Shown here one piece after another: positions 1 through 64,000 of a stretch of DNA of 64,000 nucleotides. The DNA is taken from contig NZ_JANKZL010000003.1 of the NCBI RefSeq assembly GCF_027568395.1, positions 1 to 64,000 on the forward strand, given 5' to 3'. The notes beneath the pieces are model-generated. The model searched no databases, had not been told where the DNA came from, and was given only the letters and a program-made list of their open reading frames with translations. Made by a program: the position numbers and the translations under genes. How positions within the stretch are numbered: position 1 is the stretch's first letter; the number at the start of each line of letters is the position of its first letter. This DNA comes from Aminobacter sp. HY435 (GTDB lineage: Bacteria > Pseudomonadota > Alphaproteobacteria > Rhizobiales > Rhizobiaceae).

Positions 1-9
1 CCCCCGATT

Positions 10-918
10 CTACATGTTTTTTGGGTCCGTCCTTTGGGGGGCCAACACCCCCCCCCCCCCCCCCCCCCCCCCGTGGGTGGTAGTGTGGCCACGCCACCGC
101 TTGGGTGGCATGACGGTTGGCTTCATGTCCGGGGAGTTAAGCTCGGCCTCTTCCAAGGCCTGGCCGACCCACGCAAGCAAACCTTCCTTAGGGGCAACAA
201 CCAGTTGCGGACCCTTGAACTTGCCCCTAGATGAATACGTGTGTTCGGGGTCTGGCTGAAGTTCAAACCAACCCGTCTTTCGGATCAAGCAATCAAGCAA
301 AGCAACCCCTACGCGGAACTTCACTTCCTCGGTCCATGTATCCCACGTGAGGCTATTGTCCTTCTCTTTGAGCAGGTGGTTGAACCTATTGATGTTCACG
401 CGACGGCGATGCGTTGCTGTGGACTTGTTGCGGTCCATTTCGTCCTGGTAATGGTAGAACAGGCCGGGCTCTGTGGCCTCCCAATGGCGGACCCGCTGCT
501 CATACTCGCAGGTGCGCCCAATCTCCATCGCCAGCGTCACCAGCTTTTGGCGCTCCTTGGCGATACCATCAAGAACAGCCCGCAGCGTGACCAATGCGGC
601 CACGTTGGCGTCAAGCTCCTTCACGTAGGGGAGCGCAATGGGCTTCACGCCACGGGTCCGCTCCACGTCCTTGACCCACGATTTGATTGCGGCGGCCACC
701 TCAGGCAACCATTCGGTCATGAGGCCCCTGACGGCATTAACGCGCGTCATCTGGCCCCGGCTCTCGGCAATGATTACGCGGTCCCGCATCTTGTCGGCAC
801 CAGCCCGCATCATACCGCGCTCAAGCTCAACCTGGGTCTCCCACATCGGGTGGCTCTCGGGGGCGTCCCCGGGGGTCCACTCTTTATGAAGCAGGGAGAG
901 GTTGGCATGGATGTTCAT
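10..918 (-). CDS. T7-type single-subunit phage RNA polymerase, N-terminal part, disrupted
   Basis: This is the N-terminal promoter-binding part of a phage DNA-directed RNA polymerase, which would transcribe the phage's own genes from phage promoters. Landmarks shared with T7 RNAP, in order, are a basic helix ending RGVKPIALPYV, the AMEIGRTCEYEQR helix, the block around KFRVGVALLDCLIRKTGW, and the MPPKRWRG motif that matches VPPKPWTG of T7. The chosen ATG has GGAG six bases upstream and gives 302 codons. After MPPKRWRG the frame enters a poly-G tract (eight glycines) and stops 12 codons later. T7 RNAP has about 880 residues, so the palm and fingers with the catalytic aspartates are absent here. 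Either the gene is truly broken at the tract, or the tract is an assembly error and the gene continues off the left edge. Confidence 0.85.
   Translation of the reverse strand: MNIHANLSLLHKEWTPGDAPESHPMWETQVELERGMMRAGADKMRDRVIIAESRGQMTRVNAVRGLMTEWLPEVAAAIKSWVKDVERTRGVKPIALPYVKELDANVAALVTLRAVLDGIAKERQKLVTLAMEIGRTCEYEQRVRHWEATEPGLFYHYQDEMDRNKSTATHRRRVNINRFNHLLKEKDNSLTWDTWTEEVKFRVGVALLDCLIRKTGWFELQPDPEHTYSSRGKFKGPQLVVAPKEGLLAWVGQALEEAELNSPDMKPTVMPPKRWRGHTTTHGGGGGGGGVLAPQRTDPKNM
48..72. repeat. Homopolymer of 25 C (poly-G on the coding strand)
   Basis: An uninterrupted run of 25 cytosines lies inside the RNA polymerase gene. It encodes consecutive glycines in the frame that then stops, while the other two minus-strand frames stay open to the window edge. 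Such a run is exceptional in bacterial DNA. It may be a sequencing or assembly artefact (dark-cycle poly-G reads) or, less likely, a slippage-prone tract. Confidence 0.95.
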
Positions 919-959
919 GGAGTTCTCCATTAGGCAGTCAATGTGAAGCACACAAAGGA

Positions 960-991
960 AAGGCCGCGCCGTAGTCGCGTGGCGCAGCCTT
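960..991 (-). terminator. Hairpin before the phage RNA polymerase gene
   Basis: An inverted repeat forms an 11-bp stem on the minus-strand RNA (one G-U pair, 10-nt loop) and is followed by TCCTTTG. It lies between the 128-aa gene and the polymerase start. It could be a leaky intrinsic terminator or an RNA-processing hairpin. Confidence 0.55.
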
Positions 992-994
992 CAT

Positions 995-1015
995 GCCTCC
1001 CTTATGCCGGGAGGC
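995..1015 (-). other. Second small hairpin in the same phage intergenic gap
   Basis: A perfect 7-bp inverted repeat (GCCTCCC / GGGAGGC) with a 7-nt loop sits directly upstream of the 960-991 hairpin. Together the two structures fill most of the gap before the polymerase gene. They may form a regulatory or processing element. Confidence 0.45.
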
Positions 1016-1033
1016 GGTGTCCCCTGATGGGTC

Positions 1034-1420
1034 CTACTTTGCCTTGGTCAGCCAGAACGACACGCCGGCCTCGGGGGCTTCCTTGATGCCCTCCTTGCCG
1101 GTGCGGCCGAGCGTCACCAGAGTGATGGCCTCACGACCCTTGGCGAGCTTCTTCCAGGCGTTGAACTGGTCACGGATTTTGGTCTTGACGTAGCTGTCCG
1201 TCACCTTGTCGGCCGCAACGTCCCGCTCCATGACCCAGTAGGCGTGCGGGATGAACACGTGGGGCTGCTTGCCTTCGTTGGCGTCGGCCTCGTAGCGGTC
1301 GAACAGGCCCCGGAACGGCAGCTCATTGGAGCGTGGAGCGCGGCCCAGCGTTTCCGGGATGGGCGTGCTGAAGCTGGCCTCGAAATTGAAGGAGCGCTTT
1401 TCGGCGGCTTTGGCGTTCAT
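1034..1420 (-). CDS. Hypothetical prophage protein, 128 aa
   Basis: I do not recognise a family. The protein is soluble, charged and without a signal peptide or membrane segment, and it ends in SFWLTKAK. I start it at MNAKAAEKR because this ATG overlaps the stop of the preceding 60-aa gene by 4 bp (translational coupling); a longer frame upstream would overlap two other small genes. It lies just upstream of the phage RNA polymerase, so an early phage function is likely, but nothing in the sequence shows which. Confidence 0.6.
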   Translation of the reverse strand: MNAKAAEKRSFNFEASFSTPIPETLGRAPRSNELPFRGLFDRYEADANEGKQPHVFIPHAYWVMERDVAADKVTDSYVKTKIRDQFNAWKKLAKGREAITLVTLGRTGKEGIKEAPEAGVSFWLTKAK

Positions 1421-1599
1421 TTGCTTGTCGTCTCCGTGTCTGTTGTCCGAAACTTCTTCCTCAAGGTCAGCCCGGTGGCCGGGTCTCTTCTGACCTCGTA
1501 TCTGTAGAGACACCCCTCCGCCAAATCCAAGTCGGTGTAGGTGCCAATCAAGGGGAGGGTGGCGAAGGTGTCTACCACTTGCCGCGCGGGGTATCCCAC
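1417..1599 (-). CDS. Small hypothetical prophage protein, 60 aa
   Basis: It starts with GTG, preceded by AGGAGG at 4-nt spacing, the best ribosome-binding site in this stretch. It overlaps the previous membrane-protein gene by 28 bp and the next gene by 4 bp. The sequence begins MGYPARQVVDTF and ends in a hydrophilic tail rich in Thr, Lys and Glu. No domain is recognisable. Tight packing with its neighbours is typical of a phage early operon. Confidence 0.5.
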   Translation of the reverse strand: MGYPARQVVDTFATLPLIGTYTDLDLAEGCLYRYEVRRDPATGLTLRKKFRTTDTETTSK

Positions 1600-1745
1600 A
1601 TGACCTCCTGTCGTGTTCTGTCCTCAATCATCTTCGTATGGCTCTGGTAAACAGCCCCCAAAGCCAACAGGATGAGGAAGGGTGCAAGCAAGGGCATTCC
1701 TTCAAAGATGGTGTCCAAAACCTTCCAGAATGCCCGGCGTATCAT
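1572..1745 (-). CDS. Small membrane protein of the prophage, 57 aa
   Basis: The ATG overlaps the recombinase stop codon (ATGA), so it is probably translationally coupled. The protein begins MIRRAFWKVLDTIFEG, has one hydrophobic segment at about residues 18-33 (MPLLAPFLILLALGAV) and ends in a charged tail, DTPRGKW. A short basic N-terminus, one membrane span and a polar C-terminus would fit a small holin-like or superinfection-exclusion protein, but there is no direct evidence for either. Confidence 0.55.
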   Translation of the reverse strand: MIRRAFWKVLDTIFEGMPLLAPFLILLALGAVYQSHTKMIEDRTRQEVMWDTPRGKW

Positions 1746-2647
1746 TTCAAGAACCTCCGCATTTCCTCGGTGCCATAGCCACCAGTCAACCTAAGGTAAC
1801 CCATGGTGGTCGCAATGTCTTCATGGCGGAGGTACTGCCTCACCATGTCCAAGGGCATGTTGCAGTCCACGTGCAGGTAGCGTGCAGCCGAGCGGCGGAG
1901 GGCCTTGAGGGTTGCCCCATGTGTGTCCGCCGCGCCGATGTGTGCTCGGCATTGACCCCACCACCATACGAGCTGCTCATAGGTTAGGGTGAACATCGTA
2001 GCCCCGGGCTGCTCGGGGGCGTCTTCGAACTGCGCGATGGCCAGCTCTGCGGCCTCCTCCGAGAGGGGGAGCGTTATGTTGCCTGCGCTTGCCGTCTTGG
2101 TGCCGGGCACGGTAACGGCCATGTCCTCGGGCAGTCCATCAAGCCCCACGAAATGCGAGCGACAAAGGCGGAGCGTCTCTTCAACGCGGAAGCCTGTCCG
2201 CATCGTCCAAAAGATGAAGTGCGCAACCTGCCGAGCTTGGTGGTTCCCTTGGCCGCCGTTGTACAGTTCATCAAGCCACACCCTAAGGCGCTCGGCGTCT
2301 TCGGGTCGCAACCACCACTGAAGCTTGCGTTGCTTCTTGGGCCGCATGCCGTTGACCTGGATGCCCATGGCGGACAGGCAGTTGAGGCGCTTGGTGATGG
2401 TGGCCGGTGCCAGCCCCTCGCCATACCAGTGCGAGGTGGCCTGTTCGATCTTCTCTGGGGTGACCGCTGCGACCCGAACCTCGGATAGAAGCTCGGCGTC
2501 ATCATCGTGCTCGTCGTGCGTAATGAGTACCGCGATGTCTACAAGGGCACGCTCAGCCTGGGACAGGAGCGTCTTGCCGTTATCGCGGGCTGTGGCCCAG
2601 CGCTGGCGATAGGTTCGCTTCAAGGCTTCCTGGAGTGTCTCGGACAT
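1742..2647 (-). CDS. Phage tyrosine recombinase (second integrase), 301 aa
   Basis: The C-terminal half carries tyrosine-recombinase landmarks: the first catalytic Arg in RTGFRVEE (about residue 153), the second Arg in LKALRRS, a His in LRHEDIATTMGY and the nucleophile Tyr in MGYLRL about 20 residues before the end. In the H-x-x-R box the His is replaced by Lys (KALR), a tolerated but uncommon change. The N-terminal half looks like a SAM-like core-binding domain. The start has GGGGGA about 8 nt upstream. It heads the small-gene chain leading to the phage polymerase. It could be the true integrase or a second recombinase, for example for excision or multimer resolution. Confidence 0.8.
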   Translation of the reverse strand: MSETLQEALKRTYRQRWATARDNGKTLLSQAERALVDIAVLITHDEHDDDAELLSEVRVAAVTPEKIEQATSHWYGEGLAPATITKRLNCLSAMGIQVNGMRPKKQRKLQWWLRPEDAERLRVWLDELYNGGQGNHQARQVAHFIFWTMRTGFRVEETLRLCRSHFVGLDGLPEDMAVTVPGTKTASAGNITLPLSEEAAELAIAQFEDAPEQPGATMFTLTYEQLVWWWGQCRAHIGAADTHGATLKALRRSAARYLHVDCNMPLDMVRQYLRHEDIATTMGYLRLTGGYGTEEMRRFLK

Positions 2648-2679
2648 GAATGATCCCCCTACCCTATGTGGAAAACAAA

Positions 2680-2703
2680 GGGGCCGACCCTAAGGCCGAC
2701 CCC
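2680..2703 (-). terminator. Intrinsic terminator after the 187-aa prophage gene
   Basis: On the minus-strand RNA, GGGGTCGGCC pairs with GGTCGGCCCC (with G-U pairs), and the stem is followed by TTTGTTTTCC. It sits 30 bp downstream of the hypothetical gene and just upstream of the second recombinase, splitting the region into two transcription units. Confidence 0.7.
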
Positions 2704-2735
2704 CAATGCTCAATCCTCGTGGTGAGGAGGGAGGG

Positions 2736-3299
2736 TTACTCGCCCGTGCCCGTTGCTGCGAAGCGGGCCGCCTGGGCCTCTTCGAGCGCCGCCAGTTCGG
2801 CAGCGGTGCGGGTGTGGTCGCTCGCGATTTCGGTCTCAGCAAGGACGCCCTTGATGTCGCCGGTTTCGCGGTCGATGTCGAGCACGGTGGACATCACCTC
2901 CATGCGGAACTCGCTGTCCGCCTCAAGGGTGATTTCGTCGCCGGTCTCCATGTCGAGGCCGAGCCAGTCGAGGTCTTCATAGGCGAAGACTTCGGGCGAC
3001 TTGTGCGCATCGGCGTATTTCTCGCCAAGGCGGGAGGCGTAGAAAATGTGCCGTGCCGCCAACTGTGCAAGAACCAGTCCATCAGCCCACTCGGGCCGGT
3101 CGTGCTGTCCCGGGACAACCTGCCCGGTAAAGGCGTCAATCTGAAGCATGCCTTCTGCGTCCTTCTTGTGGACGAACGCAACCTTTCCGGTCAGCCCGAG
3201 GGCCACCGCTTCCGACGCACCGGCAACCGAAGAAAGGCCTTCAGGAGCGAGGGCGACCGCTGCGAACAGCGCAAGGTTGGCATGAAACAGTTTCTTCAT
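2736..3299 (-). CDS. Hypothetical prophage protein, 187 aa
   Basis: No family recognised. The start MKKLFHANLALFAAVALAP gives a short hydrophobic N-terminus that resembles a signal peptide or could be buried helix; an AAAGG lies 14-15 nt upstream, which is weak. The middle (RPEWADGLVLAQLAARHIFYASRL) and an acidic, strongly helical C-terminus look cytosolic. It lies between two recombinase genes and ends in its own terminator, so it may be a lysogeny-related or control gene, but that is only positional inference. Confidence 0.55.
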   Translation of the reverse strand: MKKLFHANLALFAAVALAPEGLSSVAGASEAVALGLTGKVAFVHKKDAEGMLQIDAFTGQVVPGQHDRPEWADGLVLAQLAARHIFYASRLGEKYADAHKSPEVFAYEDLDWLGLDMETGDEITLEADSEFRMEVMSTVLDIDRETGDIKGVLAETEIASDHTRTAAELAALEEAQAARFAATGTGE

Positions 3300-3391
3300 A
3301 TGGTCATATAACCTTTCAGGGTTTTCATCACTTTGCAAAGCGGGGGTCCTCCCCCCACGTCGCAAGCCATAGGCCGAAACTTAACGAAATG

Positions 3392-5041
3392 TCAAGCTTT
3401 TTCGACAGCAGCCAGGCGGAACTTCGGGAACTTCCCTAATGCCTCCGCCTGTGCCCTTATGGTAACCGAACCGTAACCCTGCCCAACAGACTTTGCGGCA
3501 TGCCCACAGATGGCATCAAGGATGCTGTCCGATATGCCAACCTCACGACCCACCGTCTTGAACAGGTGCCGCCACCCGTGGTTTGGCCGCACGGCTGGGT
3601 CAGTGACAACCTTGCGGGCAAACGCCACAAGCACGGTGTTCATGTTGGAAACCTCAAGCGGTGTCCCGCCCTTGGTAAACACGGCGTCGGACTTGAGGCC
3701 CTCCACCATGCCGGGGAAACCCTGCTCCACCAAGTCGGCATGAAGCACAACCTCACGGTACTGCCCGGTCTTCACGGAGCCTGCGTCCGGGGTGATGGTG
3801 AGCACCCAGTTGTCTCCCTCCTTGCGGAGGTCCTGCTTGCGCATCTGGACCACCTCGCTAACGCGGGCCCCAGTGTAGGCGCAGAGCCACGGCACCCAGC
3901 GCTTGGCCCGCACTGTCCATGCGGTATCCTTGTTGCCCGCCTTGACGCCATCCGCATGCGCCAGCAGGGCACTTGCCTCCTCGGGCGTAAAGCCCTTTGA
4001 GCGGGTGACCTTGGGCCTCGACTTCACGGGAGCCTTGATGCCCTCCGCTGGGTTGGCCGTGATGCCAAGCCGTGGGTGCGCCAGTGCCCACGCAAAGAGG
4101 GCCCGCAAGGTGGCCATATCGCCCATGTACACGGTGTTCCACGATTTGCCCTCAGCGAGGCGGGCATCACGGAAGGCAATCACGTCGTCCTTCGTGATCC
4201 GCTGCGCATCGTCATGCCCTAGGACCTCCTTAAAGCGCAGCACCGTGTTCTTGCGAGTGCGATAGGTGTTGGGTGAGTGGCCGAGGGGCTCCGCCTCCTT
4301 CCACCAGCCATCAAGGAGGTCCATCAGGGAGGTGGCAGACCCCGTGCTCAAAGCCTCTGGCTTGGCGGGTGGTGTCCACTCCGGGAAGCGGTTAGCATTA
4401 GGGTCGGGCGTGAAGTCCCCAGCCGCTTGGCGCTGGCGATTGGCAAGACCATCCTTCATTGCCTGGAGGAAGGCATTAAGCGCCAGATAGCGGGAGGCCC
4501 TGTCCGTTCCTGCATACCCCTCCGCCATCAACAAGCGGTCCAGGTGCGGCCCGAAGGCGGCATCAAGGTCCTTTTCGGCCGCAGCTATGAGCCCCTCGCT
4601 TGCCGCCTCCCAGCCCTCGGCCGCCAGCTCGGGCAACTCGGGGTCTAGGCTTGCGGGCACCCACCCACCCGTTGCTCGGTCGTAGTCCAGCGCCGTGGTG
4701 CGCTCCTTTGCGTGATCTTCACGCCATGCCGTATAGAAACGCTTGGCCATGCCGTGCGCTTCCTTGGGCGAGATTGGGAGGAGGTGCTGCGATCTGAGGG
4801 CGTGCCATACGGTCGCCAGATATGCGGCCACCTGGGCTTGTCGTGTCTTGGCCTCACGCGCCACGGTGGTGCGCAATGAGATTTGCACAGCCCGCATCTT
4901 GGGTGATACCGTTAGTGTCACGGTCTCGCCATCAACTGGGATATAGAGTTTTTGGCCGATGGCCTTGGTGGCAACGTCGGTAGGAATGCGCTGGACAAAC
5001 TGGTGATTGGCAGTGCCGGAACGCTTCAAGGGTCGCCTCAT
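3392..5041 (-). CDS. int: Prophage site-specific tyrosine integrase
   Basis: This is a 549-aa recombinase that would catalyse attP x attB integration. The N-terminus (RRPLKRSGTANHQFVQRIP) resembles the DUF6538/AP2-like arm region of phage integrases. A SAM-like core-binding domain lies around residues 240-330 (SPNTYRTRKNTVLRFKEVL). The catalytic domain has all the canonical residues: Arg in YTGARVSEV, H-x-x-R as HGWRH, His in ICGHA and Tyr in GQGYGS. I use the ATG at 5041; an alternative start 54 bp upstream adds 18 residues of poor character. It is the outermost prophage gene and lies 148 bp from phaC, the normal place for an integrase next to the attachment site. Confidence 0.9.
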   Translation of the reverse strand: MRRPLKRSGTANHQFVQRIPTDVATKAIGQKLYIPVDGETVTLTVSPKMRAVQISLRTTVAREAKTRQAQVAAYLATVWHALRSQHLLPISPKEAHGMAKRFYTAWREDHAKERTTALDYDRATGGWVPASLDPELPELAAEGWEAASEGLIAAAEKDLDAAFGPHLDRLLMAEGYAGTDRASRYLALNAFLQAMKDGLANRQRQAAGDFTPDPNANRFPEWTPPAKPEALSTGSATSLMDLLDGWWKEAEPLGHSPNTYRTRKNTVLRFKEVLGHDDAQRITKDDVIAFRDARLAEGKSWNTVYMGDMATLRALFAWALAHPRLGITANPAEGIKAPVKSRPKVTRSKGFTPEEASALLAHADGVKAGNKDTAWTVRAKRWVPWLCAYTGARVSEVVQMRKQDLRKEGDNWVLTITPDAGSVKTGQYREVVLHADLVEQGFPGMVEGLKSDAVFTKGGTPLEVSNMNTVLVAFARKVVTDPAVRPNHGWRHLFKTVGREVGISDSILDAICGHAAKSVGQGYGSVTIRAQAEALGKFPKFRLAAVEKA

Positions 5042-5189
5042 CTGTGGTGATGATGTATGACAGCCTTGTACGACAGTTCGGGGGCCAAATGTCAAGGAAA
5101 ATGCGCAACCTAGCGGAAATGCTCAAAAGGAAGCCGCCACGCGAGACATTATGTCAATAAAAGGCCCTTTGGGAGGACCTGCGAGGACC
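5042..5189. other. Prophage-host junction region upstream of phaC
   Basis: This 148-bp gap separates the divergent integrase and phaC genes and must contain one attachment half-site plus the promoters of both genes. No tRNA gene lies here, so integration is not into a tRNA. The exact core cannot be fixed without the other prophage end. A potential upstream phaC start at 5151 lies in this gap, but the ATG at 5190 has the better ribosome-binding site. Confidence 0.5.
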
Positions 5190-7019
5190 ATGGCGAAGGC
5201 AGACGATTCGGACAAGCCGAGCGGCGATTCCCCCTCCTCAGTCGAGCAGTATCTGGTGAAGGACCCCGAGCGCTTCGCGCTCAATCTCGCACGGATGATC
5301 GAACAGGCAGGCAAGGCGGCCTCCGCCTGGGCCGAACCGCGCGAAAAAGGCGAGATGCGCGACACCGTCGCCGAGCCGATGACCGACGTGGTCAAGACGT
5401 TCTCCAAGCTCACCGAATATTGGCTGTCTGATCCGCAACGCGCGCTCGAAGCCCAAACAAGGCTGTTTGCCGGCTATATGGAGGTGTGGGGCAACTCGAT
5501 CCAGCGCATGGGCGGCGAACCGATCGAGGACGCGATCAAGCCGGAACGCGGCGACAAGCGGTTCCTCGACCCCGAGTGGGGCCGCAACGCCTTCTTCGAC
5601 TTTCTCAAGCAAGCCTACCTGGTCACCGCGCGCTGGGCCGGCGACCTGGTCGAGCATGCCGACGGGCTGGACGAACATACGCGCCACAAGGCCGGTTTCT
5701 ACGTCAAGCAGGTCACCAATGCGCTGGCGCCATCCAACTTCATCCTGACGAATCCGGAGCTGTTTCGCGAAACAGTGGCGTCGAACGGCGAAAATCTTGT
5801 GCGCGGCATGAAGATGCTGGCCGAAGACATCGCCGCCGGAAAAGGCGATCTCAAGCTTCGCCAGGCCGACTACACGCCATTCGAAATCGGCAAGAACATC
5901 GCGACCACGCCGGGCAAGGTGGTGGGCCGCAGCGACGTCGCTGAAATCATCCAGTATGCGCCGACCACCGATAAGGTGCTCAAGCGACCGCTGCTGATCT
6001 GCCCGCCATGGATCAACAAGTTCTACATCCTCGACCTGAACCCGCAGAAATCGTTCATCCGCTGGGCCGTCGAGCAGGGCCATACGGTCTTCGTCATCTC
6101 ATGGATCAACCCGGACCAGCGCCACGGCCTCAAGGACTGGGAAGCCTATATCCGCGAGGGGCTGCAATATGGCCTTGACACGGTGGAACAGGCGACCGGC
6201 GAGCGCGAGGTCAACGCCATCGGCTATTGCGTTGGCGGGACGCTGCTCGCGGCGGCGTTGGCGCTCCTCGCCCAGGAAGGCGACCATCGCATCCGCTCGG
6301 TGACCTTCTTCACCACACAGGTCGACTTCACCCATGCCGGCGACCTCAAGGTGTTTGTCGACGAAGACCAGATCAGGGCGCTTGAAGGCGCGATGCGCGA
6401 CAAGGGCTATCTCGACGGCACCAAGATGGCGACGGCGTTCAACATGCTGCGCTCGGGCGATCTGATCTGGCCGTATGTCATCAACAACTACATGCGCGGC
6501 AAGGAACCGACGCCGTTCGACCTGCTCTACTGGAATGCCGATTCGACACGCATGGCCGCGGCCAACCACTCCTTCTATCTGCGCAACTGCTACCTCGAGA
6601 ACAATCTCTCGCAGGGGCGGATGGAACTCGCTGGGCGCACCGTGTCGCTCGCCGACATAACCATACCTGTCTACAACCTTGCGGCGCGCGAGGATCACAT
6701 CGCCCCTGCCCGCTCGGTCTTCCTGGGCTGCCGGTATTTTGGCGGCGACGTCGACTACGTGGTTTCGGGTTCCGGCCATATCGCGGGCGTGGTCAATCCG
6801 CCCTCCGCCGGCAAGTATCAGTTCTGGTTCAGCGGCAAGCCTTCAGGCGACTACGACACATGGCTTGCCGGAGCCAACGAGACGCCGGGATCATGGTGGC
6901 CGCACTGGCAGAGCTGGATCGAGGCCAAGGACGGCGAGCGCGTGGCGGCGCGCAAGCCTGGCGTAAGGGGCCGCGTGCTAGAGGATGCACCCGGCAGCTA
7001 TGTAAAGGTCCGCGTGTAA
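5190..7019 (+). CDS. phaC: Class I poly(3-hydroxyalkanoate) synthase
   Basis: It polymerises (R)-3-hydroxyacyl-CoA into polyhydroxyalkanoate on the surface of storage granules. The protein has an N-terminal PhaC domain (about residues 90-270) and a C-terminal alpha/beta-hydrolase fold. The lipase-like box GYCVGG carries the nucleophile Cys, the Asp lies in REDHIAP and the His in GSGHIAG, as in the class I family. At 609 aa the length is normal for class I. I start at MAKADDSDK because GAGG precedes it by a few bases. The gene stands alone next to a prophage, so its natural upstream region may have been altered by the insertion. Confidence 0.95.
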   Translation: MAKADDSDKPSGDSPSSVEQYLVKDPERFALNLARMIEQAGKAASAWAEPREKGEMRDTVAEPMTDVVKTFSKLTEYWLSDPQRALEAQTRLFAGYMEVWGNSIQRMGGEPIEDAIKPERGDKRFLDPEWGRNAFFDFLKQAYLVTARWAGDLVEHADGLDEHTRHKAGFYVKQVTNALAPSNFILTNPELFRETVASNGENLVRGMKMLAEDIAAGKGDLKLRQADYTPFEIGKNIATTPGKVVGRSDVAEIIQYAPTTDKVLKRPLLICPPWINKFYILDLNPQKSFIRWAVEQGHTVFVISWINPDQRHGLKDWEAYIREGLQYGLDTVEQATGEREVNAIGYCVGGTLLAAALALLAQEGDHRIRSVTFFTTQVDFTHAGDLKVFVDEDQIRALEGAMRDKGYLDGTKMATAFNMLRSGDLIWPYVINNYMRGKEPTPFDLLYWNADSTRMAAANHSFYLRNCYLENNLSQGRMELAGRTVSLADITIPVYNLAAREDHIAPARSVFLGCRYFGGDVDYVVSGSGHIAGVVNPPSAGKYQFWFSGKPSGDYDTWLAGANETPGSWWPHWQSWIEAKDGERVAARKPGVRGRVLEDAPGSYVKVRV

Positions 7020-7044
7020 CCACCTGTAATCCAGGGTGAGTTGA

Positions 7045-7062
7045 CCCTCTTGGCAAAGAGGG
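7045..7062 (+). terminator. Hairpin downstream of phaC
   Basis: CCCTCTT and AAGAGGG pair perfectly around a GGCA loop 25 bp after the phaC stop. There is no T-rich tail, so it may act as an mRNA 3'-end stabiliser or a weak terminator. Confidence 0.45.
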
Positions 7063-7237
7063 CGAAAAGGTGGCGCCCAAACATGATCTTGCCTCAATCG
7101 AGGCCTAGCCCAACAATTGGGGGATCACAGCCACGTGATCGGGCGCCGTTTCTTTCGCGGAAACGTCGTTTGCGTTGAAGTTCGAATTCATTCGCCAAGC
7201 GTAGTTTTTGGCCTGCAGTGCGTGAGAGGGGACCGGC

Positions 7238-8434
7238 TTGACGTCAGGACGACTGCGATTCGCAGACCGGCGATGCGGCGTTGCGCTAACCGTATTGGTT
7301 TCGCTGTTCGCCGCATCATGCACTGCGACCGGCGAACCCGACCTCAACATGGCCAACCCGGCCCTGACAGCGACGACCCAAGGCCAGGCAACGACCGCCG
7401 AGACTGCGACCGGGCAAGCCGTTCCTGCCGACGCCACGGTGGCGACGAATATCGAAGGCTCGACGGCGCTGCCCGACCAGGTCGGTTACGTGCCGATTGC
7501 CAAGCCGGGCTCGGAAAGCCCAGCGGAAGTGGCGATCGAGACTGCAGAGCAGGTGGCGCAGCCGGCACAGGCAGCCGCCGCGGAGCAGGCCAAGACCGAA
7601 GCGGACGCACCAAAGACCGCCGAGGCGAAGCCGGGCAAGCTTCCAGCGCAGCAAGACACCGGGTTCTATCTCACCAATGGCCCCGCAGCCGAACCGGAGG
7701 CGCCGAAGAAGAAGGGATTGTTCGCATCCCTGTTCGGCTCGGCTCCAGCCAAGGCAGCCACGCCCGAGAAGGCCAAGCCGCTGATTGCGACCTCGGCGCC
7801 CGCTGCCGAAACCGCAGAGAAAGCGAAACCGGCCCCGGAGAAGGCCAAGCCACTCATCACGCTCGCGTCCGCCAAGGCCGATTCCAAGCCGCTCGAACTG
7901 GCATCGCTCGGCGGCGGATCGGGCGGCGATTCGGACTGGGCGCTGCCGGGCGTTCGCACCACCGACCTGTTCGAGATCAAGCGCAAGTCCGGAATCAACG
8001 ACGACAGCGACGTCGACCTGCACGAAGACGAGGATCCGGGCCTGCAGCTCGCCTCGGCTGCAGGCATGGCGCGGCTGGCGCCAAACGGCCTGCTCAAGCA
8101 GACCGAGGGCGTCGATGTCGCCTGCCTCAAGCCGTCGCTGGTGCGCGTCCTCAAGACGGTCGAGCAGCGATTCGGCAAGAAGATGATCGTCACTTCCGGC
8201 TACCGCAATCCCGAGCGCAATCGCCGGGCGCGGGGCGCCAAGAACTCGCAGCACATGTACTGCGCGGCAGCCGACATCCAGGTGCCCGGCGTCAGCAAGT
8301 GGGAACTGGCGACCTTCCTGCGCTCCATGCCGGGCCGCGGCGGCGTCGGCACCTATTGCCACACCAATTCCGTGCATGTGGACGTCGGTCCGGAGCGCGA
8401 CTGGAACTGGCGCTGCGGCCGCCGCAGTGGATAA
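7238..8434 (+). CDS. Exported DUF882/YcbK-like peptidase M15 family protein
   Basis: This 398-aa protein is probably an exported cell-wall enzyme of the M15_3/DUF882 group (D,D-peptidase or hydrolase fold). The N-terminus is a signal sequence ending in LFAASC, a near-lipobox, followed by a long Ala/Glu/Lys/Pro-rich linker (residues about 35-240) that would span the periplasm. The C-terminal 130 residues hold the domain: SGYRNPERN, the zinc-binding His-Asp pair in SQHMYCAAADIQV, and the second His in NSVHVDVG. The repeats KAKPLI(A/T) in the linker are low complexity. It lies alone between phaC and the tRNA-Glu pair. Confidence 0.8.
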   Translation: MTSGRLRFADRRCGVALTVLVSLFAASCTATGEPDLNMANPALTATTQGQATTAETATGQAVPADATVATNIEGSTALPDQVGYVPIAKPGSESPAEVAIETAEQVAQPAQAAAAEQAKTEADAPKTAEAKPGKLPAQQDTGFYLTNGPAAEPEAPKKKGLFASLFGSAPAKAATPEKAKPLIATSAPAAETAEKAKPAPEKAKPLITLASAKADSKPLELASLGGGSGGDSDWALPGVRTTDLFEIKRKSGINDDSDVDLHEDEDPGLQLASAAGMARLAPNGLLKQTEGVDVACLKPSLVRVLKTVEQRFGKKMIVTSGYRNPERNRRARGAKNSQHMYCAAADIQVPGVSKWELATFLRSMPGRGGVGTYCHTNSVHVDVGPERDWNWRCGRRSG

Positions 8435-8512
8435 TGCGAAAAAATTGCGCGGCGCAGCAAAAGACGGGTTGCCTGCCGCAAACAACCCAATTATAGACCG
8501 CTTCACCTGAGC

Positions 8513-8587
8513 GCGCCCATCGTCTAGCGGTTAGGACACCGCCCTTTCACGGCGGTAACAGGGGTTCGATTCCCCTTGGGCGTACCA
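8513..8587 (+). tRNA. tRNA-Glu (anticodon TTC), copy 1
   Basis: A full cloverleaf is visible: acceptor strands GCGCCCA/TGGGCGT, anticodon loop CTTTCAC with TTC, T-arm AGGGGTTCGATTCCCCT and an encoded CCA. It is followed by T6CCT5, which can terminate transcription. Confidence 0.97.
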
Positions 8588-8763
8588 GGTTTTTTCCTTT
8601 TTCATTGATGCTTCGGCAGTATTTCCCTGTCTGGTGAATCGCCGGCGTCTTCACCTATGGCACACTGGCGCTCAACAAACTTTGTGGTGAAACTGGCTGC
8701 AATCCGTAGAGTTTCCGGGTTGCCTGTCGCCAACAAGCCAACTATACACCACCTCACCTGAGC

Positions 8764-8838
8764 GCGCCCATCGTCTAGCGGTTAGGACACCGCCCTTTCA
8801 CGGCGGTAACAGGGGTTCGATTCCCCTTGGGCGTACCA
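8764..8838 (+). tRNA. tRNA-Glu (anticodon TTC), copy 2
   Basis: Identical to copy 1 across all 75 bases including CCA, with the same leader CACCTGAGC directly before it. Confidence 0.97.
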
Positions 8839-9126
8839 GGCTTTTCAAGCGCTAAGAAGATACGGACGACGGGTAGCAAGCGGCGATCGTCTATTCATGG
8901 CGCACCCAGATCTTGCCTGGGATTCCGCTCTACCGCGCAGTTCTCCACCCGTTCCCGGTTCCAATCATTTCGGCACAGGACGGAAAGCTGCCGAAGTTGA
9001 TCTCAAGTGCCAGTGCGCTAGTTCCCGGAACAGGTGGTCCGAGGCGACAGCCAGTCCGTGACCAATCATTCGCAGTCAGATGCCAGGAGCACCGGCACGT
9101 GCCCCTATTCCAAAGCAGAGGTCCCA
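8839..9126. other. Intergenic stretch with no recognisable gene
   Basis: About 290 bp between the second tRNA-Glu and a small frameshifted gene. I see no convincing reading frame, strong hairpin or repeat. A GAGG at its right end is the probable ribosome-binding site for the next feature. Confidence 0.5.
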
Positions 9127-9292
9127 ATGAACTTCATTGCCGACTATTTTTGCTGCAATCGACGCAATCGCCGTGATGGCGCTTGTCGCTCTCGCGATCG
9201 TTTCCTTTGCCCGGCAGGAATCGGTCTGGATGGGTATCTTCACCGCAGTGGTCGCACTGTGGGCAGCAGTACGCTTCTTCGGGATCGTCTAG
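9127..9292 (+). pseudogene. Small two-span membrane protein, apparent frameshift at a T5 run
   Basis: ATG at 9127 has GAGG about 8 nt upstream and begins MNFIADYF. At the following TTTTT the frame goes wrong. In the +1 frame the sequence continues as AAIDAIAVMALVALAIVSF, a short polar turn, then a second hydrophobic stretch GIFTAVVALWAAVRFFGIV and a TAG at 9290. One T fewer would give a clean 54-aa protein with two membrane spans. Without repair, translation could only start inside, at ATG 9176, giving 38 aa. Sequencing error and real decay cannot be separated here. Confidence 0.45.
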
Positions 9293-9323
9293 TCGGCGCA
9301 AAATCTGCGCCGTTTGCCCTCCT

Positions 9324-10673
9324 TCACGGCAGCTTGACGGTCGCGACCAATCCGCCTTCGCCCTTGTTGGCCAGTGCAAGTTCACCGCCATGAGCATGCA
9401 CGATCGACCTGGCAATGGACAGCCCGAGGCCTACCCCGCCAGTTTCGCGGTTGCGTGAGCTTTCCAATCGAATGAACGGTTCGAACACGTCTTCCAGGCT
9501 TTGCTCCGGGATACCCGGCCCGTCGTCTTCGACCCTGACAGTGGCTTGGCCGTCTTCTTGGGCGAGTTCGACCCGGACAGAACCGGCATAGCGAATGGCG
9601 TTTTCGACAAGGTTGGAGATGGCGCGCTTCAGGCCGACCGGACGGCAACGCCAGACCAAGCGCTCGGGACCGGAATAGACAATCTTGTGGCCGAGCGCGA
9701 CCTGATCCTCGACAAGGCCTTCGATCATTGCCGCCAGATCGACGCTGCGTGTCTCCTCGCCCTTGCTGTCCTCGCGCGCGAAGGCGAGCGTCGAATCGGT
9801 CATCGCCTGCATCTCGTCGAGGGTGCGCACGACATCTGCTTTCAGCTGATCCTCCTCGATGAACTCGGCGCGCAACCGAAGCGAGGTGATCGGCGTGCGC
9901 AAATCGTGGCTGATCGCCGCCACCATGCGCGTCCGGTCGCGGATGAAGCGCGACAGCCGCTCCTGCATGGCATTGAAGGCTTCGACGGTGGTGCGTATCT
10001 CCGCCGGTCCGGCTACGGGGATCGGCGCGACCACCTCGCCGCGCCCGAGCCTATCGGCTGAAGCTGCCAGCGCGCGCATCGGCCCGGTGATGCGCCGAAC
10101 CAGCAACGCCACGGCTATCAAGGTGATGATCGCGGTGCTCCCCAGCGACATCAGCCATGGCCACGACCAGCCAATTGTCGGTGTCCTGAGCTCCGACGAC
10201 GCATTGAGCCATTTGCCGTCCTCGAGCGGGATCGAGATCGACACGCCAGGCAGGTGGCTGCGCCGGCGTTGCTGGGCGCTGCGCTTGCCACCTTCGTCGG
10301 TAGGCGACTTGGCAAAGCGCACCCGGGGCATTCCTCCATGCAGGGACAGCTCTTCGCTCAATTCTCCGGCAAAGCGCGCCTCGGCCGTGGTCATGCCATT
10401 TGCCGGCAGCGTGCTCTGGTCAGCGATGACCAGACGAACGCGCCGCGAGCTGAGGGCATCGGCCAGGCGGCTCGCCATTTCCGGTGTGGCCTGGTCGATC
10501 ACTTCAACAAAGGTGGCGATCCGTTCGAGCAGACCGAACTGGACGGCCGCCGCGACTGCGCGGTTTCGCTCCCCCGAAAACGCCAGGAAGCTTGCGACAT
10601 AGGCCGTCACCAGCCCCGCGACCAGGAGTGCGGCGAGTTGGCCGCCAAGGCTCTTGGGCAGCAGCAGCCTCAC
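9324..10673 (-). CDS. Membrane sensor histidine kinase (EnvZ-like)
   Basis: This 449-aa kinase would autophosphorylate and pass phosphate to the response regulator encoded just upstream. From the N-terminus it has a membrane helix (about 10-32), a periplasmic sensor region of about 135 residues with a basic KRSAQQRRR patch, a second helix (about 170-195), a HAMP domain (RRITGPMRALAASADRLGRG), HisKA with the phospho-acceptor in ISHDLRTPITSL, and HATPase_c with N box NLVENAIRYA, G1 DDGPGIP and G2 GGVGLGLS. I choose the GTG whose first bases overlap the regulator stop (GTGA); a longer frame would run deep into the regulator gene. The signal is unknown, but the divergent EF-hand gene suggests a metal or envelope cue. 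Confidence 0.88.
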   Translation of the reverse strand: MRLLLPKSLGGQLAALLVAGLVTAYVASFLAFSGERNRAVAAAVQFGLLERIATFVEVIDQATPEMASRLADALSSRRVRLVIADQSTLPANGMTTAEARFAGELSEELSLHGGMPRVRFAKSPTDEGGKRSAQQRRRSHLPGVSISIPLEDGKWLNASSELRTPTIGWSWPWLMSLGSTAIITLIAVALLVRRITGPMRALAASADRLGRGEVVAPIPVAGPAEIRTTVEAFNAMQERLSRFIRDRTRMVAAISHDLRTPITSLRLRAEFIEEDQLKADVVRTLDEMQAMTDSTLAFAREDSKGEETRSVDLAAMIEGLVEDQVALGHKIVYSGPERLVWRCRPVGLKRAISNLVENAIRYAGSVRVELAQEDGQATVRVEDDGPGIPEQSLEDVFEPFIRLESSRNRETGGVGLGLSIARSIVHAHGGELALANKGEGGLVATVKLP

Positions 10674-11392
10674 GACGCGTCCCTCACGTCGGCGCTGAAC
10701 ACGTAGCCCCCGCCCCACACCGTCTTAATGATGTTCGGGTTCTTCGGATCGGTCTCGAGCTTTTTCCTCAGGCGGCTGACCTGATTGTCGATCGACCGGT
10801 CGAAGGGCTGCGCGTCGCGCCCGCTGGTCAGGTCCATGAGTTGATCGCGCGTCAGCACCATGCGCGGCCGTTGCACCAGCGCGGAAAGCAGCCGGAACTC
10901 GGCGGTGGACAAGGGGACGGCGACACCGTCCCCGCTCACCACCTCCCGCCGCGCCAGATCGAACACCCAGCGGTCGAAGACAATCTTCTTCTCAGGCGCG
11001 GCCTCCCTGGCGCGGGGCAGCGTCGTCGCCCGCCGCAGCACCGCCTTGATCCGCGCCAGCAACTCCCTCGGATTGAACGGCTTGACGACATAATCGTCGG
11101 CGCCGATCTCCAGCCCGACGATGCGGTCGGCGTCGTCGGCCATCGCGGTCAGCATGATGATCGGGATATTGAGGCTCTCGCGCAGATGCCGGCACAGCGA
11201 CAGCCCATCCTCCCCCGGCATCATGACGTCAAGGATGACGAGATCGACGGCGCTGCACCGCAGGAGTTCGCGCGCTTCGGCCGCACCGGCTGCAAGCGAG
11301 ATGCGCAGACCCTGCTTTTCGAGGTATCGGCCAAGCGGTTCGCGAATGTCGCGCTGATCGTCGACGACGAGTATGTGAGGCGTTGCATCCAT
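10670..11392 (-). CDS. OmpR/PhoB-family response regulator
   Basis: A 240-aa regulator with an N-terminal receiver domain: acidic pocket VDDQRD, phospho-acceptor Asp in LVILDVMMPGEDG, Thr in MLTAM and Lys in DDYVVKPFNPREL. The C-terminal winged-helix DNA-binding domain (RPRMVLTRDQLMDLTSG... VSRLRKKLE... TVWGGGYVF) is of OmpR type. The stop codon overlaps the kinase start by 4 bp, so the two form a coupled operon. The gene is divergent from the EF-hand protein, with a 191-bp shared promoter region that is the obvious place for its binding sites. Confidence 0.92.
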   Translation of the reverse strand: MDATPHILVVDDQRDIREPLGRYLEKQGLRISLAAGAAEARELLRCSAVDLVILDVMMPGEDGLSLCRHLRESLNIPIIMLTAMADDADRIVGLEIGADDYVVKPFNPRELLARIKAVLRRATTLPRAREAAPEKKIVFDRWVFDLARREVVSGDGVAVPLSTAEFRLLSALVQRPRMVLTRDQLMDLTSGRDAQPFDRSIDNQVSRLRKKLETDPKNPNIIKTVWGGGYVFSADVRDAS

Positions 11393-11583
11393 GACCTGAT
11401 TTCTATCGCAGCTTGCGCGCGCGCCTAGGGGCCAGGTGCGGCCCGGGCTTGGAAATTTGTATCAGTTTGTCGCAACGGGCCGGCTTGCACCAATGCATTA
11501 CACTTTGGCGGCGTTGCTGGGATACTTCTGCGACTTGCGCCGCCTATCTCATGTTCATCGCAACTCGACAAAAGAGAGACACG

Positions 11584-12171
11584 ATGAAAAAGACAGCAAC
11601 GATCTCCGCACTGGCCGTCGCCATCGCAGCCATCGGCGCCAGCGCCGGAATGGCGCAGAACGCATCCGACGCCTCCACCGCAAAGCCCGTCGCCCAGTTG
11701 GCGAACTGGTTCGGCGGCCACGGCGGTGACAGGGATGGCCACGGCCGCGGCGGCAAGCGTGGCGACGATCGCGGCGAAGGCCGCGGCGGCAAGATGATGC
11801 GCCAGATCCAAACCTTCGACCTGAACAAGGACGGTACGGTCACGCAGGACGAGGTCGACCAGTTCCGCAAGGCGCAGATTGACAAGTTTGACGCCAACAA
11901 GGACGGCACGTTGTCGCTCGACGAATACCAGGCGCTGTGGATGGACCAAATGCGCGAGCGCATGGTCGACGCCTTCCAGGAGCACGACAATGACGGTAAC
12001 GGCCAGGTGACGCTCGACGAGTTCAACAAGCGTTTCAACGGCCTGGTCGAGCGCCTCGACCGCAACGGCGACGGCAAGCTGAACGCCGACGATCGCGGCG
12101 GCCGCCGCCCGGTTGCGCCGGCCGGCGATGCCGCTCCGAAGACAGAGCCGGACGCCGCCCCCCAGCAGTAG
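11584..12171 (+). CDS. Exported EF-hand calcium-binding protein
   Basis: This 195-aa protein starts with a clear signal peptide (MKKTATISALAVAIAA, cleavage near GMAQ/NA). After a Gly/Arg/Asp/His-rich linker there are four EF-hand loops: DLNKDGTVTQDE, DANKDGTLSLDE, DNDGNGQVTLDE and DRNGDGKLNADD. Each keeps most Ca2+-ligand positions, the last ending in Asp instead of Glu. It ends with a Pro/Ala-rich tail. It probably binds Ca2+ or another divalent ion in the periplasm. It is transcribed divergently from the two-component pair, making it a candidate target gene of that system. Confidence 0.88.
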   Translation: MKKTATISALAVAIAAIGASAGMAQNASDASTAKPVAQLANWFGGHGGDRDGHGRGGKRGDDRGEGRGGKMMRQIQTFDLNKDGTVTQDEVDQFRKAQIDKFDANKDGTLSLDEYQALWMDQMRERMVDAFQEHDNDGNGQVTLDEFNKRFNGLVERLDRNGDGKLNADDRGGRRPVAPAGDAAPKTEPDAAPQQ

Positions 12172-12192
12172 GCGAGCCGAAGACCTCGAAGA

Positions 12193-12224
12193 CCGACGCC
12201 ACGGCTCCTCGGCCGTGGCGTCGG
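12193..12224 (+). terminator. Strong hairpin after the EF-hand gene
   Basis: A perfect 13-bp stem (CCGACGCCACGGC) with a 6-nt loop begins about 20 bp after the stop codon. There is no run of T after it, but the stability of the stem makes it the likely transcript end. Confidence 0.65.
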
Positions 12225-12330
12225 CATATGCATGCTGGAGTTACCCCGGCTCCGTGCCGTATGTTGGCACGAAGCCTTGGCGGTCACGTACCGCTGTGGC
12301 GCAGAGAACCTTGCCGGGGCGCCTTGCATC

Positions 12331-12498
12331 ATGAGAATCGCAATCATCATCCTCGCCTGCCTTGCCTTGTCCGCATGTGGCATGGCCAAGGCCGCGCGGG
12401 TCGGCGGTCAGACCTTCGACAAGTACGGCTGCCTGGCACGGGACTTCAAGGGACACGCCCCATGCGACCACAGCGACGCCGAGCCGGGCAAGCCGTGA
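12331..12498 (+). CDS. Small lipoprotein, 55 aa
   Basis: The start MRIAIIILACLALSACG gives a short hydrophobic signal with a clear lipobox (LSAC) at residues 13-16, so the mature protein would be a lipid-anchored peptide of about 40 residues. It contains two more Cys (YGCLARDF, APCDHS) that could form a disulphide. No family recognised. It is flanked by the EF-hand gene and the PhnA-like gene but not obviously in an operon with either. Confidence 0.65.
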   Translation: MRIAIIILACLALSACGMAKAARVGGQTFDKYGCLARDFKGHAPCDHSDAEPGKP

Positions 12499-12620
12499 CG
12501 GAGGTGCTCAGCCGCGGGACGCCAGCGACAAATGCGGCTGTTTTGCCCATGGGGGTTTACGCCATGGCGCTGGCATCCTAGTTCGGCCCGACAGCAATCT
12601 TGCAGCCTGAGGATCAGACC

Positions 12621-12845
12621 ATGTCAGACGAGATCATTGTTCGAGACAGCAACGGCACCCAACTGAGCGAGGGTGACTCGGTCACGCTGATCAAGGACCT
12701 GAAGGTCAAGGGCACTTCCGAGACGATCAAGCGCGGCACGATGGTCAAGAACATCCGCCTCAACGGCAACCCCGGCGAGATCGAATGCAATACCAAGCAG
12801 GTCAAGGGCCTGGTGCTGAAAACCGAGTTTCTGAAAAAGGCCTGA
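12621..12845 (+). CDS. PhnA/YjdM-type small protein (C-terminal domain only)
   Basis: This 74-aa protein matches the C-terminal domain of the YjdM (PhnA) family: IIVRDSNGTQLSEGDSVTLIK, then KVKGTSETIKRGTMVKNIRL and GLVLKTEFLKK. The zinc-ribbon found at the N-terminus of full-length YjdM is missing, which is common in rhizobial versions. The family name comes from the E. coli phosphonate cluster, but it is not known to act on phosphonates, and no phn genes are present here. Biochemical role uncertain. Confidence 0.8.
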   Translation: MSDEIIVRDSNGTQLSEGDSVTLIKDLKVKGTSETIKRGTMVKNIRLNGNPGEIECNTKQVKGLVLKTEFLKKA

Positions 12846-12893
12846 GCCGCCTTCGTCAACGCGACTTTAAGCTCTCGGGTCCAGACTCGACGC

Positions 12894-13622
12894 ATGTCTG
12901 GATTCGCGCTTCCAAGGTTGAGATGGCTGCTGCTCGGCGCGCTTGCGGCGGGCGGCTGGGCCATGACCCAGGAGGTCCCGAGCAAGGCTCCTCTGAACGA
13001 CGGCCCGACGCGAACCGCAAGCCGGACACGTAACGACCCGGCTCCCCGCAAGGAGGCGACCGCCCCTCGCCCCAAGCTCAACGTGGCGCCACGGACTGAC
13101 ACTGCCGTCGTTCGCCCAAAGGCGGATGTCGAACCGCGTCCCACAAAGGTTGCTCCACAAAAGACGGCGACTGCGCAACGCCCAAAGAGCGAACCTGTGC
13201 GCCAGACAGCGGGCGTGGAGCGGCCCAAATCCGCAGTTTCGTCCCAGCAGAAAGCCCGGCGCGCAACACGTCCGCAATCCGAGCTCAAGACTGCCTCGAT
13301 TTCGAAGGAACCTAAGCCCGCGCCTCGCCCGGAAACGGCGAAAACCACCGCCAAACCGTCGCCGGCCACGAGCCTGAACGTTCTGTACACCAGCACGACA
13401 GCCTATCTGCGCAAGCGCCCTGAGACTGCATCGCCGGTACTGCACAAGCTCAAGCAGGGCGAAAGCGTTCGCGTGTTTGCCCGCGACGGAAACTGGACCC
13501 TGGTTTCGGCGTCCGGGCGCAAGGGCTGGCTGCACGACGACGTGTTGAAGCCCGCCGATCCGGCGGCGCCTCGCCCCAAGGAAGCGCTGGCGGCCCCGGC
13601 CAGGCCAGCCAATCCGGGCTAG
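12894..13622 (+). CDS. SH3-domain envelope protein with basic Pro-rich linker
   Basis: A 242-aa protein with an N-terminal membrane anchor or signal (LRWLLLGALAAGGWAM), about 130 residues rich in Pro, Lys, Arg, Thr and Ala without clear order, and a bacterial SH3 (SH3_3) domain at about residues 160-225 (TAYLRKRPETASPVLHKLKQGESV ... RKGWLHDDVL). SH3b domains usually bind peptidoglycan or other cell-wall material, so I infer a periplasmic cell-wall-associated role. It lies alone between the PhnA-like gene and map. Confidence 0.75.
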   Translation: MSGFALPRLRWLLLGALAAGGWAMTQEVPSKAPLNDGPTRTASRTRNDPAPRKEATAPRPKLNVAPRTDTAVVRPKADVEPRPTKVAPQKTATAQRPKSEPVRQTAGVERPKSAVSSQQKARRATRPQSELKTASISKEPKPAPRPETAKTTAKPSPATSLNVLYTSTTAYLRKRPETASPVLHKLKQGESVRVFARDGNWTLVSASGRKGWLHDDVLKPADPAAPRPKEALAAPARPANPG

Positions 13623-13758
13623 GCCCCGGCTTTTGCGGCGCAAATCGGCGCATTTGACCATGGATTTGGCATTGCGGGTTGAATCCTAAAGCGTCCGGTG
13701 CCAAATCTGCGGCAACAGTTCGCAAGTCCTTGCGACAAAGAAACACCGGCAGAAGTTC

Positions 13759-14586
13759 ATGGTCAGCTATCTCGACGCCGCCACGGCGCCCCTCAGGAAT
13801 ACGGGCCAGATCCGTCTCTATGGCACGGAAGCGTTCGAAGGCATGCGCAAGGCCTGCCAGCTCACAGCGCTGTGCCTCGACGAGGTCGCCGATCGCGTCG
13901 CTCCCGGCGTTACGACCGAATCCATCGACCGCTTCGTGTTCGAATTCGGCATGGACAATGGCGCGATGCCGGCCACGCTCAACTACCGTGGCTACACCAG
14001 GTCGAGCTGCACCTCGATCAACCACGTTGTCTGCCACGGCATTCCCGACAACAAGCCACTCAAGGACGGCGATATCGTCAACATCGACGTGACCTATATC
14101 CTTGACGGCTGGCACGGCGATTCAAGCCGCATGTACCCGGTCGGCAACATCAAGCGCGCCGCCGAGCGCCTGCTCGAAGTCACCCACGAGTGCCTGATGC
14201 GCGGCATTGCCGCGGTGCGCCCAGGCGCACGCACCGGCGCCATCGGCGCGGCGATCCAGACCTATGCCGAAGCCGAGCGCTGCTCGGTCGTCCGAGACTT
14301 CTGCGGCCATGGCGTTGGCGCCCTCTTCCATGACGCGCCAAACATCCTGCATTACGGCACGGTCAATGAAGGCGTGGAGATGCGCGAAGGCATGATCTTC
14401 ACCATCGAACCGATGATCAATCTCGGCCGCCCGCATGTGAAGGTGCTTTCCGACGGCTGGACCGCGGTGACGCGGGATCGCTCGCTGTCGGCGCAATACG
14501 AGCATACCGTGGGCGTCACGGCCACCGGCTGCGAGATCTTCACGCTGTCGCCCAAGGGGCTCGACCGCCCGGGCTTGCCCGCATAA
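13759..14586 (+). CDS. map: Type I methionine aminopeptidase
   Basis: It removes the initiator Met from nascent proteins. The 275-aa protein has the pita-bread fold residues: His in INHVVCHGIP, metal Asp in NIDVTYILDGWHGDSSR, His in CGHGVGALFHDAP, Glu in FTIEPM and Glu in QYEHTVGV. The start MVSYLDAA is preceded by AGAAG. A second, diverged MetAP gene occurs at 25906-26685. The next gene is radC, a neighbourhood also common in other Rhizobiales. Confidence 0.93.
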   Translation: MVSYLDAATAPLRNTGQIRLYGTEAFEGMRKACQLTALCLDEVADRVAPGVTTESIDRFVFEFGMDNGAMPATLNYRGYTRSSCTSINHVVCHGIPDNKPLKDGDIVNIDVTYILDGWHGDSSRMYPVGNIKRAAERLLEVTHECLMRGIAAVRPGARTGAIGAAIQTYAEAERCSVVRDFCGHGVGALFHDAPNILHYGTVNEGVEMREGMIFTIEPMINLGRPHVKVLSDGWTAVTRDRSLSAQYEHTVGVTATGCEIFTLSPKGLDRPGLPA

Positions 14587-14669
14587 TATCGCCTGGCCGG
14601 TGATCGGCCAGCCGTTTGGCGCTCATCCTGCGCAGACAGGCCTGGCGCCGGTGGGGGTGGCACCGGCGA

Positions 14670-15419
14670 ATGGCGAACAGCGATCATGACGAGCGCGGTT
14701 TTTTCGGCGAGCAAGCCGCTGCACCAATCAAGCGCGACCCCGCACCGGAAAAACCCCACTATCTCGGGCATCGCGACAGGCTGCGCGAACGCTTTTCCGC
14801 ATCCGGAGACGCGCTTGCCGACTACGAGTTGCTGGAACTCCTCCTGTTCAGGCTGATCCCACGCGCCGACACCAAGCCGGTGGCCAAGGCCCTGCTCGGC
14901 CGCTTCGGCACGCTGGCCGAGGTTCTTGGCGCGCCGGCCAGCCTGCTGCAGGAGACAAAGGGCATCGGCCCGGCGGTCGCGCTCGACCTGAAGATCATCG
15001 CGGCGTCCGCCAGGCGCATGGCGCGCGGCGAAATCAGCGGCCGCGAGATCCTGTCATCGTGGAACCTGGTGCTCGATTATTGCCGCGCCGCGATGGCGTT
15101 CGAGGAGCGAGAACAGTTCCGCATCCTGTTTCTTGACAAGAAGAACGTGCTGATCGCCGACGAGGTCCAGCAGCAGGGTACTGTCGACCACACCCCGGTC
15201 TATCCCCGCGAAGTGATCAAGCGGGCGCTGGAACTGTCGGCAACGGCAATCGTGCTCGTGCACAACCACCCCTCCGGCGATCCGACGCCATCGCGCGCCG
15301 ACATCGATATGACCAAGACCATCATCGAGACGGCCAAGCCTCTGGGCATCGCCGTGCACGACCACATCATCATCGGCAAGAAAGGTTTTGCCAGCATGAA
15401 GGGCCTGCTGCTGATCTAG
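14670..15419 (+). CDS. radC: RadC-family JAB-domain protein
   Basis: A 249-aa protein with an N-terminal helix-hairpin-helix region ([19 protein letters not shown]... [14 protein letters not shown]) and a C-terminal MPN/JAB domain holding the JAMM metal site: Glu in ADEVQQQG, H-x-H in [13 protein letters not shown] and the Asp that follows. The family is widely named DNA repair protein RadC, but a repair role is not established; a metal-dependent hydrolase is the structural prediction. The ATG at 14670 fits the family start. Confidence 0.88.
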
Positions 15420-15466
15420 CGCATCGGCCCGAAAATCGGACCCGATTTTCGGAAAGCACGATGCGC
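15419..15466. repeat. Rhizobial-type intergenic palindrome 1
   Basis: An outer inverted repeat GCGCATCG/CGATGCGC encloses an inner one, CCGAAAATCG/CGATTTTCGG, around an ACC centre. Nested palindromes of this kind (with GATTTTCGG cores) are scattered between genes in Rhizobiales genomes. It starts at the radC stop. Confidence 0.75.
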
Positions 15467-15480
15467 CAACCCAGTAAGTT

Positions 15481-15520
15481 AGAGCGTCCTTTGTGCGTCC
15501 ATTCGGACGCACGGCGCTCT
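15481..15520. repeat. Rhizobial-type intergenic palindrome 2
   Basis: AGAGCG/CGCTCT encloses GTGCGTCC-ATTC-GGACGCAC. It has a different sequence from palindrome 1, which it follows after 14 bp. Both sit between the convergent radC and tig genes and could act as bidirectional transcript ends. Confidence 0.7.
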
Positions 15521-15552
15521 AGCCGCCGGCGCGCTGCTACACGCGAAAACCA

Positions 15553-15582
15553 AAGGGCCGCCGGATTTCCCCGGCGGCCCTT
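15553..15582 (-). terminator. Intrinsic terminator of tig
   Basis: A perfect 12-bp stem AAGGGCCGCCGG/CCGGCGGCCCTT with a 6-nt loop lies 24 bp after the tig stop; on the minus strand it is followed by TGGTTTTCG. Confidence 0.8.
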
Positions 15583-15606
15583 GGCGTTCCGATCGGTCGC
15601 GTCGCC

Positions 15607-17067
15607 TTATTCGGCGTCGCCTTCCTTGGCCTTCTTCTTCGGAGCGGCCTTCTTCTTGGGCTCTTCGCCCTCAGCCTTGTCGGCCTTCTTGGCCGAAGCC
15701 TTCTTGGCCGGCTTTTCCGAACCTTCTTCTTCGTCGTCGGCGAGCAGTTCTTCCTTGCTCACCTTCTTGTCGGTGACGGAGATCTGCGACAGCAGGTGAT
15801 CGACGACCTTCTCTTCGAACAGCGGCGCGCGCAGGTTGACCATCGCCGACGGGTTGTTGCGGTAGAAGTCGAACACTTCCTGCTGCTGGCTGGCCGGATA
15901 GCGGCGGATCGTGTCGAACAGGCCGCGCTGCAGTTCTTCGTCAGTGACGGTTACGCCGGCCTTCTCGCCCATTTCGGCGAGGACCAGGCCCAAGCGCACG
16001 CGGCGCTCGGCCAGGCGCTGGTACTCGGCGCGGGCCTCTTCTTCCGTCGTCTCTTCGTCGGCGAAGGTGCGGCCGGCGATTTCGAGATCGCGGCTGACCT
16101 GGGTCCAGATGTTGTTGAACTCAGCTTCGACGAGCTTCGAGGGAGCCTCGAACTTGTAGTTGGCGTCGAGCTGGTCGAGCAGCTGGCGCTTGACCTTCTG
16201 GCGCGTCATGGCGCCGAACTGGTTCTCGATCTGGCCGCGCACGATTTCACGCAGCTTTTCGAGCGACTCGAGGCCGAGGTTCTTGGCGGTCTCGTCGTTG
16301 ACTTCGAGCTTGCCGGGAGCCGCGACTTCCTTGACGGTGACGTCGAAGGTCGCTTCCTTGCCGGCCAGGTGCGAGGCCTGGTAGTTCTCGGGGAAGGTCA
16401 CGGTGACGAGCTTCTCGTCGCCAGCCTTGGCGCCGATCAGCTGATCTTCGAAGCCCGGGATGAATTCCTTCGAGCCGAGGACCAGCGGCTGGTCGCCACC
16501 GGTGCCGCCGTCGAAGGCGACGCCGTCGATCTTGCCGACGTAGTCGATGGTGACGCGGTCGCCTTCAGCGGCCTTGCCTTCCTTCGTCTCGTACGAACGC
16601 GCCGACTCGGCGACGCGGTTGACCTGCTCGTCGATCTCGCTTTCCGGAACGTCGTAGACCGGGCGCGTGACCTTGATGTCGGAGAAGTCCTTGATCTCGA
16701 TCGCCGGGATCACTTCGTAGCTCAGCGAGAATTCGAAGTCGGCGCCGCCGGCGAGGATCTTCTCGGCTTCCTTCTCGTCTTCGGTCATCACGACGTCGGG
16801 CTGCATCGCAGCCTTTTCGCCGCGGTCAGCAATGATCGTGCGGGTCGAGTCGGTCAGGATCTCGTTGACGACTTCGGCCATGAACGACTTGCCGTACATC
16901 TTGCGGATGTGCTGCATCGGCACCTTGCCGGGACGGAAGCCGTTGATGCGGACCTTGTCCTTGGCATCCGAAAGGCGCTTGGCAAGACGGGCTTCCATGT
17001 CGCCGGCGGGAACCGTGACCTTGATCTCGCGCTTGAGACCGGAGTTGAGCGTTTCGGTGACCTGCAT
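15607..17067 (-). CDS. tig: Trigger factor, ribosome-associated chaperone/PPIase
   Basis: It binds near the ribosome exit tunnel and helps nascent chains fold. The 486-aa protein has the N-terminal ribosome-binding domain with the signature GFRPGKVP (about residue 45), the FKBP-type PPIase domain at about 155-245 ([20 protein letters not shown]) and the helical C-terminal domain. It ends in a highly charged Lys/Glu/Ala tail (about 60 residues), typical of rhizobial versions. Three Met codons lie at the start; I use the last ([10 protein letters not shown]), the usual family start, while AAAGG is better spaced for the first two. Confidence 0.95.
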
Positions 17068-17409
17068 CATCAAACCTTTGTTTTCAGGTATGGCGCGACA
17101 TAACGGCTCTACCGCCGCTACGCCTGCCGGAAATCGTTTGCCGGGGTGGCTTCAAGTTCGCAATTCGGTGTCCGGGCTCCGCCACTTGCGGTCCGATTGT
17201 GCCGCCGTTCTCCGTAGATGCAGATAAGTTGTTGTTATTCCTACTTCTTATCACATCAAACAAAGACGGATTCTTGCGTCCCATCATATTCGACTGGCCT
17301 TTTGTCACAGGCGGGCCGAATTTTCAACCATCTTCGCGGTTTCTCCCGGCTCCGCTCAATTGGCTGCGACATTGACAGAATGATGGCAGCGTGAGATTGG
17401 CGTTCGCAT
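17068..17409. other. Intergenic region between tig and tRNA-Leu
   Basis: This gap of about 340 bp between divergent genes should hold the promoters of tig and tRNA-Leu. I see no gene. Its centre (around 17220-17270) is visibly AT-richer than the surroundings. Confidence 0.5.
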
Positions 17410-17494
17410 GCGGATGTGGCGGAACTGGTAGACGCCCTGGATTTAGGTTCCAGTGCCGAGAGGCGTGTAGGTTCGACTCCTATCATCCGCACCA
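17410..17494 (+). tRNA. tRNA-Leu (anticodon TAG)
   Basis: A class II tRNA with acceptor GCGGATG/CATCCGC, anticodon stem CTGGA/TCCAG with loop TTTAGGT, a long variable arm (TGCCGAGAGGCGT) and an encoded CCA. Confidence 0.96.
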
Positions 17495-17547
17495 TAGTCG
17501 CTCTGCCCAGCGGTAAAAACAGACCTCGTGCCAAGAGCGTTGTTGCC

Positions 17548-18789
17548 GTGGAAGAACCAAGCCAGTTAGCCATATTAGCCGCGCGCGCGAACCAGCCTTC
17601 CGGGCAGGCGTCGAGAACCCTGCACATCTCGTCCGACGCCGCATGGCCGCCGATTTCGGGAGGAGACCTTCGAAACTGGCAGAATATCAAGGCGCTTGCA
17701 GCGTTGGGCGACGTCGTGGCCGTATCCGTTTATGAGCCAACAACTCCTGCGACGCTTGCGGATCCGCGCATACGCCTGATGCCCCTCGCCACGGCAGCCG
17801 AAAACGCAAGCTCGCCGCGGCTGGCCAGACGACGGACAGGTATCGACACACGCGTCTCCGAGATTTCGCTGGCCAGACTGAATGCTGTCGCGCGAGACTT
17901 CCAGCCGGACACCATAGTCGTCGAAGGGATTCCGCTGTTTCCGCTGCTTGCGCACGTGCGGGCGCTCGCCCCGACCATCGTGCTCGACATGCACAACATA
18001 GAGTCGGATCTGGCGCGGCAGATGCTGCCGAAGATGGGGTGGCTTTCGACACGCTTTTCCAAGCCAGGCCGCCGTGTCAGGCGCATGCGTGACATGGAAT
18101 TGCGGTCCTTGCGCATGGTCGACAAGGTATGGGTTTGCTCGGTCCAGGACCGCGAACGTCTCGCCAGGCTTTGCGGCGGCAGCGTGTCGGCCGATGTCGT
18201 GCCCAACGGCATACCGCGCTTCGACCAGATCCCGCACAGGCTCATTGACAGGCCCGTGATGACCAACGGGCAAGCGGTGGTGCTGTTCGTCGGCCATCTC
18301 AACTATCCGCCCAATATCGACGCAGCGACAAGGCTGGCGACACAAGTCATGCCACGCTTGCGGGCGCGACTGGGCGACGCGCGGCTGATCATAGCAGGCC
18401 GCGACCCCAATCAGCGAGTTCTCGACCTCGCCGGACTGCCCGACGTCGTGCTGATCCCCGACCAACAGGACCTGGCTCCGCTCTACAGGCAGGCGCACGT
18501 CACCATCGTGCCTCTGGACAGCGGTGGCGGTACAAGGCTCAAGATCCTTGAAGCCATGGCTTGGGGATTGCCGGTGGTCGCAACACGGCTTGCCGCCGAA
18601 GGCCTTGGTCTGGTCGATGGAGCCGATATCGACTTCGCCGTCACCGAAGACGAACTGGCGGCAAATGCGGCGGCGCTCTGCCGTGACGAGGAGTTGTGGC
18701 AGCGACGTCGAACCCACGCCCGAAAGACTGCAGTCCAGCGCTTCGGCCCAGACGCGATTGATGCCGCGGTGAAAAAGAGCCTGGGCTGA
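17548..18789 (+). CDS. Glycosyltransferase, GT-B fold (GT4-like)
   Basis: This 413-aa enzyme probably adds a sugar during surface polysaccharide or glycolipid synthesis. The N-terminal Rossmann-like half has HISSDAAWPPISGG and VLDMHNIESD. The C-terminal half has VLFVGHLNYPPNIDA, LIIAGRDPNQ and the nucleotide-sugar site VPLDSGGGTRLKILEAMAWGLPVVAT, which contains the conserved Glu of GT4-type enzymes. The frame is open back into the tRNA-Leu gene, so an internal start is needed; I use GTG at 17548, which has only a weak ribosome-binding site, and the true start may be slightly downstream. A second glycosyltransferase follows after 89 bp. Substrate unknown. Confidence 0.8.
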   Translation: MEEPSQLAILAARANQPSGQASRTLHISSDAAWPPISGGDLRNWQNIKALAALGDVVAVSVYEPTTPATLADPRIRLMPLATAAENASSPRLARRRTGIDTRVSEISLARLNAVARDFQPDTIVVEGIPLFPLLAHVRALAPTIVLDMHNIESDLARQMLPKMGWLSTRFSKPGRRVRRMRDMELRSLRMVDKVWVCSVQDRERLARLCGGSVSADVVPNGIPRFDQIPHRLIDRPVMTNGQAVVLFVGHLNYPPNIDAATRLATQVMPRLRARLGDARLIIAGRDPNQRVLDLAGLPDVVLIPDQQDLAPLYRQAHVTIVPLDSGGGTRLKILEAMAWGLPVVATRLAAEGLGLVDGADIDFAVTEDELAANAAALCRDEELWQRRRTHARKTAVQRFGPDAIDAAVKKSLG

Positions 18790-18878
18790 GACCTGTTATT
18801 TCGCACCTTGATTAGGTCCAGCTAAAGATGCGATGAAGCCAATGGAATATCCGCTCCCTTGGATTTGACTGGTATTGC

Positions 18879-20450
18879 ATGACAATTCCACGCATTCTTC
18901 ATCAAACTTGGAAGACGGACAGAATTCCTGAAAAATTCCTAGCTTGGTCAGAGAGTTGGGACAAGCATAACCCAGGATGGCAACGGATACTGTGGAGCGA
19001 CCGGATGTTGCTCGACTTCGTTGCCGAGCACTATCCGGAATATCTGGCGATCTATTGCAGCTATTGGAACGGCGTACAGCGCGCCGATGCCGCGCGTTAC
19101 ATGCTGCTGCACCATTTCGGCGGGGTCTACGCTGACCTGGACTGCGAATGCGTTGGTTCGTTCGAGCTCATTACCCAGGAAAACCGCATCGTCGTCTGTA
19201 GAGAGCCTGACGTTCACGCAAAAGATCAGACCAAGGTGCGAAACCTGCCCTACCTGCTGTTCAACGGCACGATGGCCAGCCCCGCGGGCCACCCTTTCTG
19301 GCGCCACCTGCTGACCTACCTTCCCCTGGTCAAGGATGCCAAGGACGTGCTGGACGCGACAGGCCCATGCCTTTTGACGGCATCCCAACTCAGCTACGCA
19401 GACCAGGCGGCATTCGCGATCCATCCCAGTTCGCTGTTTGCCCCGGCCGACCGCGAGGGGGGAACGCCGGGACCACCCGATCCTTCGACCCTTTCCGTGC
19501 ATCACTGGGCCGGCACCTGGTGGATTCGCCCCAAGCCTGCCTCGGCTTTGGCGCACCTGCGACGCCTCTATTACCAAGCTCGACATGAGTTGACCAAGGG
19601 TGAGCAACTTGATGTAGCCGCGGCCCAATCGGCTGTGGATCAAGCCGCCATCACCCGACCGGCGCCCTCAGGAAAGAACATTGCGATACTGGTGCCGCTG
19701 CGCGACGCGAGCGAACATATCGCGCCGTTCTTTGCCGCCCTGGCCCGGATCGAGCATCCCAAGGAACGCATCAAGCTGGTGTTTTGCGAAGGCGACAGCG
19801 TCGATGACAGCTGGGAACGGCTGGTCGAGGCGACAGCGCCACTGAAAACCATCTATCGCGATATCGTTCTGTTGAGGAAAGACCTCGGCAACAAGATGGA
19901 CCGTGCGAAGCGCTGGAAACCCAAGCTGCAGCGAAAACGCCGCGCCGCGCTTGCTTCGGTGCGAAACCACCTTATCGACCATGGCATCGATGCCGACGAC
20001 GATTGGGCGCTGTGGATCGATGTTGATGTCTGGCGCTATCCAACCGACGTCATAACGAGTCTTGTGAATTCAGGCGGCCGGATCGTCGTGCCAAATTGCA
20101 CGGTGACCCCCGGGGGCGCCAGCTTCGACCTGAACAGTTTTGTCGCCGTTCATAGGCGGAAGGACTATCGATATTACCGGGCAATCCGCAACGGGCTTTA
20201 TCAACCTCCGGCCAAGGAAAATAGCCGGCTCTACCTGAGCGACCTTCGCGAAGTATCCAGCGTCAATCTCGACGGCGTCGGCGGGGCCATGCTTCTCGTC
20301 GACGCAGCACTACATCGCGGCGGTCTGCGTTTCCCGGAAATCCCCTACAAGTTCCTGATTGAAACCGAGGGACTCGCAGCTATCGCCAACGACCTCGGCA
20401 TCGTGCCGCTCGGCCTGCCGCAGGTCGAGGTCCTGCATGTTCCCTGGTGA
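18879..20450 (+). CDS. Double-domain glycosyltransferase: GT32-like (OCH1) plus GT62-like (Anp1)
   Basis: A 523-aa protein with two catalytic units. Residues 1-240 look like a DXD-sugar (GT32/OCH1-type) transferase: start IPRILHQTWKT, then NPGWQRILWSD, RADAARYMLLHHFGGVYADLDCE with the DxD motif, and a VHHWAGTWW end. Residues about 265-523 resemble the Anp1/GT62 family of GT-A enzymes: NIAILVPLRDASEHI, a segment rich in basic residues, DDDWALWIDVDVWRYP with a DxD, and a late GGAMLLVDAALHRGG. Both families are best known from fungal mannan synthesis. It probably acts with the preceding glycosyltransferase on a surface glycan; donor and acceptor unknown. Confidence 0.8.
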   Translation: MTIPRILHQTWKTDRIPEKFLAWSESWDKHNPGWQRILWSDRMLLDFVAEHYPEYLAIYCSYWNGVQRADAARYMLLHHFGGVYADLDCECVGSFELITQENRIVVCREPDVHAKDQTKVRNLPYLLFNGTMASPAGHPFWRHLLTYLPLVKDAKDVLDATGPCLLTASQLSYADQAAFAIHPSSLFAPADREGGTPGPPDPSTLSVHHWAGTWWIRPKPASALAHLRRLYYQARHELTKGEQLDVAAAQSAVDQAAITRPAPSGKNIAILVPLRDASEHIAPFFAALARIEHPKERIKLVFCEGDSVDDSWERLVEATAPLKTIYRDIVLLRKDLGNKMDRAKRWKPKLQRKRRAALASVRNHLIDHGIDADDDWALWIDVDVWRYPTDVITSLVNSGGRIVVPNCTVTPGGASFDLNSFVAVHRRKDYRYYRAIRNGLYQPPAKENSRLYLSDLREVSSVNLDGVGGAMLLVDAALHRGGLRFPEIPYKFLIETEGLAAIANDLGIVPLGLPQVEVLHVPW

Positions 20451-20460
20451 GCCAGCCGCC

Positions 20461-21069
20461 TTAGTAGAGCGGCTCCTCGAAGAGCATCGTATCGCCGTCC
20501 ATCAGCGCCTTGATCTGGGCACTGCCATCTCTGTCCACCGCGACCTTGACGCCGAAGCTGCGCAATTCGGGCTCCGCCCCGGCATTGCGCCGACGCATTT
20601 CTTCCTCGATCGCCAAACCTTCGCCTTCCGGCACATAATAGCGTTCGATGCCGTAGTCGACTGCGATGGTCGAGCCGGGCGACAGGCTCCAGCCACTGGA
20701 GACAGTGCCGCGGATGTCGACTTCGTCGGCGCCAGCAACGGTTGAATCGATGCCGAGCCAGGCCGTGCTGGCGCTCCAATAACCATCGGCACCCTTCTTG
20801 AGCCTGACGACAATCGGGCCTTCGGCCGAGGCGAGTTCGCCCTGAGGCAGATTTTCCACCTTTTCGACCGGAATGCGCGAGATGTCATAGCCGAGCCGGA
20901 CATAGTCGCCGCGCAGCAGGTCGCGCGGATCGACGGGCTCGACCTTGAGCAGCACTTCCGCACCATCCCGAAGAACGGCAGCCCGCCCAGCGATCATCCA
21001 GCCGAGAAAACCGATCTGCACAAGCGCCAGTGCGATGGCGGCAACAACAAGCCTGTAGCGGGACATCAT
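20461..21069 (-). CDS. GDYXXLXY-domain membrane-anchored protein
   Basis: This 202-aa protein has one N-terminal membrane helix (LVVAAIALALVQIGFLGWMI) and then the family motif RGDYVRLGYDIS (G-D-Y-x-x-L-x-Y) at about residue 55, which gives the family its name. The remainder would be periplasmic. Its start overlaps the stop of the upstream DUF2157 gene by 4 bp. Pairs of DUF2157 and GDYXXLXY genes are common in proteobacteria, but their function is not known. Confidence 0.82.
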   Translation of the reverse strand: MMSRYRLVVAAIALALVQIGFLGWMIAGRAAVLRDGAEVLLKVEPVDPRDLLRGDYVRLGYDISRIPVEKVENLPQGELASAEGPIVVRLKKGADGYWSASTAWLGIDSTVAGADEVDIRGTVSSGWSLSPGSTIAVDYGIERYYVPEGEGLAIEEEMRRRNAGAEPELRSFGVKVAVDRDGSAQIKALMDGDTMLFEEPLY

Positions 21070-22169
21070 GCGTTTCCTCCAGCGAGTTGAGGCCTCATGC
21101 GGCGTTCGATCCGGATGATCGCATAGGCGAGCCCGGCCAGGATGACTGCAGCCGCGAAGAAGAAGCCCGCAGTGCCCAGCATGGAGCCGACGGTCACGCC
21201 GTAGACGATCGCCAACTGGAACGCGAAGCCGAGATAGGCGATCCAGCGCAGCGCACGGCTTTCGCGCCCCAGGAAGACAATGACCGCCGCGATCACCGCA
21301 AGCGCAATAGCCGAAGCAACTACAAAACCGCCGTCGTCGGCCAGGTCGACCTGCAAGATGCCGATGCCGGTGAGGAAGCCGATCAGCCCATGCAGCGGCA
21401 GCCGGCCTCCCAGTTGCAAGATGTGCTCGACCTGGACCGGCGCCAGCGCGGCAACGGCCAGCACGGCCGCCGATACGACGGCAAGGACGGTCGCGATCTC
21501 GAACGTATCGTAGTGCAGCGCCAGCAGGAGCGCGTAAAAGATGAGAGACAGCACGATCAGGTGGCGGGCAGCCATGCTACGCGTCCACAGCGACAACCCC
21601 CACAGCACCGCCATCAGAACCGGAAACAGGTGCGGGAATGCCTCTCGGCGGAAGAACTCGAAACCCTTCAGCACCAGCCATGCATCGGCGATGCCGACCG
21701 CGGCGACCGTCAGGGCATGCGAGCGCAATGCCGCAGCGGCGATTGCCGTGCCTATGCCCCAGGTCAGGACTGCCGAGGCTTCGTCGCCGGAGAAGTGATA
21801 CATCTGGCCGATCAACGCGATCGAGCCGCCAAAGGCAGCCGCAGCAACCAGCCACAGCGCTTCGCCAAAGCCAAGGTTGCCACGCAGCTTGATTGCCGCG
21901 CCGCCGACATAACCGGCAAGGATGACCGCAAACAGCGCGGCCACGCGCACCGCGCGCGGGATGGCTTCCCAGTTCGCGGCGACAAGAATGAGTATCGCCG
22001 CGCCGAACAACAGCGCAGCCATGATCGCCAGGATCGAACCGAAATCGAGGCCGCTGCGTTCCCTGGTTTCGACGTCGCGGACCAGCGTATCGGCGGTTGC
22101 GCCATCGACAAGCCCGCTTTCGACCCAGCGAGCAATGTCCTTCTTCACCTTGGTGGCATAGCTTGCCAT
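21066..22169 (-). CDS. DUF2157 polytopic membrane protein
   Basis: A 367-aa protein with a soluble N-terminus of about 45 residues (KKDIARWVESGLVDGATADTLVRD, the conserved DUF2157 head) followed by about 10-12 membrane helices, beginning with FGSILAIMAALLFGAAILILV. It is translationally coupled to the GDYXXLXY gene, so the two likely form one membrane complex. Function unknown; a role in envelope stress or transport would be a guess. Confidence 0.85.
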   Translation of the reverse strand: MASYATKVKKDIARWVESGLVDGATADTLVRDVETRERSGLDFGSILAIMAALLFGAAILILVAANWEAIPRAVRVAALFAVILAGYVGGAAIKLRGNLGFGEALWLVAAAAFGGSIALIGQMYHFSGDEASAVLTWGIGTAIAAAALRSHALTVAAVGIADAWLVLKGFEFFRREAFPHLFPVLMAVLWGLSLWTRSMAARHLIVLSLIFYALLLALHYDTFEIATVLAVVSAAVLAVAALAPVQVEHILQLGGRLPLHGLIGFLTGIGILQVDLADDGGFVVASAIALAVIAAVIVFLGRESRALRWIAYLGFAFQLAIVYGVTVGSMLGTAGFFFAAAVILAGLAYAIIRIERRMRPQLAGGNA

Positions 22170-22319
22170 GCGTCACTGTCCCCCATCATGCACTGCGGTA
22201 TCGGTCCAAGCCGTTGGCTATTATGGCGGAATCTCGCCTCGGTCACAATTATGACCAAACCGTAAATGTCCATTAATGTTGCATTGCACAAAACGCATTG
22301 CTGCCATGCGAGCATAGCG

Positions 22320-22348
22320 CTTCATTTTTGTGCAAGGCCATCCTATCT
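22320..22348 (+). promoter_or_regulatory. Possible RpoH-type promoter of the DUF1127/sRNA operon
   Basis: CTTCAT at 22320-22325 and CCTATCT at 22342-22348, 16 bp apart, resemble alphaproteobacterial sigma-32 (RpoH) elements (CTTGAA-like / CCTATnT). The -35 match is imperfect. In Rhodobacter the equivalent DUF1127/cuckoo-RNA operon is stress-induced through RpoH sigma factors, which is why I looked here. Confidence 0.35.
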
Positions 22349-22394
22349 ACGCCCCGTACACAGAAGAGCGAAAAAAGACGAACGGGATACGAAG

Positions 22395-22535
22395 ATGAAC
22401 CTGATCCGCAACTACCGCAACTGGCGCCGCTACCGTGAAACCGTCTCCGAGCTGAGCCGCCTGTCGAACCGTGAATTGACCGACCTGGGCATCACCCGCA
22501 GCGACATTCATTTCGTCGCGCGCAAGGCCGTCTGA
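22395..22535 (+). CDS. DUF1127 small protein 1
   Basis: A 46-aa DUF1127 protein: arginine/tyrosine-rich start NYRNWRRYRETVSEL, then the signature LSNRELTDLGITRSDI, ending FVARKAV. The family is restricted mainly to proteobacteria, and short members bind RNA or affect RNA turnover and stress responses in Rhodobacter (CcaF1) and Agrobacterium. The ATG follows GGGATACGAAG. It is the first gene of an apparent operon with a paralogue and three sRNA units. Confidence 0.9.
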   Translation: MNLIRNYRNWRRYRETVSELSRLSNRELTDLGITRSDIHFVARKAV

Positions 22536-22580
22536 TAGCCCTACACCGAACCAACCGTACGAACCGAAAAGAGAACGAAA

Positions 22581-22721
22581 ATGAACTTGCTCCGCACCTA
22601 CCGTAACTGGCGCGCTTATCGCGAGACGGTAAACGAGCTGGGCCGTCTGTCCAACCGCCAGCTTGCCGACCTCGGCATCAACCGCGGTGAAATCTCGGCG
22701 ATCGCTCGTCGCGCCATCTAA
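22581..22721 (+). CDS. DUF1127 small protein 2
   Basis: This 46-aa paralogue of the preceding protein begins MNLLRTYRNWRAYRETVNEL and has LSNRQLADLGINRGEIS and the end AIARRAI. It is the same length and is separated from copy 1 by 45 bp, so tandem duplication is evident. It is the gene directly upstream of the stem-loop array, the place occupied by ccaF1 relative to CcsR1-4 in Rhodobacter sphaeroides. Confidence 0.9.
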   Translation: MNLLRTYRNWRAYRETVNELGRLSNRQLADLGINRGEISAIARRAI

Positions 22722-22737
22722 TTCAAGGTTTCCGCCA

Positions 22738-22841
22738 GGGTCGACCTCCTCCCCGACCCTTCCGGATCGGTCAGCTTACTCCTCCTCCCAACGAGCTGAC
22801 CACCCTAACACACCCGCCGGATCTCCTCCCCCGGCGGGTGT
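22738..22841 (+). ncRNA. Cuckoo/CcsR-type sRNA unit A (three CCUCC-loop hairpins)
   Basis: Three consecutive hairpins: 22738-22759 (GGGTCG stem, loop ACCTCCTCCC), 22769-22801 (GGTCAGCT/AGCTGACC, loop with CTCCTCCTCCC) and 22810-22841 (11-bp stem ACACCCGCCGG, loop ATCTCCTCCC). Each loop presents an anti-Shine-Dalgarno-like CCTCC. It begins 17 bp after the second DUF1127 stop, so the RNA is probably processed from that mRNA. This unit is the most diverged of the three. Confidence 0.8.
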
Positions 22842-22895
22842 CGTTTCCGACAAGAGTTTCGCCCTCTTTCATCTGGCGAAAAGAATTTTGCCTGC

Positions 22896-22998
22896 GCCGA
22901 CCTCCTCCCCGGCAAAGGCGAATAGGTCAGCTTCCTCCTCCTCCCTGAGGCTGACCACCATAACGACGCCCGCCGGCTCTCCTCCCTCCGGCGGGCGT
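22896..22998 (+). ncRNA. Cuckoo/CcsR-type sRNA unit B
   Basis: Hairpins at 22896-22913 (GCCG stem, loop ACCTCCTCCC), 22925-22956 (GGTCAGCTTC/GAGGCTGACC, loop of CTCC repeats) and 22966-22998 (11-bp stem ACGCCCGCCGG, loop CTCTCCTCCCT). The last stem could also act as a transcript 3' end. A leader of about 30 bp containing CATCTGGCGAAAAG is shared with unit C. Confidence 0.8.
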
Positions 22999-23052
22999 TG
23001 TTCTCCAAAAGAGCTTCGTCCTCTTTCATCTGGCGAAAAGAATTTTGCCTGC

Positions 23053-23155
23053 GCCGACCTCCTCCCCGGCAAAGGCGAATAGGTCAGCTTCTTCCTCCTC
23101 CCTGAGGCTGACCACCATAACGACGCCCGCCGGCTCTCCTCCCTCCGGCGGGCGT
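23053..23155 (+). ncRNA. Cuckoo/CcsR-type sRNA unit C
   Basis: A near-identical copy of unit B, with hairpins at 23053-23070, 23082-23113 and 23123-23155; the main change is in the second loop (CTTCCTCCTCCCT). It ends the array. The convergent downstream gene stops at 23190, so the final 11-bp stem probably ends transcription. Confidence 0.8.
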
Positions 23156-23189
23156 TGTCGTGTCTGGTGGTCTGGTAAGTCCACGATCG

Positions 23190-23795
23190 TCAGTCCAGCG
23201 CGCCGCTTTCGAGAACGCCGCGCTGCTTCCACTCATTGAGTGGAAGGATGTCCGGCGCGCCACCCATCGGCGCATACCAAGAATCGACTGCCCATTTGAC
23301 GCCGTCGGGCGAACTGACCACCGCCGTCCAGTGGGGGTATCTTCCATCGAGCAGAAATCCGCGCGAGGTGCGCGACTGGACCTTGTGATGCTTGAGTAGC
23401 CCGCGCCCCTGGAGATAGCGCAGCAATGCATCGGTGTTGGTCGACTCGTCGACGCAATCCATCTGGCCCTTGATCTTGGACGCCCCGAACTCGGATTTCG
23501 GCTGGTCACGCACGCCCGTCACCTGCTGCGCGCGCTTTTCGAAATAGCTCACCGCTTTGGCAATCGCCGCGCGTTCGGCGGCGGGCGAGGCCCTGCCGGC
23601 AGAAAGGATCGCGGCAAGGCGCCTGGCGTCGGCCGGCCCAAGGTCGAGCCTGGCGCGAAAGGCGCAGCCATAACCGTGGCAAATAGTCAGGCGGGCTGCG
23701 CCGGACGCCGCATTGGCTGGTTGGAAAAAGCTGCCGGCGACGGACATTGCAAGTGCGGCAACAAGCGACAGATGAGGAATTGCGATCATCGTCAT
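23190..23795 (-). CDS. Exported conserved hypothetical protein, about 201 aa
   Basis: It begins with a signal peptide ([24 protein letters not shown], cleavage near ANA/AS). The mature part has CHGYGC with two Cys, a helical stretch around [40 protein letters not shown] and HWTAVV...[11 protein letters not shown]. The CVDESTN and HWTAV...VDSW pattern recalls a papain-like or transglutaminase-like arrangement (Cys, His, Asp in order), but I cannot assign the family with confidence. It is divergent from trmFO. Confidence 0.65.
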
Positions 23796-23896
23796 GGGCG
23801 CATCATAGGAGGCGCGGCGCATCATCCGCAAGGCTGTGGACCTCCGAGCGAAGCGCAATCGTTGCATTCCCAACACCAAGGGATTATTCCGGCCCC

Positions 23897-25306
23897 ATGA
23901 GCACAAAACCTATTCACATCGTCGGCGGCGGCCTCGCCGGTTCGGAAGCAGCATGGCAGGCGGCGGAGGCTGGTGTACCCGTCATCCTGCATGAAATGCG
24001 TGGCGCGCGCGGCACCGACGCCCACAAGACCGATGGCCTTGCCGAACTGGTCTGCTCCAATTCGTTCCGCTCAGATGACGCAGAAACCAACGCGGTGGGG
24101 CTGCTGCACGCCGAAATGCGGCTTGCCAACTCGCTGATCATGTCGTCGGGCGACGCCAACCAGGTTCCGGCCGGCGGCGCATTGGCCGTCGACCGCGACG
24201 GCTTTTCCGATGCCGTGACCGCGCGGCTCGAGGCGCACCCGCTGATCACCATCGTGCGCGAGGAAATCACCGGCCTGCCGCCAGCCGACTGGGACCAGAC
24301 GATTATCGCCACGGGCCCGCTGACGGCGCCTTCCCTGGCCGAGGCCATCGCCGCCGGAACCTCGTCGGATGCGCTCGCCTTCTTCGACGCGATCGCGCCG
24401 ATCGTGCATTTCGACAGCATCGATATGACCACCTGCTGGTTCCAGTCGCGCTACGACAAGGTCGGGCCCGGCGGAACCGGCAAGGACTACATCAACTGCC
24501 CGATGGACAAGGCGCAATACGAGGCCTTCGTGCAGGCACTGATGGACGGCCAGAAGACCGAATTCAAGGAATGGGAAGGCACACCCTATTTCGACGGCTG
24601 CCTGCCGATCGAGGTGATGGCGGAACGCGGTCCGGAAACGCTGCGCCACGGCCCGATGAAGCCGATGGGCCTGACCAACGAGCACAACCCCGAGGTCAAG
24701 GCCTATGCGGTGGTTCAGCTCCGTCAGGACAATGCGCTCGGCACGCTCTACAACATGGTCGGCTTCCAGACCAAGCTGAAGCATGGCGAACAGGTACGCA
24801 TCTTCCGCATGATCCCCGGCATGGAGAATGCCGAGTTCGCGCGCCTCGGCGGCCTGCACCGCAACACCTATCTCAATTCGCCGACGCTGCTCGACCCGTC
24901 GCTGCAGTTGAGGTCGCGCCCCGGCCTGCGCTTCGCCGGCCAGATCACCGGCTGCGAGGGCTATGTAGAGAGCGCCGCCATCGGCCTGTTGGCCGGACGC
25001 TTCGCCGCGGCCGAGCGCCTTGGCCGGACGATGACGCCGCCGCCTGCCACCACGGCCTTCGGCGCGCTGCTCAACCACATCACCGGCGGGCACCTGGTTT
25101 CCCATGACGAGCCCGGCAAGCGCTCATTCCAGCCGATGAACGTCAATTTCGGCCTGTTCCCCGAGATCGAGGCGCCCAGGGTCGAAGGCAAGCGCCTGCG
25201 CGGCAAGGAAAAGACCATCGCCAAGAAGAAGGCGATGACCGGACGCGCGCTGGCCGACTGCCGCGCCTGGCTCGGCCTCGGCCCAGTGGCGCAGGCCGCC
25301 GAATAG
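23897..25306 (+). CDS. trmFO: tRNA (uracil-5-)-methyltransferase TrmFO, folate/FAD-dependent
   Basis: It makes m5U54 in the T-loop of tRNAs with methylene-tetrahydrofolate and FADH2. The 469-aa protein has the N-terminal FAD-binding Rossmann motif [14 protein letters not shown], the conserved [11 protein letters not shown] segment, and [27 protein letters not shown] with the conserved Cys of the family. The late block [22 protein letters not shown] is also characteristic. The start at 23897 puts the FAD motif at residue 8, as in homologues. Confidence 0.95.
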
Positions 25307-25318
25307 GCTCTGCGGATC

Positions 25319-25840
25319 ATGGCTCCCCCCGAAACGGCGCGCCTGATCCTGCGAGAATTGCGCATGAGCGACACCGCCGACCTGCTGGCGGTGTTTTCGG
25401 ACCCATATGCGCAACGCTTCTATCCCGAAATGACCAGTGAGGCGGCGGCGGCCGAATGGGTCGAGCGCAATCTCAAGCGCTATCGGCAGGCCGGTTTCGG
25501 CCTATGGGCGATGATCGACCGGGCAAGCGGCGCACTGATCGGCGACTGTGGCCCGACCTGGCAGGACGCCGGCGGACAACGCGTTCTGGAAATCGGCTAT
25601 CATGTGGCACCGGCCTGGCGTGGGCGCGGCCTGGCGCTCGAGGCCGCGCGTGCGGCCATGGCCTACGGCTTTGCCACAACAGAAGAGCCCGAGATCGGCT
25701 CGATCGTGGCACCGGACAATGTCGCTTCGGCAAGTGTCGCGCGGCGGCTGCACGGCGACGTGCGCCGCTACGTCAATGCGCGGGGGCTCGACCGCTTTTT
25801 CTTCTTTACCAGGCGGGACCAGCGCGCGCCGGATTCTTGA
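25319..25840 (+). CDS. GNAT-family N-acetyltransferase (RimJ/RimL-like)
   Basis: A 173-aa acetyltransferase of the RimJ/RimL (Acetyltransf_3) type: ETARLILRELRMSDTADL at the N-terminus, YPEMTSEAAAAEWVE, and the acetyl-CoA site YHVAPAWRGRGLALEAARAAM, followed by SIVAPDNVASASVARRL. It starts 12 bp after trmFO and is probably co-transcribed. The acceptor (protein N-terminus, antibiotic or metabolite) cannot be told from the sequence. Confidence 0.85.
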   Translation: MAPPETARLILRELRMSDTADLLAVFSDPYAQRFYPEMTSEAAAAEWVERNLKRYRQAGFGLWAMIDRASGALIGDCGPTWQDAGGQRVLEIGYHVAPAWRGRGLALEAARAAMAYGFATTEEPEIGSIVAPDNVASASVARRLHGDVRRYVNARGLDRFFFFTRRDQRAPDS

Positions 25841-25905
25841 GCACTCCGGCCTGGCCCCTACGATTTCTGGAGCCCAGCGGCGTCCAGGGCTGGCGCAAGC
25901 GGCTG

Positions 25906-26685
25906 TTACGGCCTGCTGTCCAGAACCGGTGCCTCGTCGCGTCGCAGCGTCAAGACCTCGACGCCGCTCGCGGTGACGGCGACCGTATGCTCGAACTGGG
26001 CCGAGAGTTTCCGGTCATTGGTCACGACCGTCCATCCGTCGCTCCCGGTCGAGACCCTGCGCGTGCCCTGGTTGACCATCGGCTCGATGGTGAAGACCAT
26101 GCCTTCACGCAGCTTCATGCCGGTTCCCGGCTTTCCGAAGTTGAGCACCTGCGGTTCCTCATGCATCTCGCGACCGATACCGTGGCCGCAATATTCGCGC
26201 ACCACCGAATAGCCGTTCTTTTTCGCGTGCCGCTCGATGGCGAACCCGATGTCGCCGAGATGCGCGCCGGGCCGGACCTGCCCGATGCCTTTCCACATCG
26301 CCTCCTGCGCTACCCGCACCAGCCTTCGCGCGGCCGGCGACGCATCGCCAACCAGATAGGTCTTGCTCGAATCGGCGATATAGCCGCCCTTTTCGAGCGT
26401 GATGTCGAGGTTGATGATGTCGCCGTCGCGGATGATTTCGTCAGCATCGGGCACGCCATGACAGACGACATGATTGATCGAGCAGTTCAGGACATATCTG
26501 AAACCGTATTGTCCCTTGCTCGCCGGCCGCGCCGCGAGGTCCACCGTTATGAAACGGTCGACCAGATCGTTGACCTGCAAGGTCGACATGCCCACGAGGT
26601 CCTGCTCGTCGAGCATCTCGAAGACCGACGCGAGCATCCTGCCGGCCACGCGCATCAGCGCCAGTTCGTCCGAGGTCTTGACCAT
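25906..26685 (-). CDS. map: Second type I methionine aminopeptidase
   Basis: A 259-aa MetAP, shorter than and clearly diverged from the copy at 13759. It keeps the active-site residues: His in INHVVCHGVP, Asp in NLDITLEKGGYIADSSK, His in CGHGIGREMHEEP, Glu in FTIEPMVN and Glu in QFEHTVAV. The start MVKTSDELAL lies 1 bp after the stop of a ParD-like gene, so the two are co-translated. Longer starts would overlap that gene. Pairing of a ParD-like protein with a MetAP is seen in other proteobacteria; whether it is a toxin-antitoxin-like unit or only an operon is not shown by the sequence. Confidence 0.9.
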   Translation of the reverse strand: MVKTSDELALMRVAGRMLASVFEMLDEQDLVGMSTLQVNDLVDRFITVDLAARPASKGQYGFRYVLNCSINHVVCHGVPDADEIIRDGDIINLDITLEKGGYIADSSKTYLVGDASPAARRLVRVAQEAMWKGIGQVRPGAHLGDIGFAIERHAKKNGYSVVREYCGHGIGREMHEEPQVLNFGKPGTGMKLREGMVFTIEPMVNQGTRRVSTGSDGWTVVTNDRKLSAQFEHTVAVTASGVEVLTLRRDEAPVLDSRP

Positions 26686-26686
26686 G

Positions 26687-26893
26687 TCAGGCGACCGCCA
26701 GATCCCGGACATGCACCTGTGCCGCCGCAAACTGCATCTTGACGATGTCGTTGAACGACAGGGTCGGATTGGCTTCCGCCAGCATGCCGACCTTCATCCA
26801 GAACTCGGCCTGCGCATTGATCGAACGGCACATCACCGCGCTGGCGCGACGGGCTTCCTCATGCAGGTCTTCGTCGATTTTTACGATGCCCAT
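26687..26893 (-). CDS. ParD-like antitoxin-family protein
   Basis: This 68-aa protein (MGIVKIDEDLHEEARRAS... INAQAEFWMKVGMLAEANP) fits the ParD-like family: an N-terminal ribbon-helix-helix-type strand and helix and a helical C-terminus. No ParE/RelE-type toxin gene adjoins it. The downstream partner is a methionine aminopeptidase with a 1-bp gap. It may be an autoregulator of that gene. The upstream 200 bp are AT-rich and hold its promoter. Confidence 0.75.
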   Translation of the reverse strand: MGIVKIDEDLHEEARRASAVMCRSINAQAEFWMKVGMLAEANPTLSFNDIVKMQFAAAQVHVRDLAVA

Positions 26894-27112
26894 GAACGTT
26901 GCTCATACATGTTTTTTGATACGCACCATATATGTTTCGTATGCTCTCACGTCAATCAGTCGCAGCCGCCTGATCCGTCCGTAGTGGCGCTTCCTCCGCG
27001 CACGGGTCCAACGCGTTCTTTGTGCTCGCTTGCCTATCCCGGCAGCGCCAAGCCGCGATGCGGCCCGATACTGCCGACACGAAAGCCAACGTCCTTTAGC
27101 GCCAACAGCAAA

Positions 27113-27955
27113 TTAGCGCCAACCGCGCGTCGCCTTGCGGAAGACCAGCCATTGGCTGCGCAGGCCGCCGATATTTGCCGTGCGGCGCAGCGCAGCAGCG
27201 GGATCGGCCTCGATGCGGTCGAGGTAGGAACTGGTCAGCGCCAGCGGCAAATAGGCCGCCCGCAGGCTCTCGGGCAGGTGCACAGCGTCCTTCTCGAAGG
27301 CAGCAAGGTGCTCGCGCGCCAGAGCGGCCATGGCCCGAACGGCAAGTGTTGCCCCCTGCCCCTCGCCCGCGATCAACTCCTGTGCGCCGATGCCGACCGA
27401 AGCCAGCATGTCTTGCGGTGCAAAACACTGGCTGCGGCTGCGATGGATCGGCAGCAGCCTGAGCAGGCCGGTGATCGCCTGCGCGCAGCCGGCGTGGCCG
27501 GACAGTTCGGAGCATCCCGGCGCCTCCTCCGGGTCGAGCACCAGTGCCGCGAGTTGGATGACCGCCGAAGCGGTCTCGCCGCAATACCCCTCAAGGTCGG
27601 TGCGCGAGGGCATCGGATCGTCGTAGAGATCGAAAATGCGCGCTTCGAGATAATTGTCGAACGCGGCGGCGGGCAGCTTGTGGGCGGCAATCGCTGCAAC
27701 CAGGGCTTCGGCCACCGGATGCCCGGCCCCTGCCTCGGGATCTGCGGCCTTGATGACATCGCGCCACCATTGCAACCTGATCTCGCCTGGCATCGGCTCG
27801 CGGATGCGGTCGCGGACGCCGGCGATTTCGGCATTGAAGGCATACAGCGCAAGCAAGGCCTGGCGCTTGTCTTCGGGCGCGTAGAGTGCTGTCAGATAGC
27901 GGTCGCGGTCGGCACCGCGAACCTGCTCCATGACGCTCTGGCCTGTGTCGCCCAC
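27113..27955 (-). CDS. Squalene/phytoene synthase-like protein (NDUFAF6-type)
   Basis: A 280-aa all-helical protein of the trans-isoprenyl diphosphate synthase fold: RYLTALYAPEDKRQALLALYAFNAEIAGVRDRI, IRLQWWRDVI, and DLYDDPMPSRTDLEGYCGETAS. The Asp-rich motifs of active synthases are incomplete. No carotenoid or hopanoid genes lie nearby. Its neighbour is an NDUFAF3/Mth938-type gene, and human NDUFAF6 and NDUFAF3 are both complex I assembly factors, so that role is a better guess than isoprenoid synthesis. I use the GTG just after the upstream stop; an ATG 24 bp later is possible. Confidence 0.75.
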   Translation of the reverse strand: MGDTGQSVMEQVRGADRDRYLTALYAPEDKRQALLALYAFNAEIAGVRDRIREPMPGEIRLQWWRDVIKAADPEAGAGHPVAEALVAAIAAHKLPAAAFDNYLEARIFDLYDDPMPSRTDLEGYCGETASAVIQLAALVLDPEEAPGCSELSGHAGCAQAITGLLRLLPIHRSRSQCFAPQDMLASVGIGAQELIAGEGQGATLAVRAMAALAREHLAAFEKDAVHLPESLRAAYLPLALTSSYLDRIEADPAAALRRTANIGGLRSQWLVFRKATRGWR

Positions 27956-27956
27956 C

Positions 27957-28343
27957 TCAGTCGACGGCAATGAACGCGGCTGCCACGGCGCGGTCTTCGG
28001 CCAGCAACACATTGTAGGTGCGCACTGCGGCGCCCGTCGACATCGGGTCGGCGGAAATCCTGGCCTCTTTCAGGACAGAACGAAGCTCGGCCGGCAACGG
28101 CCGCAATTCCTTGCCCATGCCGACAAGCAGGATTTCGACATCGCCGGCCTCGGCCAGCAGCCTGGCAAAGTCCGCAGGCTGCAGCGCCTGCGGATCGGCC
28201 GGGTCCCAGCCATAGATGCCGGACGGCAGGCACAGGATCGACCCGCGATGCGACATGTCCGCGAAACGGAAGCCGCCGTCGCCATAAGCGTCGACAGGCG
28301 CCCGCCCGGGATAGTGCGCCTCGCGAATGACCAGTCCAACCAT
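27957..28343 (-). CDS. Mth938/NDUFAF3-like domain protein
   Basis: This 128-aa protein has the Mth938-like fold pattern: IDAYGDGGFRFAD-type start (VDAYGDGGFRFADMSHRGSILCLPSG), VEILLVGMGKELRPLP and MSTGAAVRTYNVLLAEDRAVAAAFIAV at the end. The mitochondrial member NDUFAF3 helps assemble respiratory complex I. In alphaproteobacteria the gene commonly lies beside secDF, as here (6 bp gap), and it is followed within 1 bp by the NDUFAF6-like gene. Confidence 0.85.
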   Translation of the reverse strand: MVGLVIREAHYPGRAPVDAYGDGGFRFADMSHRGSILCLPSGIYGWDPADPQALQPADFARLLAEAGDVEILLVGMGKELRPLPAELRSVLKEARISADPMSTGAAVRTYNVLLAEDRAVAAAFIAVD

Positions 28344-28349
28344 GGCCCG

Positions 28350-30911
28350 TTACGACTTGGTCGGCTGCGCGCCGGCCGGCACTGGCGGCTTGTCCTTGCC
28401 GTCTGCTTCGACACCTTCCGGACGCAACCGGAAGAGGATCAGCAGCGGACCGGCGACGAAGATCGACGAGTAGGTACCAACCAGGATGCCGAAGATCATC
28501 GACAGCGTGAACGACTGGATGACCTCGCCACCGAACAGGTAGAGCGAAATCAGGGCCAGAAGCGTGGTCACGCCGGTCAGCACCGTACGCGACAGCGTCT
28601 GGTTCATCGACAGGTCGAGCAACTGCTCGATCGGCATCTTCTTGTACTTGCGCAGATTTTCGCGGACGCGGTCATAGACGACCACCGTATCGTTGATCGA
28701 GTAACCGACGATCGTCAAAATAGCCGCGATACTGGTCAGGTTGAACTCGATGCCGGTGACGACATAAAGGCCGACCATCATCGTCACATCGTGGACGGTG
28801 GCGATGATCGCGCCGAGCGCGAATTGCCACTCGAAGCGGAACCAGATGTAGACAAGCATCGCCATCATCGCGGCAAGAACGCCGATGGTGCCCGACCATG
28901 CCAGTTCGCTCGATACCGTCGGACCGACCGATTCGACACGACGGAAGTCGTAGTCGCTGGCCAGTTCGCCACGCACCTTCTCGACGACGCTCTGCTCGGC
29001 GTTATCGCCGGCCTTCTGGCCTTCGACGCGGATCAACAGCGTGTTCGGCGCGCCGAACTCCTGAACCTGGACGTCGCCGATGTTGAGCTCGCTCAAACGG
29101 GCGCGCACCTCCGACGAACTCGCGTCGCCTGACTTGGCCTGCACCTCGATGGAGGTGCCGCCACGGAAGTCGATGCCGTAGTTCATTTCCACCGAGAAGA
29201 ACAACACCGTCGCAGCAATGGAGGCCGCAGCCGACAGCGTGAAGGCGTAACGCCGCCACGACATGAACGGATAGTTGGTGTTGTCCGGCACGAAGCGCAC
29301 GAGGCCCTTGGGCAGTTCCTTCGGCTTGGCGCGACGCAGCCAGAATGCCACGAGCCAGCGAGTCAGCGTAAAGGCGGTGAAGACGGTGGTCACGATACCG
29401 ATGGCGAGCGTGACGGCAAAGCCGCGTACCGGGCCCGAACCGAGATAGAACAGAATGAGAGCGGCAATGAAGGTCGTGAAGTTGGCGTCGACGATTGTCG
29501 CCAGCGCTCTTGCGAAGCCCTGGTCCAGCGATTGGACGAGCGATCGCCCTAGTTGTCGCTCTTCGCGCACGCGCTCGTAGATGATGACGTTGGAGTCGAC
29601 GGCCATGCCGACGGTCAGCACGATACCGGCGATGCCAGGCATCGTCAGTGTTGCACCAAGCAGCGACAGGATGGCGATAATCAGCGCCACGTTCGCGGCA
29701 AGGGCGAGGTTCGCGATGATGCCGAGCGTGCCATAAGCGACGAGCATGAAGCCGACGACGAGCGTGCCAGCGATGATCGAGGCGATCTTGCCGGCGGCGA
29801 TGGAGTCGGCGCCTAGGCTCGGACCGACGGTGCGTTCCTCGACGATCGTCAAATCGGCGGGCAGTGCGCCGGCGCGCAGCAGAACGGCAAGGTCGTTGGC
29901 GCTCTGGGCGGTGAAGTTGCCGGAGATCTGGCCTGATCCGCCGAGGATCGGCTCATTGATGCGCGGCGCCGAAATCACCTGGTTGTCGAGGATGATGGCA
30001 AACAGGCGACCGACGTTCTGCTGCGTCGCCTGGCCAAAGCGCGATGCACCCTTGCCGTCGAAGCGGAACGAAACCACGGCATCGCTGTTGCGCTGATCGA
30101 ACGTCGCCTGCGCATCGACGAGGTTTTCACCCGAAACGATGACGCGGTTCTCGATGAGGTAGGGAACGGGCGGATCGTCCTGCGAATACATGACGGTCGA
30201 GCCGGCGGGCGGACGGCCCTGCAAGGCTTCCTGGGCCGACATCGACTGATCGACCATCTGGAAGGTCAGCTTGGCGGTCTTGCCGAGGATTTCCTTGAGG
30301 CGCGTAGGATCCTGCAGGCCCGGGACCTGGACGAGTATGCGATCGGCGCCAGCGCGCTGGATGATCGGCTCGGTGGTGCCCAGTTCGTTGACGCGACGAC
30401 CGACGACTTCGATCGACTGGGTGACAGCGTTGGCCACGCGATAGTCAATGCCGGCCTCGGTCAGGGTGTAGCGCAGCAGGCCGGGCTCGGGTTCAGTCAA
30501 CGAGAGTTCCTGCACGCCGCCACCGCCGAAGACGCCGGAAGCGACCGGCGCGATCAGCGAGGCAAGTGCGGTCTTTGCGGCCTCGACCTCGGCCGGATCG
30601 GTGATCCTGACCTGGATGGTCGTCCCGGTGCCGGTGAGGCCCGTGTAGCCGATCTTGGCATCGCGCAGCATGGTGCGGATGTCGTCGCGTGTCGCCTGAA
30701 GGCGCTCATCGACGAGGTCCTGCCGGTCAATCGCCAGGAGGATGTGAGACCCCCCCTGAAGATCGAGGCCCAGCGTCAGCGTGCGCTTTGGAAACCATCC
30801 CGGCAGGGAGTCGATCTGAGACTGGCTCAGCATGTTCGGAACGGTGAAGAGCACCCCGAGGAGCACTACGGCCCAGATCGAGATCGTCTTCCAGCGCGAA
30901 AAATAAAGCAT
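28350..30911 (-). CDS. secDF: Fused protein translocase subunit SecDF
   Basis: An 853-aa fusion of SecD and SecF, which use proton flow to help pull proteins through SecYEG. SecD part (about 1-535): membrane helix 1, LGLDLQGGSHILLAID, the P1 periplasmic domain, then GTLVVGFMLVAYGTLGIIAN and AVDSNVIIYERVREE. SecF part (about 545-853): FTLSAAASIAATVLFF, MNYGIDFRGGTSIEVQ and GYSINDTVVVYDRVREN. Twelve membrane helices are expected. The fusion is common in Rhizobiales. It is followed by the Mth938-like gene and preceded by yajC. Confidence 0.96.
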   Translation of the reverse strand: MLYFSRWKTISIWAVVLLGVLFTVPNMLSQSQIDSLPGWFPKRTLTLGLDLQGGSHILLAIDRQDLVDERLQATRDDIRTMLRDAKIGYTGLTGTGTTIQVRITDPAEVEAAKTALASLIAPVASGVFGGGGVQELSLTEPEPGLLRYTLTEAGIDYRVANAVTQSIEVVGRRVNELGTTEPIIQRAGADRILVQVPGLQDPTRLKEILGKTAKLTFQMVDQSMSAQEALQGRPPAGSTVMYSQDDPPVPYLIENRVIVSGENLVDAQATFDQRNSDAVVSFRFDGKGASRFGQATQQNVGRLFAIILDNQVISAPRINEPILGGSGQISGNFTAQSANDLAVLLRAGALPADLTIVEERTVGPSLGADSIAAGKIASIIAGTLVVGFMLVAYGTLGIIANLALAANVALIIAILSLLGATLTMPGIAGIVLTVGMAVDSNVIIYERVREERQLGRSLVQSLDQGFARALATIVDANFTTFIAALILFYLGSGPVRGFAVTLAIGIVTTVFTAFTLTRWLVAFWLRRAKPKELPKGLVRFVPDNTNYPFMSWRRYAFTLSAAASIAATVLFFSVEMNYGIDFRGGTSIEVQAKSGDASSSEVRARLSELNIGDVQVQEFGAPNTLLIRVEGQKAGDNAEQSVVEKVRGELASDYDFRRVESVGPTVSSELAWSGTIGVLAAMMAMLVYIWFRFEWQFALGAIIATVHDVTMMVGLYVVTGIEFNLTSIAAILTIVGYSINDTVVVYDRVRENLRKYKKMPIEQLLDLSMNQTLSRTVLTGVTTLLALISLYLFGGEVIQSFTLSMIFGILVGTYSSIFVAGPLLILFRLRPEGVEADGKDKPPVPAGAQPTKS

Positions 30912-30962
30912 TGGGCCTCGTCCGTTAAGGCGTGAAAGCGGTGCGTTCCGCCTTGGATACGG

Positions 30963-31301
30963 TTATTTCTTGGCGTTCTGGTTGGCGATCGGCTCGCCCT
31001 TGACCCGAACGTCGGAAATCGTCGCACGCAGCGCCGTCACCTTGACGCCATTGCCCAGATCGACTTCGAGCTCATTGTCGTCGATGACCTTGGTCACCTT
31101 GCCGACGAAGCCGCCGCCGGTGACGACGGTGTCGCCGCGACGGATCGCCGAGAGCATCTCGCCACGCTTCTTGAGCTGGGTGCGCTGCGGACGAATGATA
31201 AGAAAATACATGATCACGAAGATCAGCACAAACGGCAGAATGCTGACGAGAACGTCTGGCGTTGCCCCGGTGGCCTGTGCGTATGCCGGCGTCACGAACA
31301 T
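30963..31301 (-). CDS. yajC: Preprotein translocase accessory subunit YajC
   Basis: A 112-aa protein with one membrane helix (ILPFVLIFVIMYFLIIRPQ) followed by the family pattern RPQRTQLKKRGEMLSAIRRGDTVVTGGGFVGKV. The start MFVTPAYAQAT has AGGAG six bases upstream. It forms the SecDF-YajC complex with the product of the next gene. Confidence 0.95.
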   Translation of the reverse strand: MFVTPAYAQATGATPDVLVSILPFVLIFVIMYFLIIRPQRTQLKKRGEMLSAIRRGDTVVTGGGFVGKVTKVIDDNELEVDLGNGVKVTALRATISDVRVKGEPIANQNAKK

Positions 31302-31480
31302 GAATGTCTCCTGAAAACGTATCGGGATACCGCACATCGGTCCCCCTGAAAGGTGCGCGGAATATAGTCGCTAAAGCCATCATTGCAACTCCGCGTGGCC
31401 CAAGCGGCGGCGCTTTTCCGCGCAATTCGAGCATGTTACAGCGGCTACGCACATCGAAATGCAGCAATGGACGGACAGAC

Positions 31481-32353
31481 ATGGACAAAACCAGCGAAGC
31501 GCTGAACCAAAAGCTCGATCTTCTGATCGCCGCGATTGCCCGCCTCGCCCCGCCCGTGGTGCCCGAAACCGATATCGGCGGAGCGGATTGCTTCGTCTGG
31601 GCGGCCGATCCCGGCTTCCTTGAACCGATTCAGCGCGTCAACCGTGTCGACATAGGGCTCATCAAGGGAGTCGACCGCGTCCGTGACATCCTGGTCGACA
31701 ACACCGAGCGATTTGCCGCGGGGCTGCCGGCCAACAACGTGCTGCTGTGGGGTGCGCGCGGCATGGGCAAGTCGTCGCTGGTCAAGGCGGCGCACGCCAC
31801 CATCAACGCCTCCGGCAAGTACGTCACGCCGCTGAAGCTGATCGAAATTCATCGCGAAGACATCGACACCCTGCCCAAGCTGATGAACCTGCTGAAGGCT
31901 GCCCCCTATCGTTTCATCCTGTTTTGCGACGACCTGTCGTTCGACCACGACGACACCTCCTACAAGTCGCTCAAGGCGGCGCTTGAAGGCGGCGTCGAAG
32001 GTCGTCCGGGCAATGTCATCTTCTATGCGACGTCGAACCGCAGGCACCTGTTGCCGCGCGACATGATCGACAATGAGCGCTCGACCGCCATCAACCCATC
32101 CGAAGCCGTCGAGGAGAAGGTGTCGCTGTCCGACCGCTTCGGCCTGTGGCTCGGCTTCCACAAGTGCTCGCAGGACGAGTATCTGGAGATGGTCAGCGGC
32201 TACGCCAGCTATCACGGCTTCGACGGCGACGCTGAGGTCCTGCGCGCCGAGGCTCTGGAGTGGGCGACAACGCGCGGCAGCCGCTCGGGTCGCGTCGCCT
32301 GGCAGTTCATCCAGGACCTCGCCGGACGCCTCGGCAAGCCGCTCAAGGACTGA
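31481..32353 (+). CDS. DUF815 AAA-type ATPase
   Basis: A 290-aa ATPase with Walker A GARGMGKSSLV (about residue 91), Walker B FILFCDDLSFD and the sensor-like ATSNRRHLLPRDM. It matches the DUF815 family, widespread but uncharacterised bacterial ATPases. It lies on the plus strand between the divergent yajC and the convergent nlpD-like gene and seems to be a single-gene unit. Confidence 0.88.
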   Translation: MDKTSEALNQKLDLLIAAIARLAPPVVPETDIGGADCFVWAADPGFLEPIQRVNRVDIGLIKGVDRVRDILVDNTERFAAGLPANNVLLWGARGMGKSSLVKAAHATINASGKYVTPLKLIEIHREDIDTLPKLMNLLKAAPYRFILFCDDLSFDHDDTSYKSLKAALEGGVEGRPGNVIFYATSNRRHLLPRDMIDNERSTAINPSEAVEEKVSLSDRFGLWLGFHKCSQDEYLEMVSGYASYHGFDGDAEVLRAEALEWATTRGSRSGRVAWQFIQDLAGRLGKPLKD

Positions 32354-32400
32354 CCGGCGCCTAGCCAGAGCTTGCCAGGACGCGCCGCCACAAACGAAAA

Positions 32401-32425
32401 CGCCCGCCCCTTTACGGGACGGGCG
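32401..32425 (-). terminator. Intrinsic terminator of the nlpD-like gene
   Basis: A 10-bp stem (CGCCCGTCCC/GGGGCGGGCG on the RNA, one G-U) with a 5-nt loop, followed on the minus strand by TTTTCGTTTG. It lies about 95 bp after the stop, between two convergent genes, and may serve both. Confidence 0.75.
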
Positions 32426-32518
32426 GAGCTGGCGGACGAATTGGAGGTCAGGGAGCCCGCAAGAGCGTCGGTTCGAAAGGGAACGATTTTCGCAACCGGA
32501 CGCCTAAGTTCAAGGCAG

Positions 32519-33790
32519 CTATTCGAGGTAGCCGCTCGGATCCACGGGCGAGGAATTCTTGCGGACCTCGAAATGCAGCTTCGGTGCGTCGGTCGTGCCG
32601 CTCATGCCCGAAAGCGCAATCTCGTCGCCACGTTTGACCTTCTGGCCACGCTCGACCTTGAGCTGGCTGGCGTGACCATAGACGGTCACAAGGCCATTCT
32701 CGTGCCGCACCAGGACGGTGTTGCCGAACTCCTTCAGTCCGTCGCCGGCATAGATGACGACACCATTTTCAGCGGCCTTGACCGGCGTACCTTCCGGCAC
32801 GGAGATGTCGATACCGTCGTTGGACTTGCCGCCACCCTTGCCGTAGGTCGACACCACGCGGCCGCGAACCGGCCAACGCATGCGGTCGATGCCGGTCGAA
32901 TTGGGCGCGGCTTCGGTCGAAGCCTCGGCCTGTGCCGCAAGATTGTCCTTCTTGGGCGGCGTGTAGGAGGCTACGGCAGGCGCATCGGCCGGCTTGGCGG
33001 CAGCCACTGCGGGCTTGGCCGGCGCCGGCGTGGCGGTCGTCACGGGATCGACCGCTGGCGCTGCCTTGGCGACGGTCGCCGCACCGGCTGAAGGAACCTT
33101 CAGCGTCTGGCCGATTCGTATGCGACCATCCTGCAGACCGTTGGCCTGCTTCAGCGCGGCCGTGGTGACCCCCAGTTTGCCGGCGATGCGATTGAGCGTG
33201 TCGCCTTCAACAACCTTGTAGCCTCCACCCGATCCGGCGGATTTGGCATTGGCAGCGGTGGCGTCGAGCTGTGCCGACGCGGCACCCTCCCTCGCCTTCG
33301 GCGTGCTGGGCAGGACGGCGACCTTGTCACCTGTCGCGGGCAACTGGGCCGGCAGGGGCTTCTTGCCGGCGGCGCCGGGCACCTTCAGCACATTGTCTTG
33401 CGCCTGTGCTGCCTTCGGCTGGGCTGTAGCCACGGTTGCGCTGCGGTCGACGGCCGGAGCCAATGCCGGCGCTTGCGCTGCGTAGACCGGGGCTGGCGCG
33501 GCAGGAGCCGGCAGCGGCTGCGAGGAAACCGGGTCAAGGCTGCCGCGGCTCACCGTGCCGGCGCTCGACGCCGCCAGAGGCGCCGCCTGCGTGCCTGGAT
33601 AAGGCTGAGGCTGCTGCTGATTGATGATCTCGCGCTGATTGGGTGTCGCGCTGGTGAAAATGTCGTCGACACCGCCACCGCCGAATCGCGAGACACTGGA
33701 GCTGCATCCGGCCGCCATGCCGGCAACCAAAAGAACAGCGCCACCGCGCGCCAAAGAGCGTCCATTAGCCTTCAAAATACTGAAACGCAT
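32519..33790 (-). CDS. nlpD: NlpD-like LysM/LytM lipoprotein (degenerate peptidase)
   Basis: A 423-aa outer-membrane lipoprotein (lipobox MAAGC, residues 25-29), a long Ala/Pro-rich linker, one LysM domain (about 195-240, YKVVEGDTLNRIAGKLGV) that binds peptidoglycan, and a C-terminal LytM/M23 domain. The first zinc His is Asn (SNDGIDIS) and the HxH motif is KLH (APKLHFEVR), so it should lack peptidase activity, like E. coli NlpD, which activates the amidase AmiC at division. It follows surE and pcm, the same order as in the E. coli surE-pcm-nlpD cluster. Confidence 0.87.
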   Translation of the reverse strand: MRFSILKANGRSLARGGAVLLVAGMAAGCSSSVSRFGGGGVDDIFTSATPNQREIINQQQPQPYPGTQAAPLAASSAGTVSRGSLDPVSSQPLPAPAAPAPVYAAQAPALAPAVDRSATVATAQPKAAQAQDNVLKVPGAAGKKPLPAQLPATGDKVAVLPSTPKAREGAASAQLDATAANAKSAGSGGGYKVVEGDTLNRIAGKLGVTTAALKQANGLQDGRIRIGQTLKVPSAGAATVAKAAPAVDPVTTATPAPAKPAVAAAKPADAPAVASYTPPKKDNLAAQAEASTEAAPNSTGIDRMRWPVRGRVVSTYGKGGGKSNDGIDISVPEGTPVKAAENGVVIYAGDGLKEFGNTVLVRHENGLVTVYGHASQLKVERGQKVKRGDEIALSGMSGTTDAPKLHFEVRKNSSPVDPSGYLE

Positions 33791-33970
33791 AGCACTGACC
33801 CGCGCTTTTACCCGATACCAACTGGGTATGATTAAAGCGCGTTAATGTTACTGGTCAGTTAAGGGGTGCAAATAAATCGTCGTCATTTTCGCGCACGGAG
33901 AAAGGCACGCGCGCCTCTCTCCCGGACCTGGCGAAACAGCACCGGAAGCAGCGCTCCGACCGTGGAAAAT

Positions 33971-34624
33971 TCAGAGAATGGCGGCGACGCTACGCGCCAG
34001 AGGCTGCAGGCGAACGACGCCGATGTCCTCGCGCTCGAATCGGCTGCCGATCTTGGTCAGCTTGCAAAGCACCTGCTCGCCCTCTTCGGGGCCGATCGGC
34101 GCAATCATCGTGCCGCCGCTCGAAAGCTGCTCGACGAAGGTGCGCGGATAGCTGTCGAACGCCGCCCAGACGACGATGCGGTCGAAGGGGCCCTCGCCCG
34201 GCAGACCATTCGAGCCGTCGGCCTGACGCACCATCGCATTGGAGATGCCGAGCATCTCGAAACGTTGGCGCGCCTGCTCGGTGAGAGTCTTGAAGCGGTC
34301 TACGGTAACGACGCGCGCGGCAAGCCGCGCCATGACAGCCGCACTGTAACCGGTGCCGGTGCCGACCTCGAGCACACGGTTGCCGGGTTCGATGTTCAGG
34401 GCGGCGATGATCGCCGCCTGAACGTCCGCACCTTCGATGGCCTCACCGCACTCGATGGGCAGCATGCGGTCGGACCAGGCCAGCGAATGGAACTGCCCTG
34501 AAATGAACTCGCGCCGCGGCGTCGCCTCGAAGGCTGCGATGAGGTTTTTCGGAACGATGCCGCGCCCACGCAAGCGAAGGAGAAAGGCAGCGAAGCCTTC
34601 ACGGTCGTCCGACATCATGTTCAT
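33971..34624 (-). CDS. pcm: Protein-L-isoaspartate O-methyltransferase
   Basis: A 217-aa SAM-dependent methyltransferase that starts repair of isoaspartyl residues in damaged proteins. It has the conserved RREFI motif near residue 38, the SAM-binding motif [19 protein letters not shown] and the later [12 protein letters not shown] block. The start overlaps the surE stop by 4 bp. A diverged paralogue lies at 60842-61513. Confidence 0.93.
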
Positions 34625-35379
34625 GCGATAGCCTTGGCCAATTGATCGCGCAGTTCATGGGCCGTCATGTCGAGCTTCAGCGGCGTGACGGAAATCTGCC
34701 TGTTGCGCACGGCGTGGAGATCTGTGCCCGGCTTGAGGTCCGGCTCCTCGCGGCCAAAGCGCAGCCAATAGTATGGCAGGCTGCGGCCATCGCGGCGCTC
34801 CTCGACCCAGATGCCGTAGGACAGCTTGCCCTGGCTGGCGACAACGGGACCAGTCACCTCTTGTGGCGGGCAGTTGGGGAAGTTGACGTTGAGCAGCACG
34901 CCGATCGGCAGTTCCGTGGCGATCAGCTTGCGCAGCAGGTCGGGCGCCAGCGCCTCGGCCGTTTCATAGGGCACGATGCGCTCGTCGTTTTCGTAGACAT
35001 AGGCCTGGCTCAGCGCGATCGAGCGGATGCCGATCAGCGCGCCTTCCATGGCGCCGGCAACCGTGCCCGAATAGGTCACGTCGTCGGCGACGTTGAGGCC
35101 CGAATTGATGCCAGACAGGATCAGGTCCGGCGGCTCCGGCAGGATCTTGCGCGCGCCCATGATGACGCAATCGGTCGGCGTGCCGTTCACCGCGTAGTGC
35201 TTGTCGCTGATCTTGCGCAGCCGCAGCGGCTCTGAGATCGACAGCGAATGCGCGTAGCCCGACTGGTCGGTCTCGGGCGCCACCACCCAGACATCATCGG
35301 ACAGCTGGTTGGCGATCCGCTCCAGGACGGCTAGGCCCTCGGCGTGGATGCCGTCATCGTTGGTCAGCAAAATGCGCAT
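34621..35379 (-). CDS. surE: 5'/3'-nucleotidase SurE
   Basis: A 252-aa metal-dependent nucleotidase with the N-terminal [14 protein letters not shown] (metal Asp-Asp) and conserved [12 protein letters not shown] and [25 protein letters not shown]. It is coupled to pcm by a 4-bp overlap, and serS ends 1 bp upstream. It hydrolyses nucleoside monophosphates and possibly short polyphosphate in stress survival. Confidence 0.95.
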
Positions 35380-35380
35380 G

Positions 35381-36685
<1,305 letters not shown>

Positions 36686-36742
36686 TTAAAAAGTTTCCGG
36701 TCGCGGCGGTTGTCGAAACGACCGCGACGGCGGATCAAGCTG

Positions 36743-37633
36743 TCAGCCGGCGTTGGTGCCGCTGCCTGTGCCTTCGAGCGGGGCTGGTGCTGCTTGCGTC
36801 TGCTGATCGGCCGGGGTGTCACCCGCGTTCTGCGTCTCGCTCGCCACGCGCTCCTGCTCGCGCTTCTTCTCGATCATCCGGGCGGTCCAGATGGAAATCT
36901 CGTAAAGAAGGATCGTGGGAAGGGCAAGGCCGATCTGGCTGACCGGGTCCGGCGGGGTCAGAACCGCTGCCACCACAAACGCAATGACGATCGCCCATTT
37001 GCGCTTGTCGGCGAGCCCCTGCGAGCTGACCATGCCTACCCGCGCCATCAGCGTGGTGACGACCGGAAGCTGGAACACCAGGCCGAAGGAAAAGATCAGC
37101 GTCATGATGAGGCTGAGATACTCCGACACCTTGGGCAGCAGCGAAATCTGGACCTCGTTTTCGCCGCCCGTCTGCTGCATGGCGAGGAAGAACCACATCA
37201 CCATCGGCGTGAAGAAGAAATAGACCAGCGCCGCGCCCATCAAAAACAGGATCGGAGATGCGATCAGGAACGGCAGGAAGGCAGAGCGCTCGTTCTTGTA
37301 CAGGCCGGGTGCGATGAACTTGTAGATCTGCGTGGCAATCAGCGGGAATGCGATCACCAGGCCGCCGAACATGGCCAGCTTGATCTGGGTGAAGAAGAAT
37401 TCCTGCGGCGCGGTGTAGATCAGCTCGACCTTGTGCGGGTCGAGTCCGGCCCAGCTTGTCGCCCATTTGAACGGGATGACCAGCAGGTTGAACAGCTGCT
37501 TGGCAAAGAAGAAGCAGACCAGGAAGGCGACAAAAAAGCCACCGATGGACCACATCAGCCTGGTGCGCAGCTCGATGAGATGCTCGATCAGCGGGGCCGA
37601 TGACTTTTCGATCTCGTCGTCTTCACCGCTCAC
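36743..37633 (-). CDS. tatC: Sec-independent translocase subunit TatC
   Basis: A 296-aa polytopic protein with six membrane helices that binds twin-arginine signal peptides. The conserved cytoplasmic start LIEHLIELRTRL contains the signal-binding Glu. Two further conserved stretches, FSFGLVFQLPVV and VLTPPDPVSQIGLALPTILLYE, are also present. A 40-residue C-terminal tail is charged and Thr/Ala-rich. The first codons overlap the tatB end by 4 bp. Confidence 0.96.
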   Translation of the reverse strand: MSGEDDEIEKSSAPLIEHLIELRTRLMWSIGGFFVAFLVCFFFAKQLFNLLVIPFKWATSWAGLDPHKVELIYTAPQEFFFTQIKLAMFGGLVIAFPLIATQIYKFIAPGLYKNERSAFLPFLIASPILFLMGAALVYFFFTPMVMWFFLAMQQTGGENEVQISLLPKVSEYLSLIMTLIFSFGLVFQLPVVTTLMARVGMVSSQGLADKRKWAIVIAFVVAAVLTPPDPVSQIGLALPTILLYEISIWTARMIEKKREQERVASETQNAGDTPADQQTQAAPAPLEGTGSGTNAG

Positions 37634-38325
37634 GAGGACTTCCCTGCTTTGGTCGTCGTCTTTGCGACGGTCTTCTTGGGCGCGCCGGGCTTGGCGGCCA
37701 CTGATTTGGCGTCAACCGTCCCGGGTGCCGCAGCCTTTGCCGGCGCAGCGCTCGACTTGGCTTTGGCCGCCGGTTTGGCCACAGCCGCCGGCTTGGGCTT
37801 GGCCGGCGCCTTCGGCTTGACAGAAGCTTCCGTCTTGGCGGCAGCGGCCACAGCAGGCTGGGGCACGGGCGTCGACCTGACCTCGCCTGCCGGGAACACC
37901 GGCGGCTCGGGCATGGCCTGCGGCCCGGCAAGGTCGGGCATTGCCGTCGCGCCATTCTTCAATGGCTCGGCCGGATGCACGTCGGCTGCCGCAGTATCCG
38001 CGGATGCCGCGGGCTGCGACGGCTTCATCGCCGAATCGAAGCCGGCGCGCACGTCGGCTGCCGCCTGCTCGAACGGGTTGAGCTGCTTCCGGATCTGCTG
38101 AGCCGGGTTCAGGCTGCGCAGATCATCGACCGTCTTCTTGACGTCGTCGAGCTCCGCCTCCTTCAGCGCGTCGTTGAACTGGCGCTGGAAATCGCCAGCC
38201 ATCGAACGCGCTTTCGCCGTCATCCGCCCGATGGTGCGGAGCATCTTGGGCAAATCCTTGGGGCCGACGACCACGATCATCACGACCGCGATCACCAGCA
38301 TTTCGGTCCAGCCGATTTCAAACAT
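37630..38325 (-). CDS. tatB: Sec-independent translocase subunit TatB
   Basis: A 231-aa protein with the N-terminal hinge MFEIGWTEMLVIAVVMIVVVGPKDLP (one helix, then GPK-P), an amphipathic helix with RTIGRMTAKARSMAGDFQ, and a long Ala/Pro/Lys-rich tail of over 100 residues. Together with TatC it forms the receptor complex. Rhizobial TatB proteins commonly carry such tails. Confidence 0.94.
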   Translation of the reverse strand: MFEIGWTEMLVIAVVMIVVVGPKDLPKMLRTIGRMTAKARSMAGDFQRQFNDALKEAELDDVKKTVDDLRSLNPAQQIRKQLNPFEQAAADVRAGFDSAMKPSQPAASADTAAADVHPAEPLKNGATAMPDLAGPQAMPEPPVFPAGEVRSTPVPQPAVAAAAKTEASVKPKAPAKPKPAAVAKPAAKAKSSAAPAKAAAPGTVDAKSVAAKPGAPKKTVAKTTTKAGKSS

Positions 38326-38357
38326 GTCGGTGCGATCCGGCTAGCAAGAGATGACGG

Positions 38358-38576
38358 TCAGCTCTTGCTGGCCTTTTCCTTGGTCGAGTTCACGGTCTCG
38401 TCGTTGCGGTGCTCAACCGTCTTGGAGTCATCGGCTTCGTCGTCCGACATACCCTTCTTGAAGCTCTTGATGCCCTTGGCCATGTCGCCCATCAGCTCGG
38501 GAATCTTGCCGCGGCCAAACAGCAGCAGCACGACGACCAGCACGATCAGCCAGTGCCAGATAGAAAAGGATCCCAT
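38358..38576 (-). CDS. tatA: Sec-independent translocase subunit TatA
   Basis: A 72-aa protein: [42 protein letters not shown]-type start (one helix, FGRGKIPE hinge, amphipathic helix), then an acidic tail. It makes the pore of the Tat system and is first in the tatABC operon. Confidence 0.95.
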
Positions 38577-38621
38577 TGAACTCTCTTTCGAACTGTTTCG
38601 AACTGTTACCCTGCGATTGAT

Positions 38622-39725
38622 CTAGGCTCTTTCGCTTCCGGATTCAAACACTAGAACATCGGCTTTCCGAAGCGACAGCCATATATCACGAGCTTTTGCG
38701 GACAAAGCGCCGCAGCGTACGCGTGCCCTCACCGGCTTCTCGGCTCCAGGCACGGCAAGCTCCAGCAACTCGACGACGCCGAGATAGCGCCGGGAGACGA
38801 TGCGCGCCTGTGTTTCGCCGGCCGTTTCGTCGACATCGATGCCGGTAAGACGCACGGCCACCGATACATCGGTGCCATTGGCGATTTCGGTCGAAACCTC
38901 GCCGACCGGCGTATCGGCGTATCCACCAGCGACCTTCGCCGAGAACACGTTCAGCTCTGAAAAGAAGCCGGCAACGAAGAGATTTTCGGGCCGAAGGTAG
39001 AGATCTTCGGCCTTGCCTGCCTGTACGAGCCTGCCGTCTTTCAGCAATGCGATGCGATCGCCCATGCGCATCGCCTCTTCAGCATCGTGGGTCACGACTA
39101 TGGCGGTAGCGCGGCTTTCGCGCAGGATCGCCAACGTTTCGGCCCGGACCGAGTCCTTGAGCCGCGAATCGAGGCCGGAAAACGGCTCGTCCATGAGCAG
39201 GACCGCCGGGCGCGGAGCGAGCGCCCGCGCCAGCGCAACGCGCTGCTGCTCGCCGCCAGACAGGGCATGCGGGTAGTTGTCGGCGTAGTGCTCGAGTCCG
39301 ACGCGGGCCAACGCGATCAGCGCTTCCTTGCGGCTTTCCTCGCGCGACAAGGCGGTCAAGCCGAAGCGAACATTGTCGAGAATGGTCAGATGCGGAAACA
39401 ACGCGAAATCCTGGAAAACCAAGCCGATCGAGCGCTGTTCCGGCGGCAAGAACACGGACGGTCCGGCGATTTCCCTGCCATTGAGCCGCACGCTGCCGGA
39501 GTTCTGCGCCTCGATGCCCGCCGCGATCCTGAGCAGCGTGGTCTTGCCCGAGCCCGATGGCCCGAGCAGGCACAGCACCTCGCCCGGCTCGGCCGCAAGG
39601 CTGACGTCACGCAGCGTTTCGGCGCCGTTGGCGAAGGAATGGCGAATGTTCTCGAACGCCAGGCGCGCGGCAAAAGTAACCCCCGCCGTCACGCGGGATG
39701 CCGTCTGGGCTTGATTGGTCGTCAC
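38622..39725 (-). CDS. ABC transporter ATP-binding protein (FbpC/PotA-like)
   Basis: A 367-aa importer ATPase with Walker A GPSGSGKTTLL, Q-loop VFQDFALFPH, signature LSGGEQQRVALARAL, Walker B VLLMDEPFSGLD, H-loop VTHDAEEA and a C-terminal TOBE region. It resembles iron(III) or spermidine importer subunits. I choose the GTG at 39725 because GGAGG lies 8 nt upstream; an ATG 30 bp earlier is possible. No permease or binding-protein gene is adjacent; it stands alone between scpB and tatA, so its partners must be elsewhere. Confidence 0.85.
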   Translation of the reverse strand: MTTNQAQTASRVTAGVTFAARLAFENIRHSFANGAETLRDVSLAAEPGEVLCLLGPSGSGKTTLLRIAAGIEAQNSGSVRLNGREIAGPSVFLPPEQRSIGLVFQDFALFPHLTILDNVRFGLTALSREESRKEALIALARVGLEHYADNYPHALSGGEQQRVALARALAPRPAVLLMDEPFSGLDSRLKDSVRAETLAILRESRATAIVVTHDAEEAMRMGDRIALLKDGRLVQAGKAEDLYLRPENLFVAGFFSELNVFSAKVAGGYADTPVGEVSTEIANGTDVSVAVRLTGIDVDETAGETQARIVSRRYLGVVELLELAVPGAEKPVRARVRCGALSAKARDIWLSLRKADVLVFESGSERA

Positions 39726-39764
39726 AGGATGGACCTCCGGGGGCCGGTTCCACACCGGCGCGGG

Positions 39765-40499
39765 TCAATCATCTGTGACGCGGGGTGTCAACAGGCCAAG
39801 CTCTTCGAGATCGATGTCCGTCAACGGATCTTCGTCCTCGGTAAGCACATCCGTATCGGATGGCGGTAGCGGCACCGAGAACCCGGGCGGCATGCGGGTG
39901 GACAACAGCCCTGCCCCCTTCAGCTCTTCGATACCCGGCAGGTCGCGGATTTCCTCCAGGCCGAAATGGTCGAGGAAGCCCTCGGTCGTGCCATAGGTTA
40001 CCGGACGGCCGGGGGTCTTGCGCCGTCCGCGCATGCGCACCCATTCGGTTTCCATCAGCGTATCGAGCGTACCCTTGGAAGTCTCGACGCCCCTGATGTC
40101 CTCTATCTCGGCGCGGGTCACCGGCTGATGGTAGGCGATCACCGACAGCACCTCGAGGGCGGCGCGCGACAGCTTCTTCTGCTGCACCGTGTCGCGGCTC
40201 ATCAGGAACGCCAGGTCGCCGGCGGTGCGGAACGCCCAGGCATCGGCAATCCTGACGAGATTGACCCCGCGACGTTCGTAGATGCGCTGCAGCTCGACCA
40301 TCGCTTCGCGCACATCGACGCCTTCGGGCAGCCGCGCGGTCAGTTGCCGCTCGCTGACGGGGCTCGCGCTGGCGAAGACGATCGCCTCGGCCATCCGCAC
40401 GGCTTCGGCCAGATGGAGCCGGGCGGCAGGATTCTGGTTGACGGTCTCGCCGTCATCGCCTTCGAGCGAAAACGGGACCACGTTTGATCCTTCGTTCAT
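39765..40499 (-). CDS. scpB: Segregation and condensation protein B
   Basis: A 244-aa kleisin-associated subunit of the SMC-ScpAB condensin, with two winged-helix domains: RMAEAIVFASASPVSERQLTARL and LSRAALEVLSVIAYHQPVTRAEIEDIRG. The acidic C-terminus (about 35 residues) is extra. The ATG overlaps the scpA stop (ATGA), so the two are coupled. Confidence 0.93.
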   Translation of the reverse strand: MNEGSNVVPFSLEGDDGETVNQNPAARLHLAEAVRMAEAIVFASASPVSERQLTARLPEGVDVREAMVELQRIYERRGVNLVRIADAWAFRTAGDLAFLMSRDTVQQKKLSRAALEVLSVIAYHQPVTRAEIEDIRGVETSKGTLDTLMETEWVRMRGRRKTPGRPVTYGTTEGFLDHFGLEEIRDLPGIEELKGAGLLSTRMPPGFSVPLPPSDTDVLTEDEDPLTDIDLEELGLLTPRVTDD

Positions 40500-41338
40500 G
40501 AAGCACCTTCGGTCTGCACACCGGCAGGCTGGCGCTCGCGCAGGTATATCGGCGCAAACGCTTCGTGCTGGCGGATTTCGACGCTGCCGTCGCGGACCAT
40601 TTCGAGGCTGGCGGCAAAGGAACTGGCGATCGCCGTCCGGCGCTCCTCCGGTCCGGTCATGTAGCGGATCAGGAAATGGTCGAGCGCGGCCCAGTCCTTC
40701 AGCTCGCCAACCATGCGCATGAGGATGTCGCGCGCCTGCTTGAGCGACCACACGCCGCGCTTGGCGATCTGGACGTTGGTGATGGCCTGGCGCTGGCGCT
40801 GTCCGGCATAGGCGCTCAAAAGGTCGTAGAGCGACGCGGAATACTCGTTGCGCTTGTCGATGATGACCATTTCCGGCGCGCCACGCTGGAACACGTCGCG
40901 CCCGAGCCGATTGCGGTTGACGAGACGGGCTGCCGCATCGCGCATCGCTTCGAGCCGCTTGAGGCGGAATTGCAGGACCGCTGCCAGTTCCTCGCCGCTT
41001 TCGCCTTCATCGCCCGGCATCTTGGGAATCAGCAGCTTCGACTTGAGGAAGGCGAGCCATGCCGCCATGACCAGGTAGTCGGCGGCCAGTTCGAGCCGCA
41101 GCGCCCTGGCTTGCGATACAAACGCGAGATATTGCTCGACCAATGCGAGGATGGAAATGCGCGAGAGGTCCACCCTCTGGCTGCGCGCGAGGTGCAGCAA
41201 CAGATCAAGCGGGCCTTCGAAGCCGGCGACGTCGACGACCAGCGACGGATCGTCGGTGGTTCGATCCTCGACGTTCTCCGCCCACAGGCGGTCCATCGGT
41301 GCGGGCTTAGCAGCCTTGCTTTCCAATGCGTCCGCCAA
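40496..41338 (-). CDS. scpA: Segregation and condensation protein A (kleisin)
   Basis: A 280-aa kleisin bridging the SMC heads: EGPLDLLLHLARSQRVDLSRISI at about residues 40-62, ADYLVMAAWLAFLKSKLLIP, and a C-terminal winged helix. It lies between nagZ and scpB, the usual arrangement in Rhizobiales. Confidence 0.94.
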   Translation of the reverse strand: MADALESKAAKPAPMDRLWAENVEDRTTDDPSLVVDVAGFEGPLDLLLHLARSQRVDLSRISILALVEQYLAFVSQARALRLELAADYLVMAAWLAFLKSKLLIPKMPGDEGESGEELAAVLQFRLKRLEAMRDAAARLVNRNRLGRDVFQRGAPEMVIIDKRNEYSASLYDLLSAYAGQRQRQAITNVQIAKRGVWSLKQARDILMRMVGELKDWAALDHFLIRYMTGPEERRTAIASSFAASLEMVRDGSVEIRQHEAFAPIYLRERQPAGVQTEGAS

Positions 41339-41361
41339 AATGGTGCCTTCTCGTTGAGAGG

Positions 41362-42381
41362 CTAAGCAACTGCCTCGAAAAATTGTCCGAATTCCGCCCG
41401 CAGCGACACTTCGTCGTGACCATCGCCCGCCTTCACCGCGGCCAGCGCCTTTTCGGCGCGTTCAAGTGGCTTGCCGGTCAGCGCGGTGGCCCGCGAGGCG
41501 ATGCCCTCCATCTCCTCCATCACGCCATTGCAGTGAAGGACAAGATCGACCCCCGCCGCAAGGATTGCCGCCGATTTTGACGGGAAATCCCCAGAAAGCG
41601 CCTTCATCGAAGTGTCGTCGCTGACCAGAAGCCCGTCAAAGCCGATCTCGCCGCGCACGATCTCCTCTACCACCTTGCGCGAGGTGGTTGCAGGGTTGTG
41701 CGGATCTACGGCGCTGAAGATGACATGCGCGGTCATGGCGATCGGCAGATGGTTGAGCGACTTGAACGGCGCGAAATCGTGCGCGCGCAATTCATCGAGC
41801 GGCGTATCGACCGTCGGCAACTCGAAATGCGTGTCGGCGAAGGCGCGGCCATGGCCGGGAATGTGTTTCATGACGGGCAGGATGCCACCCGACAAAAGAC
41901 CTTCGGCGGCCGCGCGCCCGAGCGCTGCAACAGTTGTTGGGTCCTGGCCATAGGCGCGTGCGCCGATCACCTCGCTCGCCCCTTCCACCGGCACGTCGAG
42001 AACGGGCAGGCAGTCGGCGGTAATGCCATAACGCGCCAGATCGAAGGCATGCAGACTGGCATGCAGCCATGTGGCGCGCAGTCCGGCTTCGCGGTCGCTG
42101 CGATAGAGCGCGCCGAGCGCGCCGCCGGCAGGGTAGTTCGGCGCCAGCGGCGGACGCAGGCGCTGAACCCTTCCGCCTTCCTGGTCGATGAACACAGGCG
42201 CTTCGGGCCGGCCGACGCTGTCGCGCATGGAGGCGACCAGATCGCGGATCTGCTCCGGCTCCTTGACGTTGCGGGCGAAGAGAATGAAGCCCCATGGCCG
42301 CTCACGGCGATAGAAGGCCACTTCTTCGGGGGTGAGCGACAGGCCAGCGCAGCCAAGGATGATGGACTTTGATTCGGTCAT
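41362..42381 (-). CDS. nagZ: Beta-N-acetylhexosaminidase NagZ (GH3)
   Basis: A 339-aa cytosolic glycosidase that removes GlcNAc from GlcNAc-anhydroMurNAc peptides in peptidoglycan recycling. It has DQEGGRVQRLRPP, the catalytic loop KHIPGHGRAFADTH (His-Asp dyad) and the nucleophile in LLVSDDTSMKAL. It starts MTESKSIILGCAG and is 24 bp upstream of scpA, with the SPOR protein gene before it. Confidence 0.95.
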   Translation of the reverse strand: MTESKSIILGCAGLSLTPEEVAFYRRERPWGFILFARNVKEPEQIRDLVASMRDSVGRPEAPVFIDQEGGRVQRLRPPLAPNYPAGGALGALYRSDREAGLRATWLHASLHAFDLARYGITADCLPVLDVPVEGASEVIGARAYGQDPTTVAALGRAAAEGLLSGGILPVMKHIPGHGRAFADTHFELPTVDTPLDELRAHDFAPFKSLNHLPIAMTAHVIFSAVDPHNPATTSRKVVEEIVRGEIGFDGLLVSDDTSMKALSGDFPSKSAAILAAGVDLVLHCNGVMEEMEGIASRATALTGKPLERAEKALAAVKAGDGHDEVSLRAEFGQFFEAVA

Positions 42382-42452
42382 GACGGGAGCTTAGCGCCTT
42401 TTTCAAAGGGATAGAATCGGCCGTGGCTTGCGAAACCGGGCCAGAAACGAAA

Positions 42453-42475
42453 ACGGCGCAGCCAAGCCGCGCCGT
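42453..42475 (-). terminator. Intrinsic terminator after the SPOR-protein gene
   Basis: Stem ACGGCGC/GCGCCGT around a short loop 24 bp after the stop codon, followed on the minus strand by TTTTCGTTTC. It separates the SPOR gene from nagZ. Confidence 0.65.
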
Positions 42476-42498
42476 CCTCGATCTTTTTTGCCGGGAAC

Positions 42499-45400
42499 TT
42501 ACTTCGACACGAAGCAGTTGCCGCCTGCGGCCTTGTAGCTTTCGCACAGGCTGACCGCATCGTTGCGGGTGCCAGCCGGGACGCGAACGCGCCAGAACGT
42601 GCCCTTGCCGGCGATCTCGGCCTTGACGATGCTGACTTCGCGGCCATTGAGGACGCTGCCGTAGCGGCGGCGCAGATCGTCATAGGTAGACTTGGCGGCT
42701 GCTTCGCTCGGCTGCGAGGCGATCTGCATCGCCCAGGCACCGGATGCGGCAGCGGTCGGGGCAGCCGGGGCAACCGCCACGACCTGGTCAGGCTTGACCT
42801 CGCCGACGACGTTTACCGGCTGCTCGGACGGACGCTGCGGCGCGATCGGGGCGCTGGCCGGCGTGCTTGCCGACTGGTTCGCTGCCGGCTTGGCCTCGGC
42901 GACGGGCGCCAAGGCGGGCTTGGCCGGGACAGTGCCGGTCGCCTCGGATGCCGGCTCAGCGACGCGCTGCGGCGCCGGGTCGGTCGGCTCGGCAGCGGCT
43001 ACCGCCGCGGGCGCCGGCTCTTCGCGCGGCACCAGCGTGCCGTCGGGACGGACAACCATCGTGCGCACCTTGCGCGGCGCGACGGCAGCCGTTTCGGCGC
43101 TGGCGTCGGGCTGATCGACCTGGGCGACGCGTTCTTCCGACTTCGGCGCCATACCGTCCGCTGTGTCTTCCGCATCGACGGGCAGGCTGTCGTTGGCGAG
43201 CGCCTCGGCTTCCTTGGCGGCGACGTCGATCGGCTCTTCAACGTTGGTGACAAGCTTCTCCTGGGCAGGAGCGCCGTTGCCGCCACCGGCAACACGGTCG
43301 TAGACCTTGCTGTCCTGGTTGGGAACGGTGATGCCGCCGGGGTTTTCCGGGCGAACCTTGATCGGGCTGTCGTCGGCCTTGACCAGAACCGGCGGGCCAG
43401 CGTTGTCGGAGCCGCCAAACGACAGCGCCCACGCCCCTATGCCGCCGACAACAGCCACCGCGGCGACAACCGCAGCGATGGTCATGCCGCGACGCGCCGG
43501 ACGCGCAGGCGAACCAGCCAGGCCGGAAGAGGCCATGGCTTCGTCGAATTCGGGATCGTAGGCGAAATCGTCAGCCGCATCCTGGGCGTGCCTGCCGGCC
43601 GGATGCGCGGTCATGCCGAGATCAAAGCCGGAAAGACGATCATCGCCCCCCTGCGCAGCCGACTGGCGGCCGGCATACATCGCACCAGCCCCGGCCGTCA
43701 CTGCTGCGGCGGCTGCTGCCGGGAATTCGATCCGCTGTGCTGGGGCATCGCCCTCGCGCAGTTCCTTGCGATCGAAGCCCGCAGCATATGGGTTCGAAGC
43801 GTAGCTCGACGCAGGCTGCTTGCTGTCGCCGGCATTCATCTCGTTCATCAGGTTCGAGAATTCGCCGTCGAGATCATCGAACGCCTGCGCGGGCGGCGTA
43901 TCGTCTTCGAAGGCCAGTTCCGGGATATCCAGATCGTCGGCCAGGGCGACAGCCTTCTCAGGCACGTCGACCGTTTCGATCTCAGGCGCGTCGTCGAACG
44001 ACGAAACGGCTGCGAACAGTTCGGCTTCGAGATCGTCGTGCATGTCCGCCGCGTTGTCGGCCTCGTCCGCAAAGGGCTCGGGCTCGTGCTGCGCATAGGC
44101 TGGATCGGCCGAATACTCCGGCTCTGCAATGTAGGACGCAGCAGGCTCGTAGGTCGGCTCGGGCGCGTAGGACAGCTCTGGCTCATAGGATGGAGCGGGC
44201 GCGTAGCTCGAGGCGGCAGCCGCGACAGGCGCGGCAGTGACCACCGGTGCGGCACGCGGCGCGACCGGGGTGCCAAGGCCCCAGCTCCGGGCCTGCTCAT
44301 AGCGCGACGCTGCAAGCGGACGCTCGGCGGCAGGCTGTATGGCTGCTGCTGCCGTTGCCGCAGCCGGTGCCGCAACTTCGGCGCTGCGCTCAAGCGCCAT
44401 GTCGAACGCGTCGTCGTCGAAGCTCACATCGTCGTCGGCCTGGTGGTCGTAGGTCGGCTCGGCATAAGGGCTTGCACCAGCCTCGACCGGCGCCAGCTCG
44501 TCGGCATAGTCCTCGACCTCATGAACCTGGGACTCGTAGGTCTCGGGCTCATAGGCAGCGGTCTCTTCGACATAAGTTTCCTGCGCATCGTCGACCGGCT
44601 GCTCGGCCGCCCACAGCGAGTGAACGGGTTCCAACGCGACAGCCGCGGGCTCCGGGCGCAACGGCACAACGACGGGTTCCGACAAAGCCTTGGCCTGGCT
44701 GCTCATCGTGCCGAGCAGCGCATTCAGTTCATCCTCAAGGCTGTCGACTTCGGCAGCGGCCGGCACCGCAGCAACCGGCTCAGCCACAGGTTCGAAGGCA
44801 GCGACAGGAACCTCAAAGGCCTGCACGTCTTCGCCAGCCTGATCTTCGTCGCTCAGCGCGCTCTGCAGGCTGCGCTCGAACTCGTCATAGTCATGCGACA
44901 CCGCCGCAGGCGCTTCGACCTCAGCTTCGACCGACAGGTCATGATGCGAGAACGCCAATTCGGCTTCGGCAGGCTCATAGCCGCCCAGCGTCATCTCGCC
45001 ACCGGCCGTGATGTCGGTTTCGTCGGAAGCTGCGAAATCCATGTCGACGTCGGCCATGGCGGCATCGAACTCGGCGTCGAGTTCAGCCTCGCTGCGCACC
45101 GGAGCGGCGTAGTGGACGTCCTCGTCGGCGACCGATGGCGCTTCGGCTTCGAAGGTCGGTTCGTCGGCATGGTCCCCATCGGTAGCGTAGCGCTCCACCG
45201 AACCAAAATCGGCTTCAGGCTCGAACGCCATCCGCGGAGCAGCGGCATAGGCCGGCATCTCGGCAACCAGCTCGTTTTCCAGCGACATGCCCTGCTCGAA
45301 GCTCGCTGCGACGGCGTCGTCGAAGGAGGCGCCGACCTCGAAATCCGGCTGATGGGTCTGCGCGTAGGCAGGCGCATCGACCGTCACGTGGGCGTGATCG

Positions 45401-45807
45401 TTGGGCTGCGCGTAGGCAACAGGCTCGGCATAGGCATGGGACGCTGCCGGGATCAGTTCGTTTTCGAGCGAAAGCCCCTGCTCGAACGATGCGGCAAAGG
45501 CATCGTCGAACGAGGCATCGACCTCAAACTCCGGCTGATGAACCGGTTCGGCCTGGACATAGGAAGCCGGCTGCGCGGAGGCGGCAACCTGTTCGTCGCC
45601 AGCCAATTCGCCCAGCAGTTCCTTTTCCAGATCGATGCCGAAATCGTCATCCATCGCCGGCTCGACGCGACCAGCGGACGCGCCAACATCCTGGCGCACC
45701 ACAGGCTGGCGCGGATCGAAGCCCATGATCCTCGTCAGTTCCGCGAACGGGTCTTCTTCGGCGAAATTATTCTTGTCTGCGATCTTCAGCTGGGTTCCGT
45801 CTGCCAT
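42499..45807 (-). CDS. Large SPOR-domain membrane protein, 1102 aa
   Basis: The N-terminal 780 residues are cytoplasmic, very acidic and low complexity (Ala, Glu, Asp, Val, Pro, Tyr), with two nearly repeated blocks around FEVDASFDDAFAASFEQG and FEVGASFDDAVAASFEQG. One membrane helix follows (TIAAVVAAVAVVGGIGAWAL, about residue 785). After a periplasmic Pro/Ala-rich linker, the C-terminal about 80 residues form a SPOR domain (GAWAMQIASQPSEAAAKSTY ... CESYKAAGGNCFVSK) that binds denuded glycan strands at the division site. Its place between argS and nagZ is typical of Rhizobiales. Most family members here are shorter, so the acidic region looks expanded. It probably acts in septal cell-wall work. 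Confidence 0.85.
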   Translation of the reverse strand: MADGTQLKIADKNNFAEEDPFAELTRIMGFDPRQPVVRQDVGASAGRVEPAMDDDFGIDLEKELLGELAGDEQVAASAQPASYVQAEPVHQPEFEVDASFDDAFAASFEQGLSLENELIPAASHAYAEPVAYAQPNDHAHVTVDAPAYAQTHQPDFEVGASFDDAVAASFEQGMSLENELVAEMPAYAAAPRMAFEPEADFGSVERYATDGDHADEPTFEAEAPSVADEDVHYAAPVRSEAELDAEFDAAMADVDMDFAASDETDITAGGEMTLGGYEPAEAELAFSHHDLSVEAEVEAPAAVSHDYDEFERSLQSALSDEDQAGEDVQAFEVPVAAFEPVAEPVAAVPAAAEVDSLEDELNALLGTMSSQAKALSEPVVVPLRPEPAAVALEPVHSLWAAEQPVDDAQETYVEETAAYEPETYESQVHEVEDYADELAPVEAGASPYAEPTYDHQADDDVSFDDDAFDMALERSAEVAAPAAATAAAAIQPAAERPLAASRYEQARSWGLGTPVAPRAAPVVTAAPVAAAASSYAPAPSYEPELSYAPEPTYEPAASYIAEPEYSADPAYAQHEPEPFADEADNAADMHDDLEAELFAAVSSFDDAPEIETVDVPEKAVALADDLDIPELAFEDDTPPAQAFDDLDGEFSNLMNEMNAGDSKQPASSYASNPYAAGFDRKELREGDAPAQRIEFPAAAAAAVTAGAGAMYAGRQSAAQGGDDRLSGFDLGMTAHPAGRHAQDAADDFAYDPEFDEAMASSGLAGSPARPARRGMTIAAVVAAVAVVGGIGAWALSFGGSDNAGPPVLVKADDSPIKVRPENPGGITVPNQDSKVYDRVAGGGNGAPAQEKLVTNVEEPIDVAAKEAEALANDSLPVDAEDTADGMAPKSEERVAQVDQPDASAETAAVAPRKVRTMVVRPDGTLVPREEPAPAAVAAAEPTDPAPQRVAEPASEATGTVPAKPALAPVAEAKPAANQSASTPASAPIAPQRPSEQPVNVVGEVKPDQVVAVAPAAPTAAASGAWAMQIASQPSEAAAKSTYDDLRRRYGSVLNGREVSIVKAEIAGKGTFWRVRVPAGTRNDAVSLCESYKAAGGNCFVSK

Positions 45808-45913
45808 TCTTTTTCCCGAACTCTCGCACTTTTTTCGGACGCAATGAACGTCGCGTAAGGTTGGCCCTTACCAGCGCAATGTGGGCAAAAGGTGACATGA
45901 AGTCCCGGAAAAC

Positions 45914-47671
45914 CTAGCGCATTTCAGTCGGCGCATCCGCGCCGATCAACGCCAAGCCCGACGTCAAGACGTCCGAAACAGCCTGCACCAGCCCGAGTCT
46001 GGCATGGGTCAATTCTGGATCGTTAACCTTAACAAACCGTAAGTCGGGGTTGTCCGTGCCGCGATTCCAATGTCCATGGAACGCACTTGCCAGATCATAG
46101 AGATAAAAGGCCAGCCGGTGCGGCTCCATGGACTGTGCCGCGGACTCGATCAGGCGCGGATACTCGGCCAGTTTCTTGATCAGTCCGATTTCACCTTCAT
46201 CGGTCAAACGCTCGACGCCAGCAATCAGCTGCACGCGATCAAAACCGATGTCGCCGAGCTGCTCCTTGGCCTGGCGGAACACCGAATGGCAGCGCGCCGA
46301 AGCGTATTGCACGTAGAACACCGGATTGTCCTTGGACTGTTCGGTGACCTTGGCGAAGTCGAAATCGAGCGGCGCGTCGCTCTTGCGGTAAAGCATCATG
46401 AAGCGGATGGCGTCGCGCCCGACTTCCTCGACCACGTCGCGCAGGGTGATGAACTCCCCTGCCCGCTTGGACATGCGCACAGGCTCGCCGTCGCGGAACA
46501 GCTTCACCAGTTGGCAGAGCAGCACGTCGAGCTTTACCGAACCATCGGTGACCGCGCGCGCCAGCGCCTCCATGCGCTTGACATAGCCGCCATGGTCGGC
46601 GCCGAGCACGAACACCAGTTCCTCAAAGCCGCGATCGACCTTGTCCTTGAGATAGGCAACGTCGGCGGCGAAGTAGGTGAAGGCGCCGTCCGACTTGACC
46701 AGAGCGCGATCCATGTCGTCGCCGACCTCGGTCGAGCGGAACAGCGTCTGTTCGCGGTCCTCCCAGTCGTCCGGCTTTTCGCCCTTGGGCGGCGGCAGCG
46801 TGCCCTTGTAGATGTGGCCCTTCAGCGTCAGGTCGTTGATCGCCGAGCGGATCGCCTTGGCGTTGTCGGCATGCAGCGCGCGCTCGGAGAAGAACACCTC
46901 GTGACGCACGTTGAGCAACGCCAGGTCCTCGCGGATCATCGCCATCATGGCATCGATGGTGTGATCCTTGACAATCGCCAGCGCCTCATCCTCGAGCATC
47001 TCAAGCAGGCCACGGCCGAATTCCTCTGCCAGGGCCTGCCCGACCGGCACAAGATAATCACCCGGGTAAAGCCCCGCAGGGATTTCGCCGACCGCGTCGC
47101 CGAGCGCCTCGCGATAGCGCATCATCACCGAACGGCCCAGCACGTCGATCTGGGCGCCGGCGTCGTTGATGTAGTACTCCTTGGTCACGTCGTAGCCGGC
47201 GAATCCGAGGATGTTGGCGAGCGCGTCACCAACCACGGCGCCGCGGCAATGGCCGACATGCATCGGACCTGTCGGATTGGCCGAGACGTATTCGACGTTG
47301 ACGCGCTTGTTCTTGCCGTATCCCGAGCGGCCGTAATCGGCAGCGTTCTCGAGCATGCCGGCGAGATGCTTGTGCCAGAATTCGTCCTTGAGCCTGAGAT
47401 TGACGAAGCCGGGACCGGCAACCTCGGCCTTGGCGACGTCGGCATCCCTGGCAAGCTCCACCACCAGCCGCTCGGCCAATGCGCGCGGGTTCTGGCCCGT
47501 CGGCTTGGCAAGAACCATCGCCGCGTTTGTCGCCAGATCGCCGTGGGTCGCGTCGCGCGGCGGCTCCACGGCGAGGCGCGTCAGGTCGAGCACACCGCCA
47601 TCTTTCGGAGTCAATTCAAGCGCTTCGACGGCTTTGGTGATCCGCTCGTTGAAATCGGCGAAAATATTCAT
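45914..47671 (-). CDS. argS: Arginyl-tRNA synthetase
   Basis: A class I synthetase of 585 aa that charges tRNA-Arg. It has an N-terminal tRNA D-loop-recognition domain, the HIGH-type motif [16 protein letters not shown] (about residue 120), [18 protein letters not shown] and the C-terminal anticodon-binding domain ending in the family-typical [20 protein letters not shown]. The KMSKS site is VRMSKRAG. I use the ATG at 47671 ([11 protein letters not shown]). Confidence 0.96.
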
Positions 47672-47733
47672 CTGCTCGGCTCTGGGTGGCATTGCGTGGC
47701 AACCGGCATAGAAGCCGGAAATGTGCGCCCGGC

Positions 47734-48954
47734 CTAAACCAAATCGGGCGTATGGTCAAACAAGCGACGGTGCTCCTTGAGCGCATAGGTGTCGGTCATG
47801 CCGGCCAGGAAGTCGGCGACGTGGCGCGCCTTGACGCGGTCGCTCGCCTTGTCGAGGCCCTCGCGCCAGCCTTCCGGCATCGCCTTGGGATCGGCCAGAT
47901 AGACGTCGAAGAGGTCGCGCACGATGGTGTCGGCATTGGCGCGCACCCGCATGACCTCCGGATGCCGGTACATATTGCGGTAGAGGAACGCCTTCAGCTC
48001 CTTTTCCTGGACGGCCATCGCCGTCGAAAACGTCACCATCGCCTCGCCCGCCGCCCTCACCTCGTCGGCGCTGCCTGGCTTCACCAAAGCAAGCCGGGCG
48101 GTGGCGGTCGCAATCACATCCTCGACAAAGAGGGTGATCTGCCGGCGCATCAGCTCATGCCCGGCGCGCACCGGGTCGAGCGCCGGGTAGCGCTCGCGCA
48201 CACCGCGCAGGATGCCAGCCGGCAGCGAGACCTGTTCCAGCATGTCGAGCGTCAGCAGGCCGGCGCGCAGACCGTCGTCGATGTCATGGGTGTTGTAGGC
48301 GACGTCGTCGGCAATCGCCGCGCACTGCGCCTCGAGACTGGCGAAGCGGTCGAGTTCAAGGTCGTGCAGCTCGGAATAATCGCGGATCGCCTGCGGCAGC
48401 TGCCCCTTGAGGCAATTGCCGGCGGCATCGGTCAGCGGCCCGTTGTGCTTGACCAGGCCCTCCAGCGTCTCCCAGGTCAGGTTGAGACCGTCGAACTCGG
48501 CATAGCGGCGTTCGAGCTTGGTCACCACCCTGAGCGACTGGGCGTTGTGATCGAACCCACCCCAGGGTTCCATCTTCTCGTTCAGCGCGTCTTCGCCGGT
48601 GTGACCGAACGGCGTGTGGCCGAAATCGTGGACGAGCGCGATCGCCTCGGCGAGGTCCTCGTCGCAGCGCAGCGCACGCGCCAGGGCGCGGGCGATCTGG
48701 GCGACTTCGATCGTATGGGTCAGGCGGGTGCGGAAATGGTCACCCTCATGTGCAACGAAGACCTGGGTCTTGTGCTTGAGACGGCGGAAGGCGGTCGAAT
48801 GGATGATACGGTCGCGGTCACGCTGGAATGGCGTGCGCGTCGGGCTTTCGACCTCGTCGACCAGGCGGCCACGCGAACGGGTCGGGTCGCAGGCATAGGC
48901 CGCCCGCGGCCTGTAGCCGAAGCCGATGTCGCCAAGGTCCCGCTCGCCGTCCAT
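47734..48954 (-). CDS. dgt: dGTPase-like HD-domain triphosphohydrolase
   Basis: A 406-aa enzyme of the dGTPase family that splits dNTPs to nucleosides and triphosphate. It has an N-terminal [20 protein letters not shown] and the HD residues in [12 protein letters not shown] and [16 protein letters not shown] take [16 protein letters not shown] as the start, giving the length usual in rhizobia; an upstream ATG at 48999 adds 15 residues. It is divergent from erpA. Confidence 0.9.
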
Positions 48955-49025
48955 GCACTGCACCCGTTGACTTAGCCGAGGTCGCTTCATACCTATCATA
49001 AGAAACCGAAAGCAAGGTGACGCCG

Positions 49026-49373
49026 ATGGGCGCTGACGCCAAGACCGCCATGAAAATCGAAATGACCGATGCCGCTGCCAAGCGCATCGCCAAGATCGTT
49101 GCCGGCGATCCGGGCAAGACCGCGCTGCGTATCTCGGTCGAGGGCGGCGGCTGTTCCGGCTTTTCCTACAAGTTCGACCTCGTGGAAGGCTCGAATGAGG
49201 ACGACATCGCCATCGAAAAGGATGGCGCGACGCTCCTGATCGACGACCTCTCGCTCGTCTACATGGGCGGCTCGGTCGTCGATTTCGTCGACGACCTGAT
49301 GGGACAGTCGTTCCAGATCAAGAACCCAAACGCGGTCGCCGGCTGCGGCTGCGGCACCAGCTTCTCCATCTGA
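49026..49373 (+). CDS. erpA: A-type iron-sulfur carrier ErpA
   Basis: A 115-aa A-type carrier that delivers [4Fe-4S] clusters to client proteins. The three ligand Cys are in [11 protein letters not shown] and the terminal [14 protein letters not shown] lies 8 nt before the chosen ATG. A VOC-family gene follows after one base, so co-transcription is likely. Confidence 0.92.
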
Positions 49374-49374
49374 G

Positions 49375-49752
49375 ATGCGCCGCCCCAGAGCGCTCCGTCA
49401 GGTTGCGCTCTCGGCAGGCCGGGACATCGACGCCACGCTTGCCTTCTGGCAAGACGTGTTCGGCCTGCCCGTGCATGCGCGCTACGATCCGCCCGGCATC
49501 GCCTTCATCGTCGTCGGCGGCATCAGGCTGTTCTTCACCGGCGGTGTGCCGCAGGGCACGGTCTATCTCGACATCGACGATCTCGACGCATTCCACGAGC
49601 AGGCCGTCGACCGGGGAATTGCCTTCACCACGACGCCGACGCTGGTGCATCGCGATACCGAGGGCGAATTCGGCCCGGCCGGCGAGAGCGAATGGATGGC
49701 CTTCCTGAAAGACCCCGCCGGCAACATGATCGCCCTGGTCGAACGCAAATAG
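49375..49752 (+). CDS. VOC-family (glyoxalase/bleomycin-resistance fold) protein
   Basis: A 125-aa single VOC domain: RQVALSAGRDIDATLAFWQDVFGLPVHARYD at the start, FIVVGGIRLFFTG, and the end EWMAFLKDPAGNMIALVERK, with the terminal Glu that commonly binds metal. It lies 1 bp after erpA. The substrate is not predictable. Confidence 0.82.
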   Translation: MRRPRALRQVALSAGRDIDATLAFWQDVFGLPVHARYDPPGIAFIVVGGIRLFFTGGVPQGTVYLDIDDLDAFHEQAVDRGIAFTTTPTLVHRDTEGEFGPAGESEWMAFLKDPAGNMIALVERK

Positions 49753-49827
49753 GCGGATTGGGGCCGCGAGCATGGCGTCGGCAAAGGGCCCCTTGCGGGG
49801 CCCTCGCCTGCCTCAGGGTACAGTTCG

Positions 49828-51312
49828 TCAGGCTTCCGCAGCCATCGCCGCTTCGCGGATCTCGGATTCGTTGACCCTGGTGCCGTTGAAGAAGGCGTTG
49901 AGGACAACGGCCGACACCGACGCCAGCAGGATGCCGGACTCGATCAGCGGGTGGATGGCGTGCGGCATCCACATCTTGAAGTCGGGCGCGACGAGCGGGA
50001 CCATGCCGAAGCCGACCGACACGGCGACCACGAACAGGTTGTTGCGGCTGGTCTTGAAATCGACATTCGACAGGATCCGGATGCCCGTTGCGGCAACCAT
50101 GCCGAACATCACCAGCCCCGCGCCGCCGAGCACAACCGTCGGCAGCGCTTCGACCAGCGCCCCCATCTTGGGCACCACGCCAAGAATGATCAGGATGACG
50201 CCGCCAGCAACGCAGACGAAGCGGCTCTTGACGCCGGTGACGCCGACCAGGCCGACATTCTGCGAGAAGCTAGTATAGGGGAAGGTGTTGAACAGGCCGC
50301 CGATGATGGTGCCGAGACCATCGGTGCGCAGGCCGGCCGACAGCATCGGCTGGGTCACCTTCTTGCCGGTCATGTCGCCGAGCGCAAGGAACATGCCTGT
50401 CGATTCGATCATCACGACGATCATGACCAGTACCATGGTGACGATGAGGATCGGGTCGAAGATCGGCATGCCGAAACGCAACGGCGTGATCAGTTCGAAC
50501 CAGCCGGCGGTGGCGACCTTCTCGAAGTGCATCATGCCCATCGAAGCGGTGACGATGCCGCCGATGATGATACCGAGCAGCACGGCGATGTTGGCCATGA
50601 AACCCTTGCCGAACCTGGCGATCAACAGGATCGAAAGCAGAACGATTGCCGAGATGCCGACATTGGTCAGCGGCGCATAGGCAACGTTCTGGACGGTTGC
50701 GGCGAGCGCCAGCTTGTCCGGGATTGGTGGAATGGTCGAGCCGGTGGCGGCGGCCATTTCAGACACAGACTTCAGCCATGCGGCATGTTCCGGCGACACC
50801 AGCCTGGGTGCCGTCGGGCCGACGGGATTGCCGAAGATCCAGTTGATGCCGATGCGCATCAGCGACGCACCGATGACCACGATGATGGTGCCGGTGACGA
50901 CAGGCGGAAAGAAACGCAGCATGCGGCTGACCAGCGGCGCGATCAGCAGCGATACTATACCTGCACCGATGATGGCGCCGAAGATCATGCGGGCCCCGTC
51001 CGGCCCCTGGTTGGCGTTGGCCATGGCGACCATCGGGCCGACGGCGGCGAAGGTGACGCCCATCATGACCGGCAGCTTGATGCCGAACCACTGGGTGGCG
51101 CCGAACGCCTGGATGATGGTGACGACGCCGCAGACGAACAGGTCGGCCGAAATCAGGAATGCGACCTGCTCGGGATCGAGCTTGAGCGCGCGCCCGATGA
51201 TGAGAGGTACGGCGATGGCGCCGGCATACATGACCAGCACATGCTGGATGCCGAGCGCGGCTAGGCGAGGCGCTGGAAGCACCTCGTCCACAGGATGAGT
51301 ACTGTTGGACAT
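49828..51312 (-). CDS. NCS2-family xanthine/uric acid permease
   Basis: A 494-aa inner-membrane purine importer with about 14 helices. NCS2 signatures are GIQHVLVMYAGAIAVPLIIG near the N-terminus and the SFSQNVGLVGVTGVKSRFV motif (Q-N-x-G-x-x-x-x-T) that defines substrate preference for xanthine or uric acid. The start MSNSTHPVDE has GGGGA upstream. It ends beside the convergent VOC gene. Confidence 0.9.
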   Translation of the reverse strand: MSNSTHPVDEVLPAPRLAALGIQHVLVMYAGAIAVPLIIGRALKLDPEQVAFLISADLFVCGVVTIIQAFGATQWFGIKLPVMMGVTFAAVGPMVAMANANQGPDGARMIFGAIIGAGIVSLLIAPLVSRMLRFFPPVVTGTIIVVIGASLMRIGINWIFGNPVGPTAPRLVSPEHAAWLKSVSEMAAATGSTIPPIPDKLALAATVQNVAYAPLTNVGISAIVLLSILLIARFGKGFMANIAVLLGIIIGGIVTASMGMMHFEKVATAGWFELITPLRFGMPIFDPILIVTMVLVMIVVMIESTGMFLALGDMTGKKVTQPMLSAGLRTDGLGTIIGGLFNTFPYTSFSQNVGLVGVTGVKSRFVCVAGGVILIILGVVPKMGALVEALPTVVLGGAGLVMFGMVAATGIRILSNVDFKTSRNNLFVVAVSVGFGMVPLVAPDFKMWMPHAIHPLIESGILLASVSAVVLNAFFNGTRVNESEIREAAMAAEA

Positions 51313-51450
51313 GGCATTTGTTCCCCTTTTGCCAGCCGGTCCGAAGAATGCCAAAGAGGACCGGTTCCCTTCTCCCGAGGGATGGTGCAGGATCGTCCGG
51401 AACAGTCGCGTCGACTATCTAGATTTGTTTGAAATTGTAGTGTGATTTTC

Positions 51451-52242
51451 ATGAAGATCGTGACCTGGAACATCAATGGCGTCCGCGCCCGCATCGAAAA
51501 CCTGGTGCACTGGCTCAAGGAAAGCGATCCGGACATCGTCTGTCTTCAGGAAATCAAGACGGTCGATGAAGGGTTTCCGCGTTTCGAGATCGAGGCGCTC
51601 GGCTACAACGTCGAGACACACGGCCAGAAGGGTTTCAACGGCGTCGCCATACTTTCGAAGCTGCCGTTTGACGAAGTCAATCGCGGCCTGCCCGGCGACG
51701 ATTCCGACGTACAGGCGCGCTTCATCGAGGGCGTGTTCTCGACCGACAAGGGCGCGTTGCGTGTCGTGTCGCTGTATCTGCCCAACGGCAATCCTGTCGG
51801 CACCGAGAAGTTCCCCTACAAGCTCGGGTGGATGGACAGGCTGGAGCGATGGGCTGCCGAGCGGCTTGCACTCGAGGAGGCTTTGGTGCTGGCCGGCGAC
51901 TACAACGTCATTCCCGAGGCGATCGACGCCCGCAACATCGAGCTGTGGCTGGGCGATGCGCTGTATCAGCCGGAAACGCGCCGCGCCTTCCGCAGGCTGA
52001 AGAATCTCGGCTTTACCGAAGCCGTTCGCGCCGTCACTGACAGGCCCGACGTCTACACGTTCTGGGACTACCAAGCCGGCGCGTGGCAGAAGAACAACGG
52101 CATCCGCATCGACCACCTGCTGCTATCGCCGGAGGCCGCAAACCGCTTCGCATCGGCGTCGATCGAAAAGCATGTGCGGGCCTGGGAAAAGCCATCGGAC
52201 CATGTGCCGGTAGCGATCCGGATGGACCTGGCAGCGGCGTAG
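51451..52242 (+). CDS. xthA: Exodeoxyribonuclease III
   Basis: A 263-aa AP endonuclease of the exonuclease III family, for base-excision repair. Start MKIVTWNINGVRAR, catalytic Glu in VCLQEIKT, GFNGVAIL, VLAGDYNVIPEA (Asp, Asn) and the C-terminal RIDHLLLS and EKPSDHVPV (Asp-His). It is convergent with the exoR gene, an arrangement seen in other Rhizobiales. Confidence 0.95.
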   Translation: MKIVTWNINGVRARIENLVHWLKESDPDIVCLQEIKTVDEGFPRFEIEALGYNVETHGQKGFNGVAILSKLPFDEVNRGLPGDDSDVQARFIEGVFSTDKGALRVVSLYLPNGNPVGTEKFPYKLGWMDRLERWAAERLALEEALVLAGDYNVIPEAIDARNIELWLGDALYQPETRRAFRRLKNLGFTEAVRAVTDRPDVYTFWDYQAGAWQKNNGIRIDHLLLSPEAANRFASASIEKHVRAWEKPSDHVPVAIRMDLAAA

Positions 52243-52349
52243 CCCCAGCAGGCGCTGGACGCCTACTGACTGCCAAACAACCCTTTGGATGGCCAATCCC
52301 GACACGGGCCGGGCGTAAGACCGCCCGCGCCGTGACAGGCGCGCAAGAG

Positions 52350-53168
52350 TTACTCGTTGCCCTTGGTAAGGATGTCCTCGGCAAGCGATATCGCCGTGCG
52401 GCGATCGGACTCGGCGGCGAGCGCAAAGGCCTCTTCCTGCATACCACGGATCCACGGCTGGTCATGCGGGGTGGCGCGTTCGAGCGCCGCGGTCATCATG
52501 GCGAGGCCGCGTACGACCCTGCCGCTTTGGAACAGCAGATTTCCTAGAGTTGCCTGAGCGCCGGCATGGCCCTTCTCGGCGGCAAGCTGCAGCCAGCGGC
52601 CGGCCTGCTTGACGTTGGCCTTGACCCCGCCCTCACCCTTCAGGAACATCTTGCCCATCTCGAACTGGGCGTTCGGATTGCGGTAGTTCGCGGCGGCGCG
52701 CATGTAATATTCCTGCGCCGCAACCTGGTTGGCGGCGACCGGAGTGCCGGGAATGCCTTCCTTCATGTAGCCGCCCAGGGCAACCAAGGCATCCGAGACA
52801 TAGCTTTCCTCGGGCGAACCAGGCTCGACGTCCTGCTCGGCGATCTCGGAGAAGAACTTGAAGGCCTCGTAGTCGTTCTGGGTGACGCCGTCGCCTTCCG
52901 CATACATGCGGGCGAGCTTCCAGGTGGCGCCGATCTGGCCGTTCTCGGCGGCGTAGCGGTAGGCTTCGACAGCCTGGTCCTTGTGGCCGCTCTTGTAGGC
53001 CGAGAAACCGAACTGAAACACCGCCCACGGGCTGGACTGCGGCTTCACCCCGGTCTTGTCGTCGAATACCTTGTCGTCGAACGCCAATGCGCTGCCCGTC
53101 GCGCCAAGCAGGGCGACCGCCAGAAGCGCCGAATGCGCAGATATCCTAACCAACTCAGAAACCCGCAT
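52350..53168 (-). CDS. exoR: Exopolysaccharide regulator ExoR (periplasmic Sel1-repeat protein)
   Basis: In Sinorhizobium meliloti ExoR binds and inhibits the ExoS sensor kinase, so its proteolysis under acid or host signals turns on succinoglycan synthesis and turns off motility. The 272-aa protein has a signal peptide (LLAVALLGATGSALA/FDD) and then Sel1-like repeats: FGFSAYKSGHKDQAVEAYRYAAENG, LARMYAEGDGVTQNDYEAFKFF, and FEMGKMFLKGEGGVKANVKQA. The C-terminus, RGLAMMTAALERA...RGMQEEAFALA, matches S. meliloti ExoR. ExoS/ChvI genes are not in the window. Confidence 0.9.
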   Translation of the reverse strand: MRVSELVRISAHSALLAVALLGATGSALAFDDKVFDDKTGVKPQSSPWAVFQFGFSAYKSGHKDQAVEAYRYAAENGQIGATWKLARMYAEGDGVTQNDYEAFKFFSEIAEQDVEPGSPEESYVSDALVALGGYMKEGIPGTPVAANQVAAQEYYMRAAANYRNPNAQFEMGKMFLKGEGGVKANVKQAGRWLQLAAEKGHAGAQATLGNLLFQSGRVVRGLAMMTAALERATPHDQPWIRGMQEEAFALAAESDRRTAISLAEDILTKGNE

Positions 53169-53595
53169 GGCAGTTCATTTCTTTCGCCCCGCCAACGGAC
53201 GCCGCACCATTGCGGAGCACCCTGAAGGCATGGGCATAAACACTGTTTGCGCCCGGCCGCACGGCGGCCCGACGCATGTTCCTGTTCTTCGCCCTCTCCG
53301 CGAGATTGCCTGCGAACATTGCCAACCTTTGCTGGCGCGCGCTGTTCGAGGCGTTGTTGGCGAGAACGTGCAACGTATTTTCGGCTAAAGTACGGCCAGC
53401 AGAAGCGGCAATTTCTTCGAACAGGCAAACGTGACCGGCCAAAGTCTTCGGCCGCCAAGCAACGCGCTTCGCCGTTGCAGCCGCGTCATGGTGCGGGGTG
53501 CGATCCAGAGGCTGCCGCGCCTGGGACGCGCCAACGCCGTTCGCCGTCGAAAGACGGTTCGGCAGTTGGGCATCGTTGGGCGCGTCTACGTTCAT
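53155..53595 (-). CDS. Uncertain hypothetical protein upstream of exoR, 146 aa
   Basis: An open frame upstream of exoR, overlapping its start by 14 bp. It begins MNVDAPNDAQLPNRLSTANG with GGAA nearby, has a helical middle (LFEEIAASAGRTLAENTLHVLANNASNSARQQRLAMFAGN) and a basic C-terminus. Third-position GC is high in the second half (about four in five codons) but lower in the first half. No family recognised; it may be a real small gene or part of the exoR leader. Confidence 0.35.
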   Translation of the reverse strand: MNVDAPNDAQLPNRLSTANGVGASQARQPLDRTPHHDAAATAKRVAWRPKTLAGHVCLFEEIAASAGRTLAENTLHVLANNASNSARQQRLAMFAGNLAERAKNRNMRRAAVRPGANSVYAHAFRVLRNGAASVGGAKEMNCHAGF

Positions 53596-53821
53596 TCCTG
53601 TTCCTGCCGCGGCGCGGCCGTCTGGTGGTTCCACGCCCGCACTCCGGGCGCCGTCGAAAGACCTATCCGGGGTGCGCCGTGTTTATGGCGGGAAATTGGC
53701 AACTCCGCCTCAGTGCTCCCTAGCCGAAAGCTTGGCGGAAAACTGTTGCTGAATCGTCACAATCCGTGGCCGCACGGCCACACATGGTTTCCCATTTGCA
53801 AACGCGCGCGGGCAGCACAAA
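53596..53821. other. Intergenic stretch with no recognisable gene
   Basis: About 225 bp between the uncertain exoR-upstream frame and the terminator of the porin gene. I see no confident reading frame or repeat; it presumably holds the exoR promoter region. Confidence 0.5.
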
Positions 53822-53846
53822 AAAGCCGGGCACAAGGCCCGGCTTT
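53822..53846 (-). terminator. Intrinsic terminator of the FadL-like porin gene
   Basis: A perfect 10-bp stem AAAGCCGGGC/GCCCGGCTTT with a 5-nt loop, followed on the minus strand by TTTGTGC. It lies 21 bp after the stop. Confidence 0.88.
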
Positions 53847-53867
53847 CGAGATGTCAGGGAAGTGGGA

Positions 53868-54968
53868 TTACCACTTGACCCCATAGCCAGCAGAAAAGGC
53901 AAAACCCCAATCAGCCCCAACTGTACGCATCAAGCTACCCGGTTGGGTTTCGGAAACTTCACCCATGTGGATCGCAGCCGCACCGAGGCGCAACTCGCCC
54001 CACTTGTCCTTCATCGAAGCGCCTACACCCAACGTATAGGTCTCAGCCGTCAAATCCCAACCAGTCCCAACACCACGATCCCAAGATACGAATGCAGTTC
54101 CGGAAATGCGGTCTGTAAATGCACGACCAACGCCGCCAGTCACAGTCCATCCATCACGCCAGAAGTAGTCATTCTTGCTCTGGAGCCCCGCATTGGGAAG
54201 ACGAAGGATCAACTCTTTCGTCACCGACCAATCGGTCCACTTAACACTACCGTATGCCAACCACCCGGGAGCTATGCCACTCTGCAACTTGACTTCGACG
54301 CTTTGGGGTAGGTCGGCCGTACCGGTAGCAATTTGATTGCCACCGAAAAGAAGGGCATTGCCATTCGCATCCACGGAGAATCCTGAGCGATACATCAATT
54401 GAGCTCGCAGGGCTATCTCAGGTATGTCGTAGCCAATGCCCGCTCGCCAACCGACGTTGGTGTCCCGAAGGGTTCCATCGAGAGCTCCAGCGAGAGCGAC
54501 CAAGTCATACTTGACCGTTTCCATGAATACCCCGCCAAGGAGCCAAAGGCGCCCTTTGCCCAAGTCAACCTTGTAGCCGCAAGTCGCCCCAAACTCGTTG
54601 ACGGCAAAATCTTCATTCAGCTTGCCGATCGGACCACTCGGAACTGGCCAAGTAGCATCGCCGCCAAAGGACTGAGTAAACGTCCCGGCACAGCTCATAT
54701 CCTCGAGGATCTTGAACTTAACCGCAGCAGAGGGAACGGCATAAGTGTCGGCATAATCAACACCGACGAGTGCGGCCTGAGAATTTGCCGTAAACTTCCT
54801 GGTCGGATTCACAACAGTCACGCCAGTTCGAAGATTAAAATTGCCCTCTTCGTAAAGGATATCCGTGTCAGCTGTACCACGCGAAAAACCGCCGGCCTGC
54901 GCGGCGCTGGCCGCTACGATCGTCAGCGCCGTTGCCCCCAGCAGCGCCTTGAAACGCGAAATGTTCAT
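53868..54968 (-). CDS. FadL-like outer membrane transport protein (OMPP1/FadL/TodX)
   Basis: A 366-aa outer-membrane beta-barrel, probably for uptake of hydrophobic substrates. Signal peptide MNISRFKALLGATALTIVAASAAQA, then a GGFSRGTADTDILYEEGN N-terminal hatch-like region, many alternating strands, and a C-terminus ending in the aromatic residue of GYGVKW. GGGGAG lies 8 nt before the ATG. The gene and its upstream 370 bp are visibly poorer in GC than the neighbours, with many A/T third positions, which suggests horizontal acquisition. Family assignment rests on overall character; alternative small porins are possible. Confidence 0.75.
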   Translation of the reverse strand: MNISRFKALLGATALTIVAASAAQAGGFSRGTADTDILYEEGNFNLRTGVTVVNPTRKFTANSQAALVGVDYADTYAVPSAAVKFKILEDMSCAGTFTQSFGGDATWPVPSGPIGKLNEDFAVNEFGATCGYKVDLGKGRLWLLGGVFMETVKYDLVALAGALDGTLRDTNVGWRAGIGYDIPEIALRAQLMYRSGFSVDANGNALLFGGNQIATGTADLPQSVEVKLQSGIAPGWLAYGSVKWTDWSVTKELILRLPNAGLQSKNDYFWRDGWTVTGGVGRAFTDRISGTAFVSWDRGVGTGWDLTAETYTLGVGASMKDKWGELRLGAAAIHMGEVSETQPGSLMRTVGADWGFAFSAGYGVKW

Positions 54969-55334
54969 TGAGTCTTCTCCCCGAAATGCTCGTGAGTCGA
55001 ATTGAACGAAATCATCGTACTCACGCAACATTGATTTTTTGCAAACGCCATCGACGCTTCGGGGGATGCGCCGGGGCCGGAAACTCTTCCCCTTACGCAA
55101 ACGTCAATTTTCAAGATTTTCATCGAGAGCCGACGAAATTTCGCGGAGAAATTCGTCGAAGATGGCGGAAAATACGTGATTTCGGGGCTATTTCGGCCCT
55201 TGTTACATTCTGGCAACAATCAGGCGCAAAATGGTTACATCGGCCACATCTTGCGCTACGGCATACCTGGCCGCGAGGCAGCCGGAGCGCCTGCCGCAAC
55301 GTGATGCCGCGGCAGGCATTTCGACTTGCACTTG
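54969..55334. other. Low-GC intergenic region between the porin gene and valS
   Basis: About 365 bp, AT-rich for this genome (for example around 55100-55150), containing the promoter side of the porin gene. I find no gene or strong hairpin. The valS end lies at its right edge. Confidence 0.5.
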
Positions 55335-58121
55335 TCAGCCGGCTTCGCGCACGCGCATCAGCGCGGTGTCGAGCTTTTGTTGCGTGAGGCGATATTCCTC
55401 AAGCTTCTCGCGCTCGGCTGCGACGATCTCTTCCGGCGCGGACGCCACGAACTTCTCGTTCGACAGCTTCTTGTGCAGGCGAGCGATTTCCTCGGTCGTC
55501 TTGGCCAGTTCCTTTTGAAGACGCGCGGCCTCGGCCGACAGGTCGATCAGGCTGCCCAGCGGCAGGCAGGCAGTGGCCTCGCCGGCAACGATCTGGGCCG
55601 AGCCCCTGGGGCCTGCGTCGGCATGTGTGATCTCGCCGACACGCGCCAACCGGGCGATCGCCTGTTGATGGCGCTTGAGGCGCTCCAGCGTTACCTCGTT
55701 GGCGCCGACGAAGACCAGCGGCGCGATTGCCGCCGGAGGCACGTTCATTTCCGAGCGCACCGAGCGGATGCCCGAAACGAGATCGACCAGCCAGTTGATC
55801 TCCGCGGCGGCAGCAGCGTCCTCGAAGTCCGGCTTCGGCCATGCCGCGTGGCACAGCAGCGACGGACGCTCCTTGCCCTCGCCGGCGGTGTGCGCCCACA
55901 ACTCCTCGGTCATGAACGGCATCATCGGGTGGAGCAGCTTGTAGATCTCGTCGAGCACGAAGGCCGCGACGGCATGGCTTTCGGCCTTGGCGACCTCGTC
56001 GTCCCCCATGAAGATCGGCTTCAGCAGCTCGAGATACCAGTCGCAGAAGGTGTTCCAGACGAAGCGGTAGGCCGCACCCGCCGCCTCGTTGAAGCGGTAG
56101 GTGGTGATCGCGGTCGTCACTTCCTGCGTCGCGCGGCTGAGCTCGGTCAGGATCCAGCGATTGACCGTCAGCTTGGCGTCGTTGAGCCAGAACTCGTCAT
56201 TGCGGGCAACCCCGTTCATCTCGGCAAAGCGCGTTGCGTTCCACAGTTTGGTGCCGAAATTGCGGTAGCCGGCAATGCGGGCCGGGTCGAGCTTCACGTC
56301 GCGCCCTTGCGCCGCCATGATGGCGAGCGTGAAGCGCAGCGCATCAGCACCATATTCGTCGATGAGCTCGAGCGGATCGATGACGTTGCCCTTCGACTTC
56401 GACATCTTCTGGCCGTTCTTGTCGCGAACCAGCGCATGGACGTAGACCGTGTGGAACGGCTCTTCCTCCATGAAGTGCAGGCCCATCATCATCATGCGGG
56501 CGACCCAGAAGAAGATGATGTCGAAGCCCGTCACCAGCACATCGGTCTGGTAATAGGTGTCGAGTTCCGGCGTCTTGTCGGGCCAGCCGAGCGTCGAGAA
56601 CGGCCAAAGCGCCGACGAGAACCAGGTGTCGAGCACGTCCTCGTCGCGGGTCAGGATCTTGCCCGGCTCGAAGTTCTCGAGCTGCTCCTCGACCCATGCC
56701 TTCCACGGCCCTTCGAGCGCGAGGTAGTGCTGGACTGCCGCATCGAGCGCTTCTTCCTCGGTGCGTTCGACAAAGACCTGGCCGTCGGGGCCATACCAGG
56801 CCGGGATCTGGTGACCCCACCACAGCTGGCGCGAGACGCACCATGGCTGGATGTTCTCCATCCAGTCGAAATAAGTCTTCTCCCAGTTCTTGGGCACGAA
56901 GTTGGTACGGCCCTCGCGCACGCTCTTGATCGCCGGCTTGGCCATCTCGGCGGCATTGACGTACCACTGGTCGGTCAGGAAGGGCTCGATCGGCACGCCG
57001 CCACGGTCGCCATGCGGAACCATGTGCTTGTGCGGCTCGATCTTGTCGAGAAAACCGCCCTCTTCCATGATCCTGACGATGCGTTTGCGCGCCTCGAAGC
57101 GATCGAGGCCATGCAGTTGCGCCCAAAGCGCTTCACGCAATTCGTTGCGTTCGACGCCTTCGAGGAACTCGTCATTGTCGACGATGTTGATGTTGGCCTC
57201 GACCGTCAGGACATTGATCTGCGGCAGGTTGTGGCGCTTGCCGACCTCGAAGTCGTTGAAGTCGTGCGCAGGCGTGATCTTGACCGCACCGGTGCCCTTC
57301 TCGGGGTCGGAATACTCGTCGGCGACGACAGGGATCTTGCGGCCGACGATCGGCAGCACGACGTTCTTGCCGACGAGCGCCGCGTAGCGCTCGTCGTCGG
57401 GATGAACGGCAACCGCGGTGTCACCCAGCATCGTTTCCGGCCGGGTGGTGGCGACGGTGATGTAGGTGCTCGAATCCTCTGGATCGTAGACCTTGCCTTC
57501 CACCGGATAGCGGAAGTGCCAGAGATTGCCATTGACCTCGTGCTGTTCGACCTCGAGGTCGGAAATCGCGGTCAGAAGCTTGGGATCCCAGTTCACAAGG
57601 CGCTTGTCCTTGTAGATCAGGCCCTGCTTGTGCAGCGTGACGAAAACTTCGACAACTGCCTTGGACAGGCCTTCGTCCATGGTGAAGCGCTCGCGCGACC
57701 AGTCGCACGAGGCCCCCAGCCGCTTCAGCTGGTTGAAGATGATGCCGCCGGATTCGTCCTTCCATTCCCAGACGCGTTCGACGAACTTCTCGCGACCCAT
57801 ATCGCGGCGGCCCGGCTGCTGGCGCTCGCGCAGCTGCCGCTCGACCACCATCTGGGTCGCGATGCCGGCATGGTCCATGCCCGGCTGCCACAGCACGTTC
57901 TTGCCGCGCATGCGCTCGAAACGCACCAGGATGTCCTGCAGAGTGTTGTTGAGCGCATGGCCCATATGCAACGAGCCGGTGACGTTCGGCGGCGGAATGA
58001 CAATGGTAAAGGGTTCGGCGCCCTCTACGGATCCAGCACCCGCCCTGAAGGCGTCCGCTTCTTCCCAGGTCTTGGCGATCTTCGGTTCGACGGTCTTTGC
58101 GTCGTAGGTCTTCTCAAGCAT
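55335..58121 (-). CDS. valS: Valyl-tRNA synthetase
   Basis: A 928-aa class I synthetase that charges tRNA-Val and edits Thr mischarging. It has the HIGH motif [16 protein letters not shown] (about residue 50), an editing (CP1) domain, the KMSKS motif KMSKSKGNV (about 575) and a C-terminal coiled coil. It is upstream of the convergent end of the porin region and downstream of popZ on the same strand. Confidence 0.97.
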
Positions 58122-58219
58122 TGGAATGGGTTCCGTTTGGTCCGGATTGTCTGGTCCGGTGTAAATCGGATGGGTGGGAGTGAGTCAACAGCACGGCCTG
58201 ACGCAGCCAGAAACGACAA

Positions 58220-58237
58220 CGCCGCCCGAAGGCGGCG
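58220..58237 (-). terminator. Hairpin after popZ
   Basis: A perfect 7-bp stem CGCCGCC/GGCGGCG closed by a TTCG-type tetraloop on the minus-strand RNA, 24 bp after the stop, followed by TTGTCGTTTC. Confidence 0.65.
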
Positions 58238-58261
58238 CGTTCCATTCGCAAGCAGACGATT

Positions 58262-59011
58262 TTATTGCGCGCCGCGCGCCACGCGCTCAATCTCCTCGCG
58301 CACCAGCCTTTCGACCAGCGTCGGCAGATTGTTGTCGAGCCAGTCCTGGAGCATCGGACGCAGCATGTCGGCAGCGATCTCGTCAAACGACTTGCGGCTG
58401 CGCGCCGCATAGGCATCGTTGAGCTCGCCGAATGCCGCCGTAACCTGGCGGGCCGGCTGTTCGGAGATGATCGCAGCCTTGCCTGCGGCTTCAATGGCAG
58501 GCGCGGCTTCGACAGGGCTCGCAGCCGGCGGGGTGGCGACCACCGGCTGAGGCGCGGCAAGGGCTTCTGGCGACGGATCGCGAACCGGGCCGGCAAGGCG
58601 CTCCATCTGCTCGACTGCGGCAGTCGACGTCGGCGCCCAGCTCTGGGCGACGCGCGAAGCGACCGGCGCCTCGGCCCCACGGGTTTCCGGCGCCAGCGGC
58701 CGCTTCGGTTCGATCGTCGGCCACGGCGTGGCCGCGTTGTCGTCTTTCTCTTCGACGGGCTCGGACCTGGCAGTAACGTCGGCGCGCGTTTCAGCGGCTG
58801 GTACGGCATTCTTGCCGGCCTGCAGTTCGGCCCTGAACGCCTCGACCTCGATGACATTGCGCTCGGCGCGGTCTTCTTCCGGCTCGGGCCGCATCTGACC
58901 GAAATCGACCGCCGGACGCCGCCCGGTGTCGTTGTCCTCGATGATCCTGCGGATGGAGGCGAGTATCTCCTCCATCGAAGGTTCGCGCTGAACGCTGCTA
59001 GCTTGGGCCAT
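58262..59011 (-). CDS. popZ: Polar organising protein PopZ (DUF2497)
   Basis: A 249-aa protein that forms a polymeric matrix at the cell pole and anchors the chromosome centromere complex in alphaproteobacteria. It has the conserved N-terminal helix QREPSMEEILASIRRIIEDND, a long Pro/Ala/Glu-rich acidic middle, and the C-terminal DUF2497 oligomerisation region RSFDEIAADMLRPMLQDWLDNNLPTLVERLVREEIERVARG-type segment ending RGAQ. I start at MAQASSVQ; a further ATG upstream adds 10 residues. Confidence 0.92.
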   Translation of the reverse strand: MAQASSVQREPSMEEILASIRRIIEDNDTGRRPAVDFGQMRPEPEEDRAERNVIEVEAFRAELQAGKNAVPAAETRADVTARSEPVEEKDDNAATPWPTIEPKRPLAPETRGAEAPVASRVAQSWAPTSTAAVEQMERLAGPVRDPSPEALAAPQPVVATPPAASPVEAAPAIEAAGKAAIISEQPARQVTAAFGELNDAYAARSRKSFDEIAADMLRPMLQDWLDNNLPTLVERLVREEIERVARGAQ

Positions 59012-59233
59012 CGTCACATCCGCCGCCTTTGTGACAGTCACACTACCCGCCCGCAGAAAACGGGCTTCGAATCAGACTCTTAGCGTAGCCTACGGATTCC
59101 CTTGCGAGAATCCCCAATCCGGCAGCGCTGTCGATTTCAACAGATTAGAGGCGACTGGCTTGCGCGTGGCTGTCGCAGCCCGAAATCTGGCGCCCTCGGC
59201 GCGGCAGCGTGTCACCAGGGCGGCAAACGAAAA

Positions 59234-59264
59234 CGGGCGCCCATCGTATGCAGATGAGCGCCCG
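59234..59264 (-). terminator. Intrinsic terminator of tolC
   Basis: A 12-bp stem CGGGCGCTCATC/GATGGGCGCCCG (one G-U) with a 7-nt loop, about 30 bp after the stop, followed on the minus strand by TTTTCGTTTG. Confidence 0.88.
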
Positions 59265-59291
59265 CAATGCGATTGGTCAGTTCAGCTGCGC

Positions 59292-60674
59292 TCAGCGGCC
59301 ATCCGGCGTGCGCAGGCCAATCCACTTGTCCTTGACGGCGTCGTAGTGCTCTTTCGGATTGTACTTGGCCACCTGGAGACCGAGACGCTCGACCGACAGA
59401 TTGCCGACCGCCGAGAGAATGGCGTAGCTCGCGACAACGACATCGCGCTCCGAGGTTGCCAAATTGATCTGGGCGGTGATGACGTCAGCCTGCGCATTCA
59501 GCACGTCGAGCGTCGTACGCTGACCCACATTGCGTTCTTCGATGACGCCGTTGAGAGCAAGCTGCTGGGCCGCGACAAGCGCGCGGTTGGCGGCAACGCT
59601 TTCTCGTGCCGCAGTGTACTGCGTCCAGGCAGACGTCACGGCGGCGCGCACGCTGTCGCGGCTGACATCGACTTCGATGCGTGCCTGGCCAAGCGATTCC
59701 TTGGATTGGCGAACCTGCGCCGAGACGCGGCCACCCTGGTAGATCGGCACGGTCAAGGTGGCACCGATGCTTGCCGACGTCGACCAGCCATCGGGCGATT
59801 GAGCGTTGGAAGGTGAGTTGTTGCGATTGATCTGCGACACGCCAGCCGATGCCGACAGCTGCGGCAGCAGGGCGCCTTCGGCCGACTTGACCGAGAACCC
59901 GGCCGCATCGACCAGATGTTCGGTCGCCAGGATGGCCGGGTGCTGTTCGGCGGCAGTGGCGGCGGCGCCGTCGAGGCTCTTGGGCAGCAGCTTGCCGAGC
60001 GGCGAAGCGGCCTTCAGGTTCTTGGGAGCGTCGCCGACGATCTGGCGATAGATGGCCTCGCTGGAGAGCGCCTGGGCGCGGGCGGCCGCAAGCTGGGCGA
60101 TTGCCGCGGAGCGCGACGCGTCGGCCTGCGCCACGTCGGTGCGGGTGCCCTCGCCGACATCGAAGCGCGACCGGGCCGCACGAACCTGCTCGGTAAGGAA
60201 CTGGAGGTTGCGCTCGGTCAGCGCGGCAACCTGGCGATCACGAATGACATCCATGTAGGCGCTGGCGGCGTTGAACAGGATGTTCTGCTCGGTGTTGCGC
60301 AAGCTCTCATTGGAGGCGCGGACGCGGGCTTCGGCGGCCGAGACGTTGTTCTTGGTCTGGAAGCCGTCGAACACCGACTGGCGAATTTCGACGCCGAACG
60401 AGCCCGTCGTCAGATGGCTGGTCGATGAGTTTCGACGCGTCGTCGAATAGTCAATGCTGGCCGAGCCGTTGATGGTCGGACGCCAGCCGGATTTGGCAAT
60501 GGCGACGCTCTCGTCGGTGACCCGCACGCCGGCGCGGGCCGAATTGAGCTGCGAGTTGTTCTGGTAGGCCTTGGCGAGTGCGCCGAGGATCGTTTCTGCC
60601 GATGCGGTCATTGGCGAGAGCGCCGTGGCAGAGACCAGCGCTACGGCAAACAGGCTTTTTTGGAAAAACGACAC
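59292..60674 (-). CDS. tolC: TolC-family outer membrane channel
   Basis: A 460-aa outer-membrane efflux channel for type I secretion and multidrug pumps (BepC-like of Brucella). Signal peptide at the start (FFQKSLFAVALVSATALSPMTASA/ETIL), then two OEP repeats of helices and strands, with the first-repeat block ILGALAKAYQNNSQLNSARA and the second-repeat NVGQRTTLDVLNAQADVI. The GTG at 60674 follows GAGGG at a 7-nt spacing; an earlier ATG would add a non-signal leader. It probably follows the pcm paralogue in one operon, as in other rhizobia. Confidence 0.93.
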   Translation of the reverse strand: MSFFQKSLFAVALVSATALSPMTASAETILGALAKAYQNNSQLNSARAGVRVTDESVAIAKSGWRPTINGSASIDYSTTRRNSSTSHLTTGSFGVEIRQSVFDGFQTKNNVSAAEARVRASNESLRNTEQNILFNAASAYMDVIRDRQVAALTERNLQFLTEQVRAARSRFDVGEGTRTDVAQADASRSAAIAQLAAARAQALSSEAIYRQIVGDAPKNLKAASPLGKLLPKSLDGAAATAAEQHPAILATEHLVDAAGFSVKSAEGALLPQLSASAGVSQINRNNSPSNAQSPDGWSTSASIGATLTVPIYQGGRVSAQVRQSKESLGQARIEVDVSRDSVRAAVTSAWTQYTAARESVAANRALVAAQQLALNGVIEERNVGQRTTLDVLNAQADVITAQINLATSERDVVVASYAILSAVGNLSVERLGLQVAKYNPKEHYDAVKDKWIGLRTPDGR

Positions 60675-60841
60675 TACGCGTCCCTCATTCGTTCTGCGGC
60701 GCACTGTCCGGAGACAGCAAATATGCCCCTCGCCCAGCCCAGCCAATTACGCCAATTCAAGACTATTGCGGTCCAGAATCAGTCGCATACGTCCGGTCCT
60801 TAGATCATCACGACGCGTGGCGCACCGCAAGAAAAAGGCGA

Positions 60842-61513
60842 TCAGAACTGAAACTCGCGTGCGCGATTGAAGCCGGGTAGTGGCTTAACTGCCGCATTAA
60901 AGGCCTTGCGAGGCGTCACGGTAGCGCCATTCTTGAGATAAACGGCCGCCACGCCGGCATTTCCATACCCTTCGACGGCAACCAGGCGGCCGCCTTGCTT
61001 GAGCTGGGAGAGCAGCGCCTCGGGCACCTGCTCGACCGCACCGCCGACAAAAATCACATCATAGGGCGCTTCGGCGGCATAGCCGGCAGCCAGCGCCCCC
61101 GACACAACGACAGCGTTGTCATAGCCCAAAGCCGACAAGGTCGAGGCCGCGCGTTCGGAAAGGATGGCGTCGCTTTCGAGCGCGATCACCGAGCTTGCAA
61201 TGCGCGACAGCACGGCCGCGGAATAGCCCGTGCCGCAACCGACATCCAAAACGAAGTCGCTCGACTGAATCTCCGCCAGCTGCGCGAGCTTGGCAAAGGG
61301 CGACGGCTCCATCAGGTAGCGCGGCTCGGCATCGGCGGTCGCCGCGTAGCGCAGGTCCTCATCGATATAGGCAAGCTCGCGATGGGCGCTGTCGACGAAT
61401 TCCTCGCGCGGCACCGAGAGCATGGCCGAGAGAATGGCGGCGTTGGTCACATCGGTGGTGCGGACCTGTCCGTCCACCATCTTGACGCGACGTTCGGAAA
61501 AATCTGCGTTCAT
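60842..61513 (-). CDS. PCMT-family methyltransferase (pcm paralogue)
   Basis: A 223-aa protein-L-isoaspartate methyltransferase-like enzyme, diverged from pcm at 33971. It begins MNADFSERRVKMVDGQVRTTDVTN, has the REEFVD box, the SAM motif [18 protein letters not shown], the APYDVIFVGGAVEQVP block and the LVAVEGYGNAGVA end. It lies upstream of tolC on the same strand, a linkage common in Rhizobiales. Its first codons fall within the 205-bp direct repeat described below. Confidence 0.87.
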   Translation of the reverse strand: MNADFSERRVKMVDGQVRTTDVTNAAILSAMLSVPREEFVDSAHRELAYIDEDLRYAATADAEPRYLMEPSPFAKLAQLAEIQSSDFVLDVGCGTGYSAAVLSRIASSVIALESDAILSERAASTLSALGYDNAVVVSGALAAGYAAEAPYDVIFVGGAVEQVPEALLSQLKQGGRLVAVEGYGNAGVAAVYLKNGATVTPRKAFNAAVKPLPGFNRAREFQF

Positions 61514-61691
61514 GTCCTGACCGATCCGCCTTCAGCGCGAGATGCGCAGCTGCCAGTGCATGATCCAGGCCATGCACAAACTCCATAAGCTACGGCGTCA
61601 TTGCGTGACCAGACCTGGCACGCGGCGCCGCAATCCGCCTGACTCCGGCCCTCGACGGCGGAGGCCGAGGAAACTGGAGGCCTCGCCCGGA
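61486..61691. repeat. Direct repeat, left copy (pcm-paralogue start to tRNA-Cys 3' end)
   Basis: About 206 bp nearly identical to 62961-63165. It covers the first codons of the pcm paralogue, its upstream region, and at its right end 17 bases equal to the tRNA-Cys 3' end with CCA (61675-61691). After that the two copies diverge. So the left copy keeps a real pcm start but only a tRNA-Cys fragment. Confidence 0.88.
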
Positions 61692-61985
61692 GCCGTCAAA
61701 AGTGAATTCAAGCACCTGCTTAATGGGCCGTTTGGCAAAAATCCATAACACAGTCAATCGAAGACTTGGACGCCCCACCCCACACCCTGCCGGAACAAAA
61801 ACCACGCTTGGCCTCAGCCGTCGCGGCGCATTGCTATCCCCCATGATCGCTTTGCCCGGACGCGACGTTTCGGCGATTGACATCAGGCAAAGAGAATTGA
61901 CGAAGCTGGTTGACCGGATTGGCGTTACAGATTCAGGCGCCGGCGGCGTTGACGGTAGCGCAACCAGTCGCTATGCAACCTAGCG
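61692..61985. other. Intergenic region upstream of the GT92-like gene
   Basis: About 290 bp of non-coding sequence, moderate in GC, starting where the tRNA-Cys fragment ends. No gene or strong hairpin seen. It presumably contains the promoter of the glycosyltransferase. Confidence 0.5.
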
Positions 61986-62909
61986 ATGCATCGACTGGCA
62001 ATTTGTACTGTTGTCAAGAATGAAGGGACCTACCTGGCAGAGTGGATTTCTTACCACTGGCTACAAGGGGTCACGCTGTTTCGGATCTACGACACGGGCA
62101 GCACGGATGGCACGCTGGAGTTGCTGTCACGGATTGGCAAATCGATCCCCATTGAAATCGGCACCTGGCCTCCAGCAGGCAGCGACGGAACTCAGCTGTG
62201 CGGATTTCGAGACGGGACGAAATGCCTTTCCGGCCGAGCGAGATTTGTCGCATTTATTGATCCGGACGAATTTCTCATCGCAAAAGACTTCCAGTCATTG
62301 CCCAAGGCACTGAAGCAATTCGGCGACGCTGCGGCAGTAGCTTCTTGCCAGCGTGTCTTTGGCTCCAACGGACATGAGGAGCACACTGAAGGACTCGTGA
62401 TCTCGCGCTTCACTCGACGTGCCAAGCAAGAGACAATGAGCCACTGGACCAAGATTATCGCAAGGCCAGAGCGGATCAAGGAGTGGACCTCCTCACACTC
62501 GGTGGAATGCGACGGCATGGTGCTCATGACCGATGGAACCGCGCGAACGGCAACAGGCCCACACCCAGGTTGCGTCGACACCCCGGTGGACGGGCAACTG
62601 TGGCACAACCACTACATGCTAAGATCTTTGGCAGAATTTCGCGAACACAAGCAAACACGTGGGTCGCTTTCAGACACAGCGACAAACAAGCGATTTTCAG
62701 ACAGCTATTTCATCAACATAGATCATGTCGCCAACGTCGTCGAAGATACAATGCTCGCCAGTCAGGCGGGTCGGGTAGCTGTGCTCCTGTGGGTCATCCA
62801 AAGACCCGCGATTGGCCGCATTGCGACGTTCCCGAAGGTGATTGAGCGAACCGTCAGAGCTTGGGTATGGCGTTACAAGTCCCGAAAATGGCGGCAACGC
62901 CAAAACTAG
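61986..62909 (+). CDS. Glycosyltransferase, GT92/DUF23-like
   Basis: A 307-aa GT-A enzyme: N-terminal LAICTVVKNEGTYLAEWISYHWLQGV, DTGSTDGTLELL, and the metal-binding VAFIDPDEFLIAKD (DxD). A downstream LWHNHYMLRSLAEFREHKQTRG fits the family. A basic C-terminal tail (RAWVWRYKSRKWRQRQ) may bind the membrane. GC is lower than in the neighbours. The gene lies alone inside a direct repeat that joins to tRNA-Cys, so it looks like acquired cargo. Substrate unknown; a surface sugar is likely. Confidence 0.8.
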   Translation: MHRLAICTVVKNEGTYLAEWISYHWLQGVTLFRIYDTGSTDGTLELLSRIGKSIPIEIGTWPPAGSDGTQLCGFRDGTKCLSGRARFVAFIDPDEFLIAKDFQSLPKALKQFGDAAAVASCQRVFGSNGHEEHTEGLVISRFTRRAKQETMSHWTKIIARPERIKEWTSSHSVECDGMVLMTDGTARTATGPHPGCVDTPVDGQLWHNHYMLRSLAEFREHKQTRGSLSDTATNKRFSDSYFINIDHVANVVEDTMLASQAGRVAVLLWVIQRPAIGRIATFPKVIERTVRAWVWRYKSRKWRQRQN

Positions 62910-62960
62910 ACGGGCTCTCATCCCGGCCATAGGTTCGTTGCGACCTGGCCGCCCTTTTTG

Positions 62961-63165
62961 CGCGACGGTCGGAAAAATCCGCGCTCATGTCCTGACCGGC
63001 CCGGCTTCGGCGCGAGATGCGCAGCTGCCAGTGCATGATACAGGCCATGCACAAACTCCACAAGCTACGGCGTCATTGCGTGACCAGACCTGGCACGCGG
63101 CGCCGTAGTGCGCCTGATCCGGTCCTCGACGGCGGTTGTCGAGGAAGCTGGAGGCCTCGCCCGGA
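62961..63165. repeat. Direct repeat, right copy (pcm start fragment to tRNA-Cys 3' end)
   Basis: The counterpart of 61486-61691, with scattered substitutions. It includes a start-codon fragment reading MSADFSDRRAK (against MNADFSERRVK in the functional gene) that runs into unrelated sequence, so it is a remnant. Its right end is the true 3' end of the intact tRNA-Cys gene. Confidence 0.88.
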
Positions 63166-63222
63166 ATCGAACCGGGGTGCAAGGATTTGCAGTCCTCTGC
63201 GTAACCACTCCGCCACGAGGCC
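63149..63222 (-). tRNA. tRNA-Cys (anticodon GCA)
   Basis: On the minus strand the cloverleaf reads acceptor GGCCTCG/CGAGGCC, anticodon loop CTGCAAA with GCA, T-arm CCGGTTCGATTCCGG and an encoded CCA. Its 3' end is duplicated at 61675-61691. Confidence 0.97.
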
Positions 63223-63364
63223 TCGCCGCTTCAGGCGTCTACACGGCTCCAATAGGTTGCCAGGATTCCTCCGTCAAGCGGGGAAGAATTTTTCTCCATG
63301 GTTTTGGTTGGACAACACGCCGGGACATCCGGTTCGCGCAATCATGCCCCTGCCCGGCCGAGCG

Positions 63365-63628
63365 TCAGGACAACGGACGCTTCCGCCGCTCCCACCAGAC
63401 GATCAGCCTGCGGCGGGAGCGACGCACGACGTGGAACTCATGCGACAGGACCAGCAGGCCGAGCGGAATCATCCAGAAGCCGAGCACCGGCAGGAAACCG
63501 AGCAAGCCCAGAACGCAAAGGGCTATGCCGAGACCTATGCGGACGCCGCGCGATTGCGGCATGGCGAACTCGCGGCCAAGGATGGAAATCTTCCGCCTCG
63601 GCTGCTGTTGAGGTTTGTATGACTTCAT
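63365..63628 (-). CDS. Small two-helix membrane protein (PGPGW-type)
   Basis: An 87-aa protein with a basic N-terminus (MKSYKPQQQPRRKI), two hydrophobic segments (RIGLGIALCVLGLLGFLPVLGFWMIPLGLLVLS region) and a basic C-terminus. The GFWMIPLGLLVLSHEF pattern resembles the PGPGW putative transmembrane family, with the motif itself changed. Function unknown. Confidence 0.6.
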   Translation of the reverse strand: MKSYKPQQQPRRKISILGREFAMPQSRGVRIGLGIALCVLGLLGFLPVLGFWMIPLGLLVLSHEFHVVRRSRRRLIVWWERRKRPLS

Positions 63629-63828
63629 TTTCCTGGCATGCCCGGTTCGTTGTCTGCGCCCGAACGACGCGCCGACCGCGCGCAAATCCTTGCAAAGCCG
63701 ACATATGAGCGCGCTTTCCGACGATTACCAGAAATGCTCCGGTGAAAAACTTCGGAAAAATTTCGATTAGCGCTTTGCAAATCGAATTACCGTTGCTATA
63801 CGCCGCCTCGTTCACAACAGAGCGCTGT

Positions 63829-63903
63829 TCCCCGGTAGCTCAGTGGTAGAGCAACCGGCTGTTAACCGGTTGGTCGCTGGTTCGAATCCGGCCCGGGGAG
63901 CCA
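63829..63903 (+). tRNA. tRNA-Asn (anticodon GTT)
   Basis: Acceptor TCCCCGG/CCGGGGA, D-arm AGCTCAGTGGTAGAGC, anticodon loop CTGTTAA with GTT, T-arm GCTGGTTCGAATCCGGC and an encoded CCA. Confidence 0.97.
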
Positions 63904-64000
63904 CTTTTCTGCTCAAGAACGTTTCTCAAAAATCCAACCGCAGGCTGCCCGGTAGCGGCGCGCAAGAATCGTCGTGCCACACGGCAATTCGGCGGCAAGG

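Follow-up and report, generated by a model that had tools for sequence, protein, structure and literature searches.

Immediately downstream of two DUF1127 genes of Aminobacter sp. HY435 lie three tandem units that belong to the known ar14 (alpha-r14, NfeR1-type) small RNA family RF02344, and whose role as expressed mRNA silencers is predicted. The novel part of this array is its promoter, where by sequence a conserved block matches a PhaR box joined to a VtlR/LsrB-type box. We consider it probable that the locus is a carbon-storage-gated operon under stress and nutrient regulation, and that its anti-Shine–Dalgarno (aSD) sRNAs would silence transport mRNAs. The window referred to below is the whole stretch of 64,000 nucleotides that was analyzed, and papers are cited by PMC number for those portions that were accessible.

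The initial annotation had described a DUF1127 pair followed by nine hairpins, and domain matches, folds and loop motif counts all bear out this layout and its coordinates. Gene 1 (22395..22535, + strand, 46 aa; PF06568, E 3.3e-17) and gene 2 (22581..22721, + strand, 46 aa; PF06568, E 8.2e-17) precede ar14 units A (22726..22846), B (22883..23003) and C (23040..23160) on the same strand. The stop codon of gene 2 lies 4 nt before unit A, and the array ends with unit C at 23160, the boundary of the Rfam match. In a covariance-model search all three units scored above the curated cut-off of RF02344 (88.6, 85.0 and 82.1 bits for A, B and C vs 58.8 bits). Each unit forms three hairpins, each with an unpaired CCUCCUCCC, and the aSD loop motifs occupy positions 22745-22753, 22781-22789 and 22823-22830 in unit A, 22901-22909, 22937-22945 and 22979-22986 in unit B, and 23058-23066, 23094-23102 and 23136-23143 in unit C, all on the + strand. 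The motif CTCCTCCC occurs 11 times on both strands of the window against an expectation of 2.3 per whole window, a count that none of 100 shuffles reached, and nine of these occurrences are the nine + strand loops from 22746 to 23143. The earlier statement that the loops are mostly CTCCTCCC was right about the motif and understated its presence, since all nine loops have it; the third loop of each unit is CTCCTCCC without the leading C. The related CCTCCTCCC occurs seven times in the window, six of them within the array. Folds of the single units, with the motif in each hairpin loop, gave z = -7.2, -7.4 and -7.9 for A, B and C (0 of 200 shuffles equally stable), and all nine hairpins were retained when the array was folded as a single 449-nt strand (z = -11). 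Three loops per unit had been presented as a novelty. However, the published alpha-r14 architecture already consists of three hairpins with CCUCCUCCC loops (PMC10746234) and all units pass the ar14 cut-off, so that we rejected a new RNA form.

The RNA structure is supported by covariation. Across 45 units, 128 of 136 motif clusters were at least 80% unpaired, and the mean unpaired probability was 0.96 for motif clusters vs 0.27 elsewhere. Changes on both sides of the stem were found in 19 of 19 base pairs within hairpins 2 and 3 in the same 45 units. RNAalifold missed hairpin 1 on the wide alignment, and we turned to the genus alignment for it. There, all three hairpins are present with 99.1% paired cells, and four of five measures exceeded all 500 shuffles; the fifth covariation measure, further pair types, did not rise above the shuffles (17 vs 20.3). 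Conserved stems with unconserved loops had been named beforehand as a pattern that would speak against the initial annotation. We observed the reverse: the loops are nearly invariant and the stems vary with compensation, which is the alpha-r14 hallmark of sequence-variable stems maintained by compensatory change.

We infer a single transcript on which one promoter would serve both DUF1127 genes and, in the 3' region, the three alpha-r14 units, with one terminator-like hairpin at the end of the whole transcript. The candidate for this hairpin is the last one of unit C, which is followed by TTGTCGTTTT or TTGTTGTTTT in seven of nine same-genus relatives; the window reads TTGTCGTGTC after unit C, the U-tract being interrupted in the HY435 genome. 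A scan for E. coli-type promoters and terminators returned nothing on the + strand. The linkers A-B (22847..22882, + strand), which can fold a weak 7-bp hairpin, and B-C (23004..23039, + strand) are candidate processing sites and are probably cut, which would release RNAs of about 120 nt.

The promoter region, also read on the + strand, carries a PhaR-type box TGCATTGCACAA (22280..22291) that agrees with the published PhaR consensus TGCRNYGCASMA at 12 of 12 positions. Overlapping this box is TGCA-N6-GCAT (22285..22298), the form of the LsrB site in the NfeR1 promoter (PMC10746234), and then follows a VtlR/LsrB-type box CATTGCTGCCATGCG (22296..22310) before the DUF1127 pair, which matches CAATGCAGCCATGCA (PMC12595884) at 12 of 15 positions and contains the palindrome GCAT-N7-ATGC directly 5' of the -35 element. 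The putative core promoter CTTCAT-N17-CTATCT (22320..22348) was deduced from the sequence and the genus alignment, is missed by the E. coli-type scan, and reads CTTCAa-N17-CTATCT genus-wide. Of 15 upstream regions aligned, 14 have the TGCRNYGCASMA box that marks the PhaR regulon without any mismatch, and one (L136) has it with a single mismatch. From these boxes, binding and control of the array by PhaR and LsrB are predicted.

To place these boxes in a wider context, we scanned 80 loci, of which 32 without an ar14 match were excluded from motif counts, leaving 48 named ar14 loci. These counts include weak ar14 matches with E values up to 0.006 as well as a truncated one (L046); model R1 was built partly on units from genomes also present in the survey, and L131 and L105 are probably one locus. 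In 34 of the 48, a perfect PhaR consensus is found upstream; these represent fewer than 34 independent events because the loci are related. Random windows of the same loci contained a perfect box in a mean of 1.85 and a maximum of 6 of 48 loci. The upstream regions gave 51 matches in 17.0 kb, with the near-palindromic box frequently scored on both strands, compared with 26 over 596 kb; the reversed pattern gave 0 and 4, respectively. TGCA-N6-GCAT is found upstream in 32 of 48 loci and the VtlR/LsrB box with up to three mismatches in 23 of 48, corresponding to 33 occurrences over 17.0 kb compared with 35 over 596 kb (0 and 7 for the reversed pattern). A perfect PhaR box is absent from 14 of the 48 loci, including all three labeled Brucellaceae (L055-L057), and from a further class of ar14 in four relatives (L158, L161, L163 and L167).

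The same box recurs at other loci of the HY435 genome. PF07879 (PHB_acc_N) has a match at C25:344939 (E 9.4e-30), which we take to be PhaR from the known use of this family, and a PhaR box lies 135 bp ahead of the start of this domain match. Besides the array promoter, boxes stand ahead of a phasin-ar14 pair, within an MmgR-like promoter, and 95 nt 5' of the first loop motif of a solitary ar14 (C27), where the same RNA occurs without DUF1127. In this genome and in nine same-genus relatives, an ar14 directly follows a phasin gene that is preceded by PhaR boxes of its own. Among the best 30 of a longer list of phasin matches, 29 loci have a PhaR box near the gene start, with ORF starts assigned by means of a crude script and boxes tallied between -350 and +120, and 15 have an ar14, the weak match at L202 (E 0.0065) being excluded. 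Copies of the solitary C27 type were taken from six of the nine relatives and from the HY435 genome. The only match of that genome to suhB (RF00519) above the cut-off, C29, is the putative MmgR equivalent, and within the 64-kb window no suhB match reached the gathering score. A further ar14 match on C21 was rejected as spurious (36 bits, below the cut-off, single motif).

In the mechanism we propose, the VtlR/LsrB-type activator box beside the -35 element and the adjoining PhaR box would act as a composite control element, at which PhaR would repress until polyhydroxybutyrate (PHB) builds up and titrates it off. The phasin gene with its trailing ar14 and the solitary ar14 would appear in the same PhaR regulon. 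The three interchangeable CCUCCUCCC-type loops of each RNA would pair with Shine–Dalgarno regions and block translation of chiefly transport and metabolic mRNAs. Accessible reports on relatives describe aSD silencing by NfeR1, PhaR titration by PHB, activation of NfeR1 by LsrB, and activation of DUF1127 genes by VtlR; specifically, NfeR1 silences ntrB via its aSD loop motifs (PMC10746234). In the HY435 genome, three leaders match perfectly over 9 nt at a distance of 2-9 nt upstream of the ATG vs one in the reversed control, a small sample, and two of the three encode transport components (an ABC ATPase at L204 and a Peripla_BP_6 protein at L203). The targets of the array RNAs and their physiological role are proposed here.

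A different promoter reading, which we regard as possible and rather improbable, holds that PhaR does not use the PhaR-like box. The conserved 31 bp would then make up a single LsrB/VtlR site in their entirety, and the operon would respond solely to oxidative or carbon cues. Both TGCA-N6-GCAT and the VtlR-type palindrome do lie inside the same element, and since TGCA is common to the PhaR and LsrB motifs, a single factor could account for both. LsrB is reported as indispensable for NfeR1, VtlR has been termed the primary regulator of DUF1127 proteins (PMC12595884), and two Brucella-labeled loci (L055 and L057) have the VtlR box but lack a perfect PhaR box. Yet the 12-mer satisfies the published PhaR consensus fully, and five phasin and C27-type loci scanned (L142, L143, L152, L159 and L171) have the PhaR box without a VtlR box. 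In S. meliloti, PhaR binds the phaP2 promoter in gel shifts, and this promoter contains a site with TTGCATTGCACA in common with the window; SMc02051, presumably the DUF1127 gene of an ar14 neighborhood, rises without PhaR (PMC12542648). The table of that study marks SMc02051 as NE, which we understand to mean that gel shifts did not cover it. The accessible text of the same study does not mention NfeR1, that of PMC12218461 does not mention SMc, NfeR1 or PhaR, and the accessible main text of PMC5596199 contains neither sRNA terms nor SMc02051 or DUF1127. The literature searched, with most subscription papers outside its reach, held no statement of PhaR controlling ar14/NfeR1-type sRNAs or of ar14 behind phasin genes, which is a weak negative.

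Somewhat less likely still is a CcsR-like stress operon, driven by RpoH, induced by heat or oxidative stress, and processed with the help of DUF1127 as in Rhodobacter sphaeroides. Maturation that depends on RNase E and on the DUF1127 protein would likewise belong to such a locus. This reading was close to the initial annotation, which had recognized the plan of the cuckoo (CcsR) family. The gene order does agree: short DUF1127 genes stand directly 5' of co-directional aSD sRNA units, as in the CIN1 locus of R. sphaeroides, where a DUF1127 gene and tandem homologous sRNAs form the ccaF1-CcsR1-4 operon with an RpoHI/RpoHII promoter and CcaF1 is reported to be a DUF1127 protein that binds RNA (PMC10253847). 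However, CIN1 contains four CcsR RNAs and one 71-aa DUF1127 protein (PMC10253847), whereas in HY435 there are two DUF1127 proteins of 46 aa each, the units have three hairpins and the promoter carries other boxes. These units are ar14-type RNAs with three loops and not with the two that the initial annotation had assigned to CcsR. In favor of RpoH we counted that CTTCAA is one letter and CTTCAT two letters off a CTTGAA -35 element. The suggested RpoH promoter, though possible, found no support, given the genus-wide core promoter, the listing of S. meliloti NfeR1 under RpoD (PMC7143759), and the dominance of PhaR and VtlR/LsrB-type boxes among the upstream signals. Furthermore, short DUF1127 proteins (47-48 aa) work through protein contact in Agrobacterium, and it is debated whether the binding partners of DUF1127 proteins are RNAs or proteins (PMC12501420).

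We think it quite unlikely that the array serves as a sponge or decoy, with nine loops that titrate mRNA leaders or an RNA chaperone in bulk, or that are themselves targets of a sponge RNA as SisA-D are of CrfA in Caulobacter. An array of the longest size noted, six units at locus L086, would suit this role, and the size of two to three units, varying within the genus, argues against it. We also counted against it that the loops resemble the anti-SD tail of 16S rRNA and no known protein site. The bulk sequestration of RNA-binding proteins suggested in the initial annotation found no support. SisA-D are, like the array RNAs, a sibling family sharing an aSD motif, in their case a 10-mer, and are inactivated by CrfA; unlike the array, they are four differently expressed siblings with a sponge RNA, and no DUF1127 or PhaR link is described in the accessible text (PMC12559287). 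Least likely of all, and very improbable, is that the hairpins merely protect or process the DUF1127 mRNA 3' end with no function in trans, as the spacing of only 4 nt to unit A and the terminator-like terminal hairpin in relatives could suggest, against nine CTCCTCCC loops on compensating stems, the same RNA without DUF1127 (C27) and behind phasin, and the silencing of ntrB by NfeR1 through the same motifs (PMC10746234).

Compared with known systems, the units most resemble NfeR1 (Smr14C2) of Sinorhizobium meliloti and other alpha-r14 RNAs, with three hairpins, CCUCCUCCC loops, a length of about 120 nt, highly variable stems, DUF1127 genes nearby in related loci, and several copies per genome (six in S. 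meliloti, PMC7143759). They differ in forming a tandem of three within a DUF1127 operon that has a PhaR box, whereas NfeR1 has its own LsrB/NtrC-controlled promoter (PMC10746234) and, in the Sinorhizobium-type loci inspected, no perfect PhaR box precedes the second ar14, which is the NfeR1-like one. MmgR (alpha-r8) of S. meliloti is likewise an sRNA under PhaR (AniA) repression via a promoter dyad and acts on PHB (PMC12542648, PMC8401924), but it belongs to a different RNA family, and the suhB-type candidate of HY435 is the separate locus C29. The VtlR regulon of Brucella shares the LsrB-type activator box before DUF1127 genes; it comprises three activated DUF1127 proteins and AbcR2, with no ar14 array described in the accessible text (PMC12595884).

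More broadly, the shared PhaR and LsrB/VtlR promoter and the phasin-trailing ar14 offer a concrete hypothesis linking carbon storage, redox cues and transporter silencing. The chances seem to us evenly balanced that the aSD sRNAs of Rhizobiales (DUF1127-linked ar14 arrays, solitary ar14 and phasin-trailing ar14, besides MmgR) form one carbon-storage regulon, in which PHB lifts PhaR off composite PhaR/LsrB promoters, array length sets the RNA dose, and nutrient uptake is lowered when stores are full. If real, this link would tie energy storage to the control of nutrient uptake. It would also account for most S. meliloti ar14 copies seeming silent in the conditions tested, where one of six was reliably detected by northern blot (PMC7143759).

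Finally, the initial annotation had taken units B and C for a fresh expansion. They are indeed a direct repeat of 157 nt with 94% identity, and this near-identity is recent or maintained. The array itself is old, because the DUF1127 pair with two to three units is kept in all nine same-genus genomes examined (two units in G003 and G004, three in the other seven), and an expansion peculiar to HY435 was rejected on these grounds. B-C identity within a genome ranges from 0.74 to 0.95 in the eight genomes possessing a C unit and exceeds the mean between-genome B-B identity in seven of them. Since it clearly beats the best ortholog only in the genome of the window (0.953, with the best orthologs reaching 0.865 for B and 0.823 for C), homogenization or re-duplication of B and C is likely there. 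Arrays of four and six units were seen in Aurantimonas.

The array opens with two genes for 46-residue DUF1127 proteins (PF06568; 22395–22535 and 22581–22721). Only 4 nt separate the second gene from the first of three units, which measure about 121 nt each and recur at a spacing of 156–157 nt. The Rfam family ar14 (RF02344, alpha-r14) matches all three units with 88.6, 85.0, and 82.1 bits (cutoff: 58.8), and has no match in any of the 14 named control genomes. Folding of each unit produced three hairpins with CTCCTCCC in every loop. These loops account for 9 of the 11 CTCCTCCC sites in the 64 kb window, where 2.3 are expected. The DUF1127 pair with nine anti-Shine–Dalgarno loops recorded in the initial annotation is a sound observation. 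Three loops per unit, which had been regarded as a departure from known RNAs, are not unusual, since alpha-r14 RNAs are already described as three hairpins that each present an unpaired CCUCCUCCC on stems of highly variable sequence (PMC10746234). According to the same source, the Sinorhizobium meliloti alpha-r14 RNA NfeR1 pairs with the translation initiation region of ntrB and thereby silences it, with redundancy among the three motifs of NfeR1. For CcsR-like RNAs, this kind of link to DUF1127 genes is called the CIN1 arrangement (PMC10253847). The array is an alpha-r14 array in a CIN1-type DUF1127 operon and as such ordinary in kind.

Across 45 units of this genus and others, 128 of the 136 motif clusters are at least 80% unpaired (cluster mean 0.96; remaining RNA 0.27), and 42 units contain exactly three clusters. 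Hairpins 2 and 3 of these units show changes on both sides in all 19 pairs, with 94.6% of the cells paired compared to 78% after shuffling and at most 52% when partners were slid. An alignment of 28 units from the genus supports all three hairpins (99.1% of the cells paired) with 37 double-change cells compared to 9.7 in shuffles. Further pair types in this alignment were no more numerous than in shuffles. In the wide alignment, the columns without variation fall in the loops. The loops are thus nearly invariant while the stems change on both sides, which is the opposite of the pattern (conserved stems, variable loops) that had been named as refuting the initial annotation.

With 2–3 units in relatives and up to six elsewhere, the array is not new, and larger ones exist. 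It lies in a 4.6 Mb Rhizobiales genome whose TrmFO is closest, among the named matches listed, to that of Aminobacter anthyllidis (90%). The DUF1127 pair occurs in all nine same-genus genomes examined, followed by two units (G003, G004) or three (the other seven), and the suggestion that the array is freshly expanding does not hold. A survey of up to 6 kb around trmFO in 80 named genomes located ar14 in 48 of them: one copy in 21, two in 22 (not always in tandem), three in 3, and, in the largest loci, four (Aurantimonas, L105) and six tandem units behind one DUF1127 gene (Aurantimonas, L086:5087–5893). Units B and C of the window are 95% alike, while their best orthologs reach 82–87%; the B–C identity exceeds the mean between-genome B–B identity in seven of the eight genomes with a C unit. 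Judged from these sequences, the apparently fresh 157 bp repeat likely stems from homogenization by conversion or from re-duplication.

The new part of the analysis is the promoter. In 15 aligned upstream regions (10 from this genus, 5 from others), one strongly conserved block precedes a CTTCAa-N17-CTATCT promoter, and outside the genus few other upstream positions are conserved. The first half of this block, TGCATTGCACAA (22280–22291), is a full match to TGCRNYGCASMA, the consensus for the polyhydroxybutyrate (PHB)-sensing repressor PhaR deduced in Bradyrhizobium from footprints and promoter alignment (PMC6201568). TTGCATTGCACA is common to this PhaR-type box and a site in the phaP2 promoter of S. 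meliloti, a promoter that was bound by PhaR in gel shifts (PMC12542648). The second half, CATTGCTGCCATGCG (22296–22310), agrees in 12 of 15 letters with the box CAATGCAGCCATGCA of VtlR, the Brucella homologue of LsrB that activates three DUF1127 genes and AbcR2 (PMC12595884). The junction is spanned by TGCA-N6-GCAT (22285–22298), the form of the LsrB site described at the NfeR1 promoter (PMC10746234). A block-derived 23-mer (up to three mismatches) occurs only three times in the genome: at the array, before an ar14 copy on contig C27, and before a phasin–ar14 pair on contig C5.

We scanned the 250 nt before each group-starting DUF1127 gene or ar14 in the 48 loci (17.0 kb). Perfect PhaR matches, which include near-palindromic boxes often counted on both strands, number 51 in these regions (34 loci) compared to 26 in the other 596 kb; for the reversed pattern, the counts are 0 and 4. 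After shuffling of the upstream regions, a mean of 0.1 loci contain a box (maximum 2); for random windows of the same loci, the mean is 1.85 (maximum 6; 200 draws each). The match density is 3.0 per kb compared to 0.17 before mechanical ORFs of at least 250 residues. VtlR-type boxes (up to three mismatches) number 33 (23 loci) compared to 35 elsewhere (reversed: 0 and 7), and TGCA-N6-GCAT 47 (32 loci) compared to 42. As the 48 loci are related, these counts are not independent. In 14 loci, including all three labeled Brucellaceae (L055–L057), no perfect PhaR box is found upstream; two of these three contain a VtlR-type box. The PhaR consensus occurs 118 times in the whole genome and its reversed control 27 times.

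The genome contains five ar14 copies over the cutoff in three loci. The C5 copy (L143:1984–2099, minus strand) starts 13 nt after the stop codon of a Phasin_2 gene (PF09361, E 2e-16), and the promoter of this phasin gene contains two PhaR boxes. This pair recurs in all nine same-genus relatives and five further genera, in total in 15 of the 30 phasin loci compared (stop-to-ar14 gap: 7–117 nt), and we infer that this ar14 belongs to the phasin transcript. As a check of the motif within this clade, 29 of these 30 loci contain a PhaR box. In all seven genomes compared, a perfect box precedes the first loop of the solitary C27-type ar14 by about 95 nt. A suhB-type sRNA on contig C29 (53490–53561; RF00519), probably MmgR, contains a PhaR dyad in its promoter just after CTTGAC; the mmgR promoter is likewise described with a PhaR box inside (PMC8401924). 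The PhaR gene itself has a box 135 bp before the domain match. Counting against a shared PhaR link, no perfect box was found in 1.3 kb upstream of a further paralogue class in four relatives (L158, L161, L163, L167), of which no copy over the cutoff was found in this genome. The Sinorhizobium-type loci inspected likewise show no perfect box at their second, NfeR1-like ar14.

When PHB accumulates in S. meliloti, it sequesters PhaR, and repression is lifted (PMC12542648). For SMc02051, the tables of the same study give 1.51 and 4.63 for the comparison lacking PhaR, and they assign it the site CATGGGTGCGATGCAGCATTA with the label NE. Since exactly CATGGGTGCGATGCAGCATTA precedes the DUF1127 gene at L080:5144, SMc02051 would be the DUF1127 gene of the ar14 neighborhood. 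This study mentions neither DUF1127 nor NfeR1, and among the matches listed, the open-licence literature contains no regulatory link between ar14 and carbon storage. One of six NfeR1 copies was reliably detected by northern blot in the conditions tested (PMC7143759), and PhaR repression of the remaining copies would fit this result. The proposed carbon-storage link of the array is directly testable.

Beyond RNA folding, we infer every step at the array. Most likely, a single transcript would start near 22355, cover both DUF1127 genes as well as the three units, and end at a terminator-like hairpin at ~23160, with the linkers (22847–22882 and 23004–23039, both containing CCTCTTTCATCTGGCGAAAA) as likely cut sites; a 7 bp hairpin is possible in linker A–B (z only −1.4). 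Nine equivalent loops would raise the dose of anti-Shine–Dalgarno motif per transcript. PhaR and LsrB/VtlR may compete at the adjoining boxes, and NtrC and LsrB are reported to compete comparably at NfeR1. GGGAGGAGG occurs 2–9 nt before an ATG at only three places in the genome (reversed control: 1), preceding genes for a Peripla_BP_6 protein, an ABC ATPase, and a short-chain dehydrogenase. Two of these three predicted targets are transport genes, which would fit the NfeR1 target class but is too small a number to prove anything.

A T-rich tail (TTGTCGTTTT or TTGTTGTTTT) follows the last unit in seven of nine same-genus relatives. In the window (TTGTCGTGTC, 23120–23170) and two relatives, the T-tract behind the terminal hairpin is interrupted, so that read-through is possible toward an opposite-strand ORF without Pfam match (23190–23906, minus strand), which lies downstream together with a TrmFO/GidA-type gene. 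Upstream, the DUF2157 membrane protein gene is divergent from the array and adjoins a gene for a GDYXXLXY protein (20461–22169, minus strand).
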